NCBI GenBank assembly: GCA_003021005.1
Contig: PXRI01000043.1
Span: forward strand, 48,159-112,158
DNA: 64,000 bases
Direction: 5' to 3'
Origin: Halobacteriales archaeon QS_1_69_70
GTDB taxonomy: Archaea; Halobacteriota; Halobacteria; Halobacteriales; Haloarculaceae
Shown here piece by piece: positions 1-64,000 of this stretch; the stretch's first letter is position 1, and every line of letters starts with the position of its first letter. The notes under the pieces are model-generated. The model did not search any database. It saw only the letters and a list, made by a program, of their open reading frames with translations, and had not been told where the DNA came from. The position numbers were made by a program, and so were the translations under genes.

Positions 1-155
1 CTCGCACCTCCCGCTCGCCCATCCGGCGGCCTCCCTGCGGTCGGCCGCCCGCCGCTCGCCCGTTCCGAGGCCTCCCTCCGGTCGGCCTCGCGGGCCCAGT
101 TTCGAGACCCGAAACGGCGCGTCCGTTTAACCGGATATATCACCAACATAAATCT

Positions 156-245
156 ATGTCCATGGACGGCATCGTCATCATGCTCGTGTTCGTTATGGGG
201 ACGACCGTCCTGCTCGGATCCACGCTGCCGATGTTCCTACTGTGA
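156..245 (+). CDS. putative 29-aa single-TM miniprotein (MSMDGIVIMLVFVMGTTVLLGSTLPMFLL)
   Basis: Short ORF below the track cutoff; hydrophobic peptide; AT-rich TTTAACCGGATATATC just upstream fits a leaderless haloarchaeal promoter. Confidence 0.4.
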   Translation: MSMDGIVIMLVFVMGTTVLLGSTLPMFLL

Positions 246-284
246 ACTTCGTCCGGCCGGCGGGCGTTCCGGACGACCGTCCCG

Positions 285-2039
285 TCACATCGACTCGGGC
301 GCCTCGACCCCCAGTACGTCCAGGGCGTTCGCCATCGCGTGTCTGGCGGCTGCGACGAGCGCCAGCCGCGCTTCCATCGTCTCGCGGTCCGTGGCGGTCA
401 GGACGGGGCACTCCCGGTAGAAGGTGTTGAACCGGTCGCCGAGTTCCCGGGTGTAGGTCGCGACCCGGTGGGGTTCGAGGTCCGCGGCGGCGTCGTCGAT
501 GACCCCCGTCAGCCGGGCGACGGTCCGGAGGAGGTCCCGCTCGGCGTCCGTGGCGAGCGGCGCGGGGTCCGGCGTCGGCTCGACGTCCTCGGCCTCGTCC
601 AGGATGCCGCAACACCGGGCGTGGACGTACTGGACGTACGGCGCCGACTGGGCCTCGAAGTCGAGCGCGCGGTCCCACTCGAAGGTGATGCCCTTGGTCG
701 GCTGCTTTGCGACGATGTCGTAGCGGACGGCGCCGACGCCGACCTGGCGTGCGATGCGGTCGACGTCGTCGGCCGACAGCTCGTCGTTCCGGAGCCGGTC
801 GTCAAGCCGGGCCTCGACCTCCTCGCGGGCCCGCCCGACGGCCTCGTCCAGCAGGTCGTCCATGTCGACGCCGGTGCCCTTGCGCGTGCTCATGTCCTCG
901 CCGCCCGGGAGCTGCACCCAGCCGTAGAACAGTTCCTCCAGGCGGTCGGTGTCGTTGTCCAGGATTTCGAGGGCGGCGTGAAGCTGTTTCGCGTGCAGCC
1001 GCTGGCCCTCGCCGAGGACGGTGATCGCGCGGTCGAAGTGGTCGAACTTCCACTCGTGGTGGGCGAGGTCCCGGGTGGTGTAGAGGGTCGTCCCGTCCGA
1101 GCGCAGGAAGACGAAGTCCGTGTCGATGTCCCACTCGGCCATGTCGAGCTGCCAGGCGCCGTCGTCGGTCCGGTCGGCGTACGCCGAGTCTTTCAGGCGC
1201 TCGACGACGTCGTCGGTCGAGCGGTCGCGCATGAACTGTGTCTCCTCGACGAACCCGTCGAACTCGACGCCGAGCCGGTCGAGCGTGGTCCGCATCCCCG
1301 CGAGCACCGCTTCGACGACCGTTGCGACCCGATCGAAGGTCGCCTCGTCACCATCCTCCATACCCCGGATGATCGCGGCGATCTCGGCCTCGGCCTCCGC
1401 GACGTCCTCGGGGTCGGCCTCCTTCAGATAGGCGTTGCCCTTCCGGTAGTACCGCGCCAGGTCGTAGTCGGACTTGTTCCGCTCGGGCTCGGGGAGGTCG
1501 GCCTCGTCGAACGTCTCGTAGGCCCAGGTGAACACGGCCATCTGGCGGCCCGCGTCGTTGACGTAGTAGTGGGCGTCGACGTCGTAGCCCGCGTACTCCA
1601 GCACCCGACAGAGCGCGTCGCCGATGATGGGATTGCGCGCCCGGCCGACGTGGACCGGGCCCGTCGGGTTCGCCGAGGTGTGCTCGACTGCGACGGACGT
1701 GTCGCGGTCGGGGAGCCGGCCGTAGTCGGACTGCAGGCCCGCCTCCAGGGTCTCCCGGAAGTACGCCTCCTCGGGGAAGAAGTTCAGGTACGGGCCCGCG
1801 GGTTCGACCCGGTCGAGGTAGGCGTGGGCGTCGGCGTCGACCTCGCCGGCCAGCTCGTCGGCGACCTGCGGCGGCGGAGCGCCGACCGCGTCGGCCAGGC
1901 GGAAGGCGACGCTGGAGGCCAGAACGGCGTCGACGTCCGCCGGCGGCTCCTCGACGCCGAGGTCGTCGGTCGGCAGGCCCCGGTCGGCGAGGGCGGCCTC
2001 GATGGCCTCGGCCACCGACGCGCGGAACGCGCGGTACAC
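285..2039 (-). CDS. argS: arginyl-tRNA synthetase
   Basis: [40 protein letters not shown] and other class I ArgRS motifs; GTG start at 2039 (VYRAFRASV). Confidence 0.95.
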
Positions 2040-2152
2040 GTCCGGCCTACGTCGGGGCCGGCAGAAGGGCCTTCCGGAACGGCCCGCCGCTCCGCACCCC
2101 TCCGTCCCTGGCGGCCAGGCTCCTGGCGTGCCGACCGGAGCGGCGCGTCCGA

Positions 2153-2617
2153 TCAGGTCGAGACGTTCCGCACGCAGTCGCCGGCACACAGCGCACGGAC
2201 GCAGTCCAGGACGGTCTGGTCAGTGCCGTCGGACTGCCGGGGGTAGAGCCCCGTCAGGTCGCCGTCCTCGCGGATGGCGATACAGGCCGCCGGCACCTCG
2301 AGTGCGTGCCCGTCGGCCGTCGGCTCGAAGTACGGGTCGAGCGCGGCGGTGCCGACGGCCTCGACGAACTCGGCGTACCGGTCACCGGCCGGGACGTCGC
2401 CCCACGATTCGACGGCGGTGTGGTCGAGGACGCCGGCGGCCGCCAGCCGGTCCATCTCCTCTAGGACGGCGGTCTGCCGTTCCTGCTCGGCGCTCGCGAC
2501 CGCATCGCGCAGATACACCGTCACCTCGGCGTCCAGATCCGTCCGGCCCGCGACCTTGATGAGCGTCGGCACGTCACCGTCGCCGATGCCGCCCGGGACG
2601 TCCAGCCCCCTGAGCAT
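2153..2617 (-). CDS. haloarchaeal hypothetical protein (HTH-like)
   Basis: Intact acidic [13 protein letters not shown]...; AT-rich promoter-like DNA upstream; family recalled, not verified. Confidence 0.6.
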
Positions 2618-2936
2618 ACACGGACCTTCTTGACGGAACGCATAAGGATTCCGTAGAAAGAGGACATATTGTTTTAGGACAGGCAATGACAACCGGGGAC
2701 ACGGTGAATAAACCGAAACCGTACTGCCGATTTACACTGTGAACGTTTCACAATGGAGTCGGCGGGGGTGTCGACGAGGGTGGCTGCTGTGGACCCCGCC
2801 GAACTCGCCGAGCGGACCGCACCGAGACCGGCCGGGCGCGAGCAGCGACCGGCACTGGCCGGCGACGACTCGTCCGTCCCGTCCGTCCGGCCGAGACACC
2901 GCGGGGTTTAGGCGGCTCGATACCGAACGGCGGGGC

Positions 2937-3899
2937 ATGCCAAAGCAGGTCAGCGACCCGGACTACCACAGCGAGAACCACACGGCCGCCCAGACCTGCG
3001 GGTGGACGGCCAACGCGCTCCGTGGCGAGGGCCGCTGCTACAAAAACACCTTCTACGGCATCCAGTCCCACCGCTGCATCCAGATGACGCCGGTCGTCAA
3101 GTGCAACGAGCGCTGCGTGTTCTGCTGGCGGGACCACGCCGGCCACGCCTACGAACTCGACGGCGTCGAGTGGGACGACCCCGAGGCCGTCGTGGATGCG
3201 TCCATCGAGCTCCAGCGGAAACTCCTGTCCGGCTTCGGCGGCAACGACGACGTCCCGCGGGACGTCTTCGAGGAGGCCCTGGAGCCGCGCCACGTCGCCA
3301 TCTCGCTGGACGGCGAACCCACGCTATACCCCTACCTCCCCGAACTCATCGAGGCGTTCCACGACCGGGCGATCACCACGTTCCTCGTCTCGAACGGCAC
3401 GCGGCCCGAGGTGCTCGCGGAGTGTGACCCAACGCAGCTGTACGTCAGCGTCGACGCCCCCGACCGCAAGACGTTCGGCGAGGTGGTCAAGGCCGTCGAG
3501 GACGACGCCTGGGACCGCCTCATCGAGACCCTGGACGTCCTCGCCGCGAAAGAGGAGACCCGCACCGTGCTCCGGACCACTCTACTGGCCGGCTACAACA
3601 TGACCCACCCCGAGTGGTACGCCGCGATGTACGACCGGGCCGACGCGGACTTCGTCGAGCTGAAGGCCTACATGCACGTCGGCAACTCCCGGGACCGGCT
3701 CGACCGCGAGGTGATGCCGGACCACGCCGACGTCGTCGCGTTCACCGAGGCCGTCGGCGAGTACCTGCCGACCCACCCGGTGCTGCGGGACGTCGAGACG
3801 TCGCGGGTCGCACTGCTGGCGCGAGAGGAAGACACCTGGGTGCCGGAGCTGAAGGGCGGCAGCGAGTTCTGGGACCGGGCCCCCTACGCGAGTTCCTGA
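2937..3899 (+). CDS. taw1: tRNA 4-demethylwyosine synthase (TYW1/Taw1, radical SAM)
   Basis: CNERCVFCWRDH radical SAM CxxxCxxC, SLDGEPTLYPYLPELIEAFH, SVDAPD motifs; ATG at 2937. Confidence 0.93.
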   Translation: MPKQVSDPDYHSENHTAAQTCGWTANALRGEGRCYKNTFYGIQSHRCIQMTPVVKCNERCVFCWRDHAGHAYELDGVEWDDPEAVVDASIELQRKLLSGFGGNDDVPRDVFEEALEPRHVAISLDGEPTLYPYLPELIEAFHDRAITTFLVSNGTRPEVLAECDPTQLYVSVDAPDRKTFGEVVKAVEDDAWDRLIETLDVLAAKEETRTVLRTTLLAGYNMTHPEWYAAMYDRADADFVELKAYMHVGNSRDRLDREVMPDHADVVAFTEAVGEYLPTHPVLRDVETSRVALLAREEDTWVPELKGGSEFWDRAPYASS

Positions 3900-3939
3900 A
3901 TCCGGACCCCGCCCGGTCGCGGACCAGGCGCCGTCGTCG

Positions 3940-4887
3940 TTACGGTAGCACCACGGAGATGTCCAGCCCGACGTCCGTTTGGACCATCTCCTTGCAGCGG
4001 CCCATCGTGGTGCCGGCGGTGCCAGTGGCGGTGATGTGCGTCAGGATGCCGGCGGCAAGCTCGCCCTCCGGCCCCGTCCCGGCCGTCGTCGACTGCAGCG
4101 GCGAGCCGGAGTCGCCGGGGGAGGCGCGGACGGCGGCGAACCAGCTCTCCGGGGAGCCGAAGTCGCCCTCGGAGACGCCGTTGCTCCCCTGGCTCGCGAA
4201 CACCTCGCCGTTGCCCATGCCGGCGCCGTACTGGTTGACCGGCGTCCCGGCAGCGACGGCCCCGTCGGAGACGCCGGTGGGGCCGCCGAACTGCGGCATC
4301 GAGGGGTCGACGGCGTCCTCGGCGCTCGACGGGATGCGGACGAGCCCAAAGTCGTGGCCGACCGACGAGCCGTCCGGCAGGGTCTGGCGGGCGTAGGCCA
4401 CGTCGCCGAGCTCGATGGTCGTACCCCGGACGATCAACCCGGTCGCACCGCCGAACGTGCAGTCGGCGCAGACCGCGACCGACAGCTGGTTCACGTCGTA
4501 GACGTCGCCGTCGTCCTCGCCGTCCCGCTGTGCGTTCTCGCTTGCGTTCTTGCCGTCGGGAAGAAAGCAGTGGCCGGCCGCCCCGATGTAGCGGTCGCCC
4601 CACCCGTCCTGCCAGACGAAGTTGGCCGTACAGCCACCGGTCGTCCCGTCGGGGAAGGCAATGAACATCTGGGAACCGGGCCGAATGCCGGTGGCCAGCT
4701 CGGGGACGCCGCCGCCGGCCACGGTGTCAGTCTCGTCCGCCACCTCCAGACAGGGGATTCGTTCGGCGGACTCCCGGCGGTCGACGGTGTCGCCCGCCGA
4801 CGCGGTTCCGATGCCGCCGACCCCCGCTGCCGTTGCTGCACTCGCTCGGAGCAAATTTCGACGCGTCAACTCGTCTCTATCACGCAT
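3940..4887 (-). CDS. Tat-exported trypsin/chymotrypsin-fold serine protease
   Basis: N-terminal [14 protein letters not shown] Tat-like signal, AAGHC (His), DFGLVRI (Asp), PGDSGSP (Ser) motifs. Confidence 0.75.
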
Positions 4888-5064
4888 CGTTCGTGGTCGG
4901 GGGCGACGAACACAACTTGCTTACGCCGTCTATACCTGTCCTATTAAATCGCGACGGGACGGCGACGGGCCGCCGTGCAGTCGAGGAGCCGCGGTAGCCT
5001 CCGGCCATGGCTTCCGGGTTCACCTCGACCACCGGGCCGTCGGGGCCCTGTCGGCGGGTCGGCC

Positions 5065-5346
5065 CTACAGCGTGACGTCCTCGCCGGCGGTGACGACATC
5101 CAGTTCCGGTGGTTCGTCGCCGCCTTCCTGGACGTCGTCTTTGGGTGCGAGCGGGACGTCGTCGACGACGGGCATCTGTGCACTCCGGGAGACCGTCGGG
5201 CCGCCGACGCCGGACCCGATTGCACCCGCCAGGTTCATGACCACGCCGGCGGCGTCCTTGTCCCTGCCGGCCTCGTACTCCGCCAGGACCGACCCGGAGC
5301 CGCCGGCCGAGACGGGGTGTAGACGTACCAGCGTCGTTGGTTTCAT
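5065..5346 (-). CDS. small hypothetical protein
   Basis: [31 protein letters not shown]...; intergenic ORF between divergent genes. Confidence 0.4.
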
Positions 5347-5458
5347 TACCACACGACCGTTGCGTCCGGGGACGGAAGGCGTCCGCGGCCCCGTTCCATT
5401 TCTGGAACGCTTACCAGCTTCGTTACGCTTATCACCGGGAACCCCCTTATCCGACGGC

Positions 5459-6172
5459 ATGGCACGGACGGCCGAGCGCGTCGACCACGACGAGCTGGCG
5501 ACGCTGAAGCTCGTCGCGCTCGACGGCGCGCTCGAGAGCCGGACCACGGTGACCTGTGCGGCGCTCGCCGACCGGCTGGACGCGTCGAACCAGACGGCCT
5601 CCCGCCGGCTCCAGCGGCTCGAGGACGCCGACTACGTCGAACGGGAGATGACCGGGGACGGCCAACTCGTCGCGGTCACCGGGACGGGGGAGCGTGCCCT
5701 CAAGCGGGAGTACGCCGACTACCGGCGGCTGTTCGAGGGCCACGCCGACGTGACGCTGTCCGGCACGGTCACGAGCGGGATGGGGGAGGGCCGCCACTAC
5801 ATCTCGCTGCCGGGGTACATGCGGCAGTTCCGCGAGCGGCTGGGGTACGAGCCCTACGAGGGCACCCTGAACCTCGACCTGGACGAGGAGAGCGTCCGCG
5901 ACCGGGCCCGGATGGACGCGCTTGCCCCCATCGACATCGACGGCTGGGCGGACGAGGACCGCACCTACGGGCCCGCCTACTGCTGGCCGGCGAGGGTCGA
6001 GCGGGCCGACGCGTCCGGCGAGGGCGAGCGGTACGACGCCGCCCACGTCATCGCGCCGGAGCGGACCCACCACGGCGACGACCAGCTGGAGGTCATCGCG
6101 CCGGACCGGCTGCGGGACGAACTGCACCTGGAGGACGGCGACACGCTCACCATCCATGTCTCGGAGCAGTGA
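5459..6172 (+). CDS. ribK: CTP-dependent riboflavin kinase (HTH + DUF120)
   Basis: [41 protein letters not shown] motifs. Confidence 0.93.
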
Positions 6173-6887
6173 CACCGCCGGCGTCCGCACGGGCGTCGAC
6201 GACGCCGTGGCGGCGTTCGGAAGCGGCGACCCGGTCCTGATCCACGACGCGGCCGACCGGGAGGGCGAGGTCGACCTCGTCCACCCGGCCGCCGCCGTCG
6301 CCCCCGCCGACGTCGCGCGGATGCGGAACGACGCCGGCGGCCTGGTCTGTGTCGCGCTCCCGGACGACGTATGCGACGCCTGGGGCCTCCCGTTCGCCCG
6401 GTCGACGCTCTCACACCCGGCCGCCGAGGCCCACGACCTCGCCTACGGCGACCGCTCGTCGTTCTCCATCACGGTGAACCACCGCGACACCTTCACCGGG
6501 GTGACCGACGAGGACCGGGCGTTGACCATCTCCGCGCTCGGCGAGGCCGCCGCTGCGGTGCGTCAGGCGACGGCGCTGGCCGGCGACGGGGCCCGCGGCG
6601 CCGTCGCCGCCGGCCCCGAGGGCTTCGCCGAGCGGTTCCGCGCACCCGGGCACGTCCACCTCCTGCGGGCCGCCCCCGGGCTGACCGACGACCGGGCGGG
6701 CCACACCGAACTCGGCGTCGCGCTGGCCGACGCCGCCGGCGTGGCGCCCGCCGCCGTGGTCTGTGAGATGCTCGACGACGAGGACGGCGGCGCGCTCTCG
6801 CCGACCGCCGCCCGCGCACACGCCGACCGGCACGGGCTGGCGTACGTGGAGGGGGCGGACCTCATCGAGCGGTTCGACCGAGAATGA
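6156..6887 (+). CDS. ribB: 3,4-dihydroxy-2-butanone-4-phosphate synthase
   Basis: [52 protein letters not shown] at 6156 overlaps ribK by 17 bp. Confidence 0.93.
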
Positions 6888-7322
6888 TATAGGTGGCTTC
6901 TCCTGCGACTCTCGGCAAGTCAGTGATCGTATCGAATAGTCCCGACGGCACCCTCGTGGGCCCGTAGCGCGATAGCTGTCGCTTAGGCAGGCCAAACACT
7001 CACGCCTTGCTTCGCTCGCCGCGAGCGCCCCGCCCTCGTCGAGTCCGAACTGGACGTGACTGATCATTTACCGTCGCGGAACCCTTGGAGCAGTCATCGA
7101 ACAGCGCCCAGGGCTTGCAGTGACCTTCGCCTCTCGGGATAACCGCCACGGTATCGCCGTCGACCCCGTTGCCCCGGCTGTGCTGACGATCCCGCGTCTA
7201 GGCGTCCTCGATTCGTTTTAGGCCCGTCCCGTGGTCGCCCTCCCGGCGTCCACCCCGAAATTGCGTCGTCTCGGTCTTCCGGCCGATGATTGCCCGATGC
7301 CGTCCTTACCCCACCGATGCCG

Positions 7323-7622
7323 CTACCTCCGCCATCCGGGAGGCAACCGTGACATCGTGCTCGCAATCACGATGTCCTCACGGTCAGTATTCTCCCGAAG
7401 CCAGTCCGCGGCTGCGACGTGGGCTCGCTGTCCGTTGGGAATGTAGATGCCATCAGGCCCTCGAGCTACGAACGATAACTCCAGGACCTCCGCCAGATAC
7501 CGCCGCATCTCGTCGTGATCTTCATCCGTGGCGGCCAGGCGAATTAACGTTTCAGCTTCCATCGGCGTCCCCCACGTGTGGTTGCGTGCCAGCTTCCACA
7601 CGAGACGGGCCGTCCCGTCCAT
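7323..7622 (-). CDS. hypothetical protein, partner of upstream HTH gene
   Basis: MDGTARLVWKLARNHTWGTPMEAETLIRLAATDEDHDEMRRYLAEVLELSFVARG...; begins immediately after the HTH gene. Confidence 0.55.
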   Translation of the reverse strand: MDGTARLVWKLARNHTWGTPMEAETLIRLAATDEDHDEMRRYLAEVLELSFVARGPDGIYIPNGQRAHVAAADWLRENTDREDIVIASTMSRLPPGWRR

Positions 7623-7624
7623 CG

Positions 7625-7969
7625 CTACGAGTTGAGCTTCTCGTTGATCAGTCCGTTCAGTCGGTGTAGGTTCCGGACCAGGTCTTGGCCTGAATCCAAG
7701 GTGTATTTCTCCGGCGAGGAGTCTTCGACCACCTCGACGACATCGAGGTGGAGAAGGAGAGGGAGGTGTGTATGGACGGACTGGCGGCTCACACCGGCGT
7801 TTTCTGCCAGTTTCGACTTACTGAAGTGGTGGTCGGGCGCGTCCATCAACGCGTCGATCATGTAGCTCACGCTGTCGTGTCGGCTGAGAACGCGCCAGCC
7901 ACTCGGGTACTCATCCCGGAGTTCGGCTATCTCCCGGTCACCGGTCTCGGCGGGGTCCTGGCTCGCCAT
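7625..7969 (-). CDS. winged-helix HTH transcriptional regulator
   Basis: HHFSKSKLAENAGVSRQSVHTHLPLLLHLDVVEVVED wHTH pattern; start MASQDPAETG. Confidence 0.7.
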   Translation of the reverse strand: MASQDPAETGDREIAELRDEYPSGWRVLSRHDSVSYMIDALMDAPDHHFSKSKLAENAGVSRQSVHTHLPLLLHLDVVEVVEDSSPEKYTLDSGQDLVRNLHRLNGLINEKLNS

Positions 7970-8167
7970 ACCTCGACAGGGGATGTCAGGTGTGTTAAAC
8001 CTGTTGGACACCCACTGCCAGCGGTCCCCAGTGCTACAACGCGCGAACGAATTCACCCACCTCGTCATCCTGTGGGCTGCCGCGTATCTGCCATACTGTT
8101 TCTAGCCGCGGCCGTGCAACAAGGTCGGTGTGCAACACTCATTACGGGCCCGTCCCACACGTCGCGT

Positions 8168-9097
8168 ATGTCCTTCGAGGAGATGGACGTCGACACCATC
8201 TGGCAGAACGGGGAGTTCGTCGACTGGGACGACGCACAGACACACGTCCTGACGCACTCGCTGCACTACGGGACGGCCGTCTTCGAGGGCGTCCGGTGTT
8301 ACGACACCGTCGACGGGCCCGCCATCTTCCGGTGGGACGAACACCTCGACCGCCTGTTCGACTCCGCAAAGGTCCTCGGGTTGGACGTCCGGCACGACCG
8401 CGAGAAGATCACGGACGCGACCGGCGAACTCATCCGGCGGCAGGACCTGCACTCGTGCTACATCCGGCCGCTCGTGTACTACGGCTACGACCAGCTCGGG
8501 GTCTCCCCGGAGGGCTGTCCGACGGAGATCATCGTCGCCTGCTGGCCGTGGGGGGCGTACCTCGGCGAGGAGGCACTCGAGAACGGCGTCGACGTGATGG
8601 TCTCCTCGTGGCGCAAGCACGCCTCCAGCCAGATCCCGACGAACGTCAAGGCGACCGGGCCGTACATCAACTCGATGCTGGCGGGCGAGGAGGCGCGCGG
8701 GAACGGCTACGTCGAGGCCATCGTCCTCAACAAGGAGGGCAACGTCGCCGAGGGTCCCGGCGAGAACCTCTTCGTGGTTGAGGACGGCGAGATCTACACG
8801 CCCGGGCTCGCCGAATCCATCCTCGACGGCATCACGCGCAGGACGGTCATCACGCTGGCCCGCGACCTCGGCTACACCGTCCACGATCAGGCGACCGTCT
8901 CCCGCGGGGAGCTGTACACCGCCGACGAGCTGTTCTTCTCCGGCACGGCGGCCGAGGTGACGCCGATCCGGAGCGTCGACGACACCGAGATCGGTACCGG
9001 GGGGCGCGGCCCCGTCACCCGGGAGGTACAACAGCGGTTCTTCGACCTCGTCGAGGGCGAGCTCGACGGCTACGACGGGTGGTTCAGGTACGTCTGA
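8168..9097 (+). CDS. ilvE: branched-chain amino acid aminotransferase
   Basis: HYGTAVFEGVRCYDT, NVKATGPYINSMLAGEEA, NVAEGPGENLFVVEDG, FFSGTAAEVTPI. Confidence 0.95.
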   Translation: MSFEEMDVDTIWQNGEFVDWDDAQTHVLTHSLHYGTAVFEGVRCYDTVDGPAIFRWDEHLDRLFDSAKVLGLDVRHDREKITDATGELIRRQDLHSCYIRPLVYYGYDQLGVSPEGCPTEIIVACWPWGAYLGEEALENGVDVMVSSWRKHASSQIPTNVKATGPYINSMLAGEEARGNGYVEAIVLNKEGNVAEGPGENLFVVEDGEIYTPGLAESILDGITRRTVITLARDLGYTVHDQATVSRGELYTADELFFSGTAAEVTPIRSVDDTEIGTGGRGPVTREVQQRFFDLVEGELDGYDGWFRYV

Positions 9098-9239
9098 GTC
9101 CGCTTACCCCACGTACAGGTTTACGACGGATGTCTCGGCGTTCAGGACGACTGCGAGTTACTCTGTAGGGGGTATCCGCTGTACGATCGTTATCCTGTCG
9201 CACCGGTATACAGATATGGCAACCACTACGACGTATCTG

Positions 9240-9572
9240 TCAGAGCCAGTTCGGACTGACGTATTCTAGGACTACTGCCTCCTGCGGTAGATGTGTGGCT
9301 ATCTCGTCGATGATCAACCCGACATTTCGGGCCGACAGCCGCTGGTTCCGCTGGGCGAGGACACCGGCCGTTTCGGCGGGATCGATCTCGCTGAAGAAGT
9401 GGTGGTCCTGCGAGAGGACGAGTCGGTCGCGCCGGCGAGCGTATTCTGCTATGTCCTCGTCCGAAACGCCGGGGCCCAGCGCGTCGATATCCTGCACTCG
9501 AACGACGTCGTGTCCCATCCGGTTCAGGACGCTATTGTCGCCGCTTCGACGTTCTCGTCGGCGAGAACCCAT
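9240..9572 (-). pseudogene. DUF5615 PIN-like toxin-type protein with apparent compensating frameshifts at the N-terminus
   Basis: Body LNRMGHDVVRVQDIDALGPGVSDEDIAEYARRRDRLVLSQDHHFF is in one frame; the conserved VLADENVEAATIAS is in another frame. Confidence 0.6.
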
Positions 9573-9586
9573 TAGGCCACTTCGAG

Positions 9587-9871
9587 TTACTCACGGACCT
9601 CCTCGGGGTCCGTCGTCAACTGCTCGTGGTCATCGAAGGCCGCCGCCCGCTGGCGCTCGACCGCCCGCATTTCGTCGGGGTTCTCGTGGTAGTACGTCAG
9701 TGCGCGGTAGACGTCGGCGACGTCGAGGTCGTGACGGTCCGCGACCGTCCGCGGTGCGAGTCCATGGCCCTCGACACGCTCCCGAATGAACTGCACCGTA
9801 ATGCGACGCCCCGCGATGTGGGGCTCGTCGCGCACCTCCCGCACGATACGAGACTGTTGGCGGCTCATCAC
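9587..9871 (-). CDS. DUF433 family antitoxin-type protein
   Basis: DEPHIAGRRITVQFIRERVE...LDVADVYRALTYYHENPDEM; directly upstream of DUF5615. Confidence 0.8.
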   Translation of the reverse strand: MMSRQQSRIVREVRDEPHIAGRRITVQFIRERVEGHGLAPRTVADRHDLDVADVYRALTYYHENPDEMRAVERQRAAAFDDHEQLTTDPEEVRE

Positions 9872-9972
9872 AAAGACGTATGGTGCGGGACCGGATAAAA
9901 ACAGTCGGTCGGTGATCGGCCGGAGCGTGTTCGTACCGAAGCCCGTTTATCCGCGCCGCCGTTTCCTCGGGT

Positions 9973-10899
9973 ATGTCGCTGTGCGTGACGTTCCTGGGGA
10001 CGGGCGGGGCCGTGCCGACGACCCAGCGGAACACGAGCGCGGTGTTCGTTCGCCGCGAGGGCGACCGCCTGCTGTTCGACTGCGGCGAGGGTACCCAGCG
10101 GCAGATGATGCGGTTCGGCACCGGCTTCGGCGTCGGCCACGTCTTCGTCACGCACCTTCACGGCGACCACGTCCTCGGCATCCCCGGCCTGCTGCAGACG
10201 ATGGAGTTCAACGAGCGGACCGACCCCATCGCCATCCACGTTCCCGCCGGCACCCGGAGCGATGTCGAGGACCTCGTCTCCGTCGCCGGCGGCCGGCCGG
10301 AGTTTCCGGTGCGGGTCAACACTGTCGATGCGGGCGGGGTCGCCCTGGCAGCGGACGATTACGAGGTCAGGGCGTTCGCGACGGACCACAACGCCCGGTC
10401 GGTCGGCTTCGCGCTGATCGAAGAGGAGCGCAAGGGCCGGTTCGACAGGGAGCGCGCCGAGGAACTCGGCGTTCCGGTCGGCCCGAAGTTCCAGCGGCTC
10501 CACGCCGGCGACCCCGTCGAACTGGAGGACGGGACGGTCGTCGAGCCGGACCAGGTCGTCGGCGAGCCGCGGCCGGGCCGGACGGTCGCCTACACCGGCG
10601 ACACCCGACCGACGGCGGCGACCGTCGAGTCCGCCGACGGCGCCGACCTGCTCGTCCACGACGCGACGTTCGCGTCGGACAACGCGGACCGGGCCGCCCG
10701 GACGGCCCACGCGACGGCGGTCGGGGCCGCGGAGGTCGCCAACGATGCCGGCGCCGCCCGGCTCGCGCTGGTCCACCTCTCCTCGCGGTACGCGGGCGAC
10801 GCTACGCCTATCGAGTCGGAGGCCGCCGAGGTATTCCAGGGCGAGTGTGCGTTCGTCCCCGACGACGGCGAGGCCGTGGACGTACCGTTCCCCGAGTGA
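9973..10899 (+). CDS. rnz: ribonuclease Z (tRNase Z)
   Basis: FLGTGGAVPT, FDCGEGTQRQM, THLHGDHVLGIPGLL. Confidence 0.95.
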   Translation: MSLCVTFLGTGGAVPTTQRNTSAVFVRREGDRLLFDCGEGTQRQMMRFGTGFGVGHVFVTHLHGDHVLGIPGLLQTMEFNERTDPIAIHVPAGTRSDVEDLVSVAGGRPEFPVRVNTVDAGGVALAADDYEVRAFATDHNARSVGFALIEEERKGRFDRERAEELGVPVGPKFQRLHAGDPVELEDGTVVEPDQVVGEPRPGRTVAYTGDTRPTAATVESADGADLLVHDATFASDNADRAARTAHATAVGAAEVANDAGAARLALVHLSSRYAGDATPIESEAAEVFQGECAFVPDDGEAVDVPFPE

Positions 10900-10937
10900 C
10901 AGAAAACTTATACCTGGAGTGGCCCTGGTGGGAAAGC

Positions 10938-11957
10938 ATGGACGAAAACCCAACGCTCGCCCGCCGGCGGGTGCTAGCGGCCGGCGCGGCGACGCTCTTC
11001 GCGGGCCTCGCCGGGTGCAACGGCGGCGGGGAGTCGATCGAGCCCGGCCCGCCGACCGCCCAGGCCCCGACGAATACGGGCGTGCTCGTCCGCGCCGACA
11101 TGGCCCTGTTGGACCACGACGGGACCGAGCAGATCCTCGATGCCTACGGGGCCACCACGGACGGCGACGGGTCCGCGAACGGGCCCGGTGGCCCGGGCGG
11201 CGGCATCGACGCCGACCTGATCGCCGAGTTCGAGGGCCGGACCGGACTGGCCGCGGCCGACGCCGACGTCGTCGTGGTCTTCGCCGACCAGCCCCGCGGC
11301 GACTTCGCGGCCTACGTCGTCGAGGGCGGCTGGGACGAGTCGACCGTCGTCGAGTCGATCGAGTCCGCGACGGACCGGGAGTACGAAGCCCGCGATCACG
11401 AGGGCGGCACCGTCTACGAGCCGAGCGACGGTGGTGACGACGTTGACTACATCGGATACGTCGCCGACGGCCGGTACGCCATCGGGAGCGAGGCCGCCGT
11501 GGAGGCAGCCATCGAGACCGCCCGCGCCGACCGGGACTCCGTCGGCGGTTCGCTGAAGGCCGCCTTCGACGACGCGACCGATAGCCAGGCCGAGGGCACG
11601 ACCTACGTCACCGCGGCCACCGACGACCCCAGGGCGTACCTCCCGCCGGACGACAGCGACCGGGTGCCGGCGGCCGTCTCACTGGACGTCTACGAGCAAG
11701 CGAACGTCGGCACGGTCGCGTTCACGGCCGCCGAGAACAGCGTCGCCATCGACGCCGAACTCCGGGTCGACGACGAGAACACCGCCCGCGACATCGCGGA
11801 CTTCACCGTCGTCCTCAAGCAGGGCCTCGCCGGTCGGGCGGGCGACGCCGTCGCGGCGGAACTGCAGAACGTGACGGTCGAACAGGACGGCGACGTCGTC
11901 ACCATTGCCTACCGTGGCGACGTCGAAGGCGCGGCAGCCCTGGCCGGGTTCATCTAA
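10938..11957 (+). CDS. Tat/lipobox-containing haloarchaeal lipoprotein
   Basis: MDENPTLARRRVLAAGAATLFAGLAGCNGGG signal with LAGC lipobox. Confidence 0.7.
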   Translation: MDENPTLARRRVLAAGAATLFAGLAGCNGGGESIEPGPPTAQAPTNTGVLVRADMALLDHDGTEQILDAYGATTDGDGSANGPGGPGGGIDADLIAEFEGRTGLAAADADVVVVFADQPRGDFAAYVVEGGWDESTVVESIESATDREYEARDHEGGTVYEPSDGGDDVDYIGYVADGRYAIGSEAAVEAAIETARADRDSVGGSLKAAFDDATDSQAEGTTYVTAATDDPRAYLPPDDSDRVPAAVSLDVYEQANVGTVAFTAAENSVAIDAELRVDDENTARDIADFTVVLKQGLAGRAGDAVAAELQNVTVEQDGDVVTIAYRGDVEGAAALAGFI

Positions 11958-11958
11958 C

Positions 11959-13035
11959 GTGGGTGTACTTGCACTCCTCCGAAAGGAGGCGATCACGCTC
12001 CGGCGGAACCTCGGGCTGTTTTTCGTCCTCCTCGTGTTGGTGCCGGCGGCGCTGGCGGTCGCGACGTCCGTCTACCAGCAGACCATCCCGCAGGACATCC
12101 CCGTCGCCGTCGCGCCGGCCGACGACGCCACGACCGAATCCGACATGCGGCTCGTCCGCGGCGCGGTGAGCTTCTTCGCGACCCCCGTGGAGTACGACAG
12201 CCGGGCGGCCGCGGTCGAGGCGATGGAGCGCGAGGAGGTCTACATGGCGTTCGTCGTGCCACCGAACCTCACCGACGACGACGCCAACGTGACGGTCACC
12301 GTCGTCACGGACGCCGCGAACGCGCCGCTTTCGGACCCCGCGGAGCTGGCGTTCGAGACCTTAGAGCGGCAGTTCGACAGCGTCTTCCCGGCGACCGTCA
12401 CGCTCGAAGAGGAATCGGTTGGCACAGAGCGCACGCTCTCGGAGTTCATGGTGCCCTCGGCGCTTTTTGCCCTGGTCGTCCTCTACGCCCTGGTGTATCT
12501 GCCCTACCAGGTGCGGGAGGAGCGTCGCGTCATGGATCGGCTCCGGACCGAGACACGGCTCGAACTCGTGGTCGCGAACAAGCTCCTGTTCTACGGCGTC
12601 CTCGTCGTCGTACCCGCCGCGACGGTGTCGGCCGCCGCCCGCTACTACGGCTACGGCTTCGACGCCCTGGGCGTCGAGACGCTCGCGGTGCTCGGGCTCT
12701 CCTTTCTGTACATGGCCGCCGCCGGGCTCGCGGTCCTGTTCTTCATGCGGCTCCGGCAGGCGGCGGTGTTCGTGAACCTGGGGCTCGCCGTCGGCGTCCT
12801 GACGCTTTCGGGCCTCATCTACCCCGTCGGCTTCTACTCGGCCGTCCGGAAGCAGCTCTCGCGGGCGCTGCCGACCCACTACTCGCTCGTCACGCTCCGC
12901 GGCACGTTGCTCCGCGGCCACTCGCTGTCGTTCCACGAGGAGCATCTGACCTGGCTGGCCGCGACGACCCTCGCCGCCCTCCTGGTGCTCGCGGTCGCGA
13001 TCCGGCACTACGAGCGGGGTGGCGTCCATGCCTGA
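11959..13035 (+). CDS. ABC-2 type transporter permease
   Basis: GTG start; RKEAITLRRNLGLFFVLLVLVPAALAV plus TM cluster; followed by ATPase. Confidence 0.8.
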   Translation: MGVLALLRKEAITLRRNLGLFFVLLVLVPAALAVATSVYQQTIPQDIPVAVAPADDATTESDMRLVRGAVSFFATPVEYDSRAAAVEAMEREEVYMAFVVPPNLTDDDANVTVTVVTDAANAPLSDPAELAFETLERQFDSVFPATVTLEEESVGTERTLSEFMVPSALFALVVLYALVYLPYQVREERRVMDRLRTETRLELVVANKLLFYGVLVVVPAATVSAAARYYGYGFDALGVETLAVLGLSFLYMAAAGLAVLFFMRLRQAAVFVNLGLAVGVLTLSGLIYPVGFYSAVRKQLSRALPTHYSLVTLRGTLLRGHSLSFHEEHLTWLAATTLAALLVLAVAIRHYERGGVHA

Positions 13036-13690
13036 GGCCGGCTTCCGCATCGCGGGCGTGACCAAGCGGTACGGGTCCGTGACCGCGCTGTCGGACGTCT
13101 CGCTCACCGTCTCGCCCGGGCGTCTCCACGGCCTCGTCGGCCCGAACGGCTCCGGGAAGACCACACTGTTCCACGTCCTGTCCGGGCTGGCCCGACCGAC
13201 CGACGGCCGGGTGGGCCGCCCTGACGCGAGCGTCGGCGTGGGGTTCCAGACGCCGCGGTTCTACCCGGACCTCACGGTCCGGGAGAACCTCCGGGTGTTC
13301 CGCTCGTTCGCCGCAGATCCGCCGCCGGTCGACTGGACCGAGACGCTGCTTTCGGAACTCAGGCTCGAGCCGGCGGCCCACCGGCTGGCCGCCGATCTCT
13401 CCGGCGGGTTCCGCACCAAGCTCGACCTCGCGCTGGCGATGGTCAAGCGGCCGACGTTCCTGTTGCTCGACGAACCGCTGGCGGACGTCGACGACCACTC
13501 CAGGCGCCGGATCGTCTCCTTTCTGTCCGGCTACCCCGGCGAGGACCGCTGTGTCGTCGTCTCGACGCATTCCCTCGAGGCGTTCGCCGACGCCCTCGAA
13601 CGCGTGACGGTGCTGGTCGACGGGCGTGTCGAGTTCGACGGCCCCAGCGAGGACGACGCCCTCGCCCAGTACCGCGCCGCACTCGAGTAG
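13028..13690 (+). CDS. ABC transporter ATP-binding protein
   Basis: GPNGSGKTT Walker A, LSGGFRTKL signature, FLLLDEPLADVDD Walker B. Confidence 0.93.
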   Translation: MPEAGFRIAGVTKRYGSVTALSDVSLTVSPGRLHGLVGPNGSGKTTLFHVLSGLARPTDGRVGRPDASVGVGFQTPRFYPDLTVRENLRVFRSFAADPPPVDWTETLLSELRLEPAAHRLAADLSGGFRTKLDLALAMVKRPTFLLLDEPLADVDDHSRRRIVSFLSGYPGEDRCVVVSTHSLEAFADALERVTVLVDGRVEFDGPSEDDALAQYRAALE

Positions 13691-13738
13691 CGCCGGGGAG
13701 AGGCCATCGCTCTCCGGTCAGCGACCTGACGGCTGCCG

Positions 13739-14194
13739 CTATTCGCCGGACTCCCGGCGCCGGTACATGCCGTCGCCGACCCACTCGATGACCGCCTCGT
13801 CGTGCTGGTTGTAGCCGGTGAGTTTCGAGCGGACGTGGCCCATCTCGGGCCGGCTCTCGGAGGGCCGCGTTTCGAGGACCTCGATCTCGACCCGGAGCGT
13901 GTCCCCCGGCCGGACCGGCTCGATCCACTCCAAGTCCTCGACCCCGCTGGCGCCCATCGACGTCTCGGGGTCGAGGAACTCCTCGACCACGAGCCGCATG
14001 CACATCGCGGCGGTGTGCCAGCCCGAGGCGACGAGGCCCCCGAAGACCGAGTCCGCCGCGGCCGCCTCCTCGAGGTGGAACGGCTGGGGGTCGTACTGTT
14101 CGGCGAAGGCCGTGATCTCCTCGCGGTCGACCTCGTAGCGGCCCTCGAGCGCGTAGGTGTCGCCGGCCTCGAGGTCCTCGAAGTACCGTGGCAT
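13739..14194 (-). CDS. MaoC-family dehydratase
   Basis: MPRYFEDLEAGDTY...ITAFAEQYDPQPFHLEEAAAADSVFGGLVASGWHTAAM hotdog motif. Confidence 0.9.
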   Translation of the reverse strand: MPRYFEDLEAGDTYALEGRYEVDREEITAFAEQYDPQPFHLEEAAAADSVFGGLVASGWHTAAMCMRLVVEEFLDPETSMGASGVEDLEWIEPVRPGDTLRVEIEVLETRPSESRPEMGHVRSKLTGYNQHDEAVIEWVGDGMYRRRESGE

Positions 14195-14414
14195 TGGGTG
14201 GTGGTCGGGTCGGGCGGTAAAAAACCCGGCCCATCCGTCGGTGTCGGGTGGCCACGAACCCGTCCCTCGGCGTCGGGTGGGTACGTCCCCGTCCCTCGGT
14301 GTCGGCTGGTCACGTTCCCGTCGCGTTCGGGCTACGGATGGGGTTCCACACAGACGGTACCGGTTTCCGGCAGCGCCACCGAGTTTATGCTCGGCCGCCC
14401 CGAACCCGGGGCCA

Positions 14415-16391
14415 GTGAGCACGCGCACGAGCGCTCTCGATTCGCTCATCTTCGGCGTCGACGTCCAGAGCGGCGACGTCAGGGGCGAGGCGCCCTCCTA
14501 CGCCGTCGTCGCGCTCGACGGCGAGTCGGTCGACCGCGACGTGGTCAGCCGCCGGAAGCTCCGCCGCCGGATCCAGGCCGAGGAGCCGGCCATCGTCGCG
14601 ACGGACAACACCTTCGAACTCGCCGCGGACAAGGAGGCCCTGGTGGGGTTCCTCCGGGAGTTGCCGGGCGGAACGACGCTCGTCCAGGTGACCGGCGACG
14701 AGCGGCCGGAGCCGCTCTCGCGGGTCGCGGCCCGCCACGGCGTCCCCTACGGGAAGGCGCCGATGCAGGAGGCCGAAGCCGCCGCGCGGCTGGCCGCCCG
14801 GAACGTCGGCTACGAGGTGTCGGCCTTCACCGACACCACCGAGGTCAAGGTCGCCCGCGGCCGGACGACGGGCGGTGGCGGGTGGAGCGAGGACCGGCTC
14901 ACCCGCCGGATCCACGGCTCGGTGAAGCGGACGGCCCGCGAGGTCGAATCCGACCTCGACGACGCCGGCCTCGCGTACGACCGCGACGTCACCGAGAAGT
15001 ACGGCGGGTTCTCCCGGGCCGTCTTCGAGGTCGAGGCGACGCCGGAGGAGCTGCCGGTGTCGGCCCGGCGGTCCGGCGACATCCGGATCGAGGTCGAGCG
15101 GGAGCGCCGCGAGGGCATCGAGTACCGGCCGCTCGCCACCCGACGGGACCACGTCGTCGTCGGCATCGATCCCGGGACGACGACGGCGGTGGCGCTTCTG
15201 GATTTGGATGGCGACGTCCTCGACGTCTGGTCGACTCGAACGGCCGACACCGCCGCGGTCATCGAGTGGATCATCGAACACGGCCGGCCCGTCCTGGTGG
15301 CGGCCGACGTCACGCCGATGCCGGAGACCGTCGAGAAGATCCGGCGGAGCTTCGACGCCGGCGCATGGGTGCCCGACGTCGACCTCCCGGTCGACGAGAA
15401 GCTCCACCGGACCCGCGAACACCCCACCGACAACGATCACGAGCGGGACGCCCTGGCGGCGGCGCTTTTCGCCTTCGACGACCGCGAGGACCAGTTCGAT
15501 CGGATCACCGCCAGGACGCCGGCGCCGCTGAACCGCGGGGAGGTCATCGCCGGCGTCGTCGGGAGCGACGAGAGCGTCGAGTCGGTGGTTTCCGACCTCG
15601 CCGACGACGAGGAGGGCGACGAGGAGTCGACCGAACACGACCCCCGGGAACCGTCCGCTGAGGAGAAGGAGATAAAGCGGCTGGAGGCCCGCGTCGGCCG
15701 GCTCGAGGACCACGTCGAGGACCTCGAGGACACCGTCCGCCGGAAGGACGACCGCATCGAGGAGCTGGAGACGGAGCTGTCGGACGCCCGCCGCGAGGAG
15801 CGTCGGGAGGCTCGCGAGCGCCGGGAGGTCACCCGGCTCCAACGGGACAACGAGCGGCTAAAGCGGGAGCTGGCCGAGGCCGAGGCTGCCACCGAGCAGC
15901 TCGACGACAAGCTCGAGCGCCTGAAGGAGCTGTGGAAGCTCGACCACTCGAACTTCGCCGACGTGGCCGCCGAGCGGCAGGACCTGGTCCCGGTCAAGCC
16001 CGTCGAGCAGTTCACGACCGACGCCATCGAGGCCGCCGACGAGACCTACGGCATCGCGGCCGGCGACGTCGTCTACCTCCGGGACGCAAGCGGCGCCGGC
16101 CGGTCGACGGCCCGCCTGCTCGCCGACATGGGGCCGCGGCTCGTCCTCCGGGAGGGCGGGCTCTCCGAGCAGGCCGACCGGGTGCTGTTCGAGGCGGAGG
16201 TGCCGGTCGCGCCCGCCGAGGAGGCGACCATCCGGGAGATAGACGAACTCGCGGTCACCCGCGAGGGCGACGTCGAGGCGGCCATCGCCGGCTGGAAGGA
16301 CCGCGCCGAACGCCGCCGCCGCGAGCGGAAGGCCGAGGAGCTGGATCGGCTCATCAGCGAACACCGGGCCAGGGACACAGACGGGGACTGA
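14415..16391 (+). CDS. DUF460 protein (RNase H-like fold with C-terminal coiled coil)
   Basis: GTG start; SLIFGVDVQSGDVRGEAPSYAVVALD, VVVGIDPGTTTAVALLDLDG, charged coiled coil. Confidence 0.85.
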   Translation: MSTRTSALDSLIFGVDVQSGDVRGEAPSYAVVALDGESVDRDVVSRRKLRRRIQAEEPAIVATDNTFELAADKEALVGFLRELPGGTTLVQVTGDERPEPLSRVAARHGVPYGKAPMQEAEAAARLAARNVGYEVSAFTDTTEVKVARGRTTGGGGWSEDRLTRRIHGSVKRTAREVESDLDDAGLAYDRDVTEKYGGFSRAVFEVEATPEELPVSARRSGDIRIEVERERREGIEYRPLATRRDHVVVGIDPGTTTAVALLDLDGDVLDVWSTRTADTAAVIEWIIEHGRPVLVAADVTPMPETVEKIRRSFDAGAWVPDVDLPVDEKLHRTREHPTDNDHERDALAAALFAFDDREDQFDRITARTPAPLNRGEVIAGVVGSDESVESVVSDLADDEEGDEESTEHDPREPSAEEKEIKRLEARVGRLEDHVEDLEDTVRRKDDRIEELETELSDARREERREARERREVTRLQRDNERLKRELAEAEAATEQLDDKLERLKELWKLDHSNFADVAAERQDLVPVKPVEQFTTDAIEAADETYGIAAGDVVYLRDASGAGRSTARLLADMGPRLVLREGGLSEQADRVLFEAEVPVAPAEEATIREIDELAVTREGDVEAAIAGWKDRAERRRRERKAEELDRLISEHRARDTDGD

Positions 16392-16435
16392 CCACGACCG
16401 GAGCGCTTTTGCGTACAGATGGAGTCGCCTCGACC

Positions 16436-16663
16436 ATGCTACCCATCCAGTTCGGCATCCCCGGCGGCCCGGAGATACTGATTTTCCTGCTTATCGGCCC
16501 GGTCATCGCGGTCGCGCTCGCGTACTACATCTACACGGACGCGGAGAAGCGCGGCGAGGACAACGGGGCGCTGTGGGCAGTTGTGGCTGGCCTCGCATCC
16601 ATCGTCGCGTCCCCCATCGGCGGGCTGATCGTCCTGTTCGTGTACGTGCTCCAGCGCGAGTAG
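16436..16663 (+). CDS. small two-TM membrane protein
   Basis: MLPIQFGIPGGPEILIFLLIGPVIAVALAYYIYTDAEKRG... Confidence 0.65.
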   Translation: MLPIQFGIPGGPEILIFLLIGPVIAVALAYYIYTDAEKRGEDNGALWAVVAGLASIVASPIGGLIVLFVYVLQRE

Positions 16664-16693
16664 ACCCGTCCGAGCCCCGGGCGCGACCGCCGA

Positions 16694-16903
16694 TTAGAAC
16701 AGGTCCTCGTACTCCATCCCCATCGACCGGAGGAACGACTCCATGAGCCCGTGGCCCACGAGGGCGTAGCCGAGGGCCACGGCGAGCGCCCCGACGGCGG
16801 CCCGCCGGTTCTCCCGGGCGAGGATGAGAAAGCCGACGACGAGCGCCACGAGGCCGGCGATGCCGGTCTCGCCGAGGGTCTTCTTCGCGACGTCTCCGTC
16901 CAT
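16694..16903 (-). CDS. small membrane protein
   Basis: MDGDVAKKTLGETGIAGLVALVVGFLILARENRRAAVG... Confidence 0.6.
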   Translation of the reverse strand: MDGDVAKKTLGETGIAGLVALVVGFLILARENRRAAVGALAVALGYALVGHGLMESFLRSMGMEYEDLF

Positions 16904-17269
16904 ACCGTCGAATGTGAGCGATGCGATAAAAGGGATTTGCTCGGTCCAGGGGTGTGCGTCTGGGGGAAGACAACTCGGCATGCCGACTGGGGCGGAATTA
17001 CGAAGCATCCCTTAGCGAGTAGAGAGAGCGAGCTATTCACCCGCGGCGAGGGCGTGGCGCGAGCAAAATAGAGAGATACTGGAATAAGTGCGCGCTGGGA
17101 GCGACGAGCATCCGCGAGCGCGCCGGCAGGCGCGCGAGCGGTTCACCGTCGGCGACCGAAGGGAGCCGACGGGGCGGTAGTTTTTCCCCAAGTTTTTGCG
17201 AGCGAGTGGCTCCCCGCAGCGCGCCGGAGGCGCGCGAGGAAGCCCGAGCGAGTAAAAAGTGGGGGTTCC

Positions 17270-18373
17270 CTAAAACTCGTCACACACCGGGATGCCGACG
17301 GTCCCGTAGTCGTCCATCGAGGCGATGACGTCGGGGACGTCTTCGAGGGAGACGGTCTCGGAGACGATCCTCCCGGGCTCGATCTTACCCCGCTCCATCA
17401 TCGCGAAAATCTCCTCGTACTCGTGGGGCGGCATGCCGAAGGAGCCGACGAACTCGCGTTCGTCCATCACGATGGTGTCGACCGGGAGCGAAACCTCGCC
17501 TTCCTCCTCGCTGGTGGTGAGGCCGATCTGGAGGTTCTGGCCGCCCTTGCAGAGCGAGTTCACCGAGTTGCGACAGGTCTCGGCGACGCCGAGGGCGTCG
17601 ACGCTGATCTCCACGCCCCGGCTGGACTCGGTGTGGCCCTTGACGGCCTGCGGGACGTCCTGGACCGCGGTGACGTCGACCGTCTCGTCGGCGCCGAGCG
17701 CTTCGGCCTTCGCGAGCTTGTCCTCGGCGAGGTCGACGGCGATGACGTTCGCGCCGAGGGCGTCGGCGATGTGGACGGCCGATAGCCCCACGCCGCCGCA
17801 GCCGTGGACGGCGACCCAGTCGCCGGGCGTGACGTCGACGCGGTGGACGAGGCCGTGGAACGCGGTCGCAAAGCGGCAGCCGAGGCCGGCGACGTCGACC
17901 GGGTCGACGCCGTCGGGGAGCTTGATGACGTTGTGGTCGGCGTTCCGGACGGGGAACGCCTCGGCGAAGGCGCCGGGCTGGAATGAGACGAACCCGAGCG
18001 GGATGACCCGCTCGCAGATGTTCGCCCGGCCCTGCTTGCAGTACCGGCAGGTGCCATCGCTGAGGTTGAACGGGACGCAGACGCGGTCGCCAACGCTCAG
18101 GTCCTCGACGTCCTCGCCGATCTCCGTGATGACGCCGACGGGCTCGTGCCCGAAGATGAGCCCCGGCGTCGGCATGACGCCGACCCAGTCCCAGTCGCCC
18201 TGCCAGGCGTGCCAGTCGGACCGGCAGATGCCGCAGGCCTCCGTCTCGACGACGATGCCGGCCGGGTCCGGCTCCGGTCTCTCGACCTGCTCTACCTCCA
18301 TCTTCTCGCCGACCTCCTCGAAGACGACGGCGCGCATCGTCTCCGCTTCCTGTTCGGGTTCGGCCGTGCTCAT
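17270..18373 (-). CDS. zinc-dependent alcohol dehydrogenase (MDR family)
   Basis: ACGICRSDWHAWQGDW, FGHEPVGVI, CRYCKQGRANIC, GCGGVGLSAV. Confidence 0.9.
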   Translation of the reverse strand: MSTAEPEQEAETMRAVVFEEVGEKMEVEQVERPEPDPAGIVVETEACGICRSDWHAWQGDWDWVGVMPTPGLIFGHEPVGVITEIGEDVEDLSVGDRVCVPFNLSDGTCRYCKQGRANICERVIPLGFVSFQPGAFAEAFPVRNADHNVIKLPDGVDPVDVAGLGCRFATAFHGLVHRVDVTPGDWVAVHGCGGVGLSAVHIADALGANVIAVDLAEDKLAKAEALGADETVDVTAVQDVPQAVKGHTESSRGVEISVDALGVAETCRNSVNSLCKGGQNLQIGLTTSEEEGEVSLPVDTIVMDEREFVGSFGMPPHEYEEIFAMMERGKIEPGRIVSETVSLEDVPDVIASMDDYGTVGIPVCDEF

Positions 18374-18540
18374 GACGCCCGAACACTGCCCTTCCATCCC
18401 ATTAACTGTTGGCACCGCACACGCCCGTAGACCGGGCCGCCGTCTACACGCACCGACGATGCCACGGTGACGGTCGCATTCGCCGGCACGCCGCTGACCG
18501 ATACGGCGGCGTCGAATCCCGGGCCGGACCCTGCACAGCG

Positions 18541-18547
18541 CTTAAAC
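18541..18547 (+). promoter_or_regulatory. TATA-like box (CTTAAAC) for eIF1A
   Basis: About 27 bp upstream of ATG at 18571, fitting leaderless haloarchaeal transcripts. Confidence 0.4.
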
Positions 18548-18570
18548 GGTTCCCTGCCGAACCGCCGCCC

Positions 18571-18864
18571 ATGAGTGACAACGAGGGACGGACGAACCTC
18601 CGGATGCCCGACGACGACGAGGTGTTCGCCGTCGTCACGAACATGCTCGGCGCCAACCGGGTGACAGTCCGGTGTATGGACGGGACGGAACGCACCGCCC
18701 GCATCCCCGGACGGATGCAGAAACGCATCTGGATCCGGGAGGACGACATCGTCCTCGTCGAGCCGTGGGACTGGCAGGACGAGAAGGCTGACGTCGTCTG
18801 GCGGTACGAGAAAGGGGACGCCGACCAGCTCCGCCAGGAGGGCCACATCCAGGGGAGCGTCTGA
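18571..18864 (+). CDS. eif1A: translation initiation factor aIF-1A
   Basis: [54 protein letters not shown]. Confidence 0.95.
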
Positions 18865-19093
18865 CCGCCGCCGGCATCCGTCGAATCCGTCCCCCCGGCC
18901 GCTTTCCGAGACGTCACTCGTCGACTCGCTGCCCCCCGCCCGTCGGTCCTCTCACTCGCCGTCGTTCTCGCCCGACCCGTTTCCCACTGGACGTCGTTCT
19001 CGCCCGATACGGTTCCGACTATTCGTCGCTCGCGCACGTCCTCCGTTCCGAGGACCGGTGACGCTTTCCGTCGACGTCGCGTACGTCGACCGG

Positions 19094-19966
19094 ATGACCG
19101 AGGAGTACGGCCTGCTCGAGGTCGCCGACGACGCGGCCGTCGGCGACGAGTGGGAGGAACTCGACGTCACCGACACCGAGGCCGACCGCATCGCCCGCCG
19201 GCAGGACCGGGAGTTCCTCGAGTTCCGCAAGCGGATCACGAACACCGAGCAGTTCAAGGTCACCGACTCGGTGTTCGACGACGCCACCCTCGGCGCCCTC
19301 TACAAGCTCGTCCAGGACGGCCACGTCGACGCCTTCGGCGGCCCCATCTCGACCGGCAAGGAGGCCAACATCTACACCGCCCTGGGGCCGGACGCCGAGG
19401 TGGCGGTGAAGGTCTACCGCATCAACGCCTCAGACTTCCGGCAGATGCGGGAGTACCTCGACGGCGACCCCCGGTTCGAGGGCATCGGCGACGACAAGAA
19501 GAAGGTCGTCGTCGCCTGGACGACGAAGGAGTACGCCAACCTCGAGCGCGCACACAGTGCCGGCGTCCGGGTCCCCACGCCCATCGCGGTCGAGCGGAAC
19601 GTCCTCGTGATGGAGTACCTCGGCGGCGCCGAGGACCGCGCCAAGCGCCTCAACGAGGTCACCGTCGAGAACCCCGAGACGGCCTACCAGGTCGTCCGGG
19701 AGTACGCCCGCCGGCTGTACCGCGCCGGCCTGGTCCACGGCGACCTCTCGGAGTACAACCTCGTCGTCCACGAGGGGGAACTCTGCGTGCTCGACCTCGG
19801 CCAGGCCGTCACCGTCCACCACCCGAACAGCCGCGATTTCCTGAAGCGGGACTGCCACAACGTCGCCGCGTTCTTCCGCCGGCAGGGCCTGGAGGTGGGC
19901 GACGAGGAGATGGTGGAGTACGTTACGGAGCCGGAGCCGGAGCCGTCCGGGGACCTCGAGGACTGA
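19094..19966 (+). CDS. rio1: RIO1-type serine protein kinase
   Basis: GGPISTGKEANIYTAL, VLVMEYLGG, LVHGDLSEYNLVV, CVLDLGQAVTVHHPN; upstream in-frame alternative start at 19058. Confidence 0.92.
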   Translation: MTEEYGLLEVADDAAVGDEWEELDVTDTEADRIARRQDREFLEFRKRITNTEQFKVTDSVFDDATLGALYKLVQDGHVDAFGGPISTGKEANIYTALGPDAEVAVKVYRINASDFRQMREYLDGDPRFEGIGDDKKKVVVAWTTKEYANLERAHSAGVRVPTPIAVERNVLVMEYLGGAEDRAKRLNEVTVENPETAYQVVREYARRLYRAGLVHGDLSEYNLVVHEGELCVLDLGQAVTVHHPNSRDFLKRDCHNVAAFFRRQGLEVGDEEMVEYVTEPEPEPSGDLED

Positions 19967-20029
19967 CGGTAGGTCGGTCGAGCGCGGTATCGATTTCCCG
20001 CAATCTACACCCCGATTGCCCTCCCGGCG

Positions 20030-20165
20030 CTCGTGACGCCGCGGCTCGCGGCTCGCTCCGCTCACCGCTCGCTCGTTCGGCGGCGCTCTCGTCGGCCGCA
20101 CCGCCCGGCTCGCGGCTCGCTCCGCTCACCGCTCGCCCCTTCCGAGGCGCTCCCGCTGGTCGCGC
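20030..20165. repeat. imperfect tandem GC-rich intergenic repeat (CTCGCGGCTCGCTCCGCTCACCGCTCGC...)
   Basis: Two adjacent imperfect copies; similar material at window positions 1-110. Confidence 0.55.
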
Positions 20166-20209
20166 CTCGCGCCCGAGCCTTCTTCTCTACCGTCCACGAA
20201 GCCCCGGAC

Positions 20210-20722
20210 ATGAAGCTCGGCGTCATCTCGGACACCCACGACAACGTCCCGGCGGTCGAGGCGGCGATGGACCGTTTCGAGGCGGCTGACGTGGACGCCC
20301 TGATCCACTGCGGCGACTTCGTCGCGCCGCCGGTCATCCCCCACCTCGACCTGGAGGGGGTGTCCGTTCACGCGGTCCGCGGGAACAACGACGGCGAACG
20401 CGAGGGCCTCCGGGACGCCTTCGACTCGCTCGACGGCGGGACGCTGCACGGCCGGTTCGCCGACCTCGCGTTCGACGGCGTCGACGTCGCGGTGCTGCAC
20501 GGCGAACAGCGGCCGGTCATCGAGGCGCTCGCGGCCTCGGGCGAGTACGACTACGTGTGTCACGGCCACTGGCACGTCCGCGAAGAGCGGTCGGTCGGCG
20601 ACGCGACGGTGCTCAACCCCGGCGCCCACTTCCCGACCGTTGGCGAGGCCCACCGCACGGTCGCCATCGTGGACACCCGCCGTGACGACGTGGAGTTCCT
20701 GGACGTCGACGCGTCTGTATGA
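20210..20722 (+). CDS. YfcE/MJ0936-type metallophosphoesterase
   Basis: GVISDTHDN, IHCGDF, VRGNNDGER, VCHGHWHV, LNPGA. Confidence 0.92.
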   Translation: MKLGVISDTHDNVPAVEAAMDRFEAADVDALIHCGDFVAPPVIPHLDLEGVSVHAVRGNNDGEREGLRDAFDSLDGGTLHGRFADLAFDGVDVAVLHGEQRPVIEALAASGEYDYVCHGHWHVREERSVGDATVLNPGAHFPTVGEAHRTVAIVDTRRDDVEFLDVDASV

Positions 20723-21213
20723 CCGTGGACGTCCGGACGGCGACGGCGGAGGACCTCGCGGCCGTCGAGGCGGTGGCGCGGGACGCGTGGTACGCCGCCT
20801 ACGGCGGGTTCCTCGAACCACGGAGCGTCGAGGCCGGTCTCGCACAGTCCTACGACGAGGACGTCCTGGCGACGGCGGTCGCGCACGACGCCATCGAGTT
20901 CCTGGTCGCCGAACTGGACGGCGAGGTGGTCGGGTTCGCCAGCGCCGAGCGGACCTGGACCGACGAGGTGGAACTCCACACGCTGTACGTCAACCCCGAC
21001 CGCTGGGGCGAGGGGGTCGGCTCGGCGTTGCTCGAGGTGGTCGAGGCGTGGGCGACCGACCAGGACGTCGACCGCGTCGTCGCCGCCGTCTTCGCCGACA
21101 ACGCCGTCGGCCGCGGGTTCCTCGAGGCGCGAGAGTTTGAGCAAGGCCAGGCGGCGAAGGGCGAGGTCGCCGGGGAACTGCACGACGAGTACGAGTACGA
21201 GCGGTCGCTGTGA
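20719..21213 (+). CDS. GNAT family N-acetyltransferase
   Basis: VELHTLYVNPDRWGEGVGSALLEVVEAWA. Confidence 0.88.
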   Translation: MTVDVRTATAEDLAAVEAVARDAWYAAYGGFLEPRSVEAGLAQSYDEDVLATAVAHDAIEFLVAELDGEVVGFASAERTWTDEVELHTLYVNPDRWGEGVGSALLEVVEAWATDQDVDRVVAAVFADNAVGRGFLEAREFEQGQAAKGEVAGELHDEYEYERSL

Positions 21214-21277
21214 GGGCGGTTGCTCGCGGCGCGGCCCCGTCTCCGCCGCGAAACACCGCCGGAGCGGTCAGCGAACG

Positions 21278-21284
21278 CTTAAAA
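21278..21284 (+). promoter_or_regulatory. TATA-like box (CTTAAAA)
   Basis: About 26 bp upstream of ATG at 21307. Confidence 0.4.
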
Positions 21285-21306
21285 GGCGGCCTGCCCAAGC
21301 GGGCGT

Positions 21307-21855
21307 ATGCACCACGTGACTGTTCCTGACGACCGCATCGGCGTGCTCATCGGCGAAGGGGGTGAGACCATGCGCGAGATCGAGGAGCGCGCCGAGGTCC
21401 GGCTGGACGTGGACAGCGAGACCGGGTCGGTCAGGATCGAGTCCGTGGGCGACCCGATCCGCGGACTGGCGGGCCCGGACGTCGTCGAGGCCATCGGCCG
21501 GGGGTTCGCACCCGCGGAGGCCATGCGGCTGCTCGAGGACGACATGCAGCTGTTCGACGTGGTGGACATCGAGGCCGCCACGCGGAACAAGAACGACCTC
21601 CGCCGACAGAAGGGACGTCTCATCGGCGAGGACGGCCGGACCCGGGAGCTGATGGAGGAACTCAGCGGCGCGGATGTCGTCATCTACGGGACGACGCTCG
21701 GCATGATCGGCAAGCCGGAGCAGGTCGACGCCGTCCGCAGCGCCGCCGAGATGATCCTCGACGGCGCACCCCACGGCGCGGTGTACTCCTTCCTGGAGCG
21801 CCGGCACAACGAGATGCAGTCCAACGACATCGAGTACCACCAGTTCACCGGGTGA
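21307..21855 (+). CDS. KH-domain RNA-processing protein (archaeal Dim2/Pno1-like)
   Basis: VTVPDDRIGVLIGEGGETMREIEE and RLIGEDGRTRELMEELSGADVVIYG KH motifs. Confidence 0.9.
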   Translation: MHHVTVPDDRIGVLIGEGGETMREIEERAEVRLDVDSETGSVRIESVGDPIRGLAGPDVVEAIGRGFAPAEAMRLLEDDMQLFDVVDIEAATRNKNDLRRQKGRLIGEDGRTRELMEELSGADVVIYGTTLGMIGKPEQVDAVRSAAEMILDGAPHGAVYSFLERRHNEMQSNDIEYHQFTG

Positions 21856-21903
21856 CGCTGCCCGGCGACGCCCCCGCCGTCAACCGCCGGTCAGCCCGCC
21901 GCG

Positions 21904-22302
21904 TCAGAACGGGGCTTCGGCGTCGTCGGTGACGACTTGCTCCTCGCGGGCCGCGTCGGGCGCGTTCAGCGTCTCGGCGAGTTCCCCCCGCTCTTCCAGT
22001 TCCGCCAGGACGTCGCTGCCGCCGACGAACTCGCCGTCGACGTACGTCTGGGGGATGGTCTCCCAGCCGCTGTGGGCCTCCAGTGCATCGCGGAACGCCT
22101 CGAGGTTCTGGAGGGCGTCGACCACCTCGACGTCCTCCCGGTACTGCCGGATCAGTCCAAGGGCGCGCTCGGAGTACCCGCACTGCGGCATCAGCTCGTC
22201 GCCCTTCATGAACAGGGCCACCTCGGACTCGTCGATGGCCTCGTCGACGCGGGCGGTGGCCGCCTCGGCGTCCAGTTCGGGTTCGGTGGGGTCGAAGGTC
22301 AT
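21904..22302 (-). CDS. monothiol glutaredoxin family protein
   Basis: [21 protein letters not shown]..., [23 protein letters not shown]. Confidence 0.9.
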
Positions 22303-22536
22303 CGCTTGAGGGTAGGCGGTGCCGACGAATAGGCGTTGTGCCCGATGGCGTCGGCGAAGGCCTCGAGGCGCCGCGCGAGGACAGGCCGGTTCGGGTGCTC
22401 TCAGCATCGCCCGCCGATCCGGCGTGCCCGGAGTGCCCCGAGAGCGTCGCATCAACGTACATAAAGCTTGTGTGTAACGCCCTCACAGCCTCGCAGCAGG
22501 TCCTTCCGGCGGTTTCCGGCAAGCCAGTTCAGCAAT

Positions 22537-22545
22537 CTTTATATA
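22537..22545 (+). promoter_or_regulatory. TATA box (CTTTATATA) of thermosome gene
   Basis: About 30 bp upstream of ATG at 22572; archaeal TATA consensus. Confidence 0.6.
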
Positions 22546-22571
22546 GAACCACAGACAATCATCGGACGACC

Positions 22572-24212
22572 ATGGCACAACAGATGGGTAACCAGCCCCT
22601 CATCGTTCTCTCGGAGGACAGCCAGCGCACGTCCGGGCGCGACGCCCAGTCGATGAACATCACCGCCGGCAAGGCGGTCGCCGAGTCCGTACGGACGACT
22701 CTCGGCCCGAAAGGCATGGACAAGATGCTCGTCGACTCGACGGGCAACGTCGTCGTCACCAATGACGGCGTCACCATCCTCGGCGAGATGGACATCGAGC
22801 ACCCGGCGGCCAACATGATCGTCGAGGTCGCCGAGACCCAGGAGGACGAGGTCGGGGACGGCACGACGACCTCCGTCGTCATCGCCGGCGAACTCCTCTC
22901 GAAGGCCGAGGACCTCCTCGAGCAGGACATCCACGCCACCATCCTCGCGCAGGGCTACCGGCAGGCCGCCGCCGAGGCCAAGGAGATCCTCGACGACGTC
23001 GCCATCGAGGTCGACGTCGAGGACACCGAGATCCTCGAGTCCATCGCCGCCACGGCGATGACCGGCAAGGGCGCCGAGGCCTCGAAGGACCACCTGGCCG
23101 AACTCAGCGTCCGCGCGATCCGCGCGGTCGCCGACGACGACGATGTCGACGTGGACAACGTCAAGGTCGAGAAGGTCGTCGGCGGCGCCGTCGACGACTC
23201 CGAGCTCGTCGAGGGCGTCCTCGTCGGCAAGGAGCGCGTTCACGACAACATGCCGTACTTCGCCGAGGACGCGGACGTCGCACTCCTGGACACCCCGATC
23301 GAGGTCAAGGAGACCGAGATCGACGCGGAGGTCAACGTTACTGACCCCGACCAGCTCGAGCAGTTCTTAGAGCAGGAGGAACGGCAGCTCCGCGAGATGG
23401 TCGACCGGCTCGTCGAGGTCGGCGCCGACGTCGTCTTCTGCCAGAAGGGCATCGACGACATGGCCCAGCACTACCTCGCCCAGGAGGGCATCATCGCCGT
23501 CCGCCGGGCGAAGAAGGCCGCCGAGGACCTCGGCTTCGCCGGCTCCGTCGCCCAGAAGGACATCGCCGGCGACGAGAAGATCTTCGTCGAGGAGGTCGAG
23601 GAGGCCCGCGCGGTCACGCTCATCCTCCGCGGGGGGACCGAGCACGTCGTCGACGAGGTCGAGCGGGCCGTCGAGGACAGCCTCGGCGTGGTCCGCACGG
23701 CCCTCAACGAGGGCGAGGTTCTGCCCGGCGGCGGCGCGCCGGAGACGGCGCTGGCGCTCGGCCTGCGGGACTACGCCGACTCCGTCGGCGGCCGCGAGCA
23801 GCTCGCCGTGGAGGCCTTCGCCGACGCCGTCGACGTCATCCCGCGCACGCTCGCGGAGAATGCGGGTCTGGACCCCATCGACTCGCTGGTCGACCTCCGG
23901 AGCCGGCACGCCGACGACGGCTCCGTCTCCGGACTGGACGCCTACACCGGCGACGTCCTCGACATGGAGTCCGAGGGTGTCGTCGAGCCGCTCCGCGTGA
24001 AGACCCAGGCCATCGAGTCCGCCACCGAGGCGGCCGTCATGATCCTCCGCATCGACGACGTCATCGCCGCCGGCGACCTGAAGGGCGGCAGCTCCGACGA
24101 CGACGATGGCGAGGACATGCCCGGCGGCCCCGGCGGCGGTCCCGGCGGTGGCATGGGCGGTATGGGCGGCGGCATGGGCGGTATGGGCGGCGGCATGGGC
24201 GGCATGATGTAA
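22572..24212 (+). CDS. thsB: thermosome subunit (group II chaperonin)
   Basis: [44 protein letters not shown]-terminal GGM repeats; alpha/beta assignment uncertain. Confidence 0.95.
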
Positions 24213-24478
24213 TCGCCCGGCCCGTTACCGTACCCACTCCCTGCCAGTTCGCACCGCCCGCTCACTGACGCTCCGTTCTCTTATCGACGCGCCATATAGC
24301 GGCTGCGGCCGTCTTCTGTGCGCCGTCGTTCTTCCTGTGGTGTGCGTTCGTCCTTCCGGTCCTCCCCAGGGTGTCGACCACGCTCTCTCGGCCGGGATTG
24401 TCGACCCCCTATGCCCCCTCGGAGCGAGAGCGGCGCGGGCGGTCGGCCCGACCCGTCGCGGAACGCGGAGAGGGCGGC

Positions 24479-24877
24479 CTACCGTTCCCGTCCCCGCGCC
24501 AGCAGCACGGCTGTCAGCACGGCCAGCGCCGCCAGCAGCGGCCCCAGGCCGGGGCCGTCATCTTTGGTTGGTGAGCCGGCAGTCGGCGTCGCCGACGCCC
24601 TGGAAGTGCCGGTCGATGCCGCCGTCGCTGTGGGGGTAGCAGTCGGCGTCGGGGTCGAGGTGGCGGTTGGCGCCGGAGTGGCAGTCGGCGTCGCCGTTCG
24701 AGTGGACACGGCTTGCGGGTCGGGCGCCGAGTCGTCGATGCCGCCGTCGTCGTCCGCGGTCGAGAGGGTGACTGTCGTCGTCTTCAGGGGCAGGACCGAG
24801 GCGCTCGGACCGTGGACACCACCGGTAAGGATGGACCGGTCGTTCGTCGACGGCGGGGTCTGTAAGGCGACTGTCAC
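24479..24877 (-). CDS. secreted/surface protein with Thr-Pro stalk and PGF-CTERM-like tail
   Basis: TATPTATPAPTATSTPTPTATPTATAAS stalk; GPGLGPLLAALAVLTAVLLARGRER C-terminus. Confidence 0.5.
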   Translation of the reverse strand: MTVALQTPPSTNDRSILTGGVHGPSASVLPLKTTTVTLSTADDDGGIDDSAPDPQAVSTRTATPTATPAPTATSTPTPTATPTATAASTGTSRASATPTAGSPTKDDGPGLGPLLAALAVLTAVLLARGRER

Positions 24878-25023
24878 CTACTTGTTCAATAGTTCGAGAG
24901 GTATAAACGGCGTCACATCAATCGGGCCGATCAACTCGCCGTCAACGAATTCTCTTTAACTTAATTCGACCCGTCCCGGCGGCCGCAGTCTTATATGAAA
25001 AGGTAATACACCTAACCATAGGG

Positions 25024-25416
25024 ATGTTAACGATCAGGCGGGTTCAGCTTACGGCGGTGGCGGCGACCGTCCTCGTTGCTGGAGGTGGCTACTACTTGGC
25101 GGCGACCTACACCGGTTCCAATCCGAGAGGGATCGGCTGGACCACAGCCGTCATCGTCCTCCTGACGATGGCCGGGGTTGCGCTCTGTGGCGCGGCGGTC
25201 GCGCTCCTCAGCCTCATCCGGTACATCGGCCGCGAGTCGAAGGTACCGCTCGACCACCTCGAGGCCGGACTGGCCGGCCTCGCACTCCTCTCGACCCCCT
25301 TGGTCATGTACGGGTTACCGCGTCCACTCGGCGTGGTCGCCGTCTCGGTCGCCGCCCTCTGTGTCATGGTGCTTGCCCGCGCCGGGTACGCGACGTTCAC
25401 GGCCGGTCGGGGATGA
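25024..25416 (+). CDS. hypothetical multi-TM membrane protein
   Basis: Hydrophobic segments; promoter-like AT-rich DNA upstream. Confidence 0.6.
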   Translation: MLTIRRVQLTAVAATVLVAGGGYYLAATYTGSNPRGIGWTTAVIVLLTMAGVALCGAAVALLSLIRYIGRESKVPLDHLEAGLAGLALLSTPLVMYGLPRPLGVVAVSVAALCVMVLARAGYATFTAGRG

Positions 25417-25630
25417 GAGGGGCGCGGGCACCGGGTCGGGGCGGCTCGCCGTCTCCCTTGCGTCCCGCCGCATCGGCTGGCGCCCCCGCCCCCCGGCGTT
25501 CGCGGCCGGAGAACCGCTCGCGCTCGTCGGGCGCTTGCGGATGCTCGCGTGCAGCTTTGTGCGCCTGCACCGCTCGCCGGACAAGAGGCGTGGTTCGAGG
25601 AAGACCCTCGGTATCTCACAGGGTTCGCTG

Positions 25631-26176
25631 CTACCAGGGCTCGCTTTTCAGCCCCAGCACGTACGCGCCGGCGTTCGTCACAACGTGCAGCAGCGGCGTG
25701 AGAATAGCGACGACTACGAGCACCGGTAGCGTGAACGTCGCGAGGAACCACTCGCTGGCCACGAGCAGCGTCAGACCGAGCGAGGCGACGACGAAGTCGA
25801 GTTGGTCGACGCCGGGGAACGAGGCGCCGCGCTCGCGGCCGGTTCGGCGCTTGAGGAACGACGCGAGGATGTCCCCGAGCATTGCGCCGAGGGCCAGCGC
25901 CACCGCGGCGTGGACCGGAAAGACCGGCAGTCCGAGACCGGTCGCACCGGTCGCCGCCGGTTCCAGCAGGTTCAACACGAGGGCGACGGCGACCCCTGCC
26001 GCAGTCCCCGCGGCGGTGCCCCGCCAGGTCTTCCCGTCACCGAACAGCCGGTTCCCGTCCGGGAGGGCCCGGCCGCCGTCGATCGGGCGGCCGCCGCCGA
26101 CGAGCACCGCGGCGTTGTTCGGGACGTACGCCGGCAGCATCGCCCACACGGCGACGACGACCGGCTCGACGACCAT
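25631..26176 (-). CDS. carS: CDP-2,3-bis-(O-geranylgeranyl)-sn-glycerol synthase
   Basis: [62 protein letters not shown]. Confidence 0.92.
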
Positions 26177-26996
26177 GGCTCGGCCTCCGCGCGGCCCGCC
26201 CAAAAGGGCGACGGCTCCCGGTACGCTCTTGGGTCGCGCGGCAGTATTTGCCACGATCTTCAACCGCCTCGGCGAACACTACGAGGCCCGCGAGCCGGCC
26301 GACGCCGACGCCGAGGCCTACTGTGAGCTCCTCTCGACCATCGGCGACACCGACCTCGACGCCTGCGTCTCCGTGAAGCCCTCCCAGCTCGGCTTCGACG
26401 TCGACCCGGCCGTCTTCCGGGAGAACCTGACCCGGGTCGTCGGGACGGCCGCCGAGCACGGCGGATTCGTCTGGATCGACATGGAGGACCACACGACCAC
26501 CGACGGGACGATCGACGCCTTCGAGTCCCAGGTCCGACGGTACCCCGGCGTGGGGCTCTGTCTCCAGGCCAACCTCAAGCGGACGCCGGCGGACCTGGCG
26601 CGGCTCGCCGACCTGCCCGGCAAGGTCCGACTCGTCAAGGGCGCTTACGACGAACCGCCGGACGCGGCCTACACCGACAAGGCCAGGATCGACGAGGCGT
26701 TCCGGGATCTCCTCGTGGGGGCCTTCGAGCGGTTCGACGGCGGCGTCGCCCTCGGGAGCCACGACCCCGAGATGATCGAGTTGGCCCGAACGCTCCACCG
26801 GGAGTACGGGACCGACTACGAGGTCCAGATGCTGATGGGGGTCCGCGAGGACGCCCAGCGGGCCCTCGCCGCCGACGGCGTGGCGGTCTACCAGTACGCC
26901 CCCTACGGGACGCGGTGGCTGTCGTACTTCTACCGTCGGGTGATGGAGCGGAAGGAGAACGCGCTGTTCGCCCTCCGGGCGGTCATCAGCGGGTAG
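26175..26996 (+). CDS. proline dehydrogenase, apparently N-terminally short
   Basis: [73 protein letters not shown]; usual N-terminal strand not present. Confidence 0.8.
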
Positions 26997-27058
26997 GGTC
27001 GTCGTCGCACCAGGTGCTGCCCGGGCCGGCGCGCGGCCGCCCCGCGAACGACCGGCAG

Positions 27059-27591
27059 TCAGTCGTCCGTGGTCTCGCGGTCCTCCTCCCGGACCATCGG
27101 GCCGCCCTCCGTGACGTCGATCGCGATCCCGGACTCCCGGCTCTCCCCGAAGCCGGCGCTGAGGATCCGGGTCAGGGCGTCCTCGACGCTCTCGTCGACC
27201 TCGACGTACCGGTCGGCGTGGACCTCGACCACGTAGCCGGTCGTGATGTTCGGGGCCGTCGGGAGAAAGAGGACGTCGCGTCCGTCGGGGGTCGTCTTCC
27301 CGGTCTTGCCCTGAGCCCGGGGACCTGGTTCATGAGCTTGTCGAGGGCGGTCTCCAGGAGGTCCCCGAGGGTGGTCCGCATCAGGTAACCAACCGAGATG
27401 ACCAGTAGCGCAAACAGCACGAGGACGATGCCGACCTGGAGGACCGGGTCTTCCGTCTTCAGCACCGTATCGAGGTACGGGATCGACGCGAGGGCCCGGT
27501 AGACGACGGCGATGACGTACGCGACGACGAGCAACGGCACGACGATGACGAGCCCGCTCGCGATGTCGCGCTTCCAGGAGGACGGCAGCAT
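27059..27591 (-). pseudogene. DUF502 membrane protein with frameshift/internal deletion
   Basis: N-half MLPSSWKRDIASGLVIVVPLLVVAYVI...LMNQVPGLR in one frame; C-half GKTTPDGRDVLFLPTAPNITTGYVVEV in another. Confidence 0.75.
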
Positions 27592-27997
27592 TCGCCCCCA
27601 TGTTCGGCTACCCTGTATTCAAGGGCTTCGACCCTCCAGCGCTCGAGCGGTCCGACGCCGCGTCGCCTCGTCTGGTTTCGTGGATCCGGGCCGCCGTTGG
27701 TCTACCCTTGCCCGTCTGCTGCGTTCGGGCATCGAAACGTTCGCCTACGCACGCTTCGGGACCCCGGCGGAGCCGGCTCAGGCCGCTCCCAGGCGGGCGC
27801 AGGCCCGTTCCCGGCCCCGGGCCGATGGTCCGTCGAAAACTTCAAGGGTGGCGAGCAGGCGGGACGGACAGGTCGCGGGCAGGCCGTGTCCCGCACACCG
27901 GCCTCGGCGGCCTGCCGGCCGTACTCACAGCACGGGGGGTTTGGCCGCGTCTCCGTACTTCAACGTTCGCCCAACGAACCCGATCGCCGGGCGACGG

Positions 27998-28594
27998 TCA
28001 GAACGAGACGTTCGTCTCGGTGCCCTCGGTGGCTTCCTCGAGGCCGTCCTCGGCGATGTCCTCGGTGAACTGCTCGCCCATTTCGGCCTCGAGGAGGACG
28101 TCTTCGAACTCGCTGCGGTACCGGTGGCTCACGCGTCGTGCCTCGGTCCGGGCGCGGACGACCCGGCGGTACCGGCGGACGGTCGACTCCGAGACCTCGA
28201 GGTCGTCGGCGATCTCGCCGGTCGTCCGGTCGGCCTCAAGGTGGTCGCGGAGGGCCTCGAGGTCGAACGGCGCGTCGGTGTCGCGGTCCCGGACGAGGTG
28301 TAGGTCCATCCGGGCGCGGAAGACCGCCCGGCGGGAGACGTCCAGGGTTTCGGCGATGGCGGTGTCGCCCGCCCCGTCGTAGAACCGCTCGACGACGGTC
28401 GCCAGATTCGGGTCGGCGAGGTCGGTGTCGAACCCATGGTCGGCCCGCATCCGCTCGATGATGTCGACGAGGCGGTCTTCGGACGCGCGGTCGTCCACGA
28501 GCGACCCCCGGGACTCCCATTGGGTTTCGGTCACGGTGTCCTCCTCGGCGACCTCCGTGAATATATCCCGGAGTTCCTCCGTGTTGTCGGTCAC
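27998..28594 (-). CDS. HTH protein resembling conditioned medium-induced protein 4
   Basis: GTG start; TDNTEELRDIFTEVAEEDTVTETQWESRGSL..., two HTH-like segments; family name from memory. Confidence 0.65.
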   Translation of the reverse strand: MTDNTEELRDIFTEVAEEDTVTETQWESRGSLVDDRASEDRLVDIIERMRADHGFDTDLADPNLATVVERFYDGAGDTAIAETLDVSRRAVFRARMDLHLVRDRDTDAPFDLEALRDHLEADRTTGEIADDLEVSESTVRRYRRVVRARTEARRVSHRYRSEFEDVLLEAEMGEQFTEDIAEDGLEEATEGTETNVSF

Positions 28595-28605
28595 AGTGGA
28601 CGGAT

Positions 28606-29181
28606 ATGTCCCCCAGTCACCTCGTGGACGACGAAACGACGGTGAACGTCGCACGGGCGGCGCTGTTCGCGGCGCTCACGGGCGCGTTCGCGCTCGTGTC
28701 GGTCACAGTACCTGTGACCTCGATCCCGTTCACGCTGCAGGTCCTGGGGGTGTTTCTCGCCGGCATCCTGCTCGGGCCGGTGTGGGGCGGCGCCGCGATG
28801 GTGCTGTACCTCGCTGCCGGGGCCGTCGGCGCGCCGGTCTTCCAGGGCGGATCGGCGGGTATCGGTATCCTCCTCGGCGGGGCTCCGTCGTTCGGCTACC
28901 TGTGGTCCTTCCCGCTGGCCGCGGTCGTCATCGGGTACCTGGTCCACGGCTCGACGGAGGTCCGGCGGCCGTCGTCGGTGTCGCCGGCGCGTCTCGTGGT
29001 GGCAATGGTTGTCGGGACGATCGTCATCTACGCGTTCGGGGCCCTCGGGTTCATGTACGTCCAGGACGTCGGGCCGGAGGCCGCGGTCCTCGCGGGCGTC
29101 GTCCCGTTCGTCCCGGCCGAGATACTCAAGCTGCTCGCGGCCCTCGGGATCGTCCGGAGCGACGTCCTACACGCTGGATGA
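28606..29181 (+). CDS. bioY: biotin transporter BioY
   Basis: IPFTLQVLGVFLAGILLGPVWGGAAMVLYLAAGAVGAPVFQGG. Confidence 0.95.
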   Translation: MSPSHLVDDETTVNVARAALFAALTGAFALVSVTVPVTSIPFTLQVLGVFLAGILLGPVWGGAAMVLYLAAGAVGAPVFQGGSAGIGILLGGAPSFGYLWSFPLAAVVIGYLVHGSTEVRRPSSVSPARLVVAMVVGTIVIYAFGALGFMYVQDVGPEAAVLAGVVPFVPAEILKLLAALGIVRSDVLHAG

Positions 29182-29876
29182 TACGGACCGAGGGGTTGGT
29201 CCACCGGTACGGCGACGTGACAGCCGTCGACGGCGTCTCGGTGACCGTCGACGACGGGTCGTTCCTCGCGGTGTGCGGCGCGAACGGGTCGGGCAAGACG
29301 ACGCTCGTCAGACATTTCAATGGCCTCCTGGAACCGGACGAGGGCGAGGTGTTCGTCGACGGCGATCCGGTCGGTGCCGACCTCGTCGCCGCCAGGACTG
29401 CGGTCGGGATGGTCTTCCAGAACCCCCGCGACTGTTTCGTCGCCGCAACGGTCGGCGCTGACGTCGGGTTCGGTCCCGAGAACCTGGGCCTGGCCCGCGA
29501 GGAGATCGACGCACGCGTCGAGTCGGCACTGTCGGCGGTCGGGATGGACGGCCGACGGGACGAGCGGATCGACCGCCTGTCCGGCGGCGAGACGGCCCGG
29601 GTCGCGATCGCCGGTGCGCTGGCGATGGAGCCCGACCACCTGGTGCTGGACGAGCCGTTCGCCGGACTCGACTGGCCGGCACGGCAGCGGGTTCAGGAAC
29701 GACTCGAATCGCTGAACGACGCCGGGACCAGCGTCGTGGTCGTCACCCACGACCTGGGTGCGGTCGCCGACGTCTCAGACCGGGTCGTGGTCCTCTCGGA
29801 CGGAACGATCGCCGCCGACGGTCCGCTCGGTGCGGTCCGGGCGGGCCTCGAGGGCCTCGACGTCCGGCCGCCATGA
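29178..29876 (+). CDS. bioM: ECF transporter ATPase
   Basis: GANGSGKTT, LSGGETARVAIAGALAMEPDHLVLDEPFAGLDW; overlaps bioY. Confidence 0.92.
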   Translation: MIRTEGLVHRYGDVTAVDGVSVTVDDGSFLAVCGANGSGKTTLVRHFNGLLEPDEGEVFVDGDPVGADLVAARTAVGMVFQNPRDCFVAATVGADVGFGPENLGLAREEIDARVESALSAVGMDGRRDERIDRLSGGETARVAIAGALAMEPDHLVLDEPFAGLDWPARQRVQERLESLNDAGTSVVVVTHDLGAVADVSDRVVVLSDGTIAADGPLGAVRAGLEGLDVRPP

Positions 29877-30589
29877 CGCTGGTGTACGAACCGGGGTCGA
29901 CGCCTGCCCACCGGCTGGACCCCCGCTCGAAGCTCCTGGTCCAGGCGACCTTCGTCGCGGCCGCGTTCGTCTACACGACGCCGCGGGGCCTCCTCGCGCT
30001 ATCGGGCCTAGTCGCGGGGATGCTGGCGGCGGCCCGGACGTCGCCGTTGCGGAGCCTCTGGGAGTTCCGGGTCGTGCTGCCCGTGGTCCTCGCGGCGCCG
30101 ATACTCGAAGGCCTGACCTTCGGCGCACCGTGGTTCGTCCTCGCCGACGCCATCGGGCCGGCACTGGCGAGTGTGCGGGTGATACTCGTGTTGCTCGTCA
30201 CGGCCGCCTACGTCAGGACGACGCCGGTCCGGGAGTCCCGCGCGGTCATCCAGCGGTCGATCCCCGGGCGGCCCGGCCAGTTCCTCGGGATGGGTGCAGC
30301 CTTCGTCTTCCGGTTCCTCCCGGTCCTGCAGGACGACGTCGCCCGCATCAGGAACGCCCAGCGCGTCCGCCTCGGCACCGAACGCCGGGTTACCGAACGC
30401 GTCCGGCTCCTGGCGGTGGCTGCGCTCGCCCACGCCTTCGACCGGGCCGACACCTTCGCCCTGGCGCTGCAGGCGCGCTGTTTCGCCTGGAACCCGACCC
30501 TGCCAGAGGTACGGTTCGGCCCCCGGGACCTCCCGGCGCTCGCATTGGCGGCCGCGCTGGCGGTGGCCGCGGTCGTCGGTGCGACATGA
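29873..30589 (+). CDS. bioN: ECF transporter transmembrane subunit
   Basis: HRLDPRSKLLVQATFVAAAF, AHAFDRADTFALALQARCF; overlaps ATPase gene. Confidence 0.9.
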   Translation: MTLVYEPGSTPAHRLDPRSKLLVQATFVAAAFVYTTPRGLLALSGLVAGMLAAARTSPLRSLWEFRVVLPVVLAAPILEGLTFGAPWFVLADAIGPALASVRVILVLLVTAAYVRTTPVRESRAVIQRSIPGRPGQFLGMGAAFVFRFLPVLQDDVARIRNAQRVRLGTERRVTERVRLLAVAALAHAFDRADTFALALQARCFAWNPTLPEVRFGPRDLPALALAAALAVAAVVGAT

Positions 30590-30694
30590 GGGAGCCGGCA
30601 ATCACCGCTCCAACGGCGTGAAAACCCCCGTAGATGGCGGCCCGACGCCCGCTGTGACAAAGCTTTAAGCGCGTCGGTCACGCCCTGTCCTCGT

Positions 30695-32872
30695 ATGCCA
30701 TCGGCGCTCGCCCTGCAGGCCGGCGGCGACCTCGCCAGGGAGACCTACTGGCAGATCGGCCCGGTCCAGAAGGTGCTCTTTTACTTCCTCGCCACGCTGA
30801 CGATCCTCGTCGCGGCCATCGGGGTCTACCGACGGTTCGCCCGGTACACGCGGGGGACGTCCGACTGGTTCGACCGACTCGACGACCTCCCGGCCCGGAT
30901 CGCCTCGGCCGCGAAGATCGTCGCCACGAACGAAACGCAGTTCAACCGCGACCTGGTCGGCGGCCTCATGCACGCGTTCATCATGTGGGGCTTTCTGACG
31001 CTGCTCATCGCGACCACCATCCTCTTCGTCGACATCGACTTCTACCAGGTCGCCACCGGCGAGTCCTTCTGGGTCGGGGACTTCTACCTGTCCTACCAGC
31101 TCGTCACCGACGCCCTCGGCCTCCTCTTCGTCGTCGGCCTGGCCGTTGCGCTGTGGCGCCGGTACGTCCGCCGCAACGACCGGCTGTGGGGCAAACACAC
31201 CGACTGGGACGACGCGTTCCTCGTCTGGTCGCTGTTCCTCCTCGGGCTGGGCGGGTTCCTCCTGGAGGGCCTCCGCATCCTCGGCCAGGGCCCGGAGTCG
31301 GTCAGCTTCGTCGGGACCGCGGTGGCGGTCGCCCTCGGCAGCCTGGGGCTGGACGCCTCGTCGGCGGCCACCGTCTACCCGCTGGCGTGGTGGTCCCACG
31401 CGCTGCTCGCGTTCCTCTTCATCGCGGCCATCCCGTACGCCAAGCCGTTCCACATGATCTCGTCGTTCGCCAACGTCGTGACGCGTGACGAGCAGGCCGG
31501 GGTCCGGCTGCCGGGCGTGCCGTCGGACCTGGACGCGACGAACGCCGAGTCCATCGACGACTTCAGCTGGAAGGAACTGCTCGACCAGGACGCCTGCACC
31601 AAGTGCGGCCGCTGTTCGGCCGTCTGCCCGGCCAAGGCGGCCGACCGGCCGCTGAACCCCCGCGACGTCATCCTCGACCTGAAGGCGTACCGCCAGGCGG
31701 TGGAGGCCGGCGGCGAGACGAAACCGATCATCGCCGACGGCGGCGGGGTCATCGACACCGAGACGATGGAGTCCTGCATGTCCTGCATGGCCTGCATGGA
31801 CGCCTGCCCCGTCGAGATCGAGCACCTCAAGAGCTTCACCCGGCTGAACCGCCAGCAGGTCGACCAGGGCGACGTCCGCCCCGAGATCCAGGACGTCTTC
31901 CAGAACGTGATGCAGAAGGGCAACACGTTCGGCGACCCGCCGTCGGACCGCGGCGACTGGACCGAGGAACTAGGCTTCGAAGTCGCCGACGCCCGCGAGG
32001 AATCGGTCGAGTACCTCTGGTACGTCGGCGACTACCCGAGCTACGACGACCGCAACAAACAGGTCGCCCGCTCTCTGGCCCGCATCTTCGAGCACGCCGA
32101 CGTCTCGGTCGGCATCCTCTACGAGGACGAGGTCTACGACGGCAACGACGTCCGCCGCATCGGCGAGGAGTTCCTCTTCGTCGAAGAGGCCGGCACCCTC
32201 GTCGACAGCTTCCGGCAGTGCGACTACGAGACGATCGTCTGCACCGACCCCCACTCGTACAACACCTTCAAGAACGAGTACCCGGAAATCGACTTCGACG
32301 AGTTCGCCGACGACCCGATGATGGAGTTCGCCGCCGAGGGCTACTGGAACCGCGACGGCCACGTCGAGGTCTACCACTGGACCCAGGCCGTCGAGGAACT
32401 CGTCGGCGTCGACGCCCTCGGGCTGGGCGGCGACGAACTCGACTACACCGTCACTTACCACGACCCGTGTCACCTGGGCCGGTTCAACGACGAGTACGAG
32501 GCCCCACGTGAACTCGTCCGCGAGACCGGGTGTGACCTCCACGAGATGCCGCGGAACCGCGCGAACTCCTTCTGCTGTGGCGGCGGGGGCGGCGGCCTCT
32601 GGATGGACTTCGACGACGAGCCGAAGCCGAGCGAGGAGCGGCTCCGGGAGGCACTGGAGGACACCGACGCCGGCGCCGCCGTCGAGAAGTTCGTCGTCGC
32701 CTGCCCGATGTGCATGACGATGTACGAGGACGGCCGGAAGACCGGCGGGTTCGAAGAGGACATCGAGATAGTCGACGTCGCCGAACTCGTCGTCGAGGCG
32801 CTCGAGGCCAACGGTGCGCCGGTCGCGACTGCCGGCGACGCGGGCACGGACGCGGCCCCGGCCGACGACTGA
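30695..32872 (+). CDS. heterodisulfide reductase-related Fe-S protein with NarI-like membrane domain
   Basis: CTKCGRCSAVCP and CMSCMACMDACP 4Fe-4S motifs, two CCG domains (YHDPCHLGRF, CCGGGGGG), N-terminal TM helices. Confidence 0.9.
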   Translation: MPSALALQAGGDLARETYWQIGPVQKVLFYFLATLTILVAAIGVYRRFARYTRGTSDWFDRLDDLPARIASAAKIVATNETQFNRDLVGGLMHAFIMWGFLTLLIATTILFVDIDFYQVATGESFWVGDFYLSYQLVTDALGLLFVVGLAVALWRRYVRRNDRLWGKHTDWDDAFLVWSLFLLGLGGFLLEGLRILGQGPESVSFVGTAVAVALGSLGLDASSAATVYPLAWWSHALLAFLFIAAIPYAKPFHMISSFANVVTRDEQAGVRLPGVPSDLDATNAESIDDFSWKELLDQDACTKCGRCSAVCPAKAADRPLNPRDVILDLKAYRQAVEAGGETKPIIADGGGVIDTETMESCMSCMACMDACPVEIEHLKSFTRLNRQQVDQGDVRPEIQDVFQNVMQKGNTFGDPPSDRGDWTEELGFEVADAREESVEYLWYVGDYPSYDDRNKQVARSLARIFEHADVSVGILYEDEVYDGNDVRRIGEEFLFVEEAGTLVDSFRQCDYETIVCTDPHSYNTFKNEYPEIDFDEFADDPMMEFAAEGYWNRDGHVEVYHWTQAVEELVGVDALGLGGDELDYTVTYHDPCHLGRFNDEYEAPRELVRETGCDLHEMPRNRANSFCCGGGGGGLWMDFDDEPKPSEERLREALEDTDAGAAVEKFVVACPMCMTMYEDGRKTGGFEEDIEIVDVAELVVEALEANGAPVATAGDAGTDAAPADD

Positions 32873-32978
32873 CCGATGCCCACCATGGAACACCGCGGAC
32901 CGATGCCCACGAAGGGACACCGCGTCGGCGCCTCACGGAGTCAGGAACACTCTTTACGCCCCTGTGTGAGGCCCCGAT

Positions 32979-34211
32979 ATGCGCGAGCGCTTTGACGTGA
33001 TCGTCGCCGGCGCGGGCCCGGCGGGCGCCCAGTGCGCCCGCGACGCCGCGGCCCGCGGCTACGACGTCGTCGTGCTCGAGACGGAACCCGAGTCGTCGTT
33101 CCCGCGTCAGAGCAACAAGTCCACCGGCGGGACGTTTCCCGCGATGTTGACCGCGTTCAACGTCCCCGACGAGGTCGTGATGCAGTTCACCGACGACGTC
33201 GTCATCGAGTCGCCGAACGACCACTTCGTCGAGCCCCGCCCCGGTGCCGTGCTCGACTTCGGCGCGTTCAAGGAGTTCCTCGTCGCCGATGGCCGCGACC
33301 GCGGCGCGGCGTATCGGTTCGACGCCCGCGTCTCCGAACCCATCGTCGAGGACGGCGAACCCGTCGGCGTCCGGTACAACGGCTCAGAGGCGGTGTACGC
33401 CGACGTCGTCGTCGACGCGACCGGACCGGCCGCGCCGCTGGCGACGGAGCTGGGGGTCTGTGACCTCGACCGGGAGAACCAGGCCATCGGCATCGAGTAC
33501 GAGTTCGAGGGCGTCGACCTCGCCCACGAGGAGTACGCCGACCTCCGGGCGTCGATGATGCTCCGCCTGGACCACGCGTTCGCGCCGGGCGGCTACGCCT
33601 GGATCTTCCACACCGGCGCCGACACCGCGAAGGTGGGCCTGTGCTACATCCGGAACGACAGCTACCAGCGGTACTCGACGGTCGACCGGACCATCGACGG
33701 CTACCTGGACCACTGGCTCGACACCGACCCGCGGTTCGAGACCGCGACCCGGCTCGAGGGCCGCCAGCACCGCGGATCCGCCCACATCCAGCCACCCGCG
33801 TCGCTCAGTACGGACAGCTTCATGGCGATCGGCGACACCGTCCCGACGATCGACCCGCTGTGGGGAGAAGGGATCCACAAGGGGATGCAGTCCGGCCGCG
33901 CCGCCGCGACGACCGTCGACCGGTGTCTCAGCCAGTCGGAGCCGGACACGTCCGCCGAGGCGATGTCGGTCTACGACGACCTCTGGCACGGGGAGGTCGC
34001 CCCGGACATGGACGCCCGCCTCGTGATGACCCACCTGTTGTACCTCTCGCCGAACGACCGGTACGATACGCTGGTCTCGGACCTCAACCGCCTCGACCAC
34101 GACACTCTCGCCCGTGCGAACGCCGGCGACACGCGGGCCATCGTGAAGCTGCTCCACCTCCGGGACCTCCCGCTTCTGGCGCGGTTTGTCAACCAGTACT
34201 ACCGCTCGTAG
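32979..34211 (+). CDS. geranylgeranyl reductase/FixC-like FAD-dependent oxidoreductase
   Basis: FDVIVAGAGPAGAQCARDAAARGYDVVVLE, FMAIGDTVPTIDPLWGEGIHKGMQSGR. Confidence 0.88.
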   Translation: MRERFDVIVAGAGPAGAQCARDAAARGYDVVVLETEPESSFPRQSNKSTGGTFPAMLTAFNVPDEVVMQFTDDVVIESPNDHFVEPRPGAVLDFGAFKEFLVADGRDRGAAYRFDARVSEPIVEDGEPVGVRYNGSEAVYADVVVDATGPAAPLATELGVCDLDRENQAIGIEYEFEGVDLAHEEYADLRASMMLRLDHAFAPGGYAWIFHTGADTAKVGLCYIRNDSYQRYSTVDRTIDGYLDHWLDTDPRFETATRLEGRQHRGSAHIQPPASLSTDSFMAIGDTVPTIDPLWGEGIHKGMQSGRAAATTVDRCLSQSEPDTSAEAMSVYDDLWHGEVAPDMDARLVMTHLLYLSPNDRYDTLVSDLNRLDHDTLARANAGDTRAIVKLLHLRDLPLLARFVNQYYRS

Positions 34212-34248
34212 CCGAAGCTTTTTGACCCAAGCCGGCACCACCGGCCCC

Positions 34249-34902
34249 GTGCCGACGTTCACCGAGCTGGCGACGGCCGCCTACTGCCCACGGAAGCTGT
34301 ACTACCGCCGAAAACACGACGACGGCGACCCGCCCGACGACGCCCGGGCCGTTCGCGAGCTGGCGTACCGCTACCCGGCCCTGCTCGACCCCGACACCGA
34401 CCTGACCGACGAACCGGTCGCGCTGGCACCGCCGGCCTACCGGGCCGCGCTCCGTGCCACGCGGGACCGCCTCGACTGCTGGAACCGCCTGGTCGACCCC
34501 GCCGGCAGGGACGTCCGGCTGTCCGGCAAGGACTGCCGCGGCGTCGTCCACAAGGTCCTCGAGGCCCCGCCTCGCCCGGTCGTCGTCTCGGCCGGGCGTC
34601 CGCCCGACCGCGGCGTCTGGTCGCCCCACTCGGTCCGGGCGACCGCGGCCGCGAAGGCCCTGGCCTGGGAACGGGGGGTGGCCGTCGAGTCGGCCCTCGT
34701 GGAGTACCCGGCCCACGGCGTCGTGCGACGGCTCCGGCTCACGACCGGGCGGAAGGCCGCCTACCGGCGGGCGCTCCGGACCGCCGAATCCCTCGACGGC
34801 CCGCCGCCGCGGCTCGATGACGACGCCCGGTGTGGTGCCTGCGAGTACCGAGGGGAGTGTGGAACCCGGACGCGGTCGCTCCGGTCGCGGCTCCCGTCGT
34901 GA
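34249..34902 (+). CDS. Cas4/RecB-like PD-(D/E)xK protein (solo)
   Basis: GTG start; FTELATAAYCPRKLYYRR N-terminus, AVESALVEYP, CGACEYRGEC C-terminal cysteines; no CRISPR array in window. Confidence 0.75.
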   Translation: MPTFTELATAAYCPRKLYYRRKHDDGDPPDDARAVRELAYRYPALLDPDTDLTDEPVALAPPAYRAALRATRDRLDCWNRLVDPAGRDVRLSGKDCRGVVHKVLEAPPRPVVVSAGRPPDRGVWSPHSVRATAAAKALAWERGVAVESALVEYPAHGVVRRLRLTTGRKAAYRRALRTAESLDGPPPRLDDDARCGACEYRGECGTRTRSLRSRLPS

Positions 34903-35020
34903 CCGCACCGCCCGAGTCGGGGTCGCGGTTCGCCGAACCTCACATTGAAGCGGTTGGCGACACACGTGAATCAATAGCACGGATGACCATTGATAGGCAC
35001 GGACCCACACCCTCACAGCA

Positions 35021-35869
35021 ATGACTGACCGTGACTGCGAGCGCGACGTCGCCCGCGTCGTCGCCGACGTCGACGGCGTGACCCCGGCGGACGTCGACCG
35101 AGCCGCCTCGTCGGGCGTCGAAACGGCCACCGTCGGCGAGGCCCACGACCACTGCGTCTTCGAGGTCACCGGCCTTGACTGCCGGACGTGCGCCGGCCTC
35201 CTCGAGTGCGTCCTGGCGGCCCGCGACGGCGTGAGCAACCTCACGGCCACGGCGGGCCACGGGACGGTCCGGGTCGACTACGACCCCGAGACGGCGTCGC
35301 CGGCGTCGCTGCGGGCGGCGTTCGCCGACCTCGGCTACCCGGTCGAGACGACCGACGAGGCGTTCGGCAACCGCCGGGCCGCCCAGTTCCGGGAGGCCCG
35401 GCTAGTCACGGGCGTCCTCGCCGGGCTGATGGCCCTCGTGCCGTACGCCGCCGTCGTGTACCCGACCCGCTTCGCCGTCTGGCCCGCCCATCCCCGGGTC
35501 GTCGCGCTCTTGGAGCGCGCCCTGGAGAGTGCCTTCGCGACCCACTTCTTCCTGAACCTCGCGCTCCTGTCCGGCATCGTCCTCGCGGTGACCGGCAAGC
35601 CGCTCCTCGAGGACGCCGCGGCGTCACTCCGGGCGCTGTCCCCGGACCGGAACCTCGTCGTCGCCGCGCTCGCCGTGGGGCTGTACGTCTACAGTACGGC
35701 GACCGCGTTCCTGATTCCCGGCGGCGTCTACTACGACGTCGTCATCGTGGTGGTCGTCGGGGCGGCCGTCCGGCGCGCAGCGGACCGCGAGGCGGTCGCG
35801 GGATCGACGGCGGAGCCGCCAGCCGACGCCGCCGAGTCCGTCCCGGCGACGCACCCGGAGGCGGACTGA
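35021..35869 (+). CDS. HMA-domain plus TM protein resembling the N-terminal half of a P1B-ATPase
   Basis: FEVTGLDCRTCAGLLE, HMA fold DYDPETASPASLRAAFADLGYPVE, TM segments; no actuator, P- or N-domain. Confidence 0.75.
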   Translation: MTDRDCERDVARVVADVDGVTPADVDRAASSGVETATVGEAHDHCVFEVTGLDCRTCAGLLECVLAARDGVSNLTATAGHGTVRVDYDPETASPASLRAAFADLGYPVETTDEAFGNRRAAQFREARLVTGVLAGLMALVPYAAVVYPTRFAVWPAHPRVVALLERALESAFATHFFLNLALLSGIVLAVTGKPLLEDAAASLRALSPDRNLVVAALAVGLYVYSTATAFLIPGGVYYDVVIVVVVGAAVRRAADREAVAGSTAEPPADAAESVPATHPEAD

Positions 35870-35957
35870 GGCGCGAGGAGCCAGGCCCACGCCGCAGAGT
35901 CCGTCCCGGCGAGGTCTCCGGAAGCGGACTGAGGCACGACGAATCGGGCCGACCCCG

Positions 35958-36551
35958 TCATTCCGTGTCCTCGAGCCACGCCTCTATCGCCGCCGCCTGT
36001 GCCCCCCGTCGAGGGAGTTCGCCGCCGGCCACGTCGACCACGGTGCTCTCCGTGCCGGGCGTCTCGCCGCCGTCGACGACGACCGCCCGCTCCCGGATCG
36101 CGGGGTCGAGGTCCGCGAGCCGGCGGGCGCTGGGGCGGCCGCTCAGGTTCGCACTCGTCGCGGTGACGGGGCCGACGCGTCTCGCGAGCGTCCGGGCGAC
36201 GTCGTGGTCCGGGACGCGGATGCCGACGCGGTCCCGGCCGGCGACCAGCACCTCCGGCACCCGGTCTGTCCGCTCTAAGAGGACGGTGACCGGGCCCGGG
36301 AGGAACGCCTCGCAGAACGCCCGCTCCCGGTCGGTCCAGCGGACGTAGTCGGGGGCCGCTCCCACCTCGGGCAGCGCCATCGAGACCGGGTTCTCGCGGG
36401 CCCGCTCTTTCGCGTCGAACACCCGCGCGACGGCCTCGGGGTCCGTGGCGTCGGCACCGAGCCCGTAGACGGTCTCGGTGGGGTAGACGACCAGGGCGCC
36501 GCGCCGCAGCGCCGCGACGGCCGCGGTGAGGTCCGCGTCGGCCGGCGTCAC
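35958..36551 (-). CDS. sua5: L-threonylcarbamoyladenylate synthase (Sua5/TsaC)
   Basis: VVYPTETVYGLGADATD, KERARENPVSMAL, VGIRVPDHDVARTL, TSANLSGRPS. Confidence 0.93.
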   Translation of the reverse strand: MTPADADLTAAVAALRRGALVVYPTETVYGLGADATDPEAVARVFDAKERARENPVSMALPEVGAAPDYVRWTDRERAFCEAFLPGPVTVLLERTDRVPEVLVAGRDRVGIRVPDHDVARTLARRVGPVTATSANLSGRPSARRLADLDPAIRERAVVVDGGETPGTESTVVDVAGGELPRRGAQAAAIEAWLEDTE

Positions 36552-37069
36552 GGCTCCAGCGACTCGATGGCGTCTTCGAGTGCCGCGTACGGCGGGAACT
36601 CAGGCCACTCCGTGGCGACCCAGGCGTGCCGGACGGTCCGGTCGCCGTCGATGACGAAGACGGCGGGCCGGGGCTCGTGGATGCCGTGCATGCCGTCGAG
36701 GTCGTGGCTGACGCCGTAGGCCTCGGCGACGTCGTTGGCCGGGTCGGAGAACAGCCGGAACGCCTCGAGGCCCCACTCCTCCAGGAACCGGGAGTGCTCG
36801 TACGGCGTCGAGATGGAGCACCCGACGACCGCGGCCCCGTACTCGTCCCACCCGCGGTCGCGGACCTCCTGCCAGATGTACGTCGCGGGGAAGTCGCCGT
36901 CCATCGTGTGGAACAAGAGCACGACGGGCCCCTCGTCGGTGAGGTCCGACAGCGCGACGTCCTCCCAGTGCTCGTCGGTCACGAGCGGCCGCCTGAACCC
37001 GGGCGCCGTCTCGCCGACCCCGGGCGGGTCGGCGGGTTCGAGGTCGACGACGTCGAACCCGAGGTTCAT
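36548..37069 (-). CDS. peroxiredoxin/redoxin-domain protein
   Basis: GETAPGFRRPLV, VVLLFHTMDGDFPATYIWQEVRDR, GCSISTPYEHSRFLEEW, PAVFVIDGDRTVRHAW. Confidence 0.85.
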   Translation of the reverse strand: MNLGFDVVDLEPADPPGVGETAPGFRRPLVTDEHWEDVALSDLTDEGPVVLLFHTMDGDFPATYIWQEVRDRGWDEYGAAVVGCSISTPYEHSRFLEEWGLEAFRLFSDPANDVAEAYGVSHDLDGMHGIHEPRPAVFVIDGDRTVRHAWVATEWPEFPPYAALEDAIESLEP

Positions 37070-37380
37070 TCGGCCTCCCCGGCGGCGCGAGCCGTGGCCA
37101 GGCCGGGGTCGGTGCTCCCGCCGCCATACGTCGTCTCGAGGTACTCGACGATGTTCGCGCTCTCGCTCATCGTCACGCCGGTCGAGGCGTCGACGATCGC
37201 CGGGACGGTGCGGGCGCCGGAGCGGCGCTTGACGCCGTCCCGCCGGGAGTGTCGCGCCTCGACGAACCGCGAGTGGTACGGCACGTCGAGTTCATCGAGC
37301 GTCCGCAGGACGCGCTCGCAGAACGGGCAGGCCTGGAGCCGGTAGAGCGTGATCGCCGGGTCGGTGTCGTCGTCTTGCAT
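37066..37380 (-). CDS. glutaredoxin/GST N-terminal-like protein
   Basis: ITLYRLQACPFCERVLRTLDELDVPY, TVPAIVD, SESANIVEYLE. Confidence 0.9.
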   Translation of the reverse strand: MQDDDTDPAITLYRLQACPFCERVLRTLDELDVPYHSRFVEARHSRRDGVKRRSGARTVPAIVDASTGVTMSESANIVEYLETTYGGGSTDPGLATARAAGEAE

Positions 37381-37703
37381 GCCCGTCGGTACGGTCGGCC
37401 GCCGCCTAAGGGTGTCGCCGTCGTGTGCGACCGGCTGGCGGGCGACCGACCGGGCGCCCCTCTCGGCTGAACGCGACGGCTGGCCGGCCGGCGGATGCCA
37501 GCGTGGGACATCCCAGCGAGCCGGACCAGACCGCGAATCCCCGGCGCGAGGTGCAGGCGCCGACGGCAGGGCGCAGGCGTCCAGGACGCCGACCTATCAG
37601 AGCGGGGGCCAGACCTGCATCGATCGCGGACGGATGGCGGGGCCGCGTCGGCCGTGATGATGGCAAGCCTTAATCCCGGTCCCACGGAAACCCGGACGTC
37701 CGG

Positions 37704-39080
37704 ATGGGCTCTCTCGCGTGGTTCCTGTCCCTGGCAGTGCTGCAGGTGGGCGGCGGCGCGGCCGACGTCCCGGTCAGCGACTGGGTCGTCGCGGCGGTCG
37801 GCGGCACCACCATCGTGGTGCTGCTCGCGCTGTCGGCCTTCTTCTCCTCCTCGGAGATCGCGATGTTCTCGCTCGCGCCCCACCGCGTCGAGGCGATAGT
37901 GGACGACGGACGCCGTGGCGCGTCGACGCTGCAGGCGCTCAAGGACGATCCACACCGCCTGCTCGTCACCATCCTCGTCGGCAACAACGTCGTCAACATC
38001 GCGATGTCCTCCATCGCCACGGGGCTTCTCGCCATCTACGTCTCCCAGTCGGTCGCGGTGTTCGTGGCCACCTTCGGCATCACCGCCCTGGTGCTCCTGT
38101 TCGGCGAAAGTGCCCCGAAGTCCTACGCAGTCGAGAACACCGAGTCGTGGGCGCTCCGCATCTCGAAGCCGCTGGAGCTCTCCGAATACCTGCTCTTCCC
38201 GCTCGTCGTCACGTTCGACTACCTCACCCGCCAGGTCAACCGGGTGACCGGGGGCCGCAGCGAGATCGAGTCGACGTACGTCACCCGCGAGGAGATCCGC
38301 GACATCATCGAGACCGGCGAGCGCGCCGGCGTCCTCGAGGAGGACGAGCGGGAGATGCTCCAGCGGATCTTCCGATTCACGAACACCATCGCCAAGGAGG
38401 TCATGACGCCGCGGCTCGACATGGAGGCCGTCCCGAAGGACGCGAGCATCGACGAGGCCATCCAGGCCTGCGTCCAGTCCGGCCACACGCGGCTGCCAGT
38501 GTACGACGGCAGCCTCGACAACGTCCTGGGCGTCGTCGACGTCTCCGATCTCGTCCGGGACTACACCTACGGCGAGAACGACGCCGTCGAACTCGAGGAC
38601 CTCATCGAGGAGACCCTCCACGTCCCCGAGTCGAAGAACGTCGACGACCTGCTGGGCGAGATGCGGGAAAACCGGATGCACATGGTGATCGTCATCGACG
38701 AGTTCGGGACCACGGAGGGGATGGTGACGATGGAGGACGTCACCGAGGAGATCGTCGGCGAGATCCTCCAGTCCGGCGAGGAAGAGCCGATCGAGGTCGT
38801 CGACGACCGGACGGCCATCCTGAAGGGCGCGGTGAACATCGACGAGGTCAACGAGACCCTCGAGGTCGACATCCCCGAAGGCGAGGAGTTCGAGACCATC
38901 GCGGGCTTCATCTTTAACCGCGCCGGCCGGCTCGTCGAGGAGGGCGAGACCATCGAGTACGACGGCCTCGACATCTACGTCGAGCGCGTCGAGAACACCC
39001 GGATCCTGCGGGCGCGGCTCGTGAAGACGGAGGCCTACGAGCCCCGGACGGCCGGAAGCCCACCGGACGAGGACGCCTGA
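37704..39080 (+). CDS. CNNM/hemolysin-family protein (DUF21-CBS-CorC_HlyC)
   Basis: FFSSSEIAMFSLAPHRVEAIVDDG, NNVVNIAMSS, VMTPRLDMEAVP, HMVIVIDEFGTTEGMVTMEDVTEEIVGEI. Confidence 0.93.
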   Translation: MGSLAWFLSLAVLQVGGGAADVPVSDWVVAAVGGTTIVVLLALSAFFSSSEIAMFSLAPHRVEAIVDDGRRGASTLQALKDDPHRLLVTILVGNNVVNIAMSSIATGLLAIYVSQSVAVFVATFGITALVLLFGESAPKSYAVENTESWALRISKPLELSEYLLFPLVVTFDYLTRQVNRVTGGRSEIESTYVTREEIRDIIETGERAGVLEEDEREMLQRIFRFTNTIAKEVMTPRLDMEAVPKDASIDEAIQACVQSGHTRLPVYDGSLDNVLGVVDVSDLVRDYTYGENDAVELEDLIEETLHVPESKNVDDLLGEMRENRMHMVIVIDEFGTTEGMVTMEDVTEEIVGEILQSGEEEPIEVVDDRTAILKGAVNIDEVNETLEVDIPEGEEFETIAGFIFNRAGRLVEEGETIEYDGLDIYVERVENTRILRARLVKTEAYEPRTAGSPPDEDA

Positions 39081-39193
39081 CCGCCCGTGAACCGCTCGGC
39101 GAGCCAGGGATCGACTGCCGGGCCGGCGACACGACCCGAACGCCCTCCACCGGAGAAAGTGTGACTTAAGGGACGGCCCCCTGAATCCGGGCT

Positions 39194-40498
39194 ATGGACG
39201 ACCGCACGTACGCGGCCGAGGCCGCCCCGGGCGAGGAGGTCACCGTCGCCGGGTGGGTCCACGAAGTCCGGGACCTCGGCGGCATCGCCTTCCTCATCCT
39301 GCGGGACACGAGCGGCCGGATCCAGGTGAAGTTCGAGAAGGAGGCGATGGCCGACGACCTGGTCGAGACCGGCCTGGGCGCCCACCGGGAGTCCGTCGTC
39401 TCCGTGACGGGCGCCGTCGAGGCCGAAGAGCGCGCCCCGACCGGCGTCGAGGTCGTCCCCGAGTCCGTCGAGGTCCTCGCGCCGGCGGACACCGAGCTGC
39501 CGCTGGACCCGAGCGGGAAGGTCGAGGCGGAGCTGTCGACCCGGCTCGACAACCGGACGCTGGATCTCCGGCGGGCGGAGGGCCAGGCCGTCTTCGAGGT
39601 CCGCGGCGAGGTGTTGCGGGCGGTCCGGGCGGCGTTCCGCGCCCACGACGCCACCGAGATCAACACGCCGAAGATCGTCGCCACCGGCACCGAGGGCGGC
39701 ACCGAGCTGTTCCCCATCACCTACTTCGGCCGCGAGGCGTTCATGAACCAGAGCCCGCAGCTATTCAAACAGCTCGTCGCGGGCTCGAACGTCGAGCGCG
39801 TCTTCGAGATCGGGCCCATCTTCCGCGCCGAGGAGCACAACACCCCACGGCACCTCAACGAGGCCACCTCCATCGACTTCGAGGGCGCCTTCTGCGACCA
39901 CCACGACGCGATGGACGTCTGCGAGGCCGTCGTCGTCGCGGCCTACGAGGCCGTCGCGGAGAACTGCCGGGACCAGCTGGAGGCGCTGGACCTCGCCGAG
40001 GAGTTCGAGCCGCCGGAGCCGCCGTTCCCGCGGCTCACCTACGAGGCGGCCATCGAACGCCTCAATGCCACCGGCGCGCTCGACGAGCAGCTCGTGTGGG
40101 GTGACGACTTCCCGACGGAGGGCGAGCGGGCGCTCGGTCGGGACGTGGGCGGCCACTACTTCGTGACCGACTGGCCCGCCGAGATCAAGCCGTTCTACAT
40201 CATGGACCACGACGACGACCCGGATCTGTCGACGGGCTTCGACCTGATGCATCCCCGGATGGAGCTGGTCTCCGGCGGCCAGCGCGAACACCGCCGAGAG
40301 AAGCTCATCGAGGGCTTCGAACGGCAGGGGTTAGAGCCCGAGGCCTTCGAGTACTACACCGAGATGTTCAGGTACGGCATGCCGCCCCACGCCGGCTGGG
40401 GGCTCGGCGGCGAGCGCCTGCTGATGACGATGCTCGAGCTGGACAACATCCGGGAGGCGGTGTTGTTCCCGCGAGACAGACAGCGGTTGAGCCCGTAG
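39194..40498 (+). CDS. aspS: aspartyl-tRNA synthetase (archaeal type)
   Basis: [62 protein letters not shown]-terminus [12 protein letters not shown]. Confidence 0.96.
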
Positions 40499-40890
40499 GC
40501 GAAACCGCTGTCTGTCGAGTGGGAGCTCGGACGACGCAGCCCGCACAGCCGAGCGGAGCGAGGCGAGCAGGACCATCGTCCGGCGTTCCCGCGAGACCGG
40601 CAGCGACTGTCGCCCTGAGGCGACGGTCGCACGCGTCGAGTGGGAGCTCGTCGGGCGAGCGAAGCGAGTCCGACGACGTTCCCGCGAGATCGCCAACGTC
40701 TGAGCCCGTAGGGCGAAGACGTTGGGAGCCGGCGAGGCGCGCGAGGCGCGACCGTCGGGAGCGCCTCGTGGTGGGCGAGCGGGGACCGGAAGGAACCGCG
40801 AGCGGAGCGAGTTTCGCAGGACCGGCAGCGACTGTCGCCGTGAGGCGACGGTCGCACGCCTCGAGCGGGAGCTCGGACGACACACCTCGA
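40465..40890 (+). repeat. aspS 3'-end-like repeat array with stem-loops
   Basis: [10 protein letters not shown]-stop encoded at 40468-40498 (aspS), 40586-40618, 40679-40711 and partially at 40820-40843, each overlapping an inverted repeat. Confidence 0.85.
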
Positions 40891-41016
40891 ACCGGGCGAG
40901 GGCCGAAGCCGCGAGCCAGCGAAGCGCTACGAAGGCCGCAGCTACCGACCGTCCAGCGGCCGGCGACGCCGGCGCAAAAGTAAGAACTAACCCTTTTGCT
41001 GGTGAGTTTTATCGCT

Positions 41017-41457
41017 ATGATAAACCTCTCGACCCGTAAGGAATGGCGTTATGCTACGTTCGCTACTGGTGGATTATACCTGTTGGGATTGCTACTTTAC
41101 TTGTCCTTTATATTACATTTTATAATTATATTTGATCAGAATCGAAGACTTCTGAGACAAGCCGGGGCGTCGCCCCAGACTGTTCAACAAACCCTCTTTG
41201 CACCTTTCTTGAATATTACACTTTTTTTCGCGGTATTGGGCGGTCCGTTTGTCTTTATGATATTAGGTGAAAATCTTCTTGGAGATGACTTCAGGATAAT
41301 TGAGGGTGTTCTGACTATTTTGTTCATGCTTAACGGGATTATTTTGTACATTTTAGATGTGCCTAGTTCTGGGGAAGTAGTAGTGTTAATATTAGTTCCT
41401 TTTATGTTTATAGCAATAATAATACCTATTACGGTCGGATATAGATATGTAGACTAA
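41017..41457 (+). CDS. AT-rich multi-TM membrane protein of unknown function
   Basis: MINLSTRKEWRYATFATGGLYLLGLLLYLSFILHFIIIF...; AT-rich codon usage unlike surroundings. Confidence 0.7.
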   Translation: MINLSTRKEWRYATFATGGLYLLGLLLYLSFILHFIIIFDQNRRLLRQAGASPQTVQQTLFAPFLNITLFFAVLGGPFVFMILGENLLGDDFRIIEGVLTILFMLNGIILYILDVPSSGEVVVLILVPFMFIAIIIPITVGYRYVD

Positions 41458-41522
41458 AGATTTGATATATATTTATAATATTTGAATATCTTTGGTTTAT
41501 TTTAACAAAGTATGCTGTAGAG

Positions 41523-41705
41523 ATGGCAGCGGTCAGTCACGACCTGGATTTCCTCGATCCGGAGACCGCGGCCGGCGTCACGGTTCTCTACGACGGGGAT
41601 GACACGATGGATACCGGCGACATCGCAGAGCGCGTCGAAACACTCGCCGAGTGGGTCCCGGATGCGGATGCGCTTCCGCCGGTCGTGAACATCGGCGAGT
41701 GGTGA
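41523..41705 (+). other. short ORF of uncertain status (60 aa) overlapping a degenerate minus-strand fragment
   Basis: MAAVSHDLDFLDPETAAGVTVLYDGDD...; minus strand holds CNAHYVQLSPDGDHVYVGAQTYP beta-propeller-like remnant. Confidence 0.3.
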
Positions 41706-41955
41706 CGACGGTCCTGAACACCGTCGTGGCGAGGGTACGTCTGGGCGCCGACGTACACGTGGTCGCCGTCCGGCGATAGCTGGACATAGTGGGCGTTGCA
41801 CGACTTCGTGAGGTACCGCTCCAGCGGGGATTCGTCGTCCGCCGGCGGATCGTCGGCGCGGGTGTCGCCGCCGAACCCGCACAGCGCCACGGCTGTGGAA
41901 ATCCATGCGGGGCGGTTTGGGAATCCTTAAGTCCGGCGCGGGCCGGCGTTCGGCC

Positions 41956-44412
41956 GTGTCACCGGACGCCGCCGTCCTCCTCGCCGTCCTCGGGCTGCCG
42001 TTCCTCGGTGCCGCCCTCGTCCCGGCCGTCCACCGGGTCCTCGGCGAGCGGACGGCGTACTTCGCCGCCGGGGTCGCGGCGGTCTGTCTCGCGCTCCTGG
42101 CGACCCAGGCCGACGCCGCCCTCCACGCCACACCGGACGCCGGCGCCGTCGTCGTCCCCTGGATCCCCGCATTGGGCGTCGAACTCGCACTGTACCTCGA
42201 CGGGCTCGCGCTCCTCGTCGGCTTCCTCGCCACCGGCGTCGGCGTCCTCGTGTTCACCTACTCGGCCGGCTACATGCGGGACGAACCCGGCACCCAGCGG
42301 TACTACGCGACGTTGCTCGCGTTCATGGGCTCGATGCTCGGCGTCGCGCTCGCCGCCGACCTGATCGCGCTCTTCGTCTTCTGGGAACTCACCTCCGTCA
42401 CCTCCTTTCTGCTCATCGGTCACTACCGGACGACCGACGCCGGCCGGTACGCCGCCCGGAAGTCGCTGTTCGTCACCGTCGTCGGCGGCCTGTTCCTTCT
42501 GGTCGGGTTCGTGCTCCTCGCCCACGTCACCGGGCAGGCGCCGGGGCTCGCCCGCACGTTCACGCTCGTCGGCACCGAGGGCTCGCTGCTGGCGAACCCC
42601 GAAGGCGTCCGCGGCGCCCTCGAGACCGGGGGGCTGTTCGTCCCGGTCGTCGCGCTCGTCGTCGTCGGCGCCGCCGCCAAGTCGGCCCAGGTGCCGCTGC
42701 AGATCTGGCTGCCCGACGCGATGGAGGCGCCCACGCCCGTCTCGGCGTTCCTCCACTCCGCCACGATGGTCAAGGCCGGCGTCTACCTCGTCGGGCGGCT
42801 CCGCCCACTCTTCCTGCCGCCGGACGTCGCGGTCCCCGAGTGGACGCTTCTCGTCGCCACGCTGGGGCTGATCTCGATGGCGGTCACCGCCGTCCTGGCG
42901 GTCGGTGCGACGGACATCAAGGAGCTTCTGGCGTACTCGACGGCCTCCCACCTCGGGCTCATCATCGCCGGCTACGGGCTCGCGAACGAGGCCGGGGTCG
43001 AGACGGGCGCCTTCCACATCGTCAACCACGCGCTGTTCAAGGCCGCGCTGTTCCTCGTCGCCGGCATCGTCGCCCACGAGGCCGGCACCCGCGCCATCCA
43101 CGACCTCGGCGGGCTCGCCGAACACCTGCCCGTCACGGCCGCCGTCACCGTCGTCGCCGCCCTCGGGATGGCCGGGGTGCCGCCGTTCAACGGCTTCTAC
43201 TCGAAGGAGCTCCTGTTCGAGGCGACCTGGGATGTCGCCGCCCACGAGGGCGGCCTGTACCTCCTGTTTCCCGCCGTCGCCGTCTTCGGCAGCGTGTTCA
43301 CGTTCCTCTACTCGATCCGGTTTCTGATGCTGTTCTTCGGCGAGCCGCCCGACGGCCTCGCCGACCGCGAGATCCAGGCCCCGCCGTGGTCGATGCTGGC
43401 GCCGACGGTCCTCCTGGGCGGCCTGGCCGGCCTCGTCGGTCTGGCCGGCGTCCTCGCGACGGTCGGCGTCCACGTCGAGGCGTTCGAGACGTTCCTCGCG
43501 AGCGTCGTCGCGAGCAGCGCCGTGGCCGGCGGCCACGGCTTCGAGTACCACCTCCCGACATCGCCCTCTCCGTACGCCGGCATGAGCCTGCTCGCCATCG
43601 GACTCGGGGCCGTGCTCTACCCCTCCTACGACCGGCTCCACCGCGGCGTCCGGCGGCTCCGGGCGGTCCCCCACACCAGCCCGGACGCCTACTACGACGC
43701 CGGCATCGAGGGGCTGGACCGGCTCGGCGCGCTCGTCCCACGGTACGTCCAGACCGGCGTGGTGCGGACCTACGCCGCGGTCCTGCTCGCCTCGACGAGC
43801 CTCCTCGTCCTCGGCGGCTACACCGCCGCCGGCGCCGACCTGCCGGCGTTCGACGGCTTCGTCGTCGGCCTGCCGATCGCCCTGGTCCTCCTGGTGGCGG
43901 TCGTTGGCGCCGCCGCGGTCGGCACCGCCCCGTCGCACGTCGCCGGCGTGCTCACCCTCTCGATCCTCGGGTTCATGGTCGCGGTCTTCTACGTCCTGGC
44001 GTCGGCGCCGGACCTCGCGCTGACCCAGCTCGTCGTCGAGACGCTCGTGCTCGTCATCCTCCTGCTCGTGCTGGACGAACTCCCCGCGTTCTACGGCGAG
44101 GCCACCGGCCTGCGTTCGATCACGGACGGCTTCGTCGCCGCACTCGTCGGCGGGACCGTCTTCGTCACGGTGCTCGTGGCCACCGCCGGCCGACCGGACG
44201 ACCGCATCGCCGAGTTCTTAGTCGAGAACGGCGGCGTCCCCGCCGAACACGGCCCCGTCCTCCTCGACGCCGGCGGCGGCGGCAACCTCGTGAACGTCAT
44301 TCTTGTCGACTTCCGGGCGTTCGACACCCTGGGCGAGATCACCGTCCTCGCCATCGCGGCGCTGTCGGTGCTGACGCTCATCGCCATGCGCGGCACGGGG
44401 GGAGCGCCGTGA
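41956..44412 (+). CDS. mnhA: Mrp-type Na+/H+ antiporter subunit A
   Basis: GTG start; NuoL/MrpA motifs WELTSVTSFLLIGHY, LPDAMEAPTPVSAFLHSATMVKAG, GVPPFNGFYSKE; C-terminal MrpA extension. Confidence 0.93.
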   Translation: MSPDAAVLLAVLGLPFLGAALVPAVHRVLGERTAYFAAGVAAVCLALLATQADAALHATPDAGAVVVPWIPALGVELALYLDGLALLVGFLATGVGVLVFTYSAGYMRDEPGTQRYYATLLAFMGSMLGVALAADLIALFVFWELTSVTSFLLIGHYRTTDAGRYAARKSLFVTVVGGLFLLVGFVLLAHVTGQAPGLARTFTLVGTEGSLLANPEGVRGALETGGLFVPVVALVVVGAAAKSAQVPLQIWLPDAMEAPTPVSAFLHSATMVKAGVYLVGRLRPLFLPPDVAVPEWTLLVATLGLISMAVTAVLAVGATDIKELLAYSTASHLGLIIAGYGLANEAGVETGAFHIVNHALFKAALFLVAGIVAHEAGTRAIHDLGGLAEHLPVTAAVTVVAALGMAGVPPFNGFYSKELLFEATWDVAAHEGGLYLLFPAVAVFGSVFTFLYSIRFLMLFFGEPPDGLADREIQAPPWSMLAPTVLLGGLAGLVGLAGVLATVGVHVEAFETFLASVVASSAVAGGHGFEYHLPTSPSPYAGMSLLAIGLGAVLYPSYDRLHRGVRRLRAVPHTSPDAYYDAGIEGLDRLGALVPRYVQTGVVRTYAAVLLASTSLLVLGGYTAAGADLPAFDGFVVGLPIALVLLVAVVGAAAVGTAPSHVAGVLTLSILGFMVAVFYVLASAPDLALTQLVVETLVLVILLLVLDELPAFYGEATGLRSITDGFVAALVGGTVFVTVLVATAGRPDDRIAEFLVENGGVPAEHGPVLLDAGGGGNLVNVILVDFRAFDTLGEITVLAIAALSVLTLIAMRGTGGAP

Positions 44413-44915
44413 GCGACGGGCAGGGTCGGCCCGCCGGCCGTCGGGACCCGCGCCGGGAGACGACCGTCATCGCCCGTCTCGTCACCCGGACGGTCGTCCC
44501 GCTCATCCTCGTGACCGCGGTCGCGCTCCTGGTGCGGGGCCACGACCTCCCCGGCGGCGGCTTCATCGCCGGCGTCCTCACGGTCACGGCCTTCGCGCTC
44601 ACCGCCATCATCTACGGCCTCGACGAGCTCGAGGAGACGCTCGTCGGCGTGACGGTGCCCGGCCGCGGCGTCCTCTCGGGGGTGACCGAGACCTTCGCCG
44701 GGACGTTCGCCGCCGGGCTCGCCCTCGCAGCGGCCGGCGGCATCGCCGCCATGCTCGCCGGCTACCCCTTCCTCTCGCAGGCCGTGGTATTCGTCGAGGG
44801 CGTCCCGCTGTACCACGAGGTCGAACTCGCCAGCGCCCTCGTGTTCGACCTCGGGGTGTACCTCGTGGTCGTCGGCGCCCTCCTCACGATCCTCAAGGTG
44901 GTGGGTCGGGAGTGA
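44409..44915 (+). CDS. mnhB: Mrp antiporter subunit B
   Basis: GHDLPGGGFIAGVLTVTAFAL; overlapping start with mnhA. Confidence 0.9.
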   Translation: MSDGQGRPAGRRDPRRETTVIARLVTRTVVPLILVTAVALLVRGHDLPGGGFIAGVLTVTAFALTAIIYGLDELEETLVGVTVPGRGVLSGVTETFAGTFAAGLALAAAGGIAAMLAGYPFLSQAVVFVEGVPLYHEVELASALVFDLGVYLVVVGALLTILKVVGRE

Positions 44916-45514
44916 CCCAGGTCGTCCTCGCGGTGGCGCTCGGCGCCCTGGCCACCGTCGGCACCTTCCTCCTGCTCCGCCGTGACGTCGTCCGGGTCGT
45001 CTGGGGCGTCGTCATCCTCGGCCAGACCGCGAACGTCTACCTCGTGACGATGGGCGGGCTCACCGGGACCGCCCCGATCGTGGACCACGGCGGCGAGACG
45101 GCGGGCGTCACCGACCCGCTGGTCCAGGCGCTCGTGCTCACGGCCATCGTCATCGGGTTCGGCACCACCGCCTTCGCGCTGGTGTTGACCTACCGGCTCT
45201 ACCAGGAGCACGGCACGCTGGACCTCCGCGAACTCGCCGACGCCAGCCAACCGGCCGGGGCCGTCCACGCCGGCGTCCCGACCGACGTCGCTGCGGGGAC
45301 GGGCAGCGTCGAGGAGGTCGCCGGCACGGGGGGCGACGACCCGGCGACCGACGGCGGGGTCGACACGCCCGCGGGTGTCGGCGGGATCGACACGCCCGCG
45401 GCCGATCGAGGCGGAGCCCGCGACGGTGGGACGCCCGACGAACGTGACGGTGCCGGACCGCACGGCTGGCACGGCGACGGCGATCCGGACGCGGGAGGTG
45501 GCGACGGTGGTTGA
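44912..45514 (+). CDS. mnhC: Mrp antiporter subunit C with long hydrophilic tail
   Basis: NuoK-like TMs, DPLVQALVLTAIVIGFGTTAFAL. Confidence 0.9.
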   Translation: MTQVVLAVALGALATVGTFLLLRRDVVRVVWGVVILGQTANVYLVTMGGLTGTAPIVDHGGETAGVTDPLVQALVLTAIVIGFGTTAFALVLTYRLYQEHGTLDLRELADASQPAGAVHAGVPTDVAAGTGSVEEVAGTGGDDPATDGGVDTPAGVGGIDTPAADRGGARDGGTPDERDGAGPHGWHGDGDPDAGGGDGG

Positions 45515-47075
45515 CCCGAGCCACGTCGTGGTCGCGCCGATGCTGGCGGCGCTGTCGACCGCCGTCGGCACGCTCCTGGCCCGCCCCGCCCCGCGGCTCC
45601 AGCGCGGACTGAGCCTCCTGGGGAGCCTCGCGTACCTCGCCGGGGTGGCCGCCCTCGCCGCCCGCGTCGCGGACGGCGGCATCCGGACCTACCAGGTCTC
45701 CGGCTGGCCGGCGCCGTTCGGCATCTCCATGGTCGCCGACGCGCTGGCTGTCGTGCTGCTCGGGCTGACGGCCGTCGTCTCGCTCGTCGCCGTGGCGTAC
45801 TCGCTCGCGTACCTCCCGGCCGAGAACCAGCGGCTGGCCTACCACCCGCTGTACCACTTCATGCTCGTCGGCGTCACCGGGTCGCTGCTCACCGGCGACC
45901 TCTTCAACCTCTTCGTCTGGTTCGAGGTGATGCTGGTGGCGTCGTACGTCCTCGTGGCGTTCTACAGCGGCCCCCGGCACACCCGCGCCGGCTTCCAGTA
46001 CGCCGTCCTCAACCTGGTCGGCGGCGCCCTCATGCTGCTCGCGGTCGGGGGCCTGTACGCCACCACCGGCACGCTGAACATGGCCGACATGTCCCGCCGG
46101 CTCGCCGCCCACCAGGCCTACGGCATCGACCCCGCGCCCGTCCTGGGGATCTCGACGCTACTTTTGGTCGTCTTCGCGCTCAAGGCCGGCGTCGTCCCCT
46201 TCCAGTTCTGGGTGCCGGAGGCCTACCGGGCGGCGCCCGCGCCGGTCGCGGCGGTGCTGGCCGGCGTCGTCAAGAAGGTCGGCATCTACGCCATCATCCG
46301 GCTGTACTTCGGCGTGTTCGCCGCCGCCCCGCTCCCCGTCGCATTTCCTTTCGGTGGCGGCGGCGACTCGATGCTGGCGTTCGTCGGTCCCGTGCTGTTC
46401 CTGATGGCGGCCGCGAGCATCCTGTTCGGCGGCGTCGGCGCTGTCGTGCAACCGGACCTCGACGGGCTACTCGCGTACTCCAGTATCTCCCAGATCGGGT
46501 ACGTCCTCCTCCCGCTCGCCCTCGCGGCGACGGCCGGCTCCCCGGCCGTTCGGTCGCTCGGCATCGCGGCCGCCGTCGTGTACGCCGTGGGCCACGGCCT
46601 CGCCAAGAGCAGCCTCTTTCTCGTCAGCGGCGCGCTCCGCGCCGGCGGCGGCGCCTCCCGGTTCGCCGACCTCGGCGGCATCGCCGACCGCGACCCCGTG
46701 CTGGCCGGCGCCTTTCTCGTCGCCAGCCTCGCGCTCGTCGGCATCCCGCCGCTGGTCGGGTTCTTCGGGAAGCTCCTCGTCTTCGACGTCGCCGCCCGCG
46801 ACGGGTCGGCCCTCGCCGTAGCGGTCGCCATCGCCGGCGCCGCGCTCACCGTCGCCTACGTCACCCGCGCCTGGAACGCGGCGTTCTGGGGCGACCCGGT
46901 CCCCTACGAACGGCGGCCGGCCCTCGTCGCCGGTGCCGCCGTGCTCGCCGGGCTCCTGGTCGCGGTCGGCGTCGGGTTCGACCCGCTCGTGCGCGCCAGC
47001 GAGGCCGCCGCGACGGCGGCGCTCGACCGCCAGGGCTACGTCGAGGCGGTCCTGGAGGGAGGTGAAGGCTCGTGA
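45498..47075 (+). CDS. mnhD: Mrp antiporter subunit D
   Basis: NuoN-like; FWVPEAYRAAPAPVAAVLAGVVKKVGIYAIIR, GIPPLVGFFGK. Confidence 0.92.
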   Translation: MATVVDPSHVVVAPMLAALSTAVGTLLARPAPRLQRGLSLLGSLAYLAGVAALAARVADGGIRTYQVSGWPAPFGISMVADALAVVLLGLTAVVSLVAVAYSLAYLPAENQRLAYHPLYHFMLVGVTGSLLTGDLFNLFVWFEVMLVASYVLVAFYSGPRHTRAGFQYAVLNLVGGALMLLAVGGLYATTGTLNMADMSRRLAAHQAYGIDPAPVLGISTLLLVVFALKAGVVPFQFWVPEAYRAAPAPVAAVLAGVVKKVGIYAIIRLYFGVFAAAPLPVAFPFGGGGDSMLAFVGPVLFLMAAASILFGGVGAVVQPDLDGLLAYSSISQIGYVLLPLALAATAGSPAVRSLGIAAAVVYAVGHGLAKSSLFLVSGALRAGGGASRFADLGGIADRDPVLAGAFLVASLALVGIPPLVGFFGKLLVFDVAARDGSALAVAVAIAGAALTVAYVTRAWNAAFWGDPVPYERRPALVAGAAVLAGLLVAVGVGFDPLVRASEAAATAALDRQGYVEAVLEGGEGS

Positions 47076-47833
47076 CGCGGCGGTGGCCGACCATCGGGGT
47101 CGCCCTCGCCGTGCTGTGGCTGTTCGTCCGCGGCGTCAGCCCCGAGCCCGCGACCGTCGCCGGCGAGTTCCTCCTCGGCCTCCTCGTCGGCCTCCCAATC
47201 GCCTACGCCACCCGGGGGTTCTACACGACCGACGTCCGCCTCCGCCGGGCGGTCGGCGCCGTCCCGTGGGTGCTCCGGTACCTCGCGGTGTTCCTCGTCG
47301 AGCTCATCATCGCGAACGTCGAGGTCGCCTACCGCGTCCTCGCGCCCTCGATGCCCATCGACCCCGACGTCGTCGCCATCCCGCTCCGCGTCGAGACCGA
47401 CGCCGCCATCGCGACCATCGCCAACAGCATCACCCTCACCCCGGGGACGCTCACCATGGACCACGAACCCGCGACCAACACCTTGTACGTCCACGCCATC
47501 GCCGCATCCGACCGCCGTGCCGTCGTCGGCCCCATCCGGCGGTTGGAGGATTACGCCCTCCGCATCTTCGACGAACCGGCCGACCCGGGCGACCGGCCTC
47601 CCGGCCGCTCCGGCCCGACCGGTGTCGGGCCCCCGGACGATACGGCAGACGACCACTCGGCGGGCAACGATGGCGCCGACCCCGAACGCGGAGACTCGGC
47701 GGGCAACGACGCCCACCCCGAACGCAACGCCTCCGTGGGCGAGGACGCCAACCCCGAACACGACGCCTCGGCGGGCGACGACGACTCCGAGGGGCACCGC
47801 GATGGCACTGGAGGGCACGCCGATGGCGAGTGA
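47072..47833 (+). CDS. mnhE: Mrp antiporter subunit E with acidic repeat tail
   Basis: VELIIANVEVAYRVL, ANSITLTPGTLTMD. Confidence 0.9.
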   Translation: MTRRWPTIGVALAVLWLFVRGVSPEPATVAGEFLLGLLVGLPIAYATRGFYTTDVRLRRAVGAVPWVLRYLAVFLVELIIANVEVAYRVLAPSMPIDPDVVAIPLRVETDAAIATIANSITLTPGTLTMDHEPATNTLYVHAIAASDRRAVVGPIRRLEDYALRIFDEPADPGDRPPGRSGPTGVGPPDDTADDHSAGNDGADPERGDSAGNDAHPERNASVGEDANPEHDASAGDDDSEGHRDGTGGHADGE

Positions 47834-48113
47834 ACTCCCGCCGCTCCTCCAGGTCGCGGTCACCGCCGGCATCCTGCTTTCGGCCGGCGTCACGCTGTTC
47901 GCCAGCTACCGCGTCATCCAAGGCCCCACCACGCCCGACCGGGTCGTCGGCCTCGACACCATCGGCACGAACGTCGTCGCCATCGCCGTGCTGTTCGCCA
48001 TCGAGACCGGCCGCGGGCTGTTCGTCGACGTCGCGCTCGTGCTCGCGATCATCGGGTTCATCAGCACCATCGCCGTCGCCCGGTACGTCACTGAGGGAGA
48101 CATTATAGAATGA
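47823..48113 (+). CDS. mnhF: Mrp antiporter subunit F
   Basis: SYRVIQGPTTPDRVVGLDTIGTNVVAIAVLFAI. Confidence 0.9.
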   Translation: MASELPPLLQVAVTAGILLSAGVTLFASYRVIQGPTTPDRVVGLDTIGTNVVAIAVLFAIETGRGLFVDVALVLAIIGFISTIAVARYVTEGDIIE

Positions 48114-48469
48114 CCGCTCACGCCGCCTTCCGGCCGGTCGTCGTCACCCTCCTCGTCGGCGTCGGCGCCTTCTTCCTCCTCGTCGGCACGATCGGGCTCC
48201 TGCGGCTCCCCGACGTCTACAACCGGATGCACGCGACCAGCAAGGCCACCACGCTCGGCGCCGCGAGCATCTTCCTCGCCGGGTTCGTCCACTTTGGGCC
48301 GGCGGGCGCCGGCCTGGTCTCGCTCGTCGGCATCCTCTTTCTGTTCGCCACCGCCCCGACCGGCGTCCACATGATCTCGCGGGCCGCCCAGCGCATGGAC
48401 ATCGGGTTCGCGGGCGACGTGACCTGGCCGACCGCGAGCGACCGGGTCGACGACCCGACGGACGACTGA
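48110..48469 (+). CDS. mnhG: Mrp antiporter subunit G
   Basis: FFLLVGTIGLLRLPDVYNRMHATSKATTLGA. Confidence 0.92.
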   Translation: MTAHAAFRPVVVTLLVGVGAFFLLVGTIGLLRLPDVYNRMHATSKATTLGAASIFLAGFVHFGPAGAGLVSLVGILFLFATAPTGVHMISRAAQRMDIGFAGDVTWPTASDRVDDPTDD

Positions 48470-48629
48470 TGGTGATTACCGTAAATCATTCCGGTATCGA
48501 CCGCACGAAGGCATACGGCCGTACCGGGACACACTTACAGGGTCGAGGAAGCCTTAACCCCCCGCCACCCGCAGGCCCCGCCATGACCCCACCACCGACG
48601 CGAGACGGCGCGGCTCCGGGAGGGGCCCG

Positions 48630-49457
48630 GTGACCGACGCGACCGCGTTCGTCCCGGGCCACGTGACCGGCTTCTTCACCGTCAACCGGGACGACGACCC
48701 GACGAAGGCGGGGTCGCGGGGCGCCGGCGTCACCCTCGCCGACGGCGTCACCGTCCGGCTCGAGCCCGGCGACGGCGTCGAGCTGAACGGCGAGGTCTGC
48801 GACATCGAGGCGGTCGCCCGGGTCCTCGACGCGCTCCGGTCGACCGCCCACGTGGTCGTCGAGACCGACCTCCCACTGTCGGCCGGCTTCGGCGTCTCCG
48901 GCGCGGCAGCCCTCGGGACGGCGCTCGCCGCCGACGCGGTGTTCGACCACGGCCTCTCGGAGAACGAACTCGTCACCGTCGCCCACGGCGCCGATGTCCA
49001 GGCCGGGACCGGCCTCGGCGACGTGGTCGCACAGGCACGCGGCGGGTTCCCCGTCCGCCTCGAGCCGGGTGCGCCGGCCCACGGCGCGATGGACGGCATC
49101 CCGGCCACCCGCGAGGTCGAGTACCTCGCCCGCGGCGAACGCAGCACCGAGGCCGTTCTCACCGGCGACACCGAGCCGATCACGGAGGCCGGACGCCAGG
49201 CACTCTCGGCGCTCGTCGCCGAACCCACCCTGGAAACGTTCATGCACGACTCCCGGCGGTTCGCCCGCGAGACCGAACTGCTCACGCCCGCGGTCCGCGA
49301 GACGGTCCAGGCCGTCGCCGAGGCGGGCGGGGAGGCCTCGATGGCGATGCTCGGCGAGACCGTCTTCGCCCTCGACACGGGGCTGTCGGATGCGGGCTAC
49401 GACGCCGAGCGGTGTGCGGTGTCGCTGACCGGCGCGCACCTCGAGCCGTCCGCCTGA
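48630..49457 (+). CDS. pantoate kinase (GHMP family, archaeal CoA pathway)
   Basis: FVPGHVTGFFTVNRDDDPTKAGSRGAGVTL, LSAGFGVSGAAALGTALA, QAGTGLGDVVAQARGG. Confidence 0.92.
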   Translation: MTDATAFVPGHVTGFFTVNRDDDPTKAGSRGAGVTLADGVTVRLEPGDGVELNGEVCDIEAVARVLDALRSTAHVVVETDLPLSAGFGVSGAAALGTALAADAVFDHGLSENELVTVAHGADVQAGTGLGDVVAQARGGFPVRLEPGAPAHGAMDGIPATREVEYLARGERSTEAVLTGDTEPITEAGRQALSALVAEPTLETFMHDSRRFARETELLTPAVRETVQAVAEAGGEASMAMLGETVFALDTGLSDAGYDAERCAVSLTGAHLEPSA

Positions 49458-49611
49458 TCGGCTGCCGATCACCCGCGTACGCGATGGCTCGCCTGCCCGG
49501 TACCCGACCGTCGCCGTTCGCCGGCAGCAACTGCGAGCGCCTGTACAACGTGGGACGGGTCACCCTCTCGACCGGAACACCCATGCAGGCGCCCCGAAAA
49601 CCCGTCTCACG

Positions 49612-50196
49612 ATGGTCACCACCGCCCTCGAGTGGCTCCGACCCCACTCGGTCCCGCTCGGTATTGTTGCCGTCCTCGCGGTCGCCGCCCTGTTCGTGCC
49701 GCCACTCGTCCTGAACCCATCCGCCGAGACGTATGCGATAACCGCCGCAATCCTCGTTCTCGCGGTCGTCTCGAGTGTCCCCTACGCTGTTGGCGTCTCA
49801 CTACTCACGCTCCCGCCGCAGTATCTCGGGAGCGCTACGTACGCCTCGCCGGGCGGGATCCCCGACGAGGGCAAACCTAAGCCCACGGCCGCACTCCGAC
49901 ACGCCGGCGCCGGGGTCACGTACGTGCTTTCAGCCGGCGCAGTGGGCGGTATCGGGATTGGGGTCGACGTGGCGAGTTCCGCCAGCGCCTCGACCCCGCC
50001 CACCGGTGTCCCGTTCACCTATCTCGCGGGCGGGGTGGTCGGTGTCGTCTTCGTCGCCCTCCAGCTGTGGCGATACGACGCGCCGCTGTCCGACCTGGAA
50101 ACGCAAACGGTCATCTGGACAGTCGGCCTCGGACTGCTCTTGGTCCCGGCGGGCCGTGTCGCGATATGGGTGTTCGGCGGCGGCCTCCCGTTCTGA
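49612..50196 (+). CDS. multi-TM membrane protein, paralog A
   Basis: LRPHSVPLGIVAVLAVAALFVPPLVLNPSAETYAITAAILVLAVVSSVPYAVGVSLLTLP; similar to 51413-52012. Confidence 0.7.
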   Translation: MVTTALEWLRPHSVPLGIVAVLAVAALFVPPLVLNPSAETYAITAAILVLAVVSSVPYAVGVSLLTLPPQYLGSATYASPGGIPDEGKPKPTAALRHAGAGVTYVLSAGAVGGIGIGVDVASSASASTPPTGVPFTYLAGGVVGVVFVALQLWRYDAPLSDLETQTVIWTVGLGLLLVPAGRVAIWVFGGGLPF

Positions 50197-50322
50197 ATGG
50201 CCAGAGGGGAATCCGGCCGCGGAGACCGGGCCGCTTTTCATCGCCCTCGGCGGGAGAGCATCCTCCCCATGCGAGCGGTCAGTCGGCTCCCGATCCGCCG
50301 GACTCGCCGTGACCAATCGATC

Positions 50323-50970
50323 TCATTCCTGCGGAATGAGCAACACCCCGCCTAGAAACCCGAACACGAGCGGATACACCACCGCAGCCAGTACCGCATA
50401 CGGGACGGACGGACCGGCCGTGACACCCTCGAGCGTCGATGCCCTGAAGCTCGTCGAGCCGATCTCGACCGTCCCGGTTGCGCCCGGTGCCACCGGGACG
50501 GTCGCCAGCCACAGTGCGACGAGCATCACGGGGGTGTAGCCCAGCGCGATCAGCGCCCCCACGTGCACATCGATCCGCCCGCGGTCGTCGGACACGAACC
50601 GACGGACGGCGCCGTCCGCCACTGCACCGGCGACCGTGAGGAGGGCGATCGGGACGACCCACGACGTCTCCGCGTATCGGTCGGCGTTGCCATCTATTAC
50701 ATCGAACACGCCTCCGATGATAGTGACATCCGTCCCGTCGCTCGTGAACTCGACCGTCGGTTCGACGCCCATCGCGTCGAACCACGTCCACGTCGCTGCC
50801 GTGACCGGGCCCACCCCGTCGACCGTGAGTTCGGTGAACGGTTCGAGTTCGCCGATCGGACCCTCGCCCACGACCGCCAGGAACAGGCCACTCAGTGCGA
50901 GGCCCAGCATCGCGGTGAGCACCCCCACCGCGGCGGCGATCCGATACTCGGGTTTATTAACCGCTCGCAC
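50323..50970 (-). CDS. hypothetical multi-TM membrane protein
   Basis: MRAVNKPEYRIAAAVGVLTAMLGLALSGLFLAVVG... Confidence 0.65.
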   Translation of the reverse strand: MRAVNKPEYRIAAAVGVLTAMLGLALSGLFLAVVGEGPIGELEPFTELTVDGVGPVTAATWTWFDAMGVEPTVEFTSDGTDVTIIGGVFDVIDGNADRYAETSWVVPIALLTVAGAVADGAVRRFVSDDRGRIDVHVGALIALGYTPVMLVALWLATVPVAPGATGTVEIGSTSFRASTLEGVTAGPSVPYAVLAAVVYPLVFGFLGGVLLIPQE

Positions 50971-51169
50971 TTGCCGAGTTCATTTGCCTTGACATATATG
51001 GATTTCGTTCGGTGTGCCGACCCGACCGACCACACCGTCGTCCGCTCGCCAGCCCGCCGGCGGACCACGTCACCCGCGAATACGGGCGATCCCCAAGTCG
51101 ACGGCGCCCGTCCGGCATCGGTGCGGGCTCCGCCGGTCGTGGCCGGGGGCGGCGTAGTGGCCGCCGGCG

Positions 51170-51325
51170 GTCCGGGAGGCCATCGAGGCGGTCTCGGCGG
51201 CCGGCGGCGAGGCCTCGATGGCGATGCCCGGCGAGACCGTCTTCGCCCTCGACACGGGGCTCTCAGACGCGGGCTACGACGCCGAGCGGTTTGCGGTGTC
51301 GCTGGCCGGCGCGAACCTCCGGTAG
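51170..51325 (+). pseudogene. duplicated 3' fragment of pantoate kinase
   Basis: VREAIEAVSAAGGEASMAMPGETVFALDTGLSDAGYDAERFAVSLAGANLR-stop vs PoK VRETVQAVAEAGGEASMAMLGETVFALDTGLSDAGYDAERCAVSLTGAHLEPSA-stop. Confidence 0.92.
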
Positions 51326-51412
51326 CGAATGGCTCTCGATACCGACCCGGGCTCGGCGACGGTCTCGCCGGGCGACCGAAGACACTTTTCCCTGGCGTCG
51401 GAATACGTTACG

Positions 51413-52012
51413 ATGTCGAGGCCGCCCTCCACTGTCGACCGGTTTCGGCCGTACTCGGTACCGATCAGCATCTTCGCGCTCGTCGCCCTGGCTATCGTCG
51501 TGGTGCCGCCGGTCCTGCTCGGCGACCCCTCCGGCCGGACCTACGCCCTAACGGCTGCGTGGGTCATTCTGGCGGTCTGGGCCGCGCTGCCGTACGCCCT
51601 GACGGTCGGGCTCGTGACGCTCCCGCTCGTCTACACCGGCATCGCGACGTACGCTGCACCCAGCCTGCTTCCCGGGGCCCGCGACTCGGCGAGCCCCTCG
51701 GCCGTCATCCGGCACTCACTCGCCGGCGTCGCGTACGTCCTCGCCGCCGGCGTCGTTGGCGCGGTGGGGCTCGGGGCCGACTTCGTGACCGCGAACGAGC
51801 CCGCCGTCCCGACCGGCGTCCTGCCCTCGTTCACGCTCTTGGCCGGGGGCGTCGTCGGAGCCTGTTTCGTCGGCCTCCAACTGTGGCGGCATAGGGCCAC
51901 GGCCCGCGGTTCTGACGCTCATACGACCATCGGGACCATTGTGCTCGGGCTTTGGCTCGTGCCCGCCGGCCACGTCGCCGTCTGGCTGTTCCAGCGCGGC
52001 GTGCTGTTGTAA
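51413..52012 (+). CDS. multi-TM membrane protein, paralog B
   Basis: FRPYSVPISIFALVALAIVVVPPVLLGDPSGRTYALTAAWVILAVWAALPYALTVGLVTLP; similar to 49612-50196. Confidence 0.7.
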   Translation: MSRPPSTVDRFRPYSVPISIFALVALAIVVVPPVLLGDPSGRTYALTAAWVILAVWAALPYALTVGLVTLPLVYTGIATYAAPSLLPGARDSASPSAVIRHSLAGVAYVLAAGVVGAVGLGADFVTANEPAVPTGVLPSFTLLAGGVVGACFVGLQLWRHRATARGSDAHTTIGTIVLGLWLVPAGHVAVWLFQRGVLL

Positions 52013-52090
52013 CGTCCGGCCGTCGACCCTGCCGACTCCGGCCCTGCAGCAACCGGGTCGCTTTTGTCCGCCGGTCGCGGACCGAGCGCC

Positions 52091-52837
52091 ATGACCGAGG
52101 TCGACATTCCGGCGTCCCATCCCCGCTCCGAGTCGCTCCGCCGCAGACACCGCATCGAGGCGGGCGTCGAGGCGGGCATCACCTCCCGGCAGGGCCTCAT
52201 CGCCCAGGGCCGCGGCGAGGCGTTCGACTACCTGCTCGGCGAGCGCACCATCCCCAGCGCCGACGCCGCCGAGCGCGCCGCCGCCGCCCACCTCCTCCGG
52301 GCCGACCACGCCGTGCTCTCGGTCAACGGCAACGTGGCCGCCCTGGCGCCCGCGGAGACGGTCGAACTCGCCGACGCCACCGGCGCCGCGCTGGAGGTCA
52401 ACCTGTTCGACCGCACCGACGAGCGGGTCGCCCACATCGCCGACCACCTCAGAGATTACGGGGCCGAGTCGGTGCTGGGGGCCGGCGCCGACGACCGCGT
52501 CCCCGGCCTCGACCACGAACGGGCGACGGTCGACGCCGACGGCATCGGCCGCGCCGACGTGGTCCTGGTCCCGCTCGAGGACGGCGACCGCGCCGAGGCG
52601 CTGGCCGAGATGGGCACGACCCAGCTCGTGGTCGACCTGAATCCCCTCTCGCGATCCGCCCGGGCGGCCGCGGTCCCCATCGTCGACAACCTCGTCCGGG
52701 CGCTCCCGAACGTGACCGCACACGCCCGGGAACTGGGCGAGGCGAGCAACGCGGAGCTGGACGGGATCGTCGAGGACTTCGACGCCCGAGACGCCCTGGA
52801 TGCCGCCGAGGCCGCCATCCGCTCCGGCGACGAGTGA
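52091..52837 (+). CDS. 4-phosphopantoate-beta-alanine ligase (archaeal PPS)
   Basis: IPASHPRSESLRRRHRIEAGVEAGITSRQGLIAQGRGEAFDYLLGERT, LSVNGNVAALAP, VDLNPLSRSA. Confidence 0.92.
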   Translation: MTEVDIPASHPRSESLRRRHRIEAGVEAGITSRQGLIAQGRGEAFDYLLGERTIPSADAAERAAAAHLLRADHAVLSVNGNVAALAPAETVELADATGAALEVNLFDRTDERVAHIADHLRDYGAESVLGAGADDRVPGLDHERATVDADGIGRADVVLVPLEDGDRAEALAEMGTTQLVVDLNPLSRSARAAAVPIVDNLVRALPNVTAHARELGEASNAELDGIVEDFDARDALDAAEAAIRSGDE

Positions 52838-53086
52838 CCGCAGGGTCGTACTGATCGGCTCTGTCTCCCCACGCGAGGACCCGGAGTGCGCCCGGACCGT
52901 GGAAGACGCGGCGTCCACATCTCCGCGGCGGCGTTCAGGTCGTCGCTGGTCGTCCTCCGACGGAGTCACCATCGGTACGCGCGGGTCGAAGTCGTGACTC
53001 GCCCACCCCATCATGCTCGTGACTCGATCACCCCGTCATGCGCGCGTCTGACGTAACGTTTTACGTGACGAGACGGAACTCCACGT

Positions 53087-53941
53087 ATGGCTAGCCTCAC
53101 GGAGGTCTACGAGGGAGCAAACAACGGGGCCGGCCGTCGTCAGCTCTACGCGGGCGTCGCGCTGTTCGCCATCGGTGCGGTCCTCCTCGTCGCCGGCATC
53201 GTCGTCGCCGCGACCGGCGTCGGGAGCCGGTTCGGTCTCGGCCTGTACGAGGCCCGCGGGGTCGCCGGCATCCTCGGGGGCGTCGGGCTCCCGGCCGTCC
53301 TGCTCGGCACCGTGACCGTCATCCCCCGGACCGCGACCACGCTCCGGGCCGGCGCCGTCGTCGGCGCGGCGGTCAGCCTCGTCGGTGTCGTCCTGTTCGA
53401 CCGCGCCTACCCGGGCGAGTGGGTCGTGGGCGACGCCGGCACCTCAATGCCCATCATCGTGTCGGCCGTCTACTTCGCCGGGGCGCTGGTCGCGACCTGG
53501 TGTCTGTTCGCCGCCGTCGCCAACTTCAAGGCCCGGAACGACCCCGGCGGCACCGTCACGCTCGAGATCACCGGGGAGGGCGAGGCCCGCGTCGTCGAGG
53601 TGTCGAACGACGAACTCCGTGGCCGGCTGAGCGGTATCGGCCTGCTCGGCGGCACGCCGGACGGTGACGTCGAGACCCAGACCAACCGCGGCGGCCGCCG
53701 GGGGAGCGGCGGGGCCGGCGCCGGCGGCCGGGGCCGCACCGACGGCGGCGCGGCCACCGACCAGGCCGAGGTCCTCACCGACGACCCATCGGAGCCGCTG
53801 GGCGACGTCTACTGCGGGAACTGCTCGCAGTTCCAGTACGTCCGCACCGACGGCGACCTCGAACCGTACTGCGGCTACCACGGCGTCCTGATGGACGACA
53901 TGGACGCCTGCGAGGAGTGGACGCCAAACCGAAGCGCCTGA
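53087..53941 (+). CDS. haloarchaeal membrane protein with C-terminal Cys-rich domain
   Basis: TM segments; YCGNCSQFQYVRTDGDLEPYCGYHGVLMDDMDACEEW. Confidence 0.75.
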   Translation: MASLTEVYEGANNGAGRRQLYAGVALFAIGAVLLVAGIVVAATGVGSRFGLGLYEARGVAGILGGVGLPAVLLGTVTVIPRTATTLRAGAVVGAAVSLVGVVLFDRAYPGEWVVGDAGTSMPIIVSAVYFAGALVATWCLFAAVANFKARNDPGGTVTLEITGEGEARVVEVSNDELRGRLSGIGLLGGTPDGDVETQTNRGGRRGSGGAGAGGRGRTDGGAATDQAEVLTDDPSEPLGDVYCGNCSQFQYVRTDGDLEPYCGYHGVLMDDMDACEEWTPNRSA

Positions 53942-54169
53942 GGCCCCCCGGTCCGGTGCCCGGTCACCCCGTCGCGTGGTCCCCCTGGTTTCCCGTCCGA
54001 ATACCCGTTCGCAGTCCCGACAGCGCCAGCAGTCGGACCCGCTCGGGTCCAGGGCGTCCCCGGACGCCGCGGCCTCGGCCGGGACCGGCCGGAGGCGGCC
54101 GTTGCACCGACCGCACCGGGGTGAACGGGGGTTCACCGTTGGTCGCTGTCGTCCGCTCCTCGACCGCCG

Positions 54170-55846
54170 TCAGTCCTCGAGGAACGCCCGGACGCCGTCG
54201 GCGTCCCGGCAGTTCAGGACGTCCCCCGGTTCGCACCAGCCGCGCCGCGCGGTGTGAACGCCATACCGGAGGTACTCGTAGCTCCCGGGCCGGTGCGCGT
54301 CGGTGTTGACGGTTATTGTCGCGCCGGCCTCGACGGCGACGTTCGCGTCGGTGGCCCGGAGGTCGAGCCGTCGCGGGTTGGCGTTGATCTCGAGGGCGAC
54401 GCCGTGGTCGGCGGCGGCCTCGGCGACCTGCCGGACGTCGACGTCGATGCCGGGCCGCTGGTTGAGCTTCCGGCCGGTCGGGTGGCCGACGACGTCCACC
54501 TCGGGGTGCTCGATGGCCGCGAGGAGGCGGTCGGTGCCGTCGCCATCGAGGTCGCTGTGCGGCGAGGCGACGACGCAGTCAAGCGCCGCCAGCACGTCGT
54601 CGCCGACCGACACCTCGCCGTCGGGCCCGACGTTGGCCTCGACGCCGGCGAAGACGGAGACGTCGGCGTCGTCTGCGACCGCCCGAATCTCCTCGATCTG
54701 CTCGCGGAGTTCGTCGTCGTCGAGCCCGACGCCGCCGACCATGCCCGGGCCCGTGGCGTGGTCGGTGATGGCGACGAAGTCGTGGCCGACGTCGGCCGCG
54801 ACCTCCCCGCGGTCCTCCCTGAGTTCCGGCGGAACCCATGCCATCCCGAGAGCATCGTAGACGCCCGCCTCGGTCTCGCCGGCGACGCGGTCGCCGACGC
54901 GCTGGCTTCCGTCGGACCGTCCGTCCGACGGCGTTCGCGCACTCTCGGTCCCCTCACCGTCGTCGGGGTCCTCAACGGCAGACGTATTGAAGACGCCGTA
55001 CTCGTTGACCTTCAGGTCCCGCTCGATGGCGCGGTTCCGCACGGTGACGTTGTGGTCCTTGCTGCCGGTGAAATACTGCAGCGCCGCGCCGAACTCCCCG
55101 GGGACGACGACACGGAGGTCGACGCGGGTGCCGTCCGCCCGGACGCTGGCCTTGTTGGTGCCCGCCTCGATGACGTCGTCGGCCTCGTCCCAGGTCTCGA
55201 AGGCTTCGACGACGGCCGCGCCGTCGTCGCTGGCGGCGAGGACGTCAACGTCGCCGATGGTGGCCCGCCACCGCCGGATCGAGCCGGCGACGTCGACGCG
55301 CTCGACGGCGTCGACGTCCTCGAAGAACGCGAGCACACGGTCGGCCACGGGCCGTGCCGCCCCGAGACGGCTCCGCTCGCGGGACTCCCGGGCGAACGGG
55401 ATGTTCTCGAGGACGTTCGACTCGGTCTTCGGGCCGAACCCCGACACGTCCCGGATGTCGCCGGCCTCGGCGGCCGCCTCCAGGTCGTCGAGGTCCTCGA
55501 CCTCGAGGGCCTCGTACAGCGCCGCGACGGTCTTGGGGCCGACGCCGTCGACGGCCGTCAGCGCGTCCATGTCGACGGGCAGCTCCTCGCGGAGCGCCGC
55601 CAGTTCCTCGATCTCGCCGGTCTCGAGGTAGTCGGCGGTCTTGCCGGCGATGGCCTCGCCCACGTCGTCGATCTCGGTGAGGGCGTCCTCGCCCTCGGCC
55701 TCGAGGAGCGTCTCGACGGCGACGGCGTGGGCGCGGATGCTCTCGGCGGCCTGCCGGTAGGCGCGCGGCTTGTAGTCGACGTCGCGGGCCTCGAGGTGGT
55801 CGGCCATCTCCTCGAGCCGGCTCGCGACCTCGGCGTTCCGGCTCAT
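54170..55846 (-). CDS. polX: DNA polymerase X family/PHP domain protein
   Basis: HhH GVGPKTVAALYEAL, VDVAGSIRRWRATIGDVDVLAAS, YFTGSKDHNVTVRNRA, PHP ITDHA, VASPHSDL, EINANPRRLDL. Confidence 0.95.
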   Translation of the reverse strand: MSRNAEVASRLEEMADHLEARDVDYKPRAYRQAAESIRAHAVAVETLLEAEGEDALTEIDDVGEAIAGKTADYLETGEIEELAALREELPVDMDALTAVDGVGPKTVAALYEALEVEDLDDLEAAAEAGDIRDVSGFGPKTESNVLENIPFARESRERSRLGAARPVADRVLAFFEDVDAVERVDVAGSIRRWRATIGDVDVLAASDDGAAVVEAFETWDEADDVIEAGTNKASVRADGTRVDLRVVVPGEFGAALQYFTGSKDHNVTVRNRAIERDLKVNEYGVFNTSAVEDPDDGEGTESARTPSDGRSDGSQRVGDRVAGETEAGVYDALGMAWVPPELREDRGEVAADVGHDFVAITDHATGPGMVGGVGLDDDELREQIEEIRAVADDADVSVFAGVEANVGPDGEVSVGDDVLAALDCVVASPHSDLDGDGTDRLLAAIEHPEVDVVGHPTGRKLNQRPGIDVDVRQVAEAAADHGVALEINANPRRLDLRATDANVAVEAGATITVNTDAHRPGSYEYLRYGVHTARRGWCEPGDVLNCRDADGVRAFLED

Positions 55847-56283
55847 GGCCCCCGCACCTGCGGCCCGTCGTCGTCCCGGCCGAGCGCCTGCTTGAGGAAG
55901 GTCATCCACCGCTTTTTGTCCGCCGTCGCCTGTCGCTCGGCCTCCGCCTCGACGGACCCGGTCTCGAGACTCGCAAGCGCCTCCAGCGCCCGGTCGATGC
56001 CGATGACGGCGTCGGCCAGGTCCTCGCCCGCCTCGAAGGAGACCTCGCCGTCCTCGATGCGTTCGACCCGCTCGAGCCGCTCCCGGCGGAGGTTCCGCTT
56101 TGCCGCCTCGACCCGCTCGCGTTCGCCCGGCGGGACGGCGTCGCGTCGCTTGATCTCGAAGACGAACGCCCGGAGCTCGACGGTCGAGCCTTGGACCTCG
56201 ATCCGCTCGGGGATGTCGACGCCCACCGTCGCGCTCTCGCGCCCGATGCGCTCGAGGAGCTGCTTTCGCTCGTAGGCCTGCAC
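55843..56283 (-). CDS. conserved haloarchaeal protein (DUF5788-like)
   Basis: GTG start; YERKQLLERIGRESATVGVDIPERIEVQGSTVELRAFVFEIKRRD; overlaps polX start. Confidence 0.7.
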   Translation of the reverse strand: MQAYERKQLLERIGRESATVGVDIPERIEVQGSTVELRAFVFEIKRRDAVPPGERERVEAAKRNLRRERLERVERIEDGEVSFEAGEDLADAVIGIDRALEALASLETGSVEAEAERQATADKKRWMTFLKQALGRDDDGPQVRGP

Positions 56284-56405
56284 GCACCGGCCTACGGCGT
56301 CGAGCGGCAAATAAGGACCGGGGGTCCGTCGTGCATCCGGCGGGTATTCGGCATCGCTGCCGTACATCCCAACGACTTTCCACGCCGACCGGCTACGCCG
56401 GGGTA

Positions 56406-57338
56406 ATGGCGACGTGTGACGTGTGCGGCGAACACGTGAACATGCCGTACAACTGCGGCAACTGCGGCGGCACCTACTGCAGCGACCACCGCCTCCCGGA
56501 GAACCACAGCTGTCCCGGCCTCGACCAGTGGAACGACCCCGACGGCGTCTTCGACAGCGGCTTCGACGACTCCATCGCCGGCCGCGGGGACTCGGGCGGC
56601 CTCGGATCGACGCTGGGCGTCGACACCGGTGCCGGCGGTCCCCTCGGGTACTTCCGGGGGAACATGGCGTACGTCTTTCTCGGGGTCTCCGTGGTCGTCT
56701 TCGCCCTCCAGTACATCGTCGCCCCGCTCGTGATCGAGATGCCGACGGGCGGCCAGAGGCCCGCCGGGACGACGTGGGGCCAGATCTTCACCCTCACCAC
56801 CGGACACCCCGAGTACGTCTGGACCTGGGTCGTCTCCATCTTCGCCCACGGCGGCATCACGCACCTGCTGTTCAACGGCATCGCGCTGTACTTCTTCGGT
56901 CCCATCGTCGAGCGACAGGTCGGCTCGAAGAAGTTCACCGCCCTGTTCTTCGCGAGCGGCATCGCGGCGGGCCTGGGCCAGGTCGGCCTCGCGCTCGCCA
57001 CCGGCGAGCAGGCCGCCGTCCTCGGCGCCTCCGGCGCCATCATGGCCATCATGGGCGTGCTGTCGATCACCGCCCCGGATCTGAAGGTCCTGCTCTTCTT
57101 CGTCATCCCGATGTCGGTCCGGACGCTGACCATCCTCGTCGCGGTGTTCTCGCTGTTCTTCGTCGCCTCCGGCGGCATCCTCAGCGGCGTCGCCCACTTC
57201 GCCCACCTCGTCGGGCTGTTCATCGGGCTCTGGTACGGCAACCACATCAAGCACGAGGTCGGCCGCGGCCCCACGCAGTTGAACCTCGGCCCCGGCCGCG
57301 GCGGTGGCGGTCCCGGCGGCCCCGGCCCCCGACCCTGA
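56406..57338 (+). CDS. rhomboid intramembrane protease with N-terminal AN1-type zinc finger
   Basis: CDVCGEHVNMPYNCGNCGGTYCSDHRLPENHSCPG; HGGITHLLFNGIALYFFGPIVER, LGASGAIMAIMG, HFAHLVGLFIG. Confidence 0.92.
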   Translation: MATCDVCGEHVNMPYNCGNCGGTYCSDHRLPENHSCPGLDQWNDPDGVFDSGFDDSIAGRGDSGGLGSTLGVDTGAGGPLGYFRGNMAYVFLGVSVVVFALQYIVAPLVIEMPTGGQRPAGTTWGQIFTLTTGHPEYVWTWVVSIFAHGGITHLLFNGIALYFFGPIVERQVGSKKFTALFFASGIAAGLGQVGLALATGEQAAVLGASGAIMAIMGVLSITAPDLKVLLFFVIPMSVRTLTILVAVFSLFFVASGGILSGVAHFAHLVGLFIGLWYGNHIKHEVGRGPTQLNLGPGRGGGGPGGPGPRP

Positions 57339-57907
57339 TGGACGTCGTCCGCGAGCGGTTCCGACCCGACGGGTCGCTGTCCACCGAGGCGATGGAAGCG
57401 CTCCAGCACGACATCGCCGAGGCCGCCGTCCTCGAGGACGACCTCGCCGTCGACCCCGGCGACGTCCGCGACGGCGACGCGCTCGTCGCCGGCGTCGACC
57501 AGGCGTTCCTGGAGGACCGCGCCGTCTCGGCGGCCGTCGTGCTTCGCGGGGAGACCGAGGTCGGCCGCGAGCACGCCACCACCCCGCTGTCGATCCCGTA
57601 CGTCCCGGGCCTGCTCGCGTTCCGGGAGGGCGAACCGGTCCTCGCGGCGCTGGAGCGGCTCGACGTCTCCCCCGACGTAGTCCTCCTCGACGGGAGCGGC
57701 CGCATCCACTACCGCGAGGCCGGCCTGGCGACCCACGTCGGCGTCTGTCTCGACGCCCCGACCGTCGGCGTCGCCAAGAGCCTGCTCTGTGGCACCCCCT
57801 CGGCACCGATCGACGCCCTCCAGGAAGGCGAGCGGGTCCCAATAGAGGCCGACGACGAGATGACGGCGCCCGACGGCGACGTCGTCGGGTACGCCTACCA
57901 GCGCTGA
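57338..57907 (+). CDS. nfi: endonuclease V, apparently C-terminally truncated
   Basis: VAGVDQAFLEDRAVSAAVVL, IPYVPGLLAFREGEPVLAAL, VVLLDGSGRIHYREAGLATHVGV, GVAKSLLCG; ends at VVGYAYQR. Confidence 0.9.
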   Translation: MDVVRERFRPDGSLSTEAMEALQHDIAEAAVLEDDLAVDPGDVRDGDALVAGVDQAFLEDRAVSAAVVLRGETEVGREHATTPLSIPYVPGLLAFREGEPVLAALERLDVSPDVVLLDGSGRIHYREAGLATHVGVCLDAPTVGVAKSLLCGTPSAPIDALQEGERVPIEADDEMTAPDGDVVGYAYQR

Positions 57908-58076
57908 AGGCGGAGCAAGCCTGACTGGTGCGAACTTCCGGGGCGAGACCGCCCCCCGATCGTCGACCGGGACCGCCGCTCGCCGCTGGAGGTTCCCCGT
58001 GACCGGGAGTTCATCGAACGCGTGACGAGGTGGTCCGTGCGATGGTTTTTGTACTGTCGAGCGGGTACGTACCGGT

Positions 58077-58364
58077 ATGGCACAGCGCGCGGCCGGAATC
58101 GTCTCCGACGATGGGGTGCTGGACGGCGAGCCACGGATCGAAGGACATCGAATCGGCGTCCTGCAGGTCCACGAGGAGGTCGAGGACGGAAACGTCTCGC
58201 CGCGGGCGTTCGCCAACCGGTACGGCCTGGACCTCGCAGCCGTCTACCGGGCACTGGCGTACTACCACGAGCATCCTGCGGAGATGAGGGCGGTCCGGGA
58301 GCGCCGGCGCGAACGCATCGAGGACGCTCGGGATGACGCCCTTGCCCCCGAGGACGTGGAGTGA
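58077..58364 (+). CDS. DUF433 family antitoxin-type protein
   Basis: GEPRIEGHRIGVLQVHEEVE...LDLAAVYRALAYYHEHPAEMRAV. Confidence 0.82.
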   Translation: MAQRAAGIVSDDGVLDGEPRIEGHRIGVLQVHEEVEDGNVSPRAFANRYGLDLAAVYRALAYYHEHPAEMRAVRERRRERIEDARDDALAPEDVE

Positions 58365-58714
58365 CCGGACGCGAGAACCCGATTTCGGTCCTCCTCGACG
58401 AAAACGTCGACAGACAGGTGCTCGCGTATCTACGCGCGGAGGGCCACGAGGGCGAACACGTCGTCGACGCGCTAGATACCGGCGTCGAGGACCGCGGCGA
58501 CATCGCACCGTACGCCCGCAAGCGCGACCACGTCGTCGTCACCAAGGACACCGATTTCCTGGCGATGGACGAGAGGAACCACGCGGGGGTCTTCTTCATC
58601 GACGACCACACTCTGACGGCGTACGAGATTGCGACGGCGATCATCCGCGCGGTGGACGCCATCGGCGACCGCGATTCGCTCCGCAGCGTCGTTTTCGTCG
58701 ATAACTGGCTGTAA
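58361..58714 (+). CDS. DUF5615 PIN-like toxin-type protein
   Basis: ISVLLDENVDRQVLAYLRAEGHE..., DIAPYARKRDHVVVTKDTDFL; overlaps DUF433. Confidence 0.82.
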   Translation: MTGRENPISVLLDENVDRQVLAYLRAEGHEGEHVVDALDTGVEDRGDIAPYARKRDHVVVTKDTDFLAMDERNHAGVFFIDDHTLTAYEIATAIIRAVDAIGDRDSLRSVVFVDNWL

Positions 58715-58744
58715 CACCCGAACTCGCGTCGGGTCTCGACCGCA

Positions 58745-59403
58745 TCAGTCCAGAAGCGCCGCCACCCCGTCCAGCGTCTCGACCTCGGGGGTGGGCTCGA
58801 CCGGCAGCTCGACGTCGCGGGCGTGCTGGCGGCGGACGAACGCCGAGTCGAGCCCGGCCCGGTGGGCCGCGAGGACGTCACTGCCGCTGTCGCCGACGTA
58901 GAGCGCCGAGTCCGTCCCGAGGTCCCCGAGCGCCCGTCAAGGTAGTGGGTGTTCGGCTCCTTGCGCTGGAGGCTCTCGACGGACATCTCCCGCCCGTAGT
59001 AGGTGTCGAACGTCCCCGTCCAGCCGAAGTGCTCGAGGAGGAACGCCACAGTACTGTGGTGGTTGTTGGTCACCACGCCGCTGGGTCGGCGATGGTCGAG
59101 GACGGCCGCCACGTCGTCGTAGTGGTCCCGCCGGCCGTCCCGGAAGGCGGCGATTTGGGACCGCTCGTCGTGCCGCTCGCGGGCAAGCCACAGCGCCTCC
59201 GGGTCGACGCCGTACCGCTCGCCGATGGTCCGCAACGCGTCGACGGTGACACCCGCGGGCAGTTCGTCGACGGCCGCCCGGTCCGGGTCGTCGACGCCGA
59301 CCGCCCGGAACGCGTCACGGACGGCCGCCCGCTAGGTGTCCGGCGCGGGCGGCTCGACGAGGACCCCGTCGTTGTCGTACAGCACCGCATCGTAGGAGGG
59401 CAT
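58745..59403 (-). pseudogene. HAD-superfamily hydrolase, disrupted
   Basis: MPSYDAVLYDNDGVLVEPPAPDT-TAG-RAAVRDAFRAVGVDDPD... then frameshift before ALGDLGTDSALYVGDSGSDVLAAHRAGLDSAFV. Confidence 0.85.
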
Positions 59404-59432
59404 GGGGTGACGACTGTACCACGGCGGTCGTA

Positions 59433-59835
59433 GTGGCCCTTTCGGTCCGCCCAGGGCGGTTGCGATCGCGGGCCCGCCTGGAGTTGCTGGGCCAGCTGCA
59501 CGACGCCGGCGAGCCGTACATCGGCGACCCTGTCGAGGCGGAGTTCGAGACCGGCGAGCAGCCCGAGGCCCGCATCCGGCGGGCCGTTCGGACGGCGTTC
59601 GACCTGGAGCCGCCCGACGAGTCGGAGAGGGGACGCCGTGATGGCGGCCGACGACCGGCTGTGGGCCGACGAGGCGAACGAACTGCTGGCGGACGGCGCC
59701 CGGACTGCCGACTCGCAGGCCCTCGACTACGACCTCCGGTCGGACGACATCGCCGACGTCCGCGAGCGCCACCGTGCCCGCACGGTAGGGCTCCTCGAGG
59801 CCGTCCGGTCGTCCCCGGGCAACCTCAACGCCTAA
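59433..59835 (+). other. two overlapping ORFs that may be one frameshifted gene or two small genes
   Basis: ORF1 RLRSRARLELLGQLHDAGEPYIGDPVEAEFETGEQPEARIRRAVRTAFDLEPPDES; ORF2 DDRLWADEANELLADGARTADSQALDYDLRSDDIADVRERH. Confidence 0.4.
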
Positions 59836-59859
59836 CTGTCGGCCCCGCGACCCGTTGGT

Positions 59860-60687
59860 ATGAGCAATCGGACGGTACTGATCACGGGCTGTTCCTCGGG
59901 CATCGGCCGGGCGACGGCCCAGGCTTTTCTCGACGAGGAGTGGCGCGTCTACGCGACGGCCCGCGACCCCGCCGACGTCGAGCAACTCGGCGACGCGGGC
60001 TGTGAGACCGGGACGCTCGACGTCACCGACCCCGACGACGTCGAGCGCGTGGTCGACCGGATGATCGAGGAGGACGGCCGTGTCGACGCCCTGGTGAACA
60101 ACGCCGGCTACGGCCAGCACGGCCCGCTGGAGGACGTCGACGACGACCGCTTCCACCGGCAGTTCGACGTCAACGTCTTCGGTCCACACCGGCTCGTCCG
60201 CGCGGTCCTCCCCCACATGCGCGACCGGGAGGCGGGGACCGTCGTCAACGTCTCCTCGGTCGCCGGCCGGCTCGCGGCGCCCGGGATGGGCGCTTACGCC
60301 GCCACCAAGCACGCCCTCGAGGGCTACAGCGACGCGCTCCGGCTGGAGGTCGAGCCGTTCGACGTCGACGTCAGCGTCGTCCAGCCCGGCCCCGTCGAGA
60401 CGAGCTTCCGGGACCGCGTCGACGACGAACTGGACCGACTCGACCGGACCGACGCCTACGACGACGTGTACGGGTTCCAGGAGGACGCGGCGCTGTTCGG
60501 CGCGGACAGCCCCCTCGCCGTGCCGCCCGCCGCCGTCGCCGAGGCCGTCGTCGAGGCCGCCGTCTCGCCCGACCCGCAGCCGCGGTACGTCGTCGGCCAG
60601 GTCGCACAGCTCTGCCTGTGGGCCCGGTACCTCCCGGACCCGGTCTTCGACCGCGTGTTCGGCCTGGTCCGGAGGGTCGCCACGTAG
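59860..60687 (+). CDS. short-chain dehydrogenase/reductase
   Basis: VLITGCSSGIGRATA, LVNNAGYGQHG, YAATKHALEGYSDALRLE. Confidence 0.93.
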   Translation: MSNRTVLITGCSSGIGRATAQAFLDEEWRVYATARDPADVEQLGDAGCETGTLDVTDPDDVERVVDRMIEEDGRVDALVNNAGYGQHGPLEDVDDDRFHRQFDVNVFGPHRLVRAVLPHMRDREAGTVVNVSSVAGRLAAPGMGAYAATKHALEGYSDALRLEVEPFDVDVSVVQPGPVETSFRDRVDDELDRLDRTDAYDDVYGFQEDAALFGADSPLAVPPAAVAEAVVEAAVSPDPQPRYVVGQVAQLCLWARYLPDPVFDRVFGLVRRVAT

Positions 60688-60688
60688 C

Positions 60689-62014
60689 GTGTTCGACGAC
60701 CGGCCGGCCGACCCACCGACGCCGGCCCACGGACTGGCGCTGGACTGCCTGGAAGCCGGCGTCGCGGCCGCCGACCCGGCGCGCGCCATCGACCGGCACT
60801 GCGCCGTCGAGGACGGACGTCTCCGGGTTCGAGACGAACGCTACGACCTCCCGGCGGCCGACGAGGTGCTGATCGTCGGTGGCGGCAAGGGTGCCGACGA
60901 CCTCGCGGCCGCCCTCGTCGATCTACTCGACGGCCACCGGACCGGCGGGGTCGTCGTCACCGACGCTCACGCCGCGGACCCGGGCGGCGTGACGGTCCGT
61001 CTCGGCGAGCATCCCACGCCCGGCGCCGGGAGCGTCGCCGGTGCCGCGGCCGTCCTCGAGCGGGCGCGAGCGGCCGACGACGCCGCGCTCGTGCTGGCGC
61101 CGATCACCGGCGGCGGCAGCGCACTACTCTGCGCCCCGGCCGGCGACCTGGCGGCGGCCGACCTCGCGTGGGTGACGGACCGGCTCCTCGCAGCCGGCGC
61201 CCCGGTCGATGCGGTCAACGTCGTCCGACGGGCCTGCTCGGAGATCAAGGGCGGCGGCCTCGCCGCCGCGGCCGCCCCGGCGCCCGTCGTCGGCCTCGTC
61301 GTCAGCGACGTCGTCGGGGACGACCCCGGCGTGGTCGCGAGCGGCCCGACGGTCCCACGGCCCGTCGAGCCGGACGCCGCCCTCGCCGTCCTCGAGCAGT
61401 ACGACGTCGCCGACCCGGCCGTCAGGTCGTGGCTGGAGACCGCTGATTCCGGACCGGCTCCGGACGCGACCGCCGACACCCACGTCATCGCGTCGGCGGC
61501 CGACGCCGTCGACGCAGCCGGCGAGGTCGCCGCCGACCGGGGGTACGAGCCCTGCGTGCTCTCGACCCGGCTGGAGGGCGAGGCCGGCGAGGTCGGCCGG
61601 GTCCACGCCGGCATCGCGCGGGAGGTCGCGGCCGACGGGCGGCCGGTCGCGCCCCCCGCCGTGCTCCTCTCCGGCGGCGAGACGACCGTGACGGTCCGGG
61701 GCGACGGCGAGGGCGGCCCGAACCTGGAGTTCGTCGTCGCCTGCGGCGTCGACCTCCCCGGTTCGGCGGTCGTCGCCGCGGTCGACACCGACGGCCGCGA
61801 CGGCGGCACCGACGCGGCCGGCGGGATCACCGGCCGGATCGACGACCCGGCCGCGGCCCGCCTGGCGCTGACCGACGACGACACGCTCCCGTTCCTGGCC
61901 GCGCGGGACGGGCTGCTCGAGACGGGGTCGACCGGGACGAACGTCAACGACCTCCGGATGGTCGTGGTCGGCCCGAACGGTTTTGCCCCCTCGTCTTCGT
62001 TAGACGAGCCGTGA
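60689..62014 (+). CDS. glycerate 2-kinase (DUF4147/MOFRL family)
   Basis: VLIVGGGKGADDLA, GEHPTPGAGSVAGA, ITGGGSALLCAP, CSEIKGGGLA, DTDGRDGGTDAAGGI, GSTGTNVNDL. Confidence 0.92.
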   Translation: MFDDRPADPPTPAHGLALDCLEAGVAAADPARAIDRHCAVEDGRLRVRDERYDLPAADEVLIVGGGKGADDLAAALVDLLDGHRTGGVVVTDAHAADPGGVTVRLGEHPTPGAGSVAGAAAVLERARAADDAALVLAPITGGGSALLCAPAGDLAAADLAWVTDRLLAAGAPVDAVNVVRRACSEIKGGGLAAAAAPAPVVGLVVSDVVGDDPGVVASGPTVPRPVEPDAALAVLEQYDVADPAVRSWLETADSGPAPDATADTHVIASAADAVDAAGEVAADRGYEPCVLSTRLEGEAGEVGRVHAGIAREVAADGRPVAPPAVLLSGGETTVTVRGDGEGGPNLEFVVACGVDLPGSAVVAAVDTDGRDGGTDAAGGITGRIDDPAAARLALTDDDTLPFLAARDGLLETGSTGTNVNDLRMVVVGPNGFAPSSSLDEP

Positions 62015-62181
62015 GGCCCCGATCCATCGCGATCGTCGGGTTCCATGTCCTGGTCGCGCTCGTGTTCGTCGGCGTGGCGGGCTACAACGCTCACACCGGC
62101 GACACGGTCAACGCGGTCTTACAGGCGGTCGTGGGGGGCCTCGTCCTCGTGCTCGGCATCGGGCTCGCCCGCATTGCCTGA
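62011..62181 (+). CDS. small two-TM membrane protein
   Basis: GTG start overlapping previous stop; MRPRSIAIVGFHVLVALVFVGVAGYNAHTGDTVNAVLQAVVGGLVLVLGIGLARIA. Confidence 0.55.
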   Translation: MRPRSIAIVGFHVLVALVFVGVAGYNAHTGDTVNAVLQAVVGGLVLVLGIGLARIA

Positions 62182-62200
62182 GGCCGGCACCCGGGCGCGG

Positions 62201-63280
62201 CTACGCGAGGCAGGCCGCGACCACGCCCAACATCGCCTCGCCGTGGACCGGCTCCGCGAACAGCGGTACCCGCTTTACGTCCCGACCCCGGAACAGCGGC
62301 TGGGCGCGGTCGAGCGCCCGCCGCTGGACCTCCCAGCGCCGCCGGCAGAACTCACAGTCCCCGGTCTCCGGCGCCACGAACCAGTCCCCGTCGAACCCGG
62401 CGACGCCGGCCAGGTCCTCGCTCACCCGGTTGACCACCAGGGTGTCAACCGAGATGTCGAACTCACTCAACCGGTCAAGGAGGCGCTCGCTCTCGACGAC
62501 GCTCATCTCCTCGGGCACCAGCACGACCCGGAAGTCCGTCCGGGCGGGGTCCTGGAGCGCCGCCCGCAGCCGCTCGATGCGGGCCGACAGCGCCCGGAGG
62601 TCGTCGACGCCCGCCTCGGCGTCGTCGGCGTCGCTGCCGAACACGCCGCCGAGACTGCCCGCCATGCCGGAGAGCTTCTCCCGGAACGCGACCAGCCGAC
62701 CGACCATCGAGTCCATCACGTCCGGCAGCTCCAGGAGGCGGAGCGTGTGCCCGGTCGGCGCCGTGTCGACGACCACCCGGTCGAACCGGGGGTCGTCGAG
62801 GTACTCCAGGAGGAGCTGGACGGCGGCGGCCTCGTCGGCACCCGGCATCGCGCCGCCGGCCAGGGGGTGTTCACCCCCGCCGAGCAGCTCGCCCATGCCG
62901 CCGAGGTCCATGCCGGCACCGGTGGCGCCATCACCGCCTTCGGCCTCGTCGCCGTTCGCACCGGCGAACGGGCCGCCTGTGGCCGCCGCCGGGTCGATCT
63001 CGGCCGCCCACAGCGGGGCCGACTCCCGGATGCGCGTCGGCTCACCGGGGACGTCCGTCTCGAGGGTGTCAGACAGCGAGTGGGCCGGGTCCGTCGACAG
63101 CACGAGCGTCGGAGTGCCGTCCCGGGCGCTGGCCAGGGCCGTGGCCGCCGCGCAGGTGGTCTTCCCGACGCCGCCCTTCCCGCCGTAGAGGACGTACTCC
63201 GGGGCGTCGACCCCGGCCGGGACGTCGGCGTCGCCGACCGACTCGACCGACTCGACCGGCTCGACCGTCAGCTCGCTCAT
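62201..63280 (-). CDS. ArsA/Get3-type ATPase
   Basis: YGGKGGVGKTTCAAATA, STDPAHSLSDTL, VVVDTAPTGHTLRLLELP, CEFCRRR. Confidence 0.94.
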   Translation of the reverse strand: MSELTVEPVESVESVGDADVPAGVDAPEYVLYGGKGGVGKTTCAAATALASARDGTPTLVLSTDPAHSLSDTLETDVPGEPTRIRESAPLWAAEIDPAAATGGPFAGANGDEAEGGDGATGAGMDLGGMGELLGGGEHPLAGGAMPGADEAAAVQLLLEYLDDPRFDRVVVDTAPTGHTLRLLELPDVMDSMVGRLVAFREKLSGMAGSLGGVFGSDADDAEAGVDDLRALSARIERLRAALQDPARTDFRVVLVPEEMSVVESERLLDRLSEFDISVDTLVVNRVSEDLAGVAGFDGDWFVAPETGDCEFCRRRWEVQRRALDRAQPLFRGRDVKRVPLFAEPVHGEAMLGVVAACLA

Positions 63281-63486
63281 GGATGGGGGTGGCGGAGCCG
63301 GACTTGAGTAGTCGTCGATGCGGGCCCGCCACGTGGGGCCCGGCCTGGCGGGTCCCCCGTCCGGAGACAGCCCGAGGATTCAAGGCGGAAGCCGGGAGCA
63401 GACGCCGTGGACGCAGTCGGTCACGGCGGCTGACCGACCGCGGCACTGGCCGCGCCGCGAGTCCGGCTACGCCCACACGGGCCGCA

Positions 63487-64000
63487 CTACGCGAAGTACC
63501 TCGCCAGCCGGTCGGCCGCCTCCTCGGCGCGGGGCGTCACCATGGCGAACCGGAGCCACGCCTCGCGGGACGTGCCGAACGTCTCGCCCGGCATGCCGGC
63601 GACGCCGGCCTCGTCGATCAGGCGTCGAGCGTTCGCGAGCGTCCCCGGATAGCCGTCGAACCGCGCCATCACGTAGAAGCCGCCGCTCGGCCGCGTGAAC
63701 TCGGCGCCGGCCGTCTCCAGCGCCGAAGTGAAGGCGTCGACGCGGTCGGCGACCAGCTCGCGGTTCGCCTCGTAGTACGCGGCCGGCGTCTCCCGCAACG
63801 CCCGCAGGACCGCCTGCTGGGCCGGGCGGGACCCGGCGACGTTGACCAGCATATGTCGCGTCCGGACCGCGTCCATCAACCAGCCGGGCACCACCGCGTA
63901 GCCCACGCGGAAGCCCGTGATGGCCATCGACTTCGAGAAGGAGTTGGTGACGACGACGGCCTCGGAGTCGAACTCCAGCGCGCTGGCGAAGGCGCCCTCG
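63487..64000 (-). CDS. PLP-dependent aminotransferase class I/II (truncated by window end)
   Basis: NSFSKSMAITGFRVGYAV PLP-lysine motif, PSGGFYVMARFDG, GEAWLRFAMVTP-like C-terminus; 5' end lies beyond 64000. Confidence 0.92.
   Translation of the reverse strand, partial: EGAFASALEFDSEAVVVTNSFSKSMAITGFRVGYAVVPGWLMDAVRTRHMLVNVAGSRPAQQAVLRALRETPAAYYEANRELVADRVDAFTSALETAGAEFTRPSGGFYVMARFDGYPGTLANARRLIDEAGVAGMPGETFGTSREAWLRFAMVTPRAEEAADRLARYFA

What the first reader, a model, noticed from the sequence alone, without database searches (positions are those of the whole stretch)
49293..51325. The pantoate kinase 3' end is duplicated about 1.9 kb downstream as a pseudogene fragment
51170-51325 encodes VREAIEAVSAAGGEASMAMPGETVFALDTGLSDAGYDAERFAVSLAGANLR-stop, nearly matching the PoK C-terminus ending at 49457. 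Each copy is followed by a related membrane protein gene, so a unit [PoK 3' end + TM gene] was duplicated or left by recombination. A gene-end fossil appears here as well as at aspS, which hints at a recurring mechanism such as gene-end homologous replacement.
Basis: seen in the sequence. Interest (0 to 1): 0.66.

Follow-up and report, generated by a model that had tools for sequence, protein, structure and literature searches.

The report
Foreign insert duplicates a gene's end
A salt-loving archaeon carries a broken second copy of the last 158 bases of a vitamin-pathway gene, because a stretch of DNA apparently from a related species was recombined in beside that gene instead of replacing it; it is a clear scar of a known kind of event, not a new mechanism.

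Summary
51162-51319 is an 88% direct repeat of 49285-49442, the 3' end of pantoate kinase (PoK), and each copy is followed by a homologous membrane-protein gene (TM1, TM2). The reading as an in-place duplication is wrong. The closest relative (G011) has the uninterrupted order PoK-TM2-PPS, about 96% identical to the window downstream of the repeat, so 49443 to about 51161 is extra DNA. It is a mosaic related to a sister Natronomonas clade: TM1 pairs with the G012 homologue (moderate support), a 919-nt REV segment is 90-91% identical to G010/G012 (where it follows PPS), and the first 60 nt of the fossil are 93% identical to that clade but 80% to this genome's own PoK. REV segment and fossil join with a 2-nt microhomology. 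Best reading: a donor fragment [PoK 3' end-TM1-(PPS lost)-REV] entered by homologous recombination in the PoK end, its far end joined illegitimately, probably via a recircularised fragment. This is a new instance of a known kind. The aspS 'fossil' is a palindromic intergenic repeat. Two other gene-end fossils were found in about 90% of this genome, both shared with G011. Tree tests on the short fossil are not decisive.

The parts
48630..49457 (+). Pantoate kinase (PoK), intact; native lineage up to 49442, then a different end (GAGCCGTCCGCCTGA, ...HLEPSA-stop)
49285..49442 (+). Left copy of the 158-nt repeat (PoK 3' end, G011-like, 94.3%)
49612..50196 (+). TM1, unnamed membrane-protein gene; groups with the G012 homologue (63% aa, shared gaps)
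50197..50244 (.). Spacer resembling the region upstream of PPS, running straight into post-PPS donor sequence: the place where a donor PPS gene is missing
50245..51163 (.). REV segment, 90-91% identical to the PPS-DUF spacer region of G010 and G012
50323..50970 (-). REV, unnamed membrane-protein gene, open; homologues within the genus only in G010 and G012
51162..51163 (.). Junction REV segment / PoK fragment with 2-nt microhomology (CG)
51162..51325 (+). PoK 3'-end fossil: donor-like 5' part, native 3' part and native TAG; changes at residues conserved in the genus (L to P, C to F, H to N)
51413..52012 (+). TM2, the native TM gene (93% aa to G011)
52091..52837 (+). PPS (4-phosphopantoate--beta-alanine ligase), native, the only copy in the genome

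Best explanation
It is the scar of an interspecies insertion at the PoK-TM-PPS locus of a Natronomonas-like haloarchaeon. The native order was PoK-TM2-PPS, as still seen in G011 (shown). A DNA fragment from a relative in the G010/G012/G018 clade, with the order PoK 3' end-TM1-PPS-REV as in G012, entered by homologous recombination in the PoK 3' end (inferred). The fragment's far end, in the spacer beyond REV, was joined to a PoK 3' end with 2 nt of microhomology (junction shown, end joining inferred). Most likely the trimmed donor fragment circularised on itself and integrated by one crossover, with some repair of the heteroduplex (inferred). This left a working-looking PoK with a new last few codons on one side and a PoK end without its 5' part in front of TM2 on the other. 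The redundant donor PPS was lost before or after entry (its absence is shown, the timing is not). The fossil appears non-functional; TM1 and REV are open reading frames of unknown role.
For: Empty site in G011: PoK-TM2-PPS without TM1/REV/fossil, about 92% identical upstream and 96% downstream of the extra DNA. The REV segment is 90-91% identical to G010 and G012, as close as those two are to each other (91%), and in both it sits after PPS. TM1 pairs with G012's TM (support 82/77) and shares its gaps. Fossil nt 1-60: 93.3% to G010, G012 and G018, 80.0% to G011 and to the local PoK; of the 8 sites in nt 1-37 at which G011 and the local PoK agree against the donor clade, 7 are donor-like in the fossil. 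Downstream of the stop it is G011-like. REV/fossil junction with a 2-nt overlap. Precedent: in E. coli, linearised DNA carrying a lacZ 3' end gave mostly partial lacZ-end duplications of 109-950 bp, attributed to trimming, recircularisation and a single crossover (PMC3240628).
Against: The exact donor is not in the data; TM1 is only 63% aa (dS about 0.69) to its nearest homologue, far more distant than REV is to its own, so TM1 and REV need not share one donor. AU tests on the first 66 nt of the fossil do not reject grouping it with the local/G011 PoK (p 0.23), and over nt 67-158 and over all 158 nt it groups there. Both copies are native-like at sites 95, 110 and 132, so a single clean crossover does not fit without repair or a second crossover.
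Confidence: 0.7

Rival explanations
1. In-place tandem duplication of [PoK 3' end + TM] followed by divergence.
For: The two blocks have the same order, PoK end then TM gene.
Against: PoK ends 88% nt but TM genes about 49% aa; TM2 is 93% aa to G011's TM while TM1 groups with G012; REV is foreign; G011 has a single block.
Confidence: 0.04
2. Same foreign insert, but one-sided: homologous recombination in the PoK end on one side and illegitimate joining of the far end to the cell's own PoK 158 bp before its repeat end (homology-facilitated illegitimate recombination with a second chromosome copy), so the whole fossil is native.
For: The fossil groups with local/G011 PoK over nt 67-158 and AU does not reject this for nt 1-66; 2-nt junction. 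One-sided events of this type are known in bacteria (PMC3240628).
Against: Fossil nt 1-60 match the donor clade at 93% against 80% for native, with 7 diagnostic sites donor-like.
Confidence: 0.18
3. Assembly chimera: reads of co-occurring related strains joined in one metagenome contig.
For: The genome is fragmented and incomplete (44 contigs, 82% complete), and relatives with matching segments exist as metagenome assemblies.
Against: The REV/fossil junction rests on 2 nt and the PPS loss on no visible repeat, which k-mer joining would not be expected to produce; the longest identical run between the two repeat copies is 33 nt. REV differs by about 9-10% from both sampled relatives.
Confidence: 0.07
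4. Remnant of a site-specific integrative element that targets the PoK 3' end.
For: The host gene's end is regenerated and duplicated, as elements that integrate into gene 3' ends do (general knowledge).
Against: No integrase in the 1.7 kb; the repeat is long and diverged rather than a short identical core; TM and REV homologues sit in the same locus in relatives, none in viral contigs, and only weak TM hits on Haloarcula plasmids.
Confidence: 0.03
5. The insertion predates the split from G011, and G011 lost it by recombination between the two PoK ends (a variant of the best explanation in timing only).
For: Such excision would restore exactly the G011 layout; two other gene-end fossils are shared with G011.
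Against: Needs an extra loss; no remnant in G011.
Confidence: 0.1

Closest known systems
Partial gene-end duplication by recircularised donor DNA and a single crossover (E. coli lacZ-end experiments, PMC3240628)
   Same: A gene's 3' end is duplicated over a short stretch (109-950 bp there, 158 bp here), flanking foreign DNA, with a truncated copy lacking the gene's 5' part
   Different: Natural, interspecies, in a haloarchaeon; a donor gene is missing from the insert; the switch points of the two copies do not coincide cleanly
Homology-facilitated illegitimate recombination
   Same: Homologous recombination on one side and joining with almost no homology on the other
   Different: As described in PMC3240628 it predicts a deletion at the target rather than a duplicated gene end; here the fossil's start looks donor-derived
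Interspecies recombination and gene exchange in haloarchaea (PMC4500145; mating by cell fusion, PMC5496957; abstracts only)
   Same: Exchange of DNA between related haloarchaeal species
   Different: Here the donor segment was added beside the native one instead of replacing it

Membership tests
Single-crossover (Campbell-type) integration product | Foreign DNA flanked by direct repeats of the target, absent from a relative's empty site | tested here: met
Single-crossover (Campbell-type) integration product | Left copy native then donor, right copy donor then native, switching at the same coordinate | tested here: inconclusive
   Order is as expected, but sites 95, 110 and 132 are native-like in both copies; AU tests lack power
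Single-crossover (Campbell-type) integration product | A circular or tandem donor intermediate | not testable with these tools
   Only inferred, from the REV end being joined to a donor-like PoK end
In-place tandem duplication | Both blocks derive from one ancestor in this lineage | tested here: not met
   TM1 groups with G012, TM2 with G011
Site-specific integrative element | Integrase gene inside | tested here: not met
   Only TM1 and REV lie between the repeats; neither matches any Pfam or NCBIfam model
Site-specific integrative element | Short identical attachment core at both ends | tested here: inconclusive
   158 nt at 88% with a 33-nt identical run
Homology-facilitated illegitimate recombination | Homology on one side only, near-homology-free joint on the other, fossil of native origin in the duplication form | tested here: inconclusive
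   2-nt joint; fossil start donor-like by sites but trees do not decide
Pantoate kinase, archaeal (GHMP family) | GHMP kinase N-terminal domain and similarity to the pantoate kinase model | tested here: inconclusive
   PF00288 1.6e-10, above its cut-off; NF040725 pantoate kinase 1e-46 but below its curated cut-off (159 of 380 bits); adjacent PPS 1.1e-104 supports the name

The most novel reading that the evidence does not exclude
Lineages of this Natronomonas clade repeatedly add homologous donor segments beside the native ones through gene ends, because a recircularisation or end-joining step is a regular part of their DNA exchange, leaving datable gene-end fossils (PoK, NT5C/AKR, an exported-protein gene).
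Probability: 0.08. Interest if true: 0.5.

Novelty: new member of a known kind. Interest (0 to 1): 0.3.

Why it matters
It shows, with an empty site, sampled relatives of the donor and a base-level junction, how interspecies recombination in haloarchaea can add a segment next to its native counterpart and leave a readable gene-end scar. Neighbouring gene content around PoK and PPS varies across the genus, and such fossils could be used to count additive transfer events. It changes no view of coenzyme A synthesis.

Tried and rejected
In-place tandem duplication: rejected from TM and PoK relationships. aspS as a second case: the repeated [10 protein letters not shown] belongs to palindromic intergenic repeats. 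Mobile element: no REV match in plasmids or viral contigs, no TM1 match in viral contigs, only weak TM hits on three Haloarcula plasmids. AU/tree tests on the fossil: too few sites. AlphaFold model of TM1: mean pLDDT 48, five helices, not used further. One region request failed on length. One literature search gave nothing and one was malformed. Candidate local repeats L151 (tandem DUF192 genes) and L204 (domain paralogues, judged by eye) were set aside as paralogues; L201, L202, L121, L128, L130, L156 and others were not resolved.

Full report
Observation. The window lies in a 2.45-Mb, 44-contig haloarchaeal genome (82% complete) whose nearest named relatives are Natronomonas and unnamed Halobacteriales metagenome assemblies. 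A self-comparison finds 49285-49442 and 51162-51319 as an 88% direct repeat of 158 nt, E = 3e-51. The first copy is the 3' end of pantoate kinase (PoK, 48630-49457), the second an isolated fragment with a TAG at 51323-51325. TM1 and TM2, the genes after the copies, are homologous at about 49% aa. REV (50323-50970, minus strand) lies between, and PPS follows TM2.

Empty site. G011 (its contig has the same length as PXQY01000109.1, Halobacteriales archaeon QH_7_69_31) has PoK-TM2-PPS in immediate succession. The window aligns with it up to 49442 (92% over 2.3 kb) and again from 51162 onward (96%), and 49443-51161 has no counterpart. Of 19 other genomes of the genus none carries a second PoK end. 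Genome-wide, the window's genome has one PPS, one REV, and TM1 and TM2 only.

Origin of the extra DNA. The 919-nt REV segment (50245-51163) is 89.9% identical to G010 and 91.0% to G012, which are 91.3% identical to each other there; in both it stands between PPS and the next gene. REV has no other close homologue in 148 genomes of the family. TM1 groups with G012's TM (support 82/77) and shares its alignment gaps, at 63% aa. G012 has the order PoK-TM-PPS-REV, G010 PoK-PPS-REV. In the window the sequence after TM1 resembles a pre-PPS spacer and then continues as post-PPS donor sequence, so a donor PPS gene is missing. The insert is thus best read as the donor locus minus PPS. TM1 is much more diverged from G012 (dS about 0.69) than REV is (0.11), so a single donor is likely but not shown.

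The fossil. Its first 60 nt are 93.3% identical to G010, G012 and G018 and 80.0% to both the local PoK and G011, while the local copy is 93.3% to G011. At sites where G011 and the local PoK agree against the donor clade, the fossil is donor-like at 5, 14, 18, 21, 24, 33, 37 and 107, and native-like at 28, 95, 110, 132 and 158. After the stop it is G011-like. Trees on 66, 92 or 158 nt have little power: AU does not reject fossil + local + G011 for nt 1-66 (p 0.23), and nt 67-158 and the whole stretch place it there without strong support. The donor origin of the fossil's start therefore rests on the site pattern. The fossil carries L to P, C to F and H to N changes at residues that are nearly invariant in the genus, as expected without selection.

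Junctions. REV segment and fossil meet at 51162-51163 with a shared CG: the donor-clade spacer reads GTGGCCGGGG, the donor-clade PoK GACGCCGGCGG, the window GTGGCCGCCGGCGG. On the left, native PoK turns into foreign sequence after 49442, giving the end HLEPSA.

Mechanism. Shown: an extra segment with donor-clade affinity, flanked by PoK ends; a native flank on both sides; a 2-nt joint. Inferred: entry by homologous recombination in the PoK end; joining of the far end; recircularisation as the intermediate. In E. coli, linearised DNA with a lacZ 3' end gave 56 of 60 clones with partial lacZ-end duplications; 14 sequenced ones spanned 109-950 bp and were attributed to a single crossover with a circular molecule that had lost part of the lacZ end, most likely by linearisation, trimming and recircularisation (PMC3240628). 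That the two copies here do not switch at the same coordinate needs repair of the heteroduplex or two crossovers. One-sided joining to the native PoK is the main rival.

Recurrence. aspS is not an example. In about 90% of the genome, read in 20-kb stretches (2.34 Mb with overlaps), two further gene-end fossils emerged. On contig C31 an NT5C-like gene has a frameshifted 3' fossil about 0.6-0.9 kb downstream, followed by a small membrane-protein ORF, a 5' fossil of an aldo/keto reductase gene, a second copy of the small ORF and the intact reductase. G011 has the fossils too, while G010, G004 and G002 have the two genes adjacent, and the NT5C fossil is closer to G010 and G018 (82%) than to the local gene (78%). 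On contig C10 a gene with a signal-like start has a 3' fossil about 1.1 kb downstream, also in G011. This is a low count and no control genome was scanned, so it does not establish a special mechanism.

Verdict. A real, well-resolved recombination scar; a new instance of a known kind.

Noticed in passing
L137 (G000:C31) 3012-6878: NT5C-like gene with a frameshifted 3' fossil downstream, and an aldo/keto reductase 5' fossil upstream of the intact gene, with duplicated small membrane-protein ORFs; shared with G011, and G010, G004 and G002 have the two genes adjacent
   Followed up: partly
L155 (G000:C10) 14827-16989: 3' end of a gene with a signal-like start plus about 230 nt downstream repeated about 1.2 kb further on (84.6% over 390 nt); the 3' fossil is also in G011
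   Followed up: partly
window 40500-40900: Palindromic intergenic repeats after aspS that overlap its last codons ([10 protein letters not shown]) and recur elsewhere in the window
   Followed up: partly
window 41020-41455: AT-rich stretch (38% GC at 41200-41599 against about 70%) with a membrane-protein-like ORF of about 145 aa without Pfam match, not aligned in G011
   Followed up: no
window 49100-49260: Middle of PoK less similar to G011 (79-88%) than its surroundings, possibly another recombination tract or a variable loop
   Followed up: no
PoK-PPS locus in relatives (L065, L072, L066, L063): Different extra genes beside PoK and PPS: a condensation-like ORF of about 440 aa in G005 and in L072 (Natronomonas sp. 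CBA1123), a small ORF in G007, a peptidase-like ORF after PPS in G018; names judged by eye
   Followed up: no
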